A stretch of DNA of 32,537 nt. It comes from an uncultured Bacteroidales bacterium (lineage in GTDB: Bacteria; Bacteroidota; Bacteroidia; Bacteroidales; UBA932). The notes beneath the pieces are model-generated. The model worked only from the letters and a program-made list of their open reading frames with translations. It did not search any database and had not been told where the DNA came from. The translations under genes and the position numbers were made by a program. The stretch is taken from positions 1-32,537 of the forward strand of contig CAMJJZ010000007.1 in NCBI GenBank assembly GCA_946406275.1, in the 5' to 3' direction. The first letter of the stretch is position 1, and the number at the start of each line of letters is the position of its first letter. Below, piece by piece: positions 1-32,537 of the stretch.

Positions 1-768
1 CTCCGCATGCCCAAGAGCGAGCAGATTCCCGGCGAGCGCTTCAAGAAGAGCGACTCTGTCCGCGCCATCATCAAGAGCGTGGAGATGAAGAACCAGACCA
101 CTCCCTACATAGTCCTTTCCCGTACCAGCGACGCCTTCCTGGAGAAACTCTTCGAGATGGAGGTCCCTGAGATTTACGACGGCCTCATCACCGTGAAGAA
201 GGTTGTCCGCATCCCCGGAGAAAGGGCCAAGGTGGCCGTCGAGTCCTATGACGACAGAATCGACCCCATCGGCGCCTGCATCGGCGTGAAAGGTTCCCGC
301 ATCATGGGTATCGTCCGCGAGCTCCGCAACGAAAACATAGACGTAATCCAGTGGAGCACCAACCCTCAGCTCATGATCCAGCGTGCACTGAACCCCGCCC
401 GCATCTCCCGCATAGACCTTGGCGACTCCCCCGAGGACAAGATCAAGGTATTCATGCAGCCGGAAGAGGTGAAGAAGGGTATCGGTAAGGGCGGCGTGAA
501 CATCAAGCTCGCCGGTATGCTGGTAGGCCGTGAGATTGAGGTCTGGAGGGAACTTTCCCAGAACGAGGAAGAGGAGGACGATGTTCTCCTGAGCGAGTTC
601 ACCGACGTCATCGACCCTTGGGTCATCGAGCGCCTGCAGTCTATCGGCTGCGACACCGCCCGCAGCGTCATGGCTCTTTCACCGGCCGATATCGCCTCCA
701 GGGCAGACCTCGAGGACGAGACCGTGGAAGAGGTTCTCCGCATCCTCCACGAGGAATTTGAAGATTAA
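1..768 (+). CDS. nusA: Transcription termination/antitermination factor NusA, C-terminal part (5' truncated by window edge)
   Basis: The open frame runs from the first base of the window to TAA at 766-768, giving 255 visible residues; the ATG at 7 is probably internal. NusA binds RNA polymerase and nascent RNA and modulates pausing, termination and antitermination. The visible part starts near the end of the S1 region and continues into the tandem KH RNA-binding domains: a stretch around residues 90-105 reads IGACIGVKGSRI, and a second GxxG-like loop reads KKGIGKGGVNIKLA. An acidic linker (NEEEEDD) and a short C-terminal helix-hairpin-helix-like segment ending ILHEEFED follow. The gene sits 24 bp upstream of infB, the conserved nusA-infB order, so co-transcription is likely. 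The identification is firm; the true start lies outside the window. Confidence 0.95.
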   Translation, partial: LRMPKSEQIPGERFKKSDSVRAIIKSVEMKNQTTPYIVLSRTSDAFLEKLFEMEVPEIYDGLITVKKVVRIPGERAKVAVESYDDRIDPIGACIGVKGSRIMGIVRELRNENIDVIQWSTNPQLMIQRALNPARISRIDLGDSPEDKIKVFMQPEEVKKGIGKGGVNIKLAGMLVGREIEVWRELSQNEEEEDDVLLSEFTDVIDPWVIERLQSIGCDTARSVMALSPADIASRADLEDETVEEVLRILHEEFED

Positions 769-792
769 CTTAGAACAAAAAAGGGGTTATAT

Positions 793-3501
793 ATGGCAGA
801 AATCAGACTATCGAAACTGATCAAACAATTCAACATAGGGCTTGACACCCTGGTGGACTTCCTGAATTCAAAAGGCGCCGGAATAGAGGATGCAAATCCC
901 AACCTGAAGGTGTCTGACGAGTTCATGCCGGAGCTTCACAAGAAGTTCGGCAAGGACCTTGAGCTCAAGGAAGCCGCAGAGAAAGTGGACGTCAAGCTCA
1001 CTGAGATTCTGGACAAGGCTTCCAAGAAGCAGGGCCAGGAAGAAGAGGACTACGAGCCGGAAAGGGTTACCGTCATCAAGAGTAACAACCTCTCCCGCGC
1101 CGCGAAGCCCGTGGCAGAGCCGGAGCCGGAACCGGAACCCGTTCCTGAACCGGAGCCGGAGCCCGTGGTGGAACCCGAGCCCGTAGTAGAACCGGAACCT
1201 GTGGTTGAGCCGGAACCCGAACCCGTAGTGGAACCGGAACCCATAGCAGAGCCCGAACCCGATCCCGTAGTGGAGCCGGAGCCGGTGGTAGAACCCGAGC
1301 CGGAACCTGAAGTAGAGGAAACCCCCGCCCCGACCCCAGCGGAGGAACCTGCACAGGAAGGCTCTCCCCTCAAGGTTATCGGCAAGATAGACCTGTCCCA
1401 GTTTGACCCCAAGCGCACCAAGAAGCGCGAGCGCATCAAGGCCGGCGGCCCCCAGAAGGTGGACGTGACCAAGGTGCAGGCCGACAAGGCTCCCAAGAAG
1501 GGCGACAAGAAGAAGCAGGAAGTCCCCGCGGCCGGAAAGAACCGCAAGAAAGGCGACCGCTTCAAGCCCGCAATGACTGAGGCCGAGCAGGAAGAACTGC
1601 AGAAGGAAATCCAGAAGCAGGTTAAGGAAACCTACGCCAAGATGAACGAGAACAAGCCCAATTTCGGCGCCAAGCACCGCAAGGAGAAGCGCGAGATTGC
1701 AGCCCTCCGTTCACAGGAAGAGATGGAAGCCGCCGCAGCGGAGAACAAGGTCCTCAAGGTTACCGAGTTCGTTACCGTCAACGACCTTGCAACCCTCATG
1801 AACAACACACCCGTGGTGAAGGTCATCGGCGCCTGCATGTCCCTGGGCATGATGGTTTCCATCAACCAGCGCCTCGACGCAGAGACGCTTGTGCTGGTTG
1901 CAGAGGAGTTCGGCTACAAGGTAGAATTTGTAACCGCGGAGCTTAGCGAGGAAATCGAGCAGCAGGAGCCTGACCGCGAGGAAGACCTGGTGGAGCGTCC
2001 TCCGGTGATTACCGTCATGGGTCACGTAGACCACGGTAAGACCAGTCTCCTTGACAACATCCGCAACACCAACGTAATCGCAGGCGAGGCCGGCGGCATC
2101 ACCCAGCACATTGGCGCATACAGCGTGAAGCTGGAGAGCGGCAGGCGCATCACCTTCCTGGATACCCCTGGTCACGAGGCCTTCACTGCCATGCGTGCCC
2201 GCGGTGCCCAGATGACGGACCTTGCAATTATCATCGTCGCGGCCGATGACGCCGTGATGCCCCAGACCAAGGAAGCAATTGCCCACGCACAGGCTGCAGG
2301 CGTTCCCATGGTCTTCGCAATCAATAAGATCGATAAGCCCGGCGCAAATCCGGACACCATCCGCCGCCAGCTGTCGGAAATGAACATCCTGGTGGAGGAC
2401 TGGGGCGGTAAGTACCAGTGCCAGGAGATATCGGCAAAGAAGGGCATCGGAGTGGACAAACTCCTTGAGAAGGTGCTCTTTGAGACTGACCTCCTCGAGC
2501 TCAAGGCCAACCCCAACAAGATGGGAAGCGGCGCCGTCATCGAAAGCTCCCTGGACAAGGGCCGCGGCTATCTGGCAACGGTACTGGTGCAGGACGGCAC
2601 TGTGAACGTGGGTGACGTAATCATCTCCGGAAGCTACTACGGCAGGGTTAAGGCCATGTACAACGAGCGCGGACAGAAAGTTGAAAGCGCCGGACCTTCC
2701 ACCCCCGTGAGCCTCCTGGGCCTCAACGGCGCCCCCGCCGCAGGTGAGAAGTTCAACATCATGTCCGATGAAAGGGAAGCCAAGTCCATCGCCCAGAGGC
2801 GCGAGCAGCTTATCCGCATCCAGGGCATCAAGACGCAGAAGCACCTTACCCTGGAAGAAATTGGCCGCCGCATAGCCATCGGCAACTTCAAGGAACTGAA
2901 CGTCATCGTCAAGGGCGATGTGGACGGTTCCGTGGAAGCCCTGTCCGATTCCCTCATCAAGCTTTCTACAGAGGAAGTCCGCGTGAACGTGATCCACAAG
3001 GCCGTTGGCGCCATCTCCGAGAGCGACGTCCTTCTGGCCGAGGCATCCGACGCCGTGATCATCGGCTTCCAGGTGCGTCCTTCTTCCGAGGCACGCCGTG
3101 CCGCCGAGAAGGAAGGCATAGAAATCCGCCTCTACTCCGTTATCTACGACTGTATCAACGAGGTTAAGGAAGGTATCGAGGGTATGCTGGAGCCTGAAAA
3201 GAAGGAAGAAGTCACCGCAACGGCAGAAGTCAAGCAGACCTTCAAGATCTCCAAGGTTGGCACCATTGCCGGCTGCATTGTGAAGGAAGGCAAGCTTACC
3301 AACAAGGCCGATGTCCGCCTCATCCGCGACGGTATTGTTGTGTACACCGGTTCCCTGTCATCCCTCCAGAGGGGCAAGGACCAGGCCAAGGAAGTCCCCG
3401 CCGGCATGGAATGCGGCTGCGGCCTTGACAAGTACAACGACATCCACCCCGGTGACATCATCGAGGCCTTCCAGATCACGGAAATCAAGAGAAGTCTGTA
3501 G
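793..3501 (+). CDS. infB: Translation initiation factor IF-2
   Basis: 902-residue GTPase that places initiator fMet-tRNA on the 30S subunit and promotes subunit joining. The N-terminus has an IF2_N-like module ([21 protein letters not shown]). A Pro/Glu-rich low-complexity linker of about 65 residues (roughly residues 110-175) and a Lys-rich segment follow. The G domain begins near residue 413 with P-loop GHVDHGKT, then DTPGHEAF (G3) and NKIDKP (G4). Domains II, III and C2 follow to the C-terminus ([16 protein letters not shown]). It lies directly after nusA. A strong stem-loop 50 bp past the stop probably ends the operon. The only unusual point is the long, almost pure [11 protein letters not shown] tract. 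The assignment is certain. Confidence 0.98.
1117..1320 (+). repeat. Degenerate Pro-Glu codon repeat inside infB
   Basis: About 200 bp built of imperfect 6- to 18-bp units such as GAGCCGGAACCC, encoding alternating PEPEP and VVEPEP blocks in the N-terminal linker of IF-2. It is in frame and codon-degenerate, so it looks maintained at the protein level. It also produces long open frames on the opposite strand that are artefacts. Confidence 0.8.
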
Positions 3502-3552
3502 GCCCTGACCGGCCTTGCCCGGCCAGGCACCGCTCTGGGTGCAAAAACCCTT

Positions 3553-3601
3553 AAAAATGTAACCTCAGCAATGCCACTGGCACCGCTGAGGTTACATTTT
3601 T
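3553..3601 (+). terminator. Bidirectional intrinsic terminator after infB
   Basis: Perfect 17-bp inverted repeat: the arms are 3553-3569 (starting AAAAATGTAACC) and 3585-3601 (ending TTACATTTTT), with a 15-nt loop. Each strand has a run of five T at the 3' side of the hairpin, so it can end infB transcription and also transcription arriving from the minus-strand lipoprotein gene. Confidence 0.85.
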
Positions 3602-3621
3602 GCCCAATATTGCGCCCGCAA

Positions 3622-3762
3622 GGGGGCCTCGCAAGAACTATCCGAAACACCAAAGCCAGCCGTTACGCGTTTTGGGCCTAAAATGCACGTCGAGTGGCTC
3701 GCGTGAGCCAACCGTTACGCGTTTTGAGGCGTTTTTGCGTAACAGGTGGCTGGCAAAGTAGG
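3622..3762 (+). repeat. 141-bp intergenic repeat, copy 1
   Basis: By eye this stretch is identical over all 141 bp to the reverse complement of 12767-12907. Internal structure: a 15-bp direct repeat CCGTTACGCGTTTTG at 3660-3674 and 3712-3726; a 6-bp stem hairpin TGGCTC-GCGT-GAGCCA at 3695-3710; and imperfect terminal inverted motifs GCCAGCC...GTTACGC near 3655-3668 against GCGTAAC...GGCTGGC near 3738-3754. There is no coding potential and no transposase. It lies between the convergent 3' ends of infB and the minus-strand lipoprotein gene. A MITE- or REP-like element is the best guess. Confidence 0.85.
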
Positions 3763-3769
3763 CGGGTTA

Positions 3770-4654
3770 CTACTGTTCTACCCACTTGTAGACGCCGCCG
3801 TCCATTGCATTCAGGTCAGGAACTCTGAAGGCATGAGTAGTCTTGCTGTTCCACGATGAAGCTGTTACAGGCGAAGTGTATACATACGTTTTACTGGTCT
3901 CGGAATCTGTCAATGTTAGTTTTAAAGTATTCTGGTCTACAGTCTGATCCGGAATTGAGAAACACAGACCATTCTGGGAATAGGCATTGATTTCAGAACC
4001 ATTGTCGCCATGGTAAAACTCACCAGTAATACCGGCGCTCCATTTATCATTATACCATGTTGTGTATCCAAATCCCACCTGCAACTTATATCTGGATACC
4101 TCACCATAATTATTGACATTAATCGCCGTACCGTTCCTGTGATGGAAAGTGCCACCGTCTGACAGACAGAACTGAACATAAGTCTTAGGCGCCGTCAGAT
4201 TAACACTTGCGCTTAATACCCCAGCAGAAATAGAATATGAGGCATTCTTGTGCTCTAGAACATAACCATGATAGACGCCGCCACTATAGCAGTAGAAGTG
4301 AAAGTTGGTTGAATATTTAATTGAGCCGCCAAATTTTGTTACCGGGGAATAAACGGCTGAAAGGGTGCCGGAAGTAGTGCCGGCTATAATGGCCTCCAGT
4401 CCGTCACTCCAACTTTGAGCAGTCCATACTCCAGAAACTCTTTTGATTTCGAGATAACCTCTCTGACCCTTGAAGAATAGGTATATCCTGTCTCCGTTTG
4501 CCCATGCTGTCTTTACTCCCTTTGTCTCTGTCTCGTCTACATTTATATTAACTTCAAGATGGGTATTCTCTGGGTCAGAAACGGTGATGTCATTTATCTT
4601 CTGGCAAGAAATGCTTGCGGCAAGAATGCCTGCTATAATCAATACTTTCTTCAT
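3770..4654 (-). CDS. Fimbrillin-like surface lipoprotein (predicted OFF-state partner of the invertible locus)
   Basis: 294 residues. The N-terminus is a lipoprotein signal peptide (MKKVLIIAGILAASISC, lipobox Cys17), so the protein should be lipid-anchored in the envelope and possibly surface-exposed. The following region (ETKGVKTAWANGDRIYLFF) has the pattern seen at the start of Bacteroidales fimbrillin-family beta-sandwich domains and resembles DTRAV...SWSNGEQVIIFY in the divergent gene at 5713. The rest is rich in Tyr, Ser and Gly with no catalytic motif. An AAGGAGGA stretch 7 nt before the ATG is an unusually good Shine-Dalgarno for this phylum. The gene follows a small start-less reading frame (4673-4822) by 18 bp. 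No promoter is visible upstream in the present orientation, so expression is expected only after the 4798-5590 segment inverts. The exact fimbrillin subfamily is uncertain. Confidence 0.75.
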   Translation of the reverse strand: MKKVLIIAGILAASISCQKINDITVSDPENTHLEVNINVDETETKGVKTAWANGDRIYLFFKGQRGYLEIKRVSGVWTAQSWSDGLEAIIAGTTSGTLSAVYSPVTKFGGSIKYSTNFHFYCYSGGVYHGYVLEHKNASYSISAGVLSASVNLTAPKTYVQFCLSDGGTFHHRNGTAINVNNYGEVSRYKLQVGFGYTTWYNDKWSAGITGEFYHGDNGSEINAYSQNGLCFSIPDQTVDQNTLKLTLTDSETSKTYVYTSPVTASSWNSKTTHAFRVPDLNAMDGGVYKWVEQ

Positions 4655-4672
4655 AGTGTTTCCTCCTTTTTC

Positions 4673-4822
4673 TTATAGTATCGTCTCGTCCCCAAACGGG
4701 TTCGTATAATCTCCTATGCCTACGCCGTTAGCATCTACCGTGCTGGCGCAGATTACACCTTCAAATTGCACCTTTAATTCATAAGCCTCAGGTGCGAAAT
4801 AACGTTGGATTGTATATTCGCG
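4673..4822 (-). pseudogene. Start-less small ORF, silent partner of the 5569-5688 ORF
   Basis: Minus-strand open frame with a stop at 4673-4675 and an in-frame stop just upstream at 4823-4825. It has no ATG, GTG or TTG at its 5' end. From the crossover site onward it reads RYFAPEAYELKVQFEGVICA followed by STVDANGVGIGDYTNPFGDE and TIL. This matches the plus-strand small ORF (RYYSPETFVIEVKYEGVICA, then SI...DPFAL), including the EGVICAS core and the PF near the end. The frame enters the AACGTTATT site in the same register (..CGT TAT..) as the intact ORF, so inversion would supply ATG and five codons in frame and give a 48-residue peptide. I read it as a locked-off allele and not as decay. Confidence 0.75.
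4798..4806 (-). repeat. Left crossover-site candidate (inverted AACGTTATT)
   Basis: On the minus strand this reads AACGTTATT, identical to 5582-5590, and encodes the CGT TAT codons of the start-less small ORF. Flanking inner sequence is not obviously shared. A 9-bp match is short, and the call rests mainly on its exact placement at the point where homology between the two small ORFs begins. It resembles the core of Mpi-type sites of Bacteroides fragilis as I remember them (around ARACGTWCGT), matching at 7 of 10 positions. Confidence 0.6.
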
Positions 4823-4830
4823 TTAAAAAG

Positions 4831-5472
4831 ATGAATTACGGGTACATAAGAGTCAGCAGCGACCACCAGACGGTGGAAAACCAGCGGTACGAGATTAAAC
4901 AATTCTGCCAGAATACAGACATGGCCATAGACGGGTGGATAGAAGAAACCATCAGTGGTATGAAAAGTTACGATAAAAGGGAGCTTGGGAAACTACTCCG
5001 GCGTGTGAAGGAAGGTGATCTTATCATATGCGCCGAACTCTCACGGCTTGGGCGAAACCTGTATATGATTATGGAAATACTGGGCATCTGCATGAACAAA
5101 GGCTGCCGGGTTTGGACCATTAAGGATGGATTCCGTTTGGAAGACAATGTTCAGAGCAAGGTGCTTGCTTTTGCGTTTGGACTGTCGGCGGAGATAGAGC
5201 GGACGCTGATAAGCCAGCGGACAAAAGAGGCGCTTGCAAGACGAAAGGCAGAGGGCGTTTCATTAGGACGCCCAAAAGGAAAAAAGAATGCTCCTGATAA
5301 GTACAAACTGTCGGGCAAAGAAGCCTATATCAGCCGTCTGGCAAAGAAAGGATTCTCCAAAAGAGAAGTGGCGCGGCTCTGTAAAGTTGACAAGAATACT
5401 CTCAAACGATTTGTCCGCGAAAGAATGCCTGAATTGGCCTGGAAAGGTGAAAATAATGATTTTTCAGTATAG
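4831..5472 (+). CDS. Serine site-specific recombinase / DNA invertase, Mpi-like
   Basis: 213 residues from ATG 4831 (MNYGYIRVSSDHQTVENQRY). A longer frame from GTG 4792 would overlap the crossover site and adds residues foreign to the family. Resolvase/invertase catalytic domain: nucleophilic Ser in YIRVSSDHQ (residues 9/10), the arginine motif AELSRLGRN, and the E-helix region EIERTLISQRTKEALARRK, then GRPKG. The C-terminal helix-turn-helix (about residues 160-200) reads GFSKREVARLCKVDKNTLKRF. Length and motifs fit the Bacteroides master invertase Mpi and local invertases. It lies wholly within the segment it probably inverts. A degenerate -7 box TATATTCG (4813-4820) sits just upstream, still inside the segment, while the matching -33 position falls outside, so its expression could differ between orientations (inference). 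Confidence 0.9.
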   Translation: MNYGYIRVSSDHQTVENQRYEIKQFCQNTDMAIDGWIEETISGMKSYDKRELGKLLRRVKEGDLIICAELSRLGRNLYMIMEILGICMNKGCRVWTIKDGFRLEDNVQSKVLAFAFGLSAEIERTLISQRTKEALARRKAEGVSLGRPKGKKNAPDKYKLSGKEAYISRLAKKGFSKREVARLCKVDKNTLKRFVRERMPELAWKGENNDFSV

Positions 5473-5499
5473 GTCATAAACAAAAATACTGATAAGTTA

Positions 5500-5531
5500 T
5501 TAAGCCTAAAAACGGGTGGAAACTAACTTTG
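5500..5531 (+). promoter_or_regulatory. Outward promoter on the invertible segment
   Basis: A perfect Bacteroidetes -7 box TAACTTTG is at 5524-5531, with a weak -33 candidate TTAA (5500-5503) at a 20-bp spacing. The start of transcription would be near 5537, about 30 nt before the small ORF at 5569. In this orientation it drives the small ORF and the 5713 lipoprotein; after inversion it would drive the minus-strand operon. Confidence 0.65.
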
Positions 5532-5568
5532 TGAAGTTGTTTTGGAACAAATCAAAAACTATATGCTT

Positions 5569-5688
5569 ATGAAAGAAAAAGAACGTTATTATTCACCCGA
5601 AACTTTTGTCATTGAGGTGAAGTATGAGGGCGTAATCTGCGCTTCAATTCAGGATTATGATTCCGCACCCGATCCGTTTGCTCTGTAA
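5569..5688 (+). CDS. Small protein at the head of the active lipoprotein operon
   Basis: 39 codons from ATG 5569 (MKEKERYYSPETFVIEVKYE) to TAA 5686-5688; ATG 5563 would add Met-Leu. It ends GVICASIQDYDSAPDPFAL. It is too short for standard gene calls, but a homologous frame occurs on the opposite flank of the segment (4673-4822) and both precede a fimbrillin-like lipoprotein. I recall many short Bacteroidales ORFs of this style (K-Y-x-P-E start, C-A-S core) ahead of fimbrillin genes, with no established function. The AACGTTATT site covers codons 5-8. There is no signal peptide. It could be a leader ORF that couples translation to the lipoprotein 24 bp downstream, or a functional small protein. 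Confidence 0.7.
   Translation: MKEKERYYSPETFVIEVKYEGVICASIQDYDSAPDPFAL
5582..5590 (+). repeat. Right crossover-site candidate AACGTTATT
   Basis: Identical, in inverted orientation, to 4798-4806. It lies 13 nt inside the small ORF, straddling its CGT TAT codons. The longer AAGAACGTTAT (5579-5589) recurs directly at 7132-7142. Confidence 0.6.
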
Positions 5689-5712
5689 TGAGTTGTTAAA
5701 CCTTAAAAGCGA

Positions 5713-7029
5713 ATGACAATGAATAAGATGAATCTTTTAAAGAATATAGCCGCCATAATACTGCTGGTGGCAGGAGTAGCGGCATGCTCAAAGAGCAATA
5801 CTGTAGTTGAAAACGAGCCCTTGACAGAAGCAACCTTCACTCAGACCATCCACGTAACTCTTGGAGGTCCGGACACCCGCGCCGTTGATGCTGACGGTCA
5901 CAAGTCATGGAGCAATGGTGAGCAGGTAATAATATTTTATTCTAATTCTGTTGATAATTTAACAGCAGTAACGGGTACACTCTCCAACGTAAGTGGCAAA
6001 TCGGCCGATATCACGGTAACATTCTCTCAAGTACCCAAGGCAAACGGCGATATGAATCTGGTTTATCCTTCCTCAGCAGGCGAATTATTGTCTGCAGACC
6101 ACATCAGAACCACCCTACTCAATAATCAGGATGGCACGCTGGCCACGCTCAGTTCCACACTCGATGTGGCAACAGCCACGGTACAGGCCACAGCAAGCAG
6201 TGAAATGCCTGAGAATATTACTCTGACCAACGCGTTCAGCATATTCAAGTTTACGCTCATGTACGGCTCTACAGATCTGACCGCATCTACCACAGATCTC
6301 CTTATCAACGATGGTACAAACAACTATAATATTAGCCGTGCAGCCGAAGCCGGTCCCATCTATGTAGCCATGCGACCCATAGCCGGCGCCAACTTCACTT
6401 TCTCTGCTATTGCAGGAGGTGATAACTACAGCCTGTCAAAGTCTGGCGTTACTATTGCAGCCAGCAAGATTTACAATTCAACCCTCAATTTGAACACAGC
6501 AGGCAATGTAGGTAAGATTCTGTGCACTGATGGTTCTATCTATGCAACGGTATCTGAAGCCGAAGCAGCCAGTAAGACCGTATCAGGCATGATAGCCTAC
6601 GAGGGTTCAGAGACCGGTGTTGCCGGCAAGACCAACGGCTTGGTGATTTCAGTGGCAGAAGATAACGGCAATTATAGCGATGCTGAAGCATGGGTCAGTA
6701 GCCTTGCAACTGAGCGTCCTGCCGGTGCCAGCGATTGGGCTATTCCTACCGTCACGCAATGGATGCGCATCATGCAGGCTTGTGGCGGCAGCGTAGTAAC
6801 CACAATGCCCACAGATGCAAACCTCGACTTCAGCTGGGGTCTTTTGAGCACCATGATTACAAATTGCGAAGGGGGTAACATGGCCGCGGCATCAAGTTCC
6901 CGCTACTGGACCAGCACAGACGGCAGCTCATCAGGAACAAAGGTGGTATACTACCCTCGTAGCCAGTATTTCCAATACAGTTATCTTGAAACTAATTATG
7001 GCCATTACCGCGCGGTTTTCGCCTGGTAA
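5713..7029 (+). CDS. Fimbrillin-like surface lipoprotein with C-terminal lectin/FGE-like tail domain (predicted ON-state)
   Basis: 438 residues. The N-terminal signal has lipobox LLVAGVAAC, giving an envelope lipoprotein. Residues about 45-265 resemble the fimbrillin/FimA-type beta domain (DTRAVDADGHKSWSNGEQ) and are similar in layout to the first domain of the divergent gene 3770-4654. The last 150 residues differ: SDWAIPTVTQWMRIMQACGG and later SRYWTSTDGSSS, ending NYGHYRAVFAW. This is the pattern of DUF1566 or fibrobacter-type C-terminal modules with a C-type-lectin/FGE-like fold, often a binding head. It follows the small ORF at 5569 by 24 bp under the promoter at 5524. The start could also be ATG 5719. 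A stem-loop terminator follows. Role inferred: alternative pilus-like subunit or adhesin. Confidence 0.75.
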   Translation: MTMNKMNLLKNIAAIILLVAGVAACSKSNTVVENEPLTEATFTQTIHVTLGGPDTRAVDADGHKSWSNGEQVIIFYSNSVDNLTAVTGTLSNVSGKSADITVTFSQVPKANGDMNLVYPSSAGELLSADHIRTTLLNNQDGTLATLSSTLDVATATVQATASSEMPENITLTNAFSIFKFTLMYGSTDLTASTTDLLINDGTNNYNISRAAEAGPIYVAMRPIAGANFTFSAIAGGDNYSLSKSGVTIAASKIYNSTLNLNTAGNVGKILCTDGSIYATVSEAEAASKTVSGMIAYEGSETGVAGKTNGLVISVAEDNGNYSDAEAWVSSLATERPAGASDWAIPTVTQWMRIMQACGGSVVTTMPTDANLDFSWGLLSTMITNCEGGNMAAASSSRYWTSTDGSSSGTKVVYYPRSQYFQYSYLETNYGHYRAVFAW

Positions 7030-7055
7030 TTGAACATATGATGAATAATATAAAC

Positions 7056-7091
7056 CTGCTGCCTTCCCATCCGGGTTGGCGGCAGTTTTTT
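7056..7091 (+). terminator. Intrinsic terminator after the fimbrillin-like gene
   Basis: Arms CTGCTGCC (7056-7063) and GGCGGCAG (7078-7085) form an 8-bp stem with one G-U pair, followed by TTTTTT (7086-7091). It lies 26 bp after the 5713 gene and separates it from the regulator at 7152. Confidence 0.8.
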
Positions 7092-7131
7092 ATTTCTCCT
7101 TTCAAACATCCTTAATTAGGAAAAATCCGCC

Positions 7132-7147
7132 AAGAACGTTATCTTTG
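7132..7147 (+). promoter_or_regulatory. Possible promoter of the regulator, overlapping a third AAGAACGTTAT motif
   Basis: A perfect -7 box TATCTTTG lies at 7140-7147, only 4 nt before ATG 7152, implying a nearly leaderless transcript; no clear -33 box is seen. AAGAACGTTAT at 7132-7142 is an 11-bp direct match to the right crossover site and overlaps the box. Chance is possible for both. Confidence 0.4.
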
Positions 7148-7151
7148 ACAT

Positions 7152-8558
7152 ATGAAACTACTATACATACTTGCTATTGCTGCATCCATTGCCGGAGGCA
7201 AGGTTCCGGAGCTTCTGGAGCAGGCAAGTGCCGATGTATCCAATCAGAGGTACGACGCCGCCATGGAGAAGGCATTGAGTGCGCTGGAGCTTTCCGACGG
7301 AGACCCGCAGTTGAAGGTTGAGGCGCTGTCTACCATCGTTGGCATAGACATTATGGCCAGCCGGGACGCCGATGCATGGGATAAGGCCCTCGAGGCCGAG
7401 GCCATAGCCCGCAAGCACGGCCTGGTAAAAGAGCTCTCGGCTATTCTCATCTCCAAGGCTAAACTCTGTTCCTACGCGGAGATTTCCCCGGAGACCGGAC
7501 GCAACGACGAAGGCCTTACCTATGCCATGGAGGCACTCTCCCTGGCCGAGGAGGCCGATGCGGTTGAGCAGCAGTGTGAGGCGTGCTACGTAATAGCATC
7601 GTTATATATAAACAAAAACCGCTGGAGTGACCCTATCGACAAAGATATCTACCGCACCGCCGGAGAATGGCTGGACAAGGGTCAGGCGCTGGCCGATACT
7701 TACGATCTTTCCCGCCTTCGCCGCAACGGCATCCTGTTCCGTTCCCGCTGGTTCCAGCAGGGCGGCAGGAACGAAGAGGCAATAAAGTACTTCGAGCAGG
7801 TACTGACCACCCTCAAGGAGACGGACCACCTTACGGCATCGTCCCTGGATGACCGCCTGGTGCGCCTGTATACCCGTACAGGTCGATACCAGGATGCCCT
7901 GGACGCACACGACGACTACGTATTCCATACTCAGAAATACATACAGCAGAAGCAGGACGAAACCATCCAGGAAATGGAAACCCGCTTCCAGGTTCAGGAG
8001 AAGGAAAGGGCCCTGGAGCGTAGCCAATACCGTATCTGGCTGCTGTTGCTGGCCCTCCTCCTTGCCGTGGCAGTAATAGGCATCATCGTCGCTTATCTTG
8101 GAAAGATCCGCCGGCGCAATGCGGAACTCCGGCGCCTTGCAGATTCTAAGGAACAGATAATAGAATTCCTGTCCAGAGATCTCAGGAATCCCGCAAATGC
8201 CATGGCGGGAGACATTACTGAACTATCATCAAAGGCTCCTTCGATGACGGCCGATGAAATACGCAGGCGCTGCCAGGAACTTGCCAAAGGTGCAGAATCC
8301 CTAAATGACGGTGTTGCGAAGTACGTTGGAGACATCCTGGTAGAGCGTAGTCGCAAGATTGCAGACATCGGCCTGTCCCCGCGAGAGATAGAGATAATCC
8401 GCCTGAGCGCAGAGGGCCTTCCCGCCGCAGAAATAGCCAAACGTACATTCCTGAGCGTACATACAGTGAACACCCATCGTCAGCATATCTATGCCAAGAT
8501 GGATGTCCGGAATGTATCTGACATGATCCGTAAGGCTACGGAGCTGGGAATAATCTAG
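7152..8558 (+). CDS. Membrane-anchored TPR / degenerate histidine-kinase / LuxR-type regulator
   Basis: 468 residues. The N-terminus is hydrophobic (MKLLYILAIAASIAGG), probably a signal, followed by TPR-like helices to about residue 270 and a coiled coil. One membrane segment (about 296-318, WLLLLALLLAVAVIGIIVAY) comes next. After it, SKEQIIEFLSRDLRNPANAM looks like the H-box of a histidine kinase (usual form S-H-D-L-R-x-P) but has Arg342 where the phosphorylated His should be, and no ATPase domain follows. The last 60 residues are a LuxR/GerE helix-turn-helix (LSPREIEIIRLSAEGLPAAE, then TFLSVHTVNTHRQHIYAKM). This layout suggests an envelope sensor that binds DNA from the membrane. It lies downstream of the phase-variable lipoprotein gene, and regulation of that locus is a guess from position only. 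Its stop overlaps the convergent gene by 4 bp. Confidence 0.8.
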   Translation: MKLLYILAIAASIAGGKVPELLEQASADVSNQRYDAAMEKALSALELSDGDPQLKVEALSTIVGIDIMASRDADAWDKALEAEAIARKHGLVKELSAILISKAKLCSYAEISPETGRNDEGLTYAMEALSLAEEADAVEQQCEACYVIASLYINKNRWSDPIDKDIYRTAGEWLDKGQALADTYDLSRLRRNGILFRSRWFQQGGRNEEAIKYFEQVLTTLKETDHLTASSLDDRLVRLYTRTGRYQDALDAHDDYVFHTQKYIQQKQDETIQEMETRFQVQEKERALERSQYRIWLLLLALLLAVAVIGIIVAYLGKIRRRNAELRRLADSKEQIIEFLSRDLRNPANAMAGDITELSSKAPSMTADEIRRRCQELAKGAESLNDGVAKYVGDILVERSRKIADIGLSPREIEIIRLSAEGLPAAEIAKRTFLSVHTVNTHRQHIYAKMDVRNVSDMIRKATELGII

Positions 8559-9601
8559 ATTGCTATCAGAATCACCGCGAGTCCCAGGCAGAATGCTTGG
8601 GACTTTATGCGTCTGCCTGCTACGAAGCGGGAGCCTCGTTCCACGGGGTCTGCCGCGATGTGCTGGGCGATGGATTCAGGGAAGGCCCTCTGGTGCCATT
8701 TTTCAATGAGTTCGCCGTCAAGGAAGTAGGAGGCGCCGCCGTTGGAACGGTTGAGGGTGATGAGGGTCTTATAGTCTGCATAATAGACCGTCATGTCTAT
8801 GGGGATGTTGAACTGGTCTATCTCCAGAGGATATGAGGCTACAAGGAGAAGCGGCGTGGCGCCGGCGTCCTGAATCTGCGTGTAATGCCTGTGGATGCGC
8901 TCCCAGTTGGCCTTGGAGGGCTCGTATACGGAAAGCGTCACGACCGGTCCTTCTACAGCAAGGCTGTCACAGTACTCGTTCTGGGAGTTGCGGAAAGACA
9001 GGATGGGATATGTTTTGGAGGCGTCCCAGTCGTCTTCATCGTCAAGGGAGGCCATGAGCTCGCAGCCGGGGGCGAAGTCCGTGAAGTCCAGGATGGGGAT
9101 GTGCGTGTTGCTGTACAGGACGGCATATCCTATTGCCAGCGTGGCCAGGCCGAAGCTTACCCATTTGCGGGGCTTGGCCTTTCCTATACTCTTAAGAGGT
9201 ATGAAAGCAATGGCACACAGGGCCGCCAGAGCAAGGTTCTTGAGGAAACTCTGCAGGTGGTTAAGGTGAATCACTTCCCCAAAGCAGCCGCAGTCCATGG
9301 AAGGATTCTTTATGAGGAGGCAGAGCGTTATTATGGTGAAGCCTCCCACCATCCATATTGTAATCCAGGCGGCAACTTTCCTGAGGACTCCGGTGACAAG
9401 GGCAATGCCTGTAACGGCTTCCAGCGTGGCCAGGATAATGCCCAGGACCTTTGCAGCGGGGATGAGGAAGCCAAAGTGGATGAGCCTCAGATATTCCGTG
9501 ACGATGAGCATAGTTCCCGCCGGATCCATTATCTTGGCAAGGCCGGAGACTATGAAAGTGATGCCGATGACTACGGCGCAGAACCTTCTGAGGAACTTCA
9601 T
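8555..9601 (-). CDS. BT_3928-like DoxX/MauE-family membrane protein
   Basis: 348 residues. The N-terminal half has several hydrophobic helices with a DoxX/MauE-type start (MKFLRRFCAVVIGITFIVSG LAKI) and a conserved Cys pair in MDCGCFGEVI. The C-terminal half (from about residue 180) is soluble, with no clear thioredoxin CxxC. MauE/DoxX relatives work in envelope redox or disulfide chemistry; the specific role here is not known. It starts 1 bp after the tmk stop and ends the minus-strand run HerA-like ATPase, tmk, this gene. The family name is recalled from Bacteroidales annotations. The membrane topology is directly visible. Confidence 0.7.
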   Translation of the reverse strand: MKFLRRFCAVVIGITFIVSGLAKIMDPAGTMLIVTEYLRLIHFGFLIPAAKVLGIILATLEAVTGIALVTGVLRKVAAWITIWMVGGFTIITLCLLIKNPSMDCGCFGEVIHLNHLQSFLKNLALAALCAIAFIPLKSIGKAKPRKWVSFGLATLAIGYAVLYSNTHIPILDFTDFAPGCELMASLDDEDDWDASKTYPILSFRNSQNEYCDSLAVEGPVVTLSVYEPSKANWERIHRHYTQIQDAGATPLLLVASYPLEIDQFNIPIDMTVYYADYKTLITLNRSNGGASYFLDGELIEKWHQRAFPESIAQHIAADPVERGSRFVAGRRIKSQAFCLGLAVILIAI

Positions 9602-9602
9602 A

Positions 9603-10280
9603 CTAAATGAATTGGGATATCACTTGGCGGATTCTTTCAAAGATGCTGTCCGGAGGGAGCATCCTGCCTTTGGCGTCCGAGCAGTCTATGCGGCGGAAAT
9701 GAGGGTCCCGAACGGTTTCACCAAGGTAAATCTCACGTACGTCTTTCTGGAACGATATGCTGGCCTCATGTATGTCCTTGGAGCCTTCCAGGTAATTGCG
9801 GTCGTCACCGGTACGCTGGGAAGTGAGTTTTTCTTTTACGAAGTCGATGGGGACGTCCAGGAACAGGTTGATGTCCGGAACAGGAAGGGCAAAGTTGCCG
9901 TACTCCGTGTTGAATATCCAGTCCCTGAGCTGCGCCCTCTCTTCCGGACTGTGCAGTTTGGCGCACTGGTATGCTATGTTGGAATATACATACCTGTCCA
10001 GAAGCACCGTCTTACCCTCTTCCAGGGCCTTTTTTATCATAGGGCCTGCTCCGTGCCTGTCCTCTGCGAACAGCAGGGCCACAAGCTGCGGATGTACGGT
10101 CTCGTTTGAGCCGAAGTCTCCTCTGAGGAAGCGGCTTATGAGGTCCCCGTACACGGGGGCGTCATACCTTGGGAAATGGATATACACCAGTGAGGGGCAT
10201 CTCTGCTCCAGGTACTTGCGGAGTTTCTTTACCTGAGTGGATTTGCCGGCTCCGTCAAGGCCTTCCAGTACTACAAGCAT
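9603..10280 (-). CDS. tmk: Thymidylate kinase
   Basis: 225 residues. Phosphorylates dTMP to dTDP with ATP in the cytoplasm, an essential step of DNA precursor synthesis. The P-loop is at the extreme N-terminus (VVLEGLDGAGKST), with the DR(Y/W) motif in VLLDRYVYSNIAYQ and a lid region with SQRTGDDRNYLEG. Length is normal for the family. It is sandwiched in one minus-strand transcription unit, 6 bp after the HerA-like ATPase and 1 bp before the DoxX-like gene, so translational coupling is likely. The assignment is firm. Confidence 0.95.
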   Translation of the reverse strand: MLVVLEGLDGAGKSTQVKKLRKYLEQRCPSLVYIHFPRYDAPVYGDLISRFLRGDFGSNETVHPQLVALLFAEDRHGAGPMIKKALEEGKTVLLDRYVYSNIAYQCAKLHSPEERAQLRDWIFNTEYGNFALPVPDINLFLDVPIDFVKEKLTSQRTGDDRNYLEGSKDIHEASISFQKDVREIYLGETVRDPHFRRIDCSDAKGRMLPPDSIFERIRQVISQFI

Positions 10281-10286
10281 GGTCGA

Positions 10287-11912
10287 TTACTTGATGAGGT
10301 TGCCCAGAATGCTCCTGGTGAGTTCCTTGGTGAGGGTTGTGGTTGCACTCTTGGTGGCCCTGTTCACGGCCTTTTCCGCAGTGGATTTCTTGGATGTGGT
10401 CTTCTTGCCGGTAACTGCTCCGGTAACCTTGTCTGCAACCGCGGCGGCGGCGACGCCGGTGACGGCGGTAATCACGGATTTAAGCACCTTGGAGCCTATG
10501 CCGGTGCCTTTCTTCTTGGCGGCCTTTTCCGCTTCCTTAGCAGCCTTAGCGTCTTCCTTAGCCTTGAGCTCAGCCTGCTTTGCAGCTTCCTGTTCTGCCA
10601 GGATTTCCGCCTTCTGGCGCTCCGCTTCTTCCGTTGCCTTGGTAATTATCTCATAGGCGCTTTCACGGTCGATGGGGTTATCGTACCTGCCATAGAGGCG
10701 GGAGCGGTTGATTATGAGGGTGCGCTCGCTCTCAGAGATTGCGCCTATCTGGCTCAGCGGGAACAGGATCTTTGCGCGACGTACCACGTTGGGAGCTCCT
10801 TTTTCATCCAGCAGGGATACCAGCGCCTCACCGGTGCCGAGTTCCAGGAGGGTGTCGTAGGTGTTGAAGGCGGGGTTGGTGCGGAAGGTATCGGCAGCAA
10901 CCTTTACGGCCTTCTGGTCCTTGGGGGTATATGCCCTGAGGGCGTGCTGGATGCGGTTGCCAAGCTGGCCCAGGATGTTCTCCGGGATGTCCGTGGGGCT
11001 CTGGGTGATGAAATAGATACCCACGCCCTTGGAACGGATGAGGCGTATAACCTGCTCAATCTTGTCCGTAAGGGCCTTGGAGGTGCCTTCAAAGAGCATG
11101 TGGGCCTCGTCAAAGAAGAATACCAGCTTGGGAAGATCCATTTCTCCAACCTCCGGAAGGGTGGCGTAGAGCTCCGACATGAGCCACAGCAGGAAGGTGG
11201 AGTAGAGCTTGGGCTGAAGCATTAGCTTGTCTGCGGCCAGCACGTTCATGATGCCTTTGCCGCCTTCGCACTGAAGAAGGTCGTATATGTCGAAGTCCGG
11301 TTCTCCGAAGAACTTCTCCGCGCCCTGGTTTTCCAGGGTTAGGAGGGCCCTCTGGATTGCGCCCACTGAGGCCGATGTTATATTACCATACTTTGTGGTG
11401 TACTCCGCGGCATTCTGGCCCACGAAATTGAGCATGGCACGGAGGTCTTTCAGGTCGATGAGAAGAAGACCGTTATCGTCAGCGATGCGGAAGACTATGT
11501 TCAGAACGCCGGTCTGGGTCTCGTTGAGTTCCATGAGGCGGCCCAGCATGTCCGGACCCATGCGGGAGATGGTGCTGCGCATGGGATGGCCCTGCTCCCC
11601 GAATACGTCGAAGAAGCGCACCGGGCAGCTCTGGAACTGAGGATTCTCTATCTCAAACTCCGGAAGGCGCTTCTCAATGAAGCCTGACATCTTACCCACC
11701 TGGGAGATACCGCTGAGGTCTCCCTTCATGTCTGCCATGAAGCAGGGCACGCCCGCCTGGCAGAAGGTTTCTGCCAAAACCTGGAGCGTTACGGTTTTAC
11801 CGGTACCGGTTGCACCTGCAATGAGACCGTGGCGGCAAGCCATCTTGCCTATCATGGAGATAGGACCTTCCTGGGAATGGGCAATGTAGAGCCCTCTTTC
11901 GTTGTCAAGCAT
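10287..11912 (-). CDS. HerA-like (DUF853) ATPase
   Basis: 541 residues. Walker A is near the N-terminus in LIAGATGTGKTVTL, and Walker B-like LVFFFDEAHMLFEG lies near residue 265. YFITQSPTDIPENILGQLGN is typical of the DUF853/HerA C-terminal helicase group in the FtsK/HerA superfamily. From about residue 425 the protein becomes a charged Ala/Lys/Glu coiled coil and then a low-complexity Ala/Thr/Lys tail (KVTGAVTGKKTTSKK), common in this family. The cellular role of DUF853 proteins is not settled; DNA translocation is inferred from the fold. It is the first gene of the minus-strand run with tmk. Confidence 0.85.
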   Translation of the reverse strand: MLDNERGLYIAHSQEGPISMIGKMACRHGLIAGATGTGKTVTLQVLAETFCQAGVPCFMADMKGDLSGISQVGKMSGFIEKRLPEFEIENPQFQSCPVRFFDVFGEQGHPMRSTISRMGPDMLGRLMELNETQTGVLNIVFRIADDNGLLLIDLKDLRAMLNFVGQNAAEYTTKYGNITSASVGAIQRALLTLENQGAEKFFGEPDFDIYDLLQCEGGKGIMNVLAADKLMLQPKLYSTFLLWLMSELYATLPEVGEMDLPKLVFFFDEAHMLFEGTSKALTDKIEQVIRLIRSKGVGIYFITQSPTDIPENILGQLGNRIQHALRAYTPKDQKAVKVAADTFRTNPAFNTYDTLLELGTGEALVSLLDEKGAPNVVRRAKILFPLSQIGAISESERTLIINRSRLYGRYDNPIDRESAYEIITKATEEAERQKAEILAEQEAAKQAELKAKEDAKAAKEAEKAAKKKGTGIGSKVLKSVITAVTGVAAAAVADKVTGAVTGKKTTSKKSTAEKAVNRATKSATTTLTKELTRSILGNLIK

Positions 11913-11931
11913 AATCTTCAGTCAATTTTTA

Positions 11932-11939
11932 CAAATTTA
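11932..11939 (-). promoter_or_regulatory. -7 box for the HerA-like/tmk operon
   Basis: CAAATTTA on the plus strand is TAAATTTG on the minus strand, a perfect Bacteroidetes -7 box 20 bp upstream of the ATG at 11912. No clean -33 element is visible. Confidence 0.5.
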
Positions 11940-11951
11940 GCGAAAATTTGT

Positions 11952-11959
11952 TAAATTTG
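11952..11959 (+). promoter_or_regulatory. -7 box for the aquaporin gene
   Basis: TAAATTTG matches TAnnTTTG and lies 28 bp before ATG 11988. It is back to back with the minus-strand box at 11932-11939, giving a compact divergent promoter region. Confidence 0.5.
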
Positions 11960-11987
11960 CTCTCACTGACTAAAACTCTAATCAATT

Positions 11988-12677
11988 ATGAAAAAGTACA
12001 TCGCTGAATGCGTAGGAACCTTCGTTCTTACCTTCCTTGGCTGCGGAACCGCAATGTTTGTAGGTTGCGGCACTCCTGCCGGCCTTCTGGCCACCGCCGT
12101 GGCATTTGGTCTTGCAGTTGTTGCAATGGCATACACCATCGGTGAAATCAGCGGCTGCCACATCAATCCGGCCATCACCCTGGGCGTAGCCCTGAGCGGC
12201 CGCATGAGCTGGAAAGATGCCTGCGGTTACTGGGTAGGTCAGGTAATCGGCGGTATCATCGCCGGTGCCCTGCTGCTTCTTTTCGCAAAGCTCATGACCC
12301 AGCCCGGAATGGCATTCCTTGGCGCAAATCCTGCCGGCCTTGGTGCCAATGGCGTTGCCGGTGCCGGCGGCGTATGGGGCGCTTGCCTTGTTGAGGTTGT
12401 AGCAACCTTCATCTTCGTCCTGGTTGTCCTTGGCGCAACTGATGCCAAATACGGCGCAGGCAAGCCCGCAGGCCTTGCAATCGGCCTCTGCCTCATCCTC
12501 ATCCACCTTGTGTGCATCAATCTCACCGGTACTTCCGTGAACCCCGCACGTTCCATCGGCCCTGCAATCTTCGCAGGCGGTGCAGCCCTCAAGGACCTCT
12601 GGGTATTCATCTGCGCACCTCTCCTTGGCGGTGCACTTGCAGCATGCGCCTGGAAGGGAATCGCTCCCAAGGAGTAA
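11988..12677 (+). CDS. aqpZ: Aquaporin Z-like MIP channel
   Basis: 229 residues, six hydrophobic helices and the two half-helix NPA motifs that line the pore: HINPAITLGV near residue 63 and SVNPARSIGP near residue 186. The Arg directly after the second NPA is the selectivity-filter arginine; the residue before the first NPA pair is His-Ile, as in water-selective AqpZ. It passes water, and possibly small solutes, across the inner membrane. It starts typically (MKKYIAECVGTFVLTFLGCG). It is a single gene between divergent promoters and a convergent 3' region. Assignment as a MIP channel is certain; water specificity is inferred. Confidence 0.93.
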   Translation: MKKYIAECVGTFVLTFLGCGTAMFVGCGTPAGLLATAVAFGLAVVAMAYTIGEISGCHINPAITLGVALSGRMSWKDACGYWVGQVIGGIIAGALLLLFAKLMTQPGMAFLGANPAGLGANGVAGAGGVWGACLVEVVATFIFVLVVLGATDAKYGAGKPAGLAIGLCLILIHLVCINLTGTSVNPARSIGPAIFAGGAALKDLWVFICAPLLGGALAACAWKGIAPKE

Positions 12678-12703
12678 CCCATCCTCAAAAACAGCCCAAA
12701 AAT

Positions 12704-12739
12704 AAGGATGACCACCCTGAAAACGGGAGGTCATCCTTA
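12704..12739 (-). terminator. Stem-loop between aqpZ and the fab operon
   Basis: Arms AAGGATGACC (12704-12713) and GGTCATCCTT (12730-12739) form a perfect 10-bp stem. On the minus strand it is followed by TTATTTTT, a usable U-tract, so it probably terminates the fab operon. On the plus side the tail is AAATTAT, weaker for aqpZ. Confidence 0.7.
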
Positions 12740-12766
12740 AATTATACCCCAAAACGAGGACGGGTC

Positions 12767-12907
12767 CTACTTTGCCAGCCACCTGTTACGCAAAAACGCC
12801 TCAAAACGCGTAACGGTTGGCTCACGCGAGCCACTCGACGTGCATTTTAGGCCCAAAACGCGTAACGGCTGGCTTTGGTGTTTCGGATAGTTCTTGCGAG
12901 GCCCCCG
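12767..12907 (-). repeat. 141-bp intergenic repeat, copy 2
   Basis: The reverse complement is identical by eye to 3622-3762 over all 141 bp. It starts 16 bp beyond the fabZ stop and lies between the convergent ends of aqpZ and fabZ, the same setting as copy 1. Similarity may extend a little beyond the edge (TGCGCC near 12915-12920 and 3611-3616), with small indels. No ORF is inside. Confidence 0.85.
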
Positions 12908-12923
12908 TGACGCGGCGCAAAGG

Positions 12924-13343
12924 CTACTTTGGTACGGCGGCCAGGGTTATCCTGGCCTGGGCACAAAGCTTTCCGGAAACGGAGAGCTTTGTTTCGCATA
13001 CCCAGAGGGTGCCTTTCTGTTCCACAAGAGTGCAAACGACCTCGCAAAGGTCTCCGGGGCGGACGGTGCCGCGGAAGCGGACGCCGTCAAGGCCGCGGTA
13101 CACCACAAGATGCTCTGCAAATACTTCCAGCATAAGGTGGAAGCAGCTCTGGGCCATAATTTCACAAAGGATAACTCCAGGAACTATTGGATTGCCGGGG
13201 AAATGCCCCTGGCAATAAAACGGATCCTGAGGGATGCGGTAGGTGGCGTGGGAAACGCCATCTGAATCCATCACGGAACTCTCCACAAGAAGCATTGGCT
13301 CCCTGTGGGGAAGGTATCCTTTGATTTCGGAAATGTCCATCAA
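12924..13343 (-). CDS. fabZ: 3-hydroxyacyl-ACP dehydratase, FabZ-type hotdog protein
   Basis: 139 residues. Removes water from beta-hydroxyacyl-ACP in fatty acid elongation. The family pattern is clear: LPHREPMLLV near the N-terminus, then GHFPGNPIVPGVILCEIMAQ with the catalytic His and the Glu 14 residues later. Its ATG overlaps the stop of the upstream deaminase by 4 bp, so it is translationally coupled. It is the last gene of the run containing fabK and fabF, so three fatty-acid cycle steps are encoded together. It could be a specialised dehydratase and not the housekeeping FabZ, since Bacteroidales often encode a separate LpxC-FabZ fusion. Confidence 0.85.
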   Translation of the reverse strand: MMDISEIKGYLPHREPMLLVESSVMDSDGVSHATYRIPQDPFYCQGHFPGNPIVPGVILCEIMAQSCFHLMLEVFAEHLVVYRGLDGVRFRGTVRPGDLCEVVCTLVEQKGTLWVCETKLSVSGKLCAQARITLAAVPK

Positions 13344-13807
13344 TAGTTCTGGTGGTTGCCGGCGGCGTACTCGTCAAAGAGGGCCAGGCAGGCCATGCGG
13401 TCCAGCTTGGTCATGTAGCCGGGCATTTTGTCGCGGCCACCGAAGATGCCGTCAAACTTATCGTCCCTGAAGCCTATGCGACCGTTGTCCTCAATGGTGC
13501 AGCCATAGTAGATCTTGTCTATGTTGGCCCACATGCAGGCGCAGAGGCACATGTGGCAGGGCTCGCCGGTGGTGTAGAGCTCGCAGCCGGTGAGGTCGTG
13601 CGTGCCAAGGGCGGCACAGGCGGCACGGATGGCGTCTATCTCCCCGTGGCGGGTGGGATCATGCTTGAGGAGCACCTTGTTGTGGCCTCTTGCCACTACT
13701 TCTCCGTTCTTGACGATAACGGTTCCGAAGGGGCCGCCGTGATGGTTGTTGATGCCTTCACGGGCCTCGTCAATGGCCATCTGCATGAATTTGTTCTCTG
13801 CTTGCAT
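13340..13807 (-). CDS. Nucleoside/guanine deaminase of the CMP/dCMP deaminase superfamily
   Basis: 155 residues. Zinc-binding motifs HGEID (His with the proton-shuttling Glu) and PCHMCLCAC are both intact. The sequence around them (GGPFGTVIVKNGEVVARGHN and WANIDKIYYGCT) resembles bacterial guanine deaminases (GuaD), which end with a domain-swapped aromatic tail; here the tail is AGNHQNY. It probably deaminates guanine or a related nucleobase. It is 4 bp downstream of fabF and overlaps fabZ, an odd position for a purine enzyme within a fatty-acid gene run. Substrate is inferred, not shown. Confidence 0.8.
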   Translation of the reverse strand: MQAENKFMQMAIDEAREGINNHHGGPFGTVIVKNGEVVARGHNKVLLKHDPTRHGEIDAIRAACAALGTHDLTGCELYTTGEPCHMCLCACMWANIDKIYYGCTIEDNGRIGFRDDKFDGIFGGRDKMPGYMTKLDRMACLALFDEYAAGNHQNY

Positions 13808-13811
13808 GGTA

Positions 13812-15077
13812 TTAACCTTTATAGGGACGGAAAGCTACGCAGGCGTTGTGGCCGCCAAAGCCGAAGGAATTGGAGATACCCAGGGTGAGGTCTGTCTTCA
13901 CGGCCTTGTTGGGGGTGTAATCCAGGTCGCATTCCGGGTCCGGGGTGTCCAGGTTGATGGTGGGAGGGCAGATGCCGTCCTTAAGTGCCATCACTGTTGC
14001 AATGGCCTCTGCCGCACCTGCAGCGCCGAACATGTGGCCGGTCATGGACTTGGTGGAGGAGATGTGGGCCTTGTAGGCATAGTCTCCAAGGGCAAGCTTG
14101 CAGGCAACGGTCTCTGCAATGTCGTTCAGGTGGGTGCCGGTGCCGTGGGCGTTGATGTAGAGGTTGTCCTTTGAGGCATCGAAACCGGCCTCTTTGAGGG
14201 CGTCCTTGATGGACTGGGACTGGGTGCTGCCGTCCGGGCGGGGTGCCGTGGCGTGGAAGGCGTCACATGTGTTGCCGTAGCCAACCATCTCTCCGTAAAT
14301 GGTTGCACCGCGCTCAAGGGCGTGGTCCAAGGATTCAAGGATGAGGACAGCGGCTCCGTCTCCCATCACGAAACCCTGACGGTTTGCGTTGAAAGGAAGG
14401 GATGAGTACTTGGGGTCCGTAGCCCTGGTGAGGGCCTTTGCATTGAAGAATCCGGCAACGCCGATGGGGATAGAGGCGTGCTCACTTCCGCCGGCGATAA
14501 TTGCATCGGCATAACCATGGCGGACGGCCCTGTAGGCCTCTCCAAGGCAGTGGGACGATGTTGCACAGGCCGTAACGATATCCAGGCAGGGGCCCTCTGC
14601 ATGGTGCTTTATGGCAACATGGCCGGCCGCAATGTTGGATATCATGGTAGCGATGAACAGAGGGGAAATCCACTGTCCGCTGGGGTCTTCTATCATTTTC
14701 TGGGTCTCACGATACTGGACCTCGAATCCGCCGATTCCACTGCCCACGTAGACGCCAAGGCGGAAGGGGTCTATGTTGGCACCCTCTCCCTCCGAGCAAA
14801 GGCCGGACTGGTTCATGGCCTGCCATGCGGCGGCCATTGCATACAGAGTAAAGTGGTCTTGCTTGCGCACAAAAGGCTTGTCCATGCCGTAAAGCTCAGG
14901 ATCAAAATCCTTCACCTTTCCGGCAAAATTCACGGGTACGTCCTTGAATTCCTCAACGTAGTCTATACCGCAGACTCCGTTCACGAGGTTCTTCCAGAAT
15001 GTATCAACATCGTTGCCGACAGAGGAAATCACACCCATGCCGGTTATAACCACACGTTTAGGTTTATTATTTTCCAT
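13812..15077 (-). CDS. fabF: 3-oxoacyl-ACP synthase II
   Basis: 421 residues. Condenses malonyl-ACP with acyl-ACP during fatty acid elongation. Start MENNKPKRVVITGMGVISSV is typical. The catalytic triad is visible: Cys in DIVTACATSSH, His in NAHGTGTHLNDIAET and His in NSFGFGGHNACVAF. Length is standard for FabF/KAS II. Its start overlaps the end of fabK by 11 bp, indicating tight coupling. The assignment to KAS I/II is firm; FabF and not FabB is the better choice from organism and motifs. Confidence 0.92.
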   Translation of the reverse strand: MENNKPKRVVITGMGVISSVGNDVDTFWKNLVNGVCGIDYVEEFKDVPVNFAGKVKDFDPELYGMDKPFVRKQDHFTLYAMAAAWQAMNQSGLCSEGEGANIDPFRLGVYVGSGIGGFEVQYRETQKMIEDPSGQWISPLFIATMISNIAAGHVAIKHHAEGPCLDIVTACATSSHCLGEAYRAVRHGYADAIIAGGSEHASIPIGVAGFFNAKALTRATDPKYSSLPFNANRQGFVMGDGAAVLILESLDHALERGATIYGEMVGYGNTCDAFHATAPRPDGSTQSQSIKDALKEAGFDASKDNLYINAHGTGTHLNDIAETVACKLALGDYAYKAHISSTKSMTGHMFGAAGAAEAIATVMALKDGICPPTINLDTPDPECDLDYTPNKAVKTDLTLGISNSFGFGGHNACVAFRPYKG

Positions 15078-16017
15078 AAATCATATCAGGTGCCGCTTTA
15101 AGCAAAGCTTCCGCACCGTTAATTATATCGTTTACAATATCTTCTGCGCTTTCTTCGCGTCTGGCAAGGCCGGCCACTTCTCCCGCCAGGAAACTCCCCT
15201 CTGCCAGATTGCCGTCAAACACGGCCTTGCGGAGAGAGCCTGTACCGAAGGCCCGGATGGCATCGTCAGAGACGGAAGCATCGGCCTCCATGGCGGCGAA
15301 CTTCTTGGTGAAAGGCGTCTTGAGGGCACGTACGGCGTCCCCGAGGCTCTTTCCCGTGACCATTGTCCCTATGTCCGAGGCCTTTATGAGGCGCTCCTTG
15401 TACACCGGGTGCACGCGGCACTCGCGGGCCAGGAGGAAACGCGTTCCCACCTGTACGCCGGCGGCTCCCATAATGAAAGCGGCCGCTGCTCCCCTGCCGT
15501 CGAAGATGCCTCCTGCGGCCAGGACCGGGATGTCCACCGCATCCAGTATCTGCGGAAGAAGGGCCATCGTATGCGTGTCTCCGATGTGTCCACCGGACTC
15601 CGCCCCTTCTGCAATTACTGCCGTGGCGCCCAGTTCCTGCATTTTGATGGCATATGCCACCGATGCCACAACCGGAATCACCTTTATTCCCGCGGCTTTC
15701 CACTTCTCCATGTAAGGAGCCGGAGAGCCAGCGCCGGTAGTCACTATTCCAATCCCCTCTTCCACCACCAGGTCTGCAATCTGGGCAGCGTCCGGTGCGG
15801 CAAGCATAATGTTTACGCCAAAGGGCTTGGACGTGAGTTCCCTTGCCTTGCGAATCTCTGTGCGAACGGCTTCCACTCCCCCGTTTATGGACGATATCAA
15901 ACCCAGTCCACCGGCCTCCGAGACCGCTGCAGCCAGGTTTGCATCGGCAATCCAGGCCATTCCGCCCTGGAAAACGGGATGCTTGATACCAAGTATTTCT
16001 GTTATCCTTGTTCGCAT
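15067..16017 (-). CDS. fabK: Enoyl-ACP reductase II, FabK-type flavoprotein
   Basis: 316 residues from ATG 16017 (MRTRITEILGIKHPVFQGGM). A longer frame from 16155 would add 46 residues of poor character overlapping the neighbouring gene. FMN-dependent TIM barrel of the nitronate monooxygenase/FabK group: FQGGMAWIADANLAAAVSEA, GADAAQ-like middle, and EGAESGGHIGDTHTMALLPQ carrying the His expected in FabK. Further along come VPVLAAGGIFDGRGAAAAFI-type phosphate-binding residues and GTRFLLARE. Reduces the enoyl-ACP double bond in the last step of the cycle. Adjacency to fabF and fabZ supports FabK over nitronate monooxygenase. FabK is the triclosan-tolerant alternative to FabI (family knowledge). 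Confidence 0.88.
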   Translation of the reverse strand: MRTRITEILGIKHPVFQGGMAWIADANLAAAVSEAGGLGLISSINGGVEAVRTEIRKARELTSKPFGVNIMLAAPDAAQIADLVVEEGIGIVTTGAGSPAPYMEKWKAAGIKVIPVVASVAYAIKMQELGATAVIAEGAESGGHIGDTHTMALLPQILDAVDIPVLAAGGIFDGRGAAAAFIMGAAGVQVGTRFLLARECRVHPVYKERLIKASDIGTMVTGKSLGDAVRALKTPFTKKFAAMEADASVSDDAIRAFGTGSLRKAVFDGNLAEGSFLAGEVAGLARREESAEDIVNDIINGAEALLKAAPDMIYGK

Positions 16018-16026
16018 TTGAGGGCG

Positions 16027-16034
16027 CAAAGATA
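16027..16034 (-). promoter_or_regulatory. -7 box just upstream of fabK
   Basis: CAAAGATA on the plus strand reads TATCTTTG on the minus strand, a perfect TAnnTTTG box 10 bp before the fabK ATG. This suggests that fabK-fabF-deaminase-fabZ can be transcribed separately from the three genes upstream. The -33 element is unclear. Confidence 0.5.
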
Positions 16035-16039
16035 CAAAA

Positions 16040-16480
16040 TTATTTCTTCTTTCGCGCACGTTTGCGCCTTTCGCGCACGCGGAAAGCGCTCTCCACCACC
16101 AGCTGGTCCTGGAAACAGCCCCTTGCCGCAAGGAAATTGCACACGGCAATAACAAGCGGCAGGATCACCGTCCATCTGAACACCGCGCCATCAAAGCTGA
16201 AGTACATCCAGGCAAGCCATATCTGCATTCCAAGGGCTATTATTCCTGAAAGTACCGCCAGCCTCATCTGGAGTATGCGGCTCTTGTAAACGATGAGAGC
16301 CAGCACCACCAGGAAAGCCAGGATGCACAGAAGGATTGCAAAGAACGGCTTCTGCAGCTGGAAAAAAGTTACCTCAACCATTCCGGCGGGATCCGCCACC
16401 TTATACGCCACTCCGAAGAGAAGCACTGCGCAAAGCGCCGCCGAAATAAGAAGATAAAGAGTCTGAATCCTCTGCCACAT
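16040..16480 (-). CDS. DUF4293 family small membrane protein
   Basis: 146 residues with four predicted membrane helices (for example LYLLISAALCAVLLFGVAY near the start) and a very basic tail (RVRERRKRARKKK). The start MWQRIQTLYLLISA is characteristic of DUF4293, a family of unknown function found in Bacteroidota. It is 2 bp downstream of the CPBP gene, in the same operon. No function can be assigned. Confidence 0.75.
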   Translation of the reverse strand: MWQRIQTLYLLISAALCAVLLFGVAYKVADPAGMVEVTFFQLQKPFFAILLCILAFLVVLALIVYKSRILQMRLAVLSGIIALGMQIWLAWMYFSFDGAVFRWTVILPLVIAVCNFLAARGCFQDQLVVESAFRVRERRKRARKKK

Positions 16481-16482
16481 AA

Positions 16483-17409
16483 CTACTGCTCAGGCTCCAG
16501 GGCAATCTCGTCCACGTTACCGCGCTCCTGCTTGAGCGGAATGCGGCTGAACGCATACAGGCAGCCCACAAACACCAGTACGCCAAGCACATACACAACC
16601 GGATAAAGGTTGCCGCCTATCATATCCCTGAGGAACTCGTACTCCTGGACTGAAGGGATATGTGCCAGGATCACGGCAAAGGCGTTGTTCACAAAGTGAA
16701 TGAGCATGGTAAGGTACAGGTTTCCCGTCCTGTAGTACACAAAACCCATCACAAGGCCAATGATAAAGGCATTGAGGGCCTGCCAGGGATTCATGTGGAT
16801 AAGGGCGAAGAACAGGGCCGATATTATAATTGCCCATGCGGGTTTTACCTTGGTGAGAAGGCCCCTCAGGACCATACCGCGGCAAAGCCACTCCTCAAAG
16901 ATGGGAGCGAAGATTGCCGTCACAAGGAACGCGCTCCAGAAGGGACCGCCGGTCATCTTCTGCATGGCCTCGGAGAACATGTCATAGAAATTCTTCAGCC
17001 AGGGAATTGATGTGGTGAGCTTGAAATTCCAGTAGTTGGGAAGGTCTGCCGTAACCATTGTTCCAAAGGTGAGGAAAACGGTGATTATGGCGATGAGCCA
17101 CCACTTGTAAGGGCCGAAGTTGTTGCTGGACAGTTTGTATCCGGGTTCGAAGAGGCTGTTCATCTGGCTCTTGCGGGCCACGAACATCATTGCGGGAATG
17201 AAATACAGCGGATAGAATATGATCATTCCATATGCAATGAGAGTGTTCAGGGGAACGAATGCCATCAGGAGCATCTGGAGCAAGGCGCTTATGAGCGCAC
17301 CTATGATGAACCAGCCAAGGAGGCCGAACATACCGCTCACGCCCGGGACATACCAGGCGTGAGAAGAGAAGAGGTCAAAATTGTTGACCCTGCGTGCACG
17401 GATAGCCAT
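16483..17409 (-). CDS. CPBP-family intramembrane metalloprotease
   Basis: 308 residues from ATG 17409 (MAIRARRVNNFDLFSSHAWY), leaving 1 bp after the upstream stop; a frame from 17457 would overlap that gene. It is a multi-helix membrane protein. The CPBP/Abi signature is present: FEEWLCRGMVLRGLL (EExxxR form with the Glu pair), FALIHMNPWQALNAFIIGLV and a later HFVNNAFAV, giving the Glu and His ligands of the active site. Relatives include eukaryotic Rce1 CAAX proteases and bacteriocin self-immunity proteins; the substrate here is unknown. Ends with an acidic tail (DEIALEPEQ). Confidence 0.85.
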   Translation of the reverse strand: MAIRARRVNNFDLFSSHAWYVPGVSGMFGLLGWFIIGALISALLQMLLMAFVPLNTLIAYGMIIFYPLYFIPAMMFVARKSQMNSLFEPGYKLSSNNFGPYKWWLIAIITVFLTFGTMVTADLPNYWNFKLTTSIPWLKNFYDMFSEAMQKMTGGPFWSAFLVTAIFAPIFEEWLCRGMVLRGLLTKVKPAWAIIISALFFALIHMNPWQALNAFIIGLVMGFVYYRTGNLYLTMLIHFVNNAFAVILAHIPSVQEYEFLRDMIGGNLYPVVYVLGVLVFVGCLYAFSRIPLKQERGNVDEIALEPEQ

Positions 17410-17410
17410 A

Positions 17411-18343
17411 CTAGTAGAGGGGGCTGGGATAAACACCTTTGGCCACAAGTTCCGCAAACTTGGCGACCACTGCGGGGCGGTCTTCCTTGTAAGTGACGCC
17501 GAACCAGTGTGAAGGAGAAGAAAGGACCTCGCAGCTGGCTTCCCCGGCCTTTACCAGAACGTCTACTGCGTAAGGAATGTAGTACTCTTTCTTGGGCTCC
17601 GTGCGGTGCTCATTGAGGAAGGTCACGAAAGAGGCCTCGCTCTTTGTGAAGTAATCCGGGGTGAAGCCCCACATGTTCATGGAGCAGAGTGCCTTTGCAG
17701 CAAGCTTCACGTGCTTTTCACCGGTGACGGAGTTGTCTCCGTATACGTTGCCATCGGCCTCCTTGGCAATGTCCAGGTGCTCTGCAATGCCGGTGAGGAT
17801 GTTCTTGCTGTCGTAGAAGCAGATGCCGCGGGACACGCTGCCGTTCTCGGAGAGGGTGTTCTCCAGCTCGAAGCCAACTATGCAGTACTGTCCGGTGGTG
17901 TTCTCGTGGGCGCGGCACCAGTCTCCAAGGACCTTGAAGGACTCTTTGCCGTAGAAATCGTCACCGTTGATGACGGCGAAGGGCTCGTGGATAACGTCCT
18001 TTGCCATAAGGACTGCATGTGCGGTGCCCCAGGGCTTCACGCGGTCTTCAGGAACGGTGAAGGGAGCGGGAATCTTGTCCAGTTCCTGTGTTACGAACAC
18101 AAACTCAAGGGGCTCGCCGTCTACGGTCTTAACGCCTGCATAGCGCTCTTTCACGTGGGCGATCATATCCTCCTTGAAGAAGTCTCGGACGATGTATACC
18201 ACCTTGCCGAAACCGGCTTCCACTGCATCGTGAATGGAATAATCGATGATGGTTTCTCCGTTGGGGCCGAGGCCGTCCATCTGCTTGAGCCCGCCGTAAC
18301 GGCTGCCCATACCGGCTGCCAGAACCAAAAGTGTAGGTTTCAT
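17411..18343 (-). CDS. Sugar-phosphate nucleotidyltransferase family protein
   Basis: 310 residues. The Rossmann-like nucleotidyltransferase start TLLVLAAGMGSRYGGLKQMD holds the NTP-binding loop GxGxR, and INGDDFYG gives the metal-binding Asp. PWGTAHAVLMAKDVI is a typical substrate loop. It should transfer NMP to a sugar-1-phosphate or a related phosphate, supplying activated sugar for surface glycans. The exact sugar cannot be read. It is the first gene of a seven-gene minus-strand run and has a well-formed promoter directly upstream. Confidence 0.8.
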   Translation of the reverse strand: MKPTLLVLAAGMGSRYGGLKQMDGLGPNGETIIDYSIHDAVEAGFGKVVYIVRDFFKEDMIAHVKERYAGVKTVDGEPLEFVFVTQELDKIPAPFTVPEDRVKPWGTAHAVLMAKDVIHEPFAVINGDDFYGKESFKVLGDWCRAHENTTGQYCIVGFELENTLSENGSVSRGICFYDSKNILTGIAEHLDIAKEADGNVYGDNSVTGEKHVKLAAKALCSMNMWGFTPDYFTKSEASFVTFLNEHRTEPKKEYYIPYAVDVLVKAGEASCEVLSSPSHWFGVTYKEDRPAVVAKFAELVAKGVYPSPLY

Positions 18344-18376
18344 ACTATAGATTAAATTAAGATTTCATATGTCCTA

Positions 18377-18407
18377 CAAATTTAGCAAATTCGCTGCAAT
18401 AAGCAAA
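18377..18407 (-). promoter_or_regulatory. Promoter of the nucleotidyltransferase-to-fabZ run
   Basis: On the minus strand, -33 TTTG (plus-strand CAAA 18404-18407), a 19-bp spacer and a perfect -7 TAAATTTG (plus-strand 18377-18384). This is the best match to the Bacteroidetes consensus in the window. Transcription would begin near 18370, about 27 nt before the ATG at 18343. Confidence 0.75.
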
Positions 18408-18491
18408 ATTCTGACGGCGCCCTTGGTGCACATAGGGGTCCATAAACTGGACCGCCAGGTGCAAAAATGGCCTTGAATCGCAAATAATTCG

Positions 18492-18499
18492 TATATTTA
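18492..18499 (+). promoter_or_regulatory. Weak -7 box for the PreA-like gene
   Basis: TATATTTA differs from TAnnTTTG at the last base and lies 22 bp before ATG 18522. A TTG at 18473-18475 is only 16 bp away, shorter than usual. Confidence 0.35.
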
Positions 18500-18521
18500 C
18501 ACCAATAAACCGCAGACATTT

Positions 18522-19964
18522 ATGCACATACTGGAAGAAGCATCACGATGCCTGCTGTGCGCCGATGCGCCGTGCAGCAAGGCATGCAGGGGCGGAGACC
18601 CCGCAAGGGCCCTGAGGGCAATCCGTTTTGACAACATGGCCGTAGCCCGGAAGTGGGTGAAGGACTGCCCGGAAGAGGATCTGGAGGCCGCAGAAAAGGC
18701 CTGTATCCACTACGACCGCCCCATCCGTATCCGTGAGATAGCGAAGGGCCTCCCGGAGGCTCCGTCAAAGCCCCTCCCCAGCCTGGAGATAGAGTTCTGC
18801 GGCCTCCGCTGCGAGAACCCCTTCTTCCTGGCATCATCGGCAATCTGCACCAACTACGGGATGGTTGCCCGCGCATTCGAGGCTGGCTGGGCCGGAGTGT
18901 ACTACAAGACCATCTGTATGCAGGATATAAAGGAAGTATCGCCCCGCTTCGACGCCGTCTACGGCAAGGGAAAGACGGGTGATTTCTACGGCTTCCGCAA
19001 TATGGAGCAGCTGAGCGAGAACCCAGTGGACGTGGACTTTGACATACTCAGGCGCCTCAAAAGGGACTACCCCTCCAAGATTGTCATCGCCTCCATAATG
19101 GGAGAGAAGGAGGACGACTGGATTGATCTTGCCAAAAAGGCGGAAGAGGCCGGATGCGACGCCGTGGAGCTCAACTTCTCCTGTCCTCAGATGCGCCAGA
19201 CCGGTATGGGCTGCGACGTGGGACAGGACCCGGAGCTGGTGACCTTTTTCACCGCCTACGTCAAGCGCAGCGTCAGCATCCCCGTCATCCCCAAGATGAC
19301 CCCCAACATCGCCCACATCTGCGATCCCGCAATGGGCGCATATTTCGCCGGAGCCGATGCCATATCGGCCATCAACACCATCAAAAGCGTCACCCTGGGG
19401 GACGGTTCCGAGGTGAGCGGAGACCAGACAGGGTCCGGCTATTCCGGAAGGGCCGTCAAGCCCATCGCCCTGAGGCATATCCTGGCCATGGCCAAGAACC
19501 CCATCATGAAGAACATACAGCTGAGCGGCGTAGGCGGCATCGAGACATGGAAGGACGCCCTGGAGTTCATCGGGCTGGGCTGCCGGAACGTACAGGTGTG
19601 CACCGCCGTGATGCAGTACGGCTACCGCATAATAGACGATCTGATTCTTGGCCTGCAAAACTATATGGCCGACAGGGGCGTTGAGAAACTCTCCGACCTT
19701 GTTGGAGAGCTCCTGCCGCAGTTCCACCTGCCATCGGACCTTGACCGCAGCACCATAGTCTATCCAAGATTCGACACCTCAAAGTGCATCGGCTGCGGGC
19801 GCTGCACAATCTCCTGTGCCGATGGCGGCCACCAGGCCCTCGTATTCGATACGGAGGCCCGGAAGCCCCGTTTCATCGGCGCCAAGTGCGTCGGCTGCCA
19901 CCTCTGCAGGCTGGTATGCCCGGCAGGGGCAATATCGTCCTCAAAGCGCGTGGAGAAAAGATAG
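18522..19964 (+). CDS. preA: Dihydropyrimidine dehydrogenase PreA-like FMN/4Fe-4S protein with GltD/PreT-type N-terminal Fe-S module
   Basis: 480 residues in three parts. Residues 1-85 start MHILEEASRCLLCADAPCSK ACRGG, the Cys-rich helical module normally at the N-terminus of PreT or GltD. Residues about 88-400 form an FMN barrel of the dihydroorotate/dihydropyrimidine dehydrogenase type: ENPFFLASSAICTNYGMVAR, NFSCPQMRQTGMGCDVGQDP, and GYSGRAVKPIALRHI. The C-terminus has two 4Fe-4S motifs (CIGCGRCTISC and CVGCHLCRLVCPAG). In mammalian DPD these correspond to domains I, IV and V; the FAD and NADPH domains are missing and no preT gene is in the window. The active-site loop GMGCDVGQ has Cys two residues away from the Cys of GMGLACGQ, as I recall mammalian DPD. 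It probably reduces a pyrimidine or related ring with an external electron donor. Substrate is not proven. Confidence 0.75.
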   Translation: MHILEEASRCLLCADAPCSKACRGGDPARALRAIRFDNMAVARKWVKDCPEEDLEAAEKACIHYDRPIRIREIAKGLPEAPSKPLPSLEIEFCGLRCENPFFLASSAICTNYGMVARAFEAGWAGVYYKTICMQDIKEVSPRFDAVYGKGKTGDFYGFRNMEQLSENPVDVDFDILRRLKRDYPSKIVIASIMGEKEDDWIDLAKKAEEAGCDAVELNFSCPQMRQTGMGCDVGQDPELVTFFTAYVKRSVSIPVIPKMTPNIAHICDPAMGAYFAGADAISAINTIKSVTLGDGSEVSGDQTGSGYSGRAVKPIALRHILAMAKNPIMKNIQLSGVGGIETWKDALEFIGLGCRNVQVCTAVMQYGYRIIDDLILGLQNYMADRGVEKLSDLVGELLPQFHLPSDLDRSTIVYPRFDTSKCIGCGRCTISCADGGHQALVFDTEARKPRFIGAKCVGCHLCRLVCPAGAISSSKRVEKR

Positions 19965-20001
19965 CGTCTTCCGGGGAGAACTATCCAAATTGTATTCTTA
20001 A

Positions 20002-20032
20002 TTGTAAAGATACAACTTTTTTCGTACCTTTG
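20002..20032 (+). promoter_or_regulatory. Promoter of ftsB-like copy A
   Basis: TTG at 20002-20004, a 20-bp spacer and a perfect -7 box TACCTTTG at 20025-20032, only 8 nt before ATG 20041, so the transcript would be nearly leaderless. Confidence 0.6.
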
Positions 20033-20040
20033 AATCAGTT

Positions 20041-20394
20041 ATGGAAAACAGGCTTTTCAACTCGCTTAAGCAGAAAGAGCACAACTACCTGATCCCCTTC
20101 GTGATAGTTGTCACGGCGGTGGTTGCGCTGTGGCTGCTGTTCTTTGCCCACAACAGCGTGCTGTCGTGGATAAAAGCCAGCGTTGAGGTGAAGAACCAGC
20201 AGAAGGAAATGACCCGCCTGCAAAGCGAGATAGACGCCATGGACGCCCGCATCGAATCCCTGTCCTCCAACAAAGACTCCGTAGAGGCATTCGCCCGCGA
20301 AAGGTACCACTTCGCCTCCCGCCGTGCCGGCCATATCTCCCTTATTGTTGCGAAGTCCAAAAGATGTCACTTATTTGGATTTCTTTCCAGGTGA
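20041..20394 (+). CDS. FtsB/DivIC-like septum formation initiator, copy A with replaced C-terminus
   Basis: 117 residues: a short cytoplasmic start, one membrane helix (FVIVVTAVVALWLLFFAH) and a periplasmic coiled coil (VEVKNQQKEMTRLQSEIDAM). This is the form of the small bitopic divisome proteins FtsB/DivIC. It is nearly identical to copy B (23261-23566) through ERYHFA but then runs into 24 unrelated residues (SRRAGHISLIVAKSKRCHLF GFLSR), whereas copy B ends APGDDVYIAE. The 3' end therefore seems to have been replaced when the protease-serpin cassette arrived. Membrane and coiled-coil parts are intact, so it may still be made from its own promoter. Which copy is ancestral is unclear. Confidence 0.75.
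   Translation: MENRLFNSLKQKEHNYLIPFVIVVTAVVALWLLFFAHNSVLSWIKASVEVKNQQKEMTRLQSEIDAMDARIESLSSNKDSVEAFARERYHFASRRAGHISLIVAKSKRCHLFGFLSR
20068..20316 (+). repeat. Direct repeat A (ftsB-like duplication)
   Basis: Pairs with 23285-23533 at a constant offset of 3217 bp. 20095-20237 is identical over 143 bp to 23312-23454. A patch of about 30 bp (20238-20266) then differs at many positions, and 20267-20316 is identical again. Beyond each end the copies differ completely. Confidence 0.9.
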
Positions 20395-20497
20395 CAGCAC
20401 GTCCCTTGTCATCCGAGGCCACGTTTTCCACCACTACCGTATCTTGATAACAATCTTCCTCACAAAAATGTATGTGTTGCGATATACAGTTTTTTCT
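20342..20497 (-). pseudogene. Possible remnant of a minus-strand gene end
   Basis: A 51-codon minus-strand open frame without ATG, ending at TAA 20342-20344. Part of it reads EEDCYQDTVVVENVASDDKG and continues RAVTWKEIQISDIFWTSQQ, which has a protein-like composition. It lies between ftsB-like copy A and the protease gene, in a stretch with no other gene. It may be the 3' end of a gene cut when the cassette was inserted. I do not recognise the family, and it could be chance. Confidence 0.3.
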
Positions 20498-20506
20498 TTA
20501 TATTTG
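20477..20506 (+). promoter_or_regulatory. Promoter of the protease-serpin pair
   Basis: TTG at 20477-20479, a 19-bp spacer and perfect -7 box TATATTTG at 20499-20506. Start of transcription is expected near 20512, about 20 nt before ATG 20532. Confidence 0.7.
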
Positions 20507-20531
20507 CAAAAGAAAAACTATCATTTCTACT

Positions 20532-21911
20532 ATGAAACGGATACCTTTTATTACGATGCTTTTTATCCTGCTCTTCGTTTCATGCGCGAAGTCTTATCCA
20601 TTGGTTGAGAACGCATCAATTACCTCAAATAATCATTCGAATGAGTTAATCGGATTATCCAGATTATCAAAGGACATTTCTTCGGAAGACGCTATCTGCA
20701 TTGCCGCTATTTTTCTTAATAATAATCACTCCATAAAGACTAAAGCCACATCGCTGTCTGTAATTCCTGTTAAGGACAACAAAGGGATTGAACAATTGTA
20801 TGCTGTTAATTATGGTGAAGGTTTCATACTCGTTCCAACCACAAAGGCTTTTGTCCCTATTGCGGCTATCTGCAATGGGACCTACGATAATTCCACCATT
20901 ATCCCACAAGAGCAATTATTGATAGAGGATATGTGTGAAAGGATAGCCGCGAATCGTGAAGAAGAACGCTATGATGAATATAGTGATGCGTGGGAAGAGT
21001 TCGAGCGCAAAAGTGTTTTATGGTACGATTCAACCGAAACTAAAGGATTAACCCCAGCTGAAGCATATGAGGAAATGGAAGATGAGTGGGAAGGACTCGA
21101 CGTTTATTATATCGGCGATTCGCCTTCATACGTTCCCCCAGGCATATATCAATCCTTCAATGCTACGGTTCAGCAAGATTATCAAAACAATGCGTGCGTA
21201 TATCCCGAATATGCCGTTATTACAAAGGAATCCTCTCCTGACGTTGTTCAATATGGACCATATACAAAGACAAGTTGGAATCAGACTTATCCATATAATT
21301 CTTCAGTACCAGGAGGCCTTGTACTAGGATGCTTAACTGTAGCGGTTGGACAATTAATGAGAAGCTACGGTATGCCGGCTGGAATAGCTTGGGGGGCTAT
21401 GCCGGATGCCACGTCTAATACAACTCTGTCCAATTTTTTAGCCACTCTCCGTTCAGATTTGAGTATCGATAACAACGGAAATGGTTACTTGGTGGATGCC
21501 AAGGATTACCTTAATTCCCGTCCATATAATTGCTATTCTTCAAGTCATAGTAAAAGTACAGTAAAAACATCAATTCAAAACAAGCGGCCGTTAATAATGT
21601 TTGGATATCGTGAAGAAGCCGACTCATTATATGGACACTTTTGGGTATGTGATGGCTATCGCCAAGTGTCTCCGAAAACGATTTACCGTTTATATGTCCT
21701 GATACAAAATGGCAATGAGATAGAATACTATAACAGGAGGACAGAAGAGATTACTTCTCCCTGTATGGACTATTTTAGAATGAATTGGGGATGGGGCGGC
21801 TCTCATAATGGATATTATTATGAGGATACCGTTCAACCCACACCAACTAGCAATTATTGCTTAAATAGAAAAGATTTATTTGTTACGAACAGACAAGCTC
21901 TTTATTATTAG
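20532..21911 (+). CDS. C10 (streptopain/SpeB-like) cysteine protease lipoprotein
   Basis: 459 residues from ATG 20532 (MKRIPFITMLFILLFVSCAK, lipobox VSC); the frame from 20472 only adds residues upstream of a promoter-like stretch. Residues about 45-130 fit the Spi-type inhibitory propeptide (EDAICIAAIFLNNN, then EQLYAVNYGEGFILVPTTKA). The mature domain has catalytic Cys267 in VLGCLTVAVGQLMRSYG, His369 in YGHFWVCDGYR and the NWGWGGSHNGYY segment near 418 typical of C10. It should be an envelope-anchored or released protease made as a zymogen. It is followed 32 bp later by a serpin gene. Both genes are clearly AT-rich compared with their surroundings, suggesting transfer. Confidence 0.88.
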   Translation: MKRIPFITMLFILLFVSCAKSYPLVENASITSNNHSNELIGLSRLSKDISSEDAICIAAIFLNNNHSIKTKATSLSVIPVKDNKGIEQLYAVNYGEGFILVPTTKAFVPIAAICNGTYDNSTIIPQEQLLIEDMCERIAANREEERYDEYSDAWEEFERKSVLWYDSTETKGLTPAEAYEEMEDEWEGLDVYYIGDSPSYVPPGIYQSFNATVQQDYQNNACVYPEYAVITKESSPDVVQYGPYTKTSWNQTYPYNSSVPGGLVLGCLTVAVGQLMRSYGMPAGIAWGAMPDATSNTTLSNFLATLRSDLSIDNNGNGYLVDAKDYLNSRPYNCYSSSHSKSTVKTSIQNKRPLIMFGYREEADSLYGHFWVCDGYRQVSPKTIYRLYVLIQNGNEIEYYNRRTEEITSPCMDYFRMNWGWGGSHNGYYYEDTVQPTPTSNYCLNRKDLFVTNRQALYY

Positions 21912-21943
21912 TTTTACGTTTAACTTTTTACTCTAATATTCAT

Positions 21944-23191
21944 ATGAGAAAAGTCTTTATCGCACTGATTGTTTTTTCGGTTGGGCTATTTTTTTCTTGC
22001 CAGAATAATGATTCAAGTGAAGATTCTCAAAGTTCTGCACAAACTGCCAAACCAGTGAAACTTACGAAGAGTCAATTAAAGATTGTTAATACCAACAATG
22101 CCTTTGCTTTCAATCTTTTCGGAGTGTTGAGTGAGATTTGTCCAGGGGATAACTTATTATACTCACCATTGGGCATCCAGTCTGTGCTTTCAATGATGCT
22201 GAATGGTGCCAATGGAGATACATATTCGCAGATTGTCGCGGCATTGGGTTATGAGGACTATACTTTGGAGGACATAAATGGACTATACTCCTTGATGTTG
22301 GATGATCTTTTGAAGATGGATAACAACGTTCATTTTTCAGTTGCCAATGGAGTATGGCTCAATAATATAACTATTAAAGAACAACTACGTTCCACGCTTC
22401 AGACATATTACGGCCCAATAATCAAAAAAACTGATTTTTCCCTACCTGAAACCGTTAATTCCATCAATGACTGGTGTTCAAAAAACACAAACGGAATGAT
22501 AGATTCAATAGTGGAAGAACTGAATACAAATTCATTGGCTCTTTTTTTGAATGCGTTATGCTTTGAAGGAGAATGGTGCCAAAAATTCGATTCTTCAAGA
22601 ACTGTCGATGGAAAGTTCTACTTGGCAGGGGGTCAATCTGTTGATAAGCCATTTATGCATATGAATGCGTTTCTTAGCGCCTCGGAAGTAGATGGAGATA
22701 TAATCTGTACTCTTTCATTTGGCAGAAGTCGCTATCAATTCTATATAGTTTTACCTTCCGGGCAAAATAGCTTCCAACAATTCATTTCTTCTTTCAATGA
22801 AAGTAAGTACCGCGCGCTTTTGGATTCAAGACAATTGTATGACGTCCAACTCTCATTGCCTAAGATATCAATCGATTGCGAAATGTCTGATGCATTGAGT
22901 AGGGCGCTTAAATCTCTAGGCGTTGTTGATGCTTTTAACATCAATACTGCTGATTTTTCAAATTTGTTTACATCAAGAGTTAGTATTGGAACCATAAAGC
23001 AAAAGGCTTTTTTTGAAATTGACGAGAACGGCGCCCGGTTTTCTACATTAACCAGTGGAGAATTGTCGGTTGGGGAGGACTCTCTTTTCGAACCTGAAAA
23101 GATAGAAATCGATGTAAATCGTCCTTTCATTTTTATGATTAGCGAATCCAACTCTGACGCTGTTTTGCTGATGGGCAGTTATGTAAAATAG
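21944..23191 (+). CDS. Serpin lipoprotein
   Basis: 415 residues. Lipoprotein signal (MRKVFIALIVFSVGLFFSCQ, Cys19). Serpin fold markers in order: NNAFAFNLFGVLSE, NLLYSPLGIQSVLSMMLNGA, VANGVWLNN, NALCFEGEWCQKFD, and near the end FFEIDENGARFSTLTSG (hinge of the reactive-centre loop) and VNRPFIFMI. Serpins trap target proteases by inserting the cleaved loop. The hinge keeps Glu and Gly but then has Ala-Arg-Phe where inhibitory serpins usually have small residues, so inhibitory activity is not assured. Position right after a C10 protease in one transcription unit suggests protection from that enzyme or from host proteases; serpins that inhibit cysteine proteases are known. Confidence 0.88.
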   Translation: MRKVFIALIVFSVGLFFSCQNNDSSEDSQSSAQTAKPVKLTKSQLKIVNTNNAFAFNLFGVLSEICPGDNLLYSPLGIQSVLSMMLNGANGDTYSQIVAALGYEDYTLEDINGLYSLMLDDLLKMDNNVHFSVANGVWLNNITIKEQLRSTLQTYYGPIIKKTDFSLPETVNSINDWCSKNTNGMIDSIVEELNTNSLALFLNALCFEGEWCQKFDSSRTVDGKFYLAGGQSVDKPFMHMNAFLSASEVDGDIICTLSFGRSRYQFYIVLPSGQNSFQQFISSFNESKYRALLDSRQLYDVQLSLPKISIDCEMSDALSRALKSLGVVDAFNINTADFSNLFTSRVSIGTIKQKAFFEIDENGARFSTLTSGELSVGEDSLFEPEKIEIDVNRPFIFMISESNSDAVLLMGSYVK

Positions 23192-23213
23192 CCGCTGTCC
23201 CGGCCTTGGGGAG

Positions 23214-23244
23214 TTGGTATTTTGGGATGTTTTTTGTATTTTCG
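23214..23244 (+). promoter_or_regulatory. Possible promoter of ftsB-like copy B operon
   Basis: TTG 23214-23216, a 20-bp spacer and TATTTTCG 23237-23244, one base off the TAnnTTTG box, 17 bp before ATG 23261. It would allow ftsB-folP-mazG-cyd transcription independent of the serpin gene. Confidence 0.45.
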
Positions 23245-23260
23245 CAGAAAACATCGGACT

Positions 23261-23566
23261 ATGGGCATAAAGTGGGACACCCTCAAGCAGAAAGAGCACA
23301 ACTACCTGATTCCCTTCGTGATAGTTGTCACGGCGGTGGTTGCGCTGTGGCTGCTGTTCTTTGCCCACAACAGCGTGCTGTCGTGGATAAAAGCCAGCGT
23401 TGAGGTGAAGAACCAGCAGAAGGAAATGACCCGCCTGCAAAGCGAGATAGACGCTATGGATTCCAGGATTGACAACCTCACAACCAACAAAGACTCCGTA
23501 GAGGCATTCGCCCGCGAAAGGTACCACTTCGCCGCCCCCGGGGACGACGTCTACATTGCAGAATGA
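23261..23566 (+). CDS. FtsB/DivIC-like septum formation initiator, copy B (full length)
   Basis: 101 residues from ATG 23261 (MGIKWDTLKQKEHNYLIPFV). It has the same membrane helix and coiled coil as copy A, with a complete C-terminus (RERYHFAAPGDDVYIAE) of the kind usual in the Bacteroidota family. The protein should be bitopic and act in the divisome with FtsL/FtsQ-type partners (family knowledge). The N-terminal residues and a short coiled-coil patch (SRIDNLTT against ARIESLSS) differ from copy A while the centre is identical in DNA. Its stop overlaps the folP start by 4 bp, so this is the copy integrated in the downstream operon. Confidence 0.82.
   Translation: MGIKWDTLKQKEHNYLIPFVIVVTAVVALWLLFFAHNSVLSWIKASVEVKNQQKEMTRLQSEIDAMDSRIDNLTTNKDSVEAFARERYHFAAPGDDVYIAE
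23285..23533 (+). repeat. Direct repeat B (ftsB-like duplication)
   Basis: Partner of 20068-20316; see that entry for the identity blocks. The two copies bracket the protease-serpin cassette as direct repeats about 3 kb apart, so recombination between them would remove the cassette and leave one ftsB-like gene. Confidence 0.9.
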
Positions 23567-24345
23567 TTACCGTCCTTGGCATAATCAACGTCAACGAGGA
23601 CTCCTTCTTCCCGGGTTCCCGGACCACGGCGGAAGGCGCTGCGCTGAGGGCCGCCCAGATGCTTCTGGAGGGGGCCGATATCATTGACATAGGCGCTGCC
23701 AGCACCCGCCCCGGAGCCGGCCTCATGAGCGAAAGGGAGGAATGGAAGCGCCTGGAACCGGCCCTCCTCTCTATCCGGAAAGCTTTCCCGGACGCCAAAC
23801 TTTCCATAGACACATACAACAGCGGCACCATCCGCAGGGCGTACGATACAATCGGCCCAATAATCGTCAACGATATTAGCGCCGGGGCGCTGGACAAGGG
23901 AATGCTCCCGCTGGTGGGAAAGCTTGGCCTCCAGTACATTGCCATGCACATGAGGGGAACGCCCATGACCATGATGGGCATGACCCAGTACGATGACGTT
24001 GTAACCGCCGTCAAGGGCTATTTCTGGGAATTCACCGGGAAGGCGCAGGACTATGGCATAAAGGACTGGATCCTGGACCCCGGCTTCGGTTTTGCAAAGA
24101 CCGTCCGGCAGAACTACCAGCTGCTCTCCCGCCTGCATGAGCTCAAGGACATAGGCCGCCCCATCCTTGCCGGCGTGTCCCGCAAGAGCATGATATACAA
24201 GCTCCTGGACATTACCCCGGAAGAGGCCCTTCCGGCCACGCAGGTAGTACACTACAAGGCCCTTGAAGAGGGCGCAACGCTCCTTCGCGTGCATGACGTG
24301 GCAGAGGCCCGCCGCACCGTTAAACTGTTCGAATCACTTCACTGA
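23563..24345 (+). CDS. folP: Dihydropteroate synthase
   Basis: 260 residues. Joins p-aminobenzoate and dihydropterin pyrophosphate in folate synthesis; the sulfonamide target. Motifs: VLGIINVNEDSFFPGSR (usual form GIxNxTPDSF, here NED), DIIDIGAASTRPGA, NDISAGALDKGMLP, DPGFGFAKT and GVSRKSMIYKLL. The start overlaps the preceding ftsB-like gene, and the stop overlaps mazG by 1 bp. It is slightly short but complete. The NED in place of TPD in the first loop is a variation and does not change the assignment. Confidence 0.93.
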   Translation: MITVLGIINVNEDSFFPGSRTTAEGAALRAAQMLLEGADIIDIGAASTRPGAGLMSEREEWKRLEPALLSIRKAFPDAKLSIDTYNSGTIRRAYDTIGPIIVNDISAGALDKGMLPLVGKLGLQYIAMHMRGTPMTMMGMTQYDDVVTAVKGYFWEFTGKAQDYGIKDWILDPGFGFAKTVRQNYQLLSRLHELKDIGRPILAGVSRKSMIYKLLDITPEEALPATQVVHYKALEEGATLLRVHDVAEARRTVKLFESLH

Positions 24346-25136
24346 TGCATACAAGAGAGGAAAAGACAGAGGCCTTTGGCAGGCTTCTGGATATTATGGA
24401 CACCCTCCGGGAGAAATGCCCCTGGAACGCAGAACAGACCTTTGACTCCATACGCCGCCTTACGGAAGAGGAGGTGTATGAGCTGAGCGACTCCATCCTT
24501 GAAGGAGACCGGCAGGCTACCGCCAAGGAGATAGGAGACCTCCTTTACCATATGGTCTTCTATGCCCGGATGGGCCAGGAGGAAGGCGCCTTCGACATTG
24601 CCGACAGCATTGGCAAGGTGTGCGACAAGATGGTCTTCCGCCATCCCCACGTGTTTGGTCCGGACGCCGGAAAGGAAACATCGGCCAAAGAGATTGCCGA
24701 TACCTGGGAGCTGGTGAAAGCCAAAGAAAAAGGCGGCAACAAGAGGGTCATGGACGGTATTCCAAAGACGATGCCGGCCCTTCTCAAGGCCCTTTCCCTG
24801 CAGGAAAAAGCACGCGGCTGCGGCTTTGACTGGGAAAAGAAGGAAGACGTCTGGGACAAAGTTAAGGAAGAGGTAGGAGAGGTGTCTGAAGCTGTTGCCG
24901 ATGGCACTCCGGAAAAGATGGAGATGGAGTTCGGGGACCTTATGTTCGCGGTGATAAACGCCGCCCGCTTGTACGGAGTGGACCCGGAGAACGCCCTCAA
25001 CCGCTCCAGCGAAAAGTTCCGCCGCCGCTTCACCTACCTGGAGGAGCAGACCATCCGCAAAGGCCTCCGTTTCAGCGACCTCACGCTTGCGGAAATGGAC
25101 GCCATCTGGGACGAGGCCAAGGCTAAAGGGCTGTAA
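24345..25136 (+). CDS. mazG: Nucleoside triphosphate pyrophosphohydrolase MazG
   Basis: 263 residues. All-alpha NTP pyrophosphatase that clears noncanonical or excess NTPs. Two MazG repeats: first with LREKCPWNAEQTFDSIRRLT and EEVYELSDSILEGD followed by EIGDLLYHMVFYARM; second with VKEEVGEVSEAVADG and FGDLMFAVINAARLYGVDPE. The ExxE...ExxD metal ligands are visible in both. The ending RRRFTYLEEQTIRKG is typical. It lies in the folP operon with a 1-bp overlap upstream and a 2-bp gap to the DUF4492 gene. Confidence 0.93.
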   Translation: MHTREEKTEAFGRLLDIMDTLREKCPWNAEQTFDSIRRLTEEEVYELSDSILEGDRQATAKEIGDLLYHMVFYARMGQEEGAFDIADSIGKVCDKMVFRHPHVFGPDAGKETSAKEIADTWELVKAKEKGGNKRVMDGIPKTMPALLKALSLQEKARGCGFDWEKKEDVWDKVKEEVGEVSEAVADGTPEKMEMEFGDLMFAVINAARLYGVDPENALNRSSEKFRRRFTYLEEQTIRKGLRFSDLTLAEMDAIWDEAKAKGL

Positions 25137-25138
25137 GC

Positions 25139-25381
25139 ATGGCATCGCGCCCCGGCATATTTTCCTTCTTCTCCTCCCTTTACCGGGACGGATTCAGGAA
25201 CATGACCTGGGGGAAGCCGCTAGTCTGGCTCATTATCCTCAAACTCATAATACTGTTCGCCATACTTCGCGTATTCTTCTTCAAGCCCGCCATGCGCGGA
25301 CTCACTGATGAACAGAAGAGCGAGGTTGTGGGCGAACGCCTTACCCAACCGCAAAGCACTGAAATACTAATAACCGAATAA
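25139..25381 (+). CDS. DUF4492 small membrane protein
   Basis: 80 residues. Short N-terminal segment with FSFFSSLYRDGFRNMTWGKP, then one membrane helix (LVWLIILKLIILFAILRVFF) and a charged tail. This pattern is DUF4492, a small protein regularly encoded just before cydA in Bacteroidota. By analogy to small subunits such as CydX it may accompany the bd oxidase, but that is inference. It starts 2 bp after mazG and ends 4 bp before cydA. Confidence 0.8.
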   Translation: MASRPGIFSFFSSLYRDGFRNMTWGKPLVWLIILKLIILFAILRVFFFKPAMRGLTDEQKSEVVGERLTQPQSTEILITE

Positions 25382-25385
25382 TACT

Positions 25386-26873
25386 ATGGACGTAGTAATC
25401 TGGTCGCGAATACAGTTCGCCATGACAGCCGCCTACCACTGGCTGTTTGTACCGCTCACCCTGGGCCTTGCCCTGGTGATGGCGGTGATGGAAACCATCT
25501 ACGTGGTCAAGAAGGACGAGTTCTGGAAAAAGACCGCGCAGTTCTGGATCAAGCTATTCGCCGTGAACTTTGCCGTTGGCATTGCAACCGGCATTATTCT
25601 GGAGTTCGAGTTCGGCACCAACTGGAGCAACTATTCCTGGATGGTGGGAGACATGTTCGGGGCTCCGCTTGCCATAGAAGGCATCCTGGCCTTCTTCATG
25701 GAGGCCACTTTCTTTGCCGTGATGTTCTTCGGCTGGAACAAGGTGAGCCCCAGGTTCCACCTGGCCTCTACCTGGCTCACAGGAATAGGCGCCACCATTA
25801 GCGCCTACTGGATCCTGGTTGCCAACGGCTGGATGCAGAACCCCGTGGGAACAACCTTCAATCCGGACACCGTGCGCAGTGAGATGGCATCGGCCGCGGC
25901 ATTCTGGGAGGTGATTACCAATCCCGTGGCGGTGAGCAAGTTCTGCCACGCCGTAACCAGCGGCTGGGTGACCGGCGGCATATTCGTGGTTGGTGTAAGT
26001 GCCTGGTACTTACTTAAAAACAGGCATAGTGAATTTGCCCGCAAGAGCATGCTTGTGGGTGCAATCGTGGGCCTTGTGGGCTCCGGAGCCGTGATGCTTT
26101 CCGGCGATTCCTCCGGCGTTCATGCCGCAGAATTCCAGCCCATGAAGCTGGCGGCGGCGGAGGGCCTGCAGGACGGCGGTAACGGCGCGGCCTTTACCAT
26201 CGTCCCCGGAATAAAGGTCCCCAAGATGCTGTCCATCCTTGCCACGCACGATGTTAATGGCTTCGTGCCCGGCATCAACGATATCCTGAACGGATACACT
26301 GACAACGACGGCAACGTAATCCCTTCAGTAGCCGATAAGATGGCTATGGGCCGCCAGGCACTGGATGCCCTTGCGGTATACCGCGGCTCCGACGAACCGG
26401 CGGTGAAGGCTCTGGCAAAGGAGGTAATCGACGCCAACGTCCAATACATGGGCTACGGCCATCTGGAGAAGCCCGAAGACGTTATCCCGCCCGTGGGCGT
26501 GGTGTTCTGGAGCTTCCGCCTCATGATTGGCTTCGGTATGCTCATAGCCCTGGTGCTTCTTTTGACCCTCATTGCCGTATGGAAGGATAAGCTGAGCTCC
26601 TGGAAGTGGCTGCTGTGGGCCGCCATAGTGTGCATTCCTCTTGCCTACATTACCGGCCAGTGCGGTTGGATTGTGGCGGAGGTTGGCCGCCAGCCCTGGA
26701 CCATCCAGGGTCTGCTGCCCGTGAACGTGGCAATCTCCAGCCTCAGCGCCGGAGCGGTTAAAACCACGTTCTTCGTGTTTGTTGCGGTATTCGCGCTATT
26801 CCTTGTCATTGAAATCCGCATTATGCTGCGCGCCATTGGCAAGGGCCCCGAAGTTGAACCTGAAAACATCTAG
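25386..26873 (+). CDS. cydA: Cytochrome bd ubiquinol oxidase subunit I
   Basis: 495 residues, many membrane helices. Quinol-oxidising subunit that carries hemes b558, b595 and d; reduces O2 to water at low oxygen. Landmarks: start with SRIQFAMTAAYHWLFVPLTL (heme ligand His in YHW), SKFCHAVTSGWVTGG (second His ligand region), the quinol loop in the middle, and GQCGWIVAEVGRQPWTIQGL near the C-terminus. Length is typical. It is followed by cydB after 3 bp. In anaerobes of this order it serves for oxygen scavenging or nanaerobic respiration (family knowledge). Confidence 0.96.
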   Translation: MDVVIWSRIQFAMTAAYHWLFVPLTLGLALVMAVMETIYVVKKDEFWKKTAQFWIKLFAVNFAVGIATGIILEFEFGTNWSNYSWMVGDMFGAPLAIEGILAFFMEATFFAVMFFGWNKVSPRFHLASTWLTGIGATISAYWILVANGWMQNPVGTTFNPDTVRSEMASAAAFWEVITNPVAVSKFCHAVTSGWVTGGIFVVGVSAWYLLKNRHSEFARKSMLVGAIVGLVGSGAVMLSGDSSGVHAAEFQPMKLAAAEGLQDGGNGAAFTIVPGIKVPKMLSILATHDVNGFVPGINDILNGYTDNDGNVIPSVADKMAMGRQALDALAVYRGSDEPAVKALAKEVIDANVQYMGYGHLEKPEDVIPPVGVVFWSFRLMIGFGMLIALVLLLTLIAVWKDKLSSWKWLLWAAIVCIPLAYITGQCGWIVAEVGRQPWTIQGLLPVNVAISSLSAGAVKTTFFVFVAVFALFLVIEIRIMLRAIGKGPEVEPENI

Positions 26874-26876
26874 GCC

Positions 26877-28016
26877 ATGACATACGAATTCTTACAGAAC
26901 TACTGGTGGGTGCTCATCGCCCTCCTCGGCGGACTTCTTGTGGCCCTGATGTTCGTGCAGGGCGCCAACCTTCACCTTGGCAACCGTGTTCTCACTGATA
27001 CACAGAAGCGCATGATCCTCAACTCCACCGGACGCAAGTGGGAGCTTACTTTCACAACTCTTGTCACGTTCGGCGGCGCTTTCTTCGCCTCGTTCCCGCT
27101 GTTCTACAGCACCAGCTTCGGCGGCGCGTACTGGGTATGGGTGCTGCTTCTGATCACTTTCGTGTTCCAGGCCGTGGCCTATGAGTTCCAGAACAAGAAG
27201 GAGAATCTCTTGGGCGTAAAGGGCTTCCGCGTAGCCCTCATGGTAAACGGCATCCTGGCCCCGTTCCTGGTGGGAACGGCCGTGGGAACGTTCTTCACCG
27301 GATCTGATTTCACCGTGAACAAGATAGCCATCGCAGACCCCTCCGCTCCGGTAATAAGCACCTGGGGCAGCGGCTGGCACGGCCTTGAGGCCCTTGGCCA
27401 GTACCACGCCGTACTGCTTGGCGTCACTCTGATGTTCCTTGCGGCTATCCTGGGCTCCCTCTATGTACTCAATAATGTTGACGATGACGCCATCCACGCC
27501 CAGATGAGGCGGACCATCAGGATGAGCATAGTTCCCTTCCTGTTCTTCTTCCTCTCCTGGACGGTGATCCTCCTTGTAAGCAAGGGATATGCAGTGGACA
27601 ATGCGGGAGTGGTTTCTCTTGAGCCGTTCAAGTACTGGCACAACCTTCTGGCCATGCCTGCAGTGCTTGTAATGCTGCTTGTGGGTGTTGTTCTGGTGCT
27701 GGTGTCCCTGTGGTTTGGCGCGTTCTCACAGTCCCGCAAGGGAATCTGGTTTGCCATGCCCGGCACCGTGCTGGTAGTGATGGCGGTGTTCTTCCTTGCA
27801 GGCTTCAACGGTACTGCATACTACCCTTCCAGCACAGACCTGCAGAGCTCGTTAACCATACGCAACAGCTCTTCAAGCTACTTCACGCTGCAGGTAATGT
27901 CCTGGGTGTCGCTCCTCATACCGTTTGTAGTGGCATACATCGCCTACGCCTGGCACGCCATGGACCGCAAGAAGATCACGGCCGACGAGATAGAGGGCAC
28001 AGAACACAAGTATTAG
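26877..28016 (+). CDS. cydB: Cytochrome bd ubiquinol oxidase subunit II
   Basis: 379 residues with about eight membrane helices; it stabilises CydA and the heme pocket. The N-terminus is MTYEFLQNYWWVLIALLGGL, with the CydB-type segment FVQGANLHLGNRVLTDTQKR (usual form DGFDLG). Later come SFGGAYWVWVLLLITFVFQA and SCWTVILL-like helices. It ends with a short charged tail. The stop overlaps the convergent nucleotidase stop by 4 bp, so no room is left for a terminator between them. Confidence 0.93.
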   Translation: MTYEFLQNYWWVLIALLGGLLVALMFVQGANLHLGNRVLTDTQKRMILNSTGRKWELTFTTLVTFGGAFFASFPLFYSTSFGGAYWVWVLLLITFVFQAVAYEFQNKKENLLGVKGFRVALMVNGILAPFLVGTAVGTFFTGSDFTVNKIAIADPSAPVISTWGSGWHGLEALGQYHAVLLGVTLMFLAAILGSLYVLNNVDDDAIHAQMRRTIRMSIVPFLFFFLSWTVILLVSKGYAVDNAGVVSLEPFKYWHNLLAMPAVLVMLLVGVVLVLVSLWFGAFSQSRKGIWFAMPGTVLVVMAVFFLAGFNGTAYYPSSTDLQSSLTIRNSSSSYFTLQVMSWVSLLIPFVVAYIAYAWHAMDRKKITADEIEGTEHKY

Positions 28017-29713
28017 TTAAGGATAAAATGCGGCTCCGTGTCTATGGAAAGGAGGCCGCCGGAGGCGGCGGACTCGGCACGGAGGACGTTCACGGCGCTA
28101 ACGTTGTCTACTAGGTGGTTGGAAAGGAGCCTGTCCGTTCCGTTCCACTCTATGAGGGGATTGGGAATGCCGGTATAGTAGTCCGTGCGCTCCGTTATGG
28201 CGAGGTACTCGCTTACGGCAAGAATGAGTGTGCGTGAGGCCCAGTCATCGATCCACTTTTTATTCTGGTATATCACGGTGCCGTCCTTCCTTAGGGAGTG
28301 GACGGCATAGGTGCTATATGTGTCGTAGACGGTTTGGGTATAATAGCAGTCTATGCCGGTCATGCGGGAGAAGAGGGCTTCTCCGCCGCTTGTCATTGAA
28401 TACTCAAATAGCTTCAGCAGGTCTGCGTATGTGATACGGTACACATACGTAGTGTTGCTGAACGGGAACATCTCGTATACATCGGCAACGGTTATTTCCC
28501 TGGTGGCCTGCCCGTTCAGGGGAAAGGAGGTGCGGATGCCGCCGGCATTTACGAATGAGACGTCGGCCTCACCTACACGCCGGAGAATATCGCACATCCA
28601 GTTGCCCATGACGGATGCGCGGGTTCCGCTACCGTTGAGATAATAGGTTGTGGCATTGGCGTTTATGTAGCCGATTACCTCGTTCTGCTGGGCGGCGGTG
28701 GCCTGGAGGGCATAGTCGGATACGGCAAGGATGTCATCGTCAAGGTCCGATGAAGAAACCTCCTTGATGGACATATTCTTGATTCCGCCGAAGGAGATTC
28801 CGCCGCTTTGGTCAATGTAGAATTTGAGATCGGCGGATGCATAGTGCTCGCAGTACCTGCCTCCCTGGAAATAATGCAGGCCCCACTCCGTCTTGCCGGA
28901 CATGGTACGATGCGAATGCCCACCCAGGACAAGGTCTATGACGGTGCTGCGGCCAAGAGCGGCGGCAACTTCGTCGGCCGCACCGTGGGCCAGGAGGACG
29001 GTAGCATCGCAGGCGCCGGAGGATTCAAGTTCCGCTGCGATGTTGTTGGCTATAGTGTAATCGGCCTTTATGGAATAGCCCTTGCCTGCGAACTGGGTGG
29101 TGATTATGCTGCTTCCGTAATTGACGGCAAAGCCCACGACGCCTATCTTTACCGGGATGGTCTCACCCTTGGTGTTGACGGCGGTTTTCTCCACTATCAC
29201 ATAGTCCCTGGTACGGGTAACGCGCTTATCGTCCTGATACAGATTGGCGCAGAGAACGGGGACCTGGTTATCGCAGTTCTTTCCTTCCCATACGTAGTCC
29301 GGAACAGTGGCGTCTGCGTCTACGGTATTCTCTATGCCCCAGTCAAATTCGTGGTTTCCAAGGGCAACGGCATCGTAATCCATTTTGTCCAGGCACATAA
29401 ACACAGGCTCTCCGGAAAGGAGGTTGGAAACGCTTGCTCCCTGATACAGGTCTCCGCCGTCAAGGAGCAGGAGCCTGTCTTTGCGGTAGCTCTCTCCGCG
29501 GCCGCGGACGTCCTTGACCTTATTTGCGATATAGGCCATTCCGTAATGGACGGTACCGTTGTTGTCCGTACTCAGGATATGACCATGGATATCCGTGGTT
29601 TCTATCAGGGGCAGGGTATATTCTCCCGCCTTACTATCCTGAGACTGCGGTCCGTCTGCAACGCACGATACAAAAAGTACCGTGGCAATTGCAAATGAGA
29701 ATGGTCTAATCAT
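28013..29713 (-). CDS. 5'-nucleotidase / UDP-sugar hydrolase-like metallophosphatase lipoprotein
   Basis: 566 residues. Lipoprotein signal (MIRPFSFAIATVLFVSCVAD). N-terminal metallophosphatase domain with the dimetal ligands in ETTDIHGHI, LLDGGDLYQGA, ALGNHEFDWGIEN, LLAHGAADE and LGGHSHRTMSG. C-terminal 5'-nucleotidase domain (about residues 350-540) with GNWMCDILRRVGEADVSFVN, AGGIRTSFPLNG and the aromatic FPFSNTTYVYRITYADLL region. It should act in the periplasm or at the cell surface to dephosphorylate nucleotides for salvage. It begins 10 bp after the FGE-fold lipoprotein gene, so the two are co-transcribed. Substrate range is unknown. Confidence 0.9.
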   Translation of the reverse strand: MIRPFSFAIATVLFVSCVADGPQSQDSKAGEYTLPLIETTDIHGHILSTDNNGTVHYGMAYIANKVKDVRGRGESYRKDRLLLLDGGDLYQGASVSNLLSGEPVFMCLDKMDYDAVALGNHEFDWGIENTVDADATVPDYVWEGKNCDNQVPVLCANLYQDDKRVTRTRDYVIVEKTAVNTKGETIPVKIGVVGFAVNYGSSIITTQFAGKGYSIKADYTIANNIAAELESSGACDATVLLAHGAADEVAAALGRSTVIDLVLGGHSHRTMSGKTEWGLHYFQGGRYCEHYASADLKFYIDQSGGISFGGIKNMSIKEVSSSDLDDDILAVSDYALQATAAQQNEVIGYINANATTYYLNGSGTRASVMGNWMCDILRRVGEADVSFVNAGGIRTSFPLNGQATREITVADVYEMFPFSNTTYVYRITYADLLKLFEYSMTSGGEALFSRMTGIDCYYTQTVYDTYSTYAVHSLRKDGTVIYQNKKWIDDWASRTLILAVSEYLAITERTDYYTGIPNPLIEWNGTDRLLSNHLVDNVSAVNVLRAESAASGGLLSIDTEPHFILN

Positions 29714-29723
29714 GGCAGCCGTT

Positions 29724-31097
29724 TTACAGCGCCAGGCGGAAGCCTATGGTGCTTTTGAACATGTTGGCGTAGTTTTCACCGCGGTTGCTCACGCGGCAGG
29801 CGGTCCATTTGGCGCTTACGCTGCCTCCGCGCATTGCCCTCACGTCACCGGCGGCCGCCTCAAGGGGGCCTGTGGGGTTGGTCTGGGCTTCTTCCGTATA
29901 CGGCCCGGGACGGTCCTGAACCCATTCCCAGGCGTTGCCGGTCATGTCAAAGATGCCAAGCTCGTTGGGGAACTTGCCGCCGGAGGGGCGGGTCTTATTG
30001 TCCCCGAGCTCGCACCATGTGGTTTCCACGGAGGAGTTGGAGCCGGCAAAGCAGTAGCCGCGGCTCTTGGCGCCGCCCTTGGCGGCATACTCCCATTCCG
30101 CCTCGGTGGGAAGACGGAACTTGCGTCCGGTGAGGCGGTTGAGTTCCTGGATGAAGAGCTGGGCATCGTACCAACTCACGTTGCCAACGGGGTATGTGCC
30201 GCCCTGAAGAAGCGGGGGAAGAGTGCCCATTACGGCCTTCCAGAGGTCACAGGATACTTCCGTCTGGCCAATCTTGAAATCGTCCAGGGTTACGGGGTGG
30301 ACGGGGAATTCATCGTCACTGGCACTTTTGAGGTTGACTTCTGAGGTGGCGCCCATTTGGAAGGTTCCGCCCTTGACGGGAATCATCTTGAAGGAGACGC
30401 CGTTGACTTTTATGGTTTCCTGCTTGTCATCAGAGACTTCGCGCGGGACGATGTTCTCACGTAGGATTTCCTTCCAGAAAGCGGGAGCGGCTTCGCCGGT
30501 GGAAACGGCTATGCGGAGGCCGGCGGAAGTGGACTTGGTGTGAGTCTCAAGGGTTTTGCGGGTGTTTGGCTTGCAGTTTTTCTCTCCCTGGCAGCCGCCG
30601 CGAAGAGGGCGGGAACCATCGTCCTGGGGGTCCTGGCACCATTCCCAGAGGCTTCCTGGCATTGAGGCGTCCCTGCGGGCTGCATACTCCCACTCCGCCT
30701 CCGTGGGAAGGCGGAAAGGTATGCCGGTGAGGCGGGAAAGCTTCTGAATGAACTTGTCTGCATCGGCCCAGGTGACTCCGGCCTTGGGGCCTTTGCCGCC
30801 TTCACCGCCCATCACAGCGGCCCAGAGGTCCTTTGAAACCTCCTCCGTACCGATGGCATATCCGTCCAGGAAAGTGGGGACGATGGTGGGGTTGCGCACC
30901 ACGCCAAGATCGAAGGTCTCTCCCATGAGGAAGAAACTTCCGTCTATCTTCCTGAGGGTAAGGCTCACATCTTTGACGGGAATTGTGTACATACCGTCTG
31001 CCTCAAAAGGCTTGAGGTTCTCAACGGATGCTTCACTCCCTCCGGCGCAGGAAACTATTGCCAGGACTACTGCAGCAGCTGTAAGCAAGTTCTTCAT
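29724..31097 (-). CDS. Lipoprotein with two tandem FGE/SUMF1-fold domains
   Basis: 457 residues. Signal with lipobox LAIVSC. The first FGE-fold domain (about residues 50-205) has [35 protein letters not shown] and [10 protein letters not shown]. The second, longer domain (about 220-457) repeats these as [43 protein letters not shown] and [19 protein letters not shown]. The paired Cys of true formylglycine-generating enzymes near the end is not present (one Cys in TACRVSNR), so sulfatase-activating activity is unlikely. GldK/GldJ-like structural or binding roles are alternatives. The first domain looks shortened. It is co-transcribed with the downstream 5'-nucleotidase. Confidence 0.82.
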
Positions 31098-31113
31098 AAC
31101 ACTCTATTTTCCT

Positions 31114-31121
31114 CAAAGATA
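31114..31121 (-). promoter_or_regulatory. -7 box for the FGE-fold/nucleotidase operon
   Basis: CAAAGATA (plus strand) is TATCTTTG on the minus strand, 17 bp before the ATG at 31097. It is divergent to the prfA box. Confidence 0.55.
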
Positions 31122-31134
31122 CAATATTTTTTAT

Positions 31135-31142
31135 TATCTTTG
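31135..31142 (+). promoter_or_regulatory. -7 box for prfA
   Basis: TATCTTTG, a perfect TAnnTTTG, lies 20 bp before ATG 31162. The two divergent boxes are only 13 bp apart, so the promoters must share or occlude each other's -33 region. Confidence 0.55.
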
Positions 31143-31161
31143 CAGGCTAAATCAGAAGTTT

Positions 31162-32256
31162 ATGGCAGAGAATTCCCTCCTGGAGAAGGTGCTTAGCCTT
31201 CAGGACAAATACAAGAAACTGGAACAGCAGCTTGCAGACCCGGAAGTTATCGCGGACATGAAAAAGTTCGTGCAGCTTAACAAGGACTACAAGGAGCTGC
31301 AGCCCATCATCGCCGCCGGCCTGGAATACAAGAGGCTGGTGGACGAGCTCGCCCAGGCCAAGGACATCCTCATCAACGAAAAGGACGAGGACCTCAAGGA
31401 AATGGCCCGCGAGGAAGTGGCGGACATAGAGCCCAAACTCCCTGAGATAGAGCAGAACATCAAGCTCCTCCTCATCCCTGCCGATCCCGATGACAGCAAG
31501 AACGCCATGGTGGAAATCCGCGGCGGCACCGGCGGCGACGAAGCCGCAATCTTTGCCGGAGACCTCTTCCGCATGTACCAGCACTTTGCGGAACGCAGGG
31601 GCTGGAAACTGGAAGTCACAGACCAGGCGCCCGGCACCTCAGGAGGCTACAAGCAGATTGTCTTCAAGCTCTCAAGCACCCAAGATGGCGTTTACGGCGT
31701 AATGAAGTATGAGTCCGGCGTTCACCGCGTACAGCGCGTCCCCCAGACGGAAACCCAGGGCAGAATCCAGACCTCAGCCGCATCCGTCGCAGTTTTCCCG
31801 GAGGCCGGCGAGTTTGACATCGAACTCAATCCTGCCGATATCCGCAAGGACCTCTTCTGCGCATCCGGCCCCGGCGGACAGGGCGTGAACACAACCTACT
31901 CCGCCGTGCGTCTCACCCACATTCCTTCCGGAATCGTGGTGCAGTGCCAGGAAGAGCGTTCCCAGCTCAAGAACCTGGACAGGGCAATGGAAGAGCTCCG
32001 TACCCGCCTGTACAACATGGAGCACCAGAAGTATCTGGACGGCATTGCAGCAAAGCGCAAGACCATGGTCTCCACAGGCGACCGCAGCGCCAAGATCCGC
32101 ACCTACAACTACCCCCAGGGCCGTGTTACGGACCACCGCATTGGCTGGAGCATGTACAACCTTCCCGTCTTCATGGACGGCGACATCCAGGAGTGCATAG
32201 ACCAGCTTCAGATAGCAGAAAACGCAGAACGTCTCAAAGAAGCAGCAGAGGAATAA
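31162..32256 (+). CDS. prfA: Peptide chain release factor 1
   Basis: 364 residues from ATG 31162 ([20 protein letters not shown]); the long frame upstream of it crosses a promoter and is antisense to another gene. Recognises UAA and UAG and releases the finished peptide. The stop-codon tripeptide is PQT within [14 protein letters not shown] (class-I RF1 form PxT, usually PAT or PVT), and the GGQ catalytic loop is in [19 protein letters not shown]. The C-terminal part has [14 protein letters not shown]. Length and order of domains are standard. The queF gene starts 4 bp after the stop. Confidence 0.96.
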
Positions 32257-32260
32257 TACT

Positions 32261-32537
32261 ATGGCACGCGATCCAAAAGAACTCAAGGCCCTTGGACACG
32301 AGAGTGTCTACAGCCAGAAATACGCACCCGAGGTGCTTGAAACCTTCGAGAACCAGCACCGGGACAACGACTACTGGGTCCGTTTCAACTGCCCGGAGTT
32401 CACCACCCTCTGCCCCATCACGGGCCAGCCGGACTTTGCGGAGATACGCATCAGCTATGTCCCTGACGTAAAGATGGTTGAGTCAAAGTCCCTCAAACTG
32501 TACCTGTTCAGCTTCCGCTCCAACGGAGACTTCCACG
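32261..32537 (+). CDS. queF: NADPH-dependent 7-cyano-7-deazaguanine reductase QueF (3' truncated by window edge)
   Basis: 92 codons are visible before the window ends. Reduces preQ0 to preQ1 in queuosine synthesis for tRNA. The sequence [20 protein letters not shown] leads to [20 protein letters not shown], with the nucleophilic Cys of the T-fold reductase in [25 protein letters not shown] is the QueF signature, and the frame runs on through NGDFH to the window edge. It looks like the short unimodular (YkvM) type from its start and spacing. It is coupled to prfA. Confidence 0.93.

Follow-up and report, generated by a model that had tools for sequence, protein, structure and literature searches.

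A putative two-way inversion switch moving a promoter and leader start codon between two lipoprotein operons in an uncultured Bacteroidales bacterium

Described inversion systems and layout of the locus

Promoter inversion by serine invertases is already known from Hin and Mpi, and the transfer of a promoter together with 5′ coding sequence is known from M. pulmonis. In the Salmonella flagellar switch the serine invertase Hin is encoded within the inverted segment, as at the locus described here; the Hin segment has an outward promoter, which serves one operon directly and the other via a repressor. Unlike in Hin, each orientation of the present locus would feed a different operon, and the start codon would move as well. 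Mpi of Bacteroides fragilis, the enzyme of capsule promoter inversion, belongs by NCBIfam to the same family as the enzyme found here and likewise represents promoter inversion at surface loci. Mpi acts on 13 regions (PMC4747536) and its inverted repeat is given as ARACGTTCGTN (PMC8375218); set against that description, the site AACGTTATT has the RACGTT core in common and then continues with ATT where Mpi has CGT, so that the full repeat is not matched. Unlike in the Mpi system, the invertase gene lies inside the segment, the site lies inside a leader ORF and two alternative operons are involved.

In M. pulmonis, vsa inversion supplies silent genes with a promoter, a ribosome binding site and 714 nt from the start of a coding sequence (PMC2268961). 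This softens an earlier remark, made from the letters of the sequence alone, that a crossover within a leader ORF, with the invertase on the switch, is not standard, the movement of 5′ coding sequence having this precedent. The vsa inversions and those of the vpma/vsp lipoprotein genes depend on tyrosine recombinases at multigene loci, in contrast to the serine enzyme, the two operons and the approximately seven codons of a separate leader ORF that would move here. Invertons of gut Bacteroidota are described as primarily intergenic, with fimbrillin genes enriched near some inverton groups (PMC11892184), and no two-operon leader-ORF switch was found among described Bacteroidota invertons in the passages of literature consulted. 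What would be new, as far as this search of the literature goes and allowing that it may miss reports, is a local Mpi-family switch with its site inside a separate leader ORF and two operons alternating.

The window, that is, the whole stretch of 32,537 nucleotides analysed, carries an initiation factor 2 gene at 793-3501, which identifies it as bacterial chromosome; among 16 genomes compared, this gene is closest to that of the Bacteroidales metagenome assembly UBA2716 (87% over 1283 bases). Between 4.7 and 5.7 kb two homologous leader ORFs diverge, each immediately 5′ of a lipoprotein gene, with an invertase gene and a TAnnTTTG motif between them:

3770-4654, minus strand: left lipoprotein gene, 294 aa, lipobox judged by eye
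4673-4807, minus strand: left leader ORF, startless and without a promoter motif in the present orientation
4798-4806, minus strand: putative left recombination site AACGTTATT, within codons of the startless left leader ORF, kept in relatives
4831-5472, plus strand: serine invertase of the Mpi family, inside the putatively invertible segment
5454-5469, minus strand: 16-bp element TACTGAAAAATCATTA, exact in the G614 and G626 loci, candidate operator
5524-5531, plus strand: putative promoter TAACTTTG, a Bacteroidales-type -7 motif (TAnnTTTG), right-pointing, 58 nt before the site
5563-5688, plus strand: right leader ORF, 41 aa and intact, supplied with promoter motif and start codon in the present orientation, identical to protein P0124
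5582-5590, plus strand: putative right recombination site AACGTTATT, in codons 7-10 of the right leader ORF, kept in relatives
5713-7029, plus strand: right lipoprotein gene, 438 aa, lipobox judged by eye, weak Lcl_C match

The sequence-only reading had proposed inverted sites at 4798-4806 and 5582-5590 around a serine invertase and a right-pointing promoter motif, and all of these elements were recovered. The right leader ORF (MLMKEKERYYSPETFVIEVKYEGVICASIQDYDSAPDPFAL) is complete, with ATG at 5563, a second ATG at 5569 and a stop at 5688; its site spans codons 7-10 counted from the first ATG and, as that reading had it, the fifth to eighth codons counted from the second. The left leader ORF (QRYFAPEAYELKVQFEGVICASTVDANGVGIGDYTNPFGDETIL) is open from CAA at 4807 to the stop at 4673, and its reported lack of a start and of a promoter was borne out: none of the five codons between it and the in-frame stop is ATG, GTG or TTG, and no TAnnTTTG occurs in the 150 nt upstream. 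Also as claimed, both leader ORFs read AACGTTATT in the same frame (CGT TAT), and inversion in silico gives the left side an in-frame ORF of 48 residues from the second ATG (50 from the first), leaving the right ORF startless. Apart from the missing start, the left leader ORF and the left lipoprotein gene are intact.

We consider it very likely that this locus is a two-way inversion switch that passes a promoter, a start codon and the opening codons of a leader ORF back and forth between two lipoprotein operons. By recombining the two AACGTTATT sites, the Mpi-family invertase (4831-5472) would turn over a 0.8-kb segment carrying one outward promoter, a 5′ leader, a start codon and about six to seven leader codons. 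In the present orientation promoter and start would serve the right leader ORF and the lipoprotein gene at 5713; in the inverted one they would be fused in frame with the left leader ORF and serve the lipoprotein gene at 4654-3770. Since the operon left behind would have neither promoter nor leader start, expression of the two should be mutually exclusive. We infer that this invertase is the recombining enzyme; the predicted promoter presumably works, the other side being silent, and both orientations probably occur within one population.

Within the window, exact AACGTTATT occurs in two copies only, mutually inverted, and with one mismatch it gives 11 matches against 4.0 (sd 1.8) expected from shuffles. 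The 61-nt inverted repeat of 72% identity in which both sites lie (4746-4806/5582-5642) can be put down to the leader ORFs being homologous (52% identity over 25 residues). Where two coding segments are homologous, an identity of 9 bp, taken alone, is weak evidence of a recombination site. The sites flank an outward promoter assigned by motif and position only, and TAnnTTTG occurs 18 times in the window against 12.8 expected, so that the lone motif is not significant. The weight of the case lies with the relatives and with the fusion protein described below.

The invertase matches the N-terminal resolvase/invertase catalytic domain (Pfam Resolvase PF00239, E 1.4e-32), exceeds the curated cut-off of the Mpi family (NCBIfam NF009949, 312.3 bits vs 272) and aligns with the DNA-invertase chain 4m6f through GY[IV]RVS. 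The parallel with Mpi that had been drawn from the arrangement thus also reflects kinship of the enzymes. The invertase gene would read toward whichever operon is on, and no promoter of its own is visible in the 24 nt from the left site to its ATG. Both lipoproteins are presumed to lie at the cell surface. The left one is perhaps fimbrillin- or adhesin-like, and the Lcl_C match of the right one (23.0 bits) falls under the cut-off of 34.9; an AlphaFold model of the latter had a pLDDT of 35.7 and was unusable for reading.

Conservation of the site and its coupling to promoter and start

A DNA search of 400 genomes gave matches in 81, mostly to the invertase part, and led to genome G614 (locus L232), in which the arrangement is complete. 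An invertase 70% identical to that of the window stands between two leader ORFs: a startless one, which precedes a homolog of the left lipoprotein (E 1e-41), and a start-bearing one, which precedes a lipoprotein with BspA-type leucine-rich repeats. The segment also encloses an AraC-type regulator (PF12833). Compared with the window, the start-bearing end is 96% identical over 49 bases, the invertase genes 66%.

The 16-bp site was searched in 398 and 387 genomes, draws that overlap with each other and with the 400-genome draws and that sample larger groups. Exact matches fall in seven distinct places (two each in G614, G375 and G505 and one in G512), all at the 5′ ends of leader ORFs, and in G614, G375 and G505 they were found in these searches at the switch locus only. 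Matches with one mismatch are near background, occurring in 26 of 398 genomes vs 25 for the reversed pattern and, in the second draw, in 16 of 387 vs 7 (control counts taken from the rows listed); for this reason the analysis used exact matches alone. One contig of G375 continues for 117 nt beyond the site and ends in the first 85 nt of an invertase gene, with a startless leader ORF on the opposite side of the site. In G505 the contig with a startless leader ORF ends 83 nt past the site; those 83 nt contain neither a start nor an invertase, and an enzyme 61% identical (C51) sits on another contig. In each of these two genomes a second contig has as its first base the first base of the site AACGTTATTTTTCACC. 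If both orientations coexist, assembly should yield contigs starting exactly where two alternative neighbours begin to share sequence; a mixture of strains could also cause such breaks. With their contigs cut at this point, G375 and G505 show no start-bearing copy.

In G626 (locus L236) two divergent leader ORFs, one of them startless, surround an AraC-type gene without an invertase, and the site cores differ (AACGTT vs AACGCT). The invertase-less pair is therefore the one that has drifted apart, in a single case: the exact run shared within each pair is 9 bp in the window, 16 in G614, 24 in G375, 16 in G505 and 4, the shortest, in G626. The opposite outcome named beforehand, a left ORF equipped with a start and promoter of its own in this orientation, is not what these relatives present, the partner being startless in G614, G375, G505 and G626; the start-codon check of leader ORFs covered the window and the loci from L202 onwards. 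The comparison of relatives speaks less uniformly in G512, where contig C72 has a start-bearing leader ORF with an operon resembling that of the left lipoprotein and no invertase within the 6.5 kb fetched, so that a fixed form exists in another species.

Across the 13 copies of the site, Arg is encoded by CGT in 12, Tyr by TAT in all 13, and the Ser/Ala codon ends in CA in all 13, counts that lean toward conservation because of how the copies were chosen: two are those of the window, ten were found through DNA similarity to the window or with a leader profile built from such copies, and the 13th, on G505:C41, was picked up among the rows listed by the DNA pattern alone. A conserved Gly further along is encoded by four different codons (in 5, 3, 3 and 1 copies) and replaced by Asn in one of the 13. 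The Val after this Gly is GTG in 10 of 12, codon constancy thus not being unique to the site. Judging from these codons, the site appears to be held at the DNA level.

Promoter motif and start codon go together as well. Four of five start-bearing copies have TAnnTTTG 55-58 nt ahead of the site (58 nt in the window, 55 in G614, 56 in G626 and 56 in G512:C72), the exception being G512:C2, and all six startless copies lack it; for two of these six, the sequence available upstream is 117 and 83 nt long. This count leaves out G375:C74 and G505:C41, where nothing precedes the site.

The element TACTGAAAAATCATTA recurs exactly at 4066-4081 (minus strand) of the G614 locus and at 4049-4064 (plus strand) of the G626 locus, in both cases ahead of the AraC-type gene. 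Among other loci totalling 1.89 Mb it has seven matches with at most one mismatch, of which four fall in stretches that repeat those of G614 and G626 and three at leader-ORF loci. It is thus present in three switch-type loci, near promoters or AraC-type genes, and may be an operator of the AraC-type regulator.

Mpi-family invertases are common and occur in many contexts. The nearest enzymes by sequence, in G652 and G001 (75%, vs 70% for that of G614), do not sit at leader ORFs: none of the switch type was present in the 7.5 and 4.0 kb fetched around them. The leader peptides gave a best E of 0.30 against the loci of the 80 retained invertase relatives (80 of a larger number) and of 0.061 in scans of viral sequences, comprising seven contigs with the junction pattern and 80 with invertases. 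Four of the 80 relatives (L002, L034, L049 and L068) have the enzyme flanked by two homologous genes that diverge, and inverted repeats cover the gene starts or lie close to them; as the printed repeats lack AACGTT, they were not counted as the same switch. In three of them (L068 5800-6790, L034 5440-6750 and L049 5350-6845) Mpi-type invertases stand between divergent SusC-like genes whose starts are covered by long inverted repeats, possibly as analogous switches of other surface genes.

The fusion protein and alternative explanations

The product predicted for the left side in the flipped state, MLMKEKE-RYFAPEAYELK... (50 residues), was searched against 5,772,631,384 proteins and returned a single one, P0123 (JGI source), of 50 residues, identical at 49 of 50 (E 2e-25). 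This protein (MLMKEKERYFAPEAYEFKVQFEGVICASTVDANGVGIGDYTNPFGDETIL) has MLMKEKE, the seven N-terminal residues of the right ORF, joined at RY to the left-type tail with one substitution. The search with the right ORF returned two proteins, P0124, which is the window's own, and P0125 (46 aa), which reads MKEKERYYSPETFVIEVKYEGVICAS followed by a different tail: its first 26 residues equal the right ORF from its second Met, and its tail reads ...SIVAPGFLDGGELL. The fusion search missed P0124 and P0125 although both share words with the query, and so it was not exhaustive. A further protein, P0002, is an invertase 99% identical to that of the window. The longest contigs of P0125 and P0002 share the length 8270, an equality by which the two may belong to one contig combining a right-type start with another right-hand cassette. 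The G505:C41 leader has a tail, ...SIIAPGFENGGELV, that resembles that of P0125 and precedes another lipoprotein gene and an ORF like the TPR-LuxR gene at 7152 of the window. Judging from these two tails, right-hand cassettes seem to vary among strains.

Flipped-state DNA was not seen in the sequences searched; P0123 and the contigs starting at the site point to both orientations in nature. MKEKE is common in the leader family and P0123 is a peptide without genomic context, so that it might also come from a strain whose left operon is fixed. In an account without any flipping, a mobile invertase would have landed before an older left operon and removed its start, the left leader ORF would be a relic, and P0123 would come from strains whose fixed left operon is uncut. 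Such an account would be in line with the start-bearing, invertase-less leader ORF of G512:C72, with a leader fragment in G644 (L330) that no switch genes adjoin, and with the commonness of Mpi-family invertases in many contexts, yet it has difficulty with startless partner ORFs cut at the same codon by the invertase in G614, the invertase start in G375 and the contig end in G505, with the G375 and G505 contigs that begin at the site, with the window's own ML-MKEKE start in P0123, and with a left ORF and lipoprotein gene damaged in nothing except the start; we regard it as improbable. Less probable still, and hardly credible, is a left-right exchange brought about by gene conversion or homologous recombination among paralogous leader ORFs in place of site-specific inversion by the invertase at 4831-5472: P0125, with right-type residues ahead of another tail, suggests exchange or replacement also deeper, about GVICAS, and shared runs of just 9-24 bp are no more than gene homology could leave, but such runs are short for homologous recombination, invertase and inverted sites co-occur in the window and in G614, with an invertase start by the site in G375, and the pair without an invertase in G626 has diverged at the core. 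The inversion proposed by the sequence-only reading gains support from P0123, from the repeated anatomy in relatives and from the two genomes with contigs starting at the site.

The leader ORF family and the meaning of the putative switch

Leader ORFs of the type Y-SPE-E---GV-C-S occur in at least 229 of the 400 genomes of the genus draw, with up to 15 per genome among the matches listed. In the loci read they mostly stand before lipoprotein genes, and the family has no name. Short leader fragments with the site or a near-site were observed in G644 at L330 4115 (minus strand), where no switch genes adjoin, and in G614 at about L232 7331 (plus strand), beside the complete switch; both are perhaps relics of further sites. 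In the window itself a third AAGAACGTTATC, in direct repeat, lies at 7132-7149, just 5′ of the TPR-LuxR regulator gene at 7152, where it overlaps a TATCTTTG motif; this copy is possibly due to chance.

Returning to the two-way inversion switch, it is tempting, if only as a tentative idea that we hold to be rather doubtful, to view the leader ORF as encoding a small protein whose N terminus is constant and carried by the switch and whose tail differs by operon and suits the lipoprotein encoded there; the widespread family would supply interchangeable cassettes for it. P0125 and the similar tail of G505:C41 suggest such interchange. If this is true, each flip would swap the small protein and the surface lipoprotein together, and the conserved site in the first codons would be coding sequence and recombination site at once.

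The locus would represent a compact two-way lipoprotein switch in Bacteroidales, apparently operated by a locally acting Mpi-family enzyme, whose site doubles as coding sequence. As a 0.8-kb module with two alternating outputs, in which the silent side would be denied both promoter and leader start, it is a possible genetic part. It also draws attention to a widespread and still unnamed family of leader ORFs that precede lipoprotein genes in the loci read.
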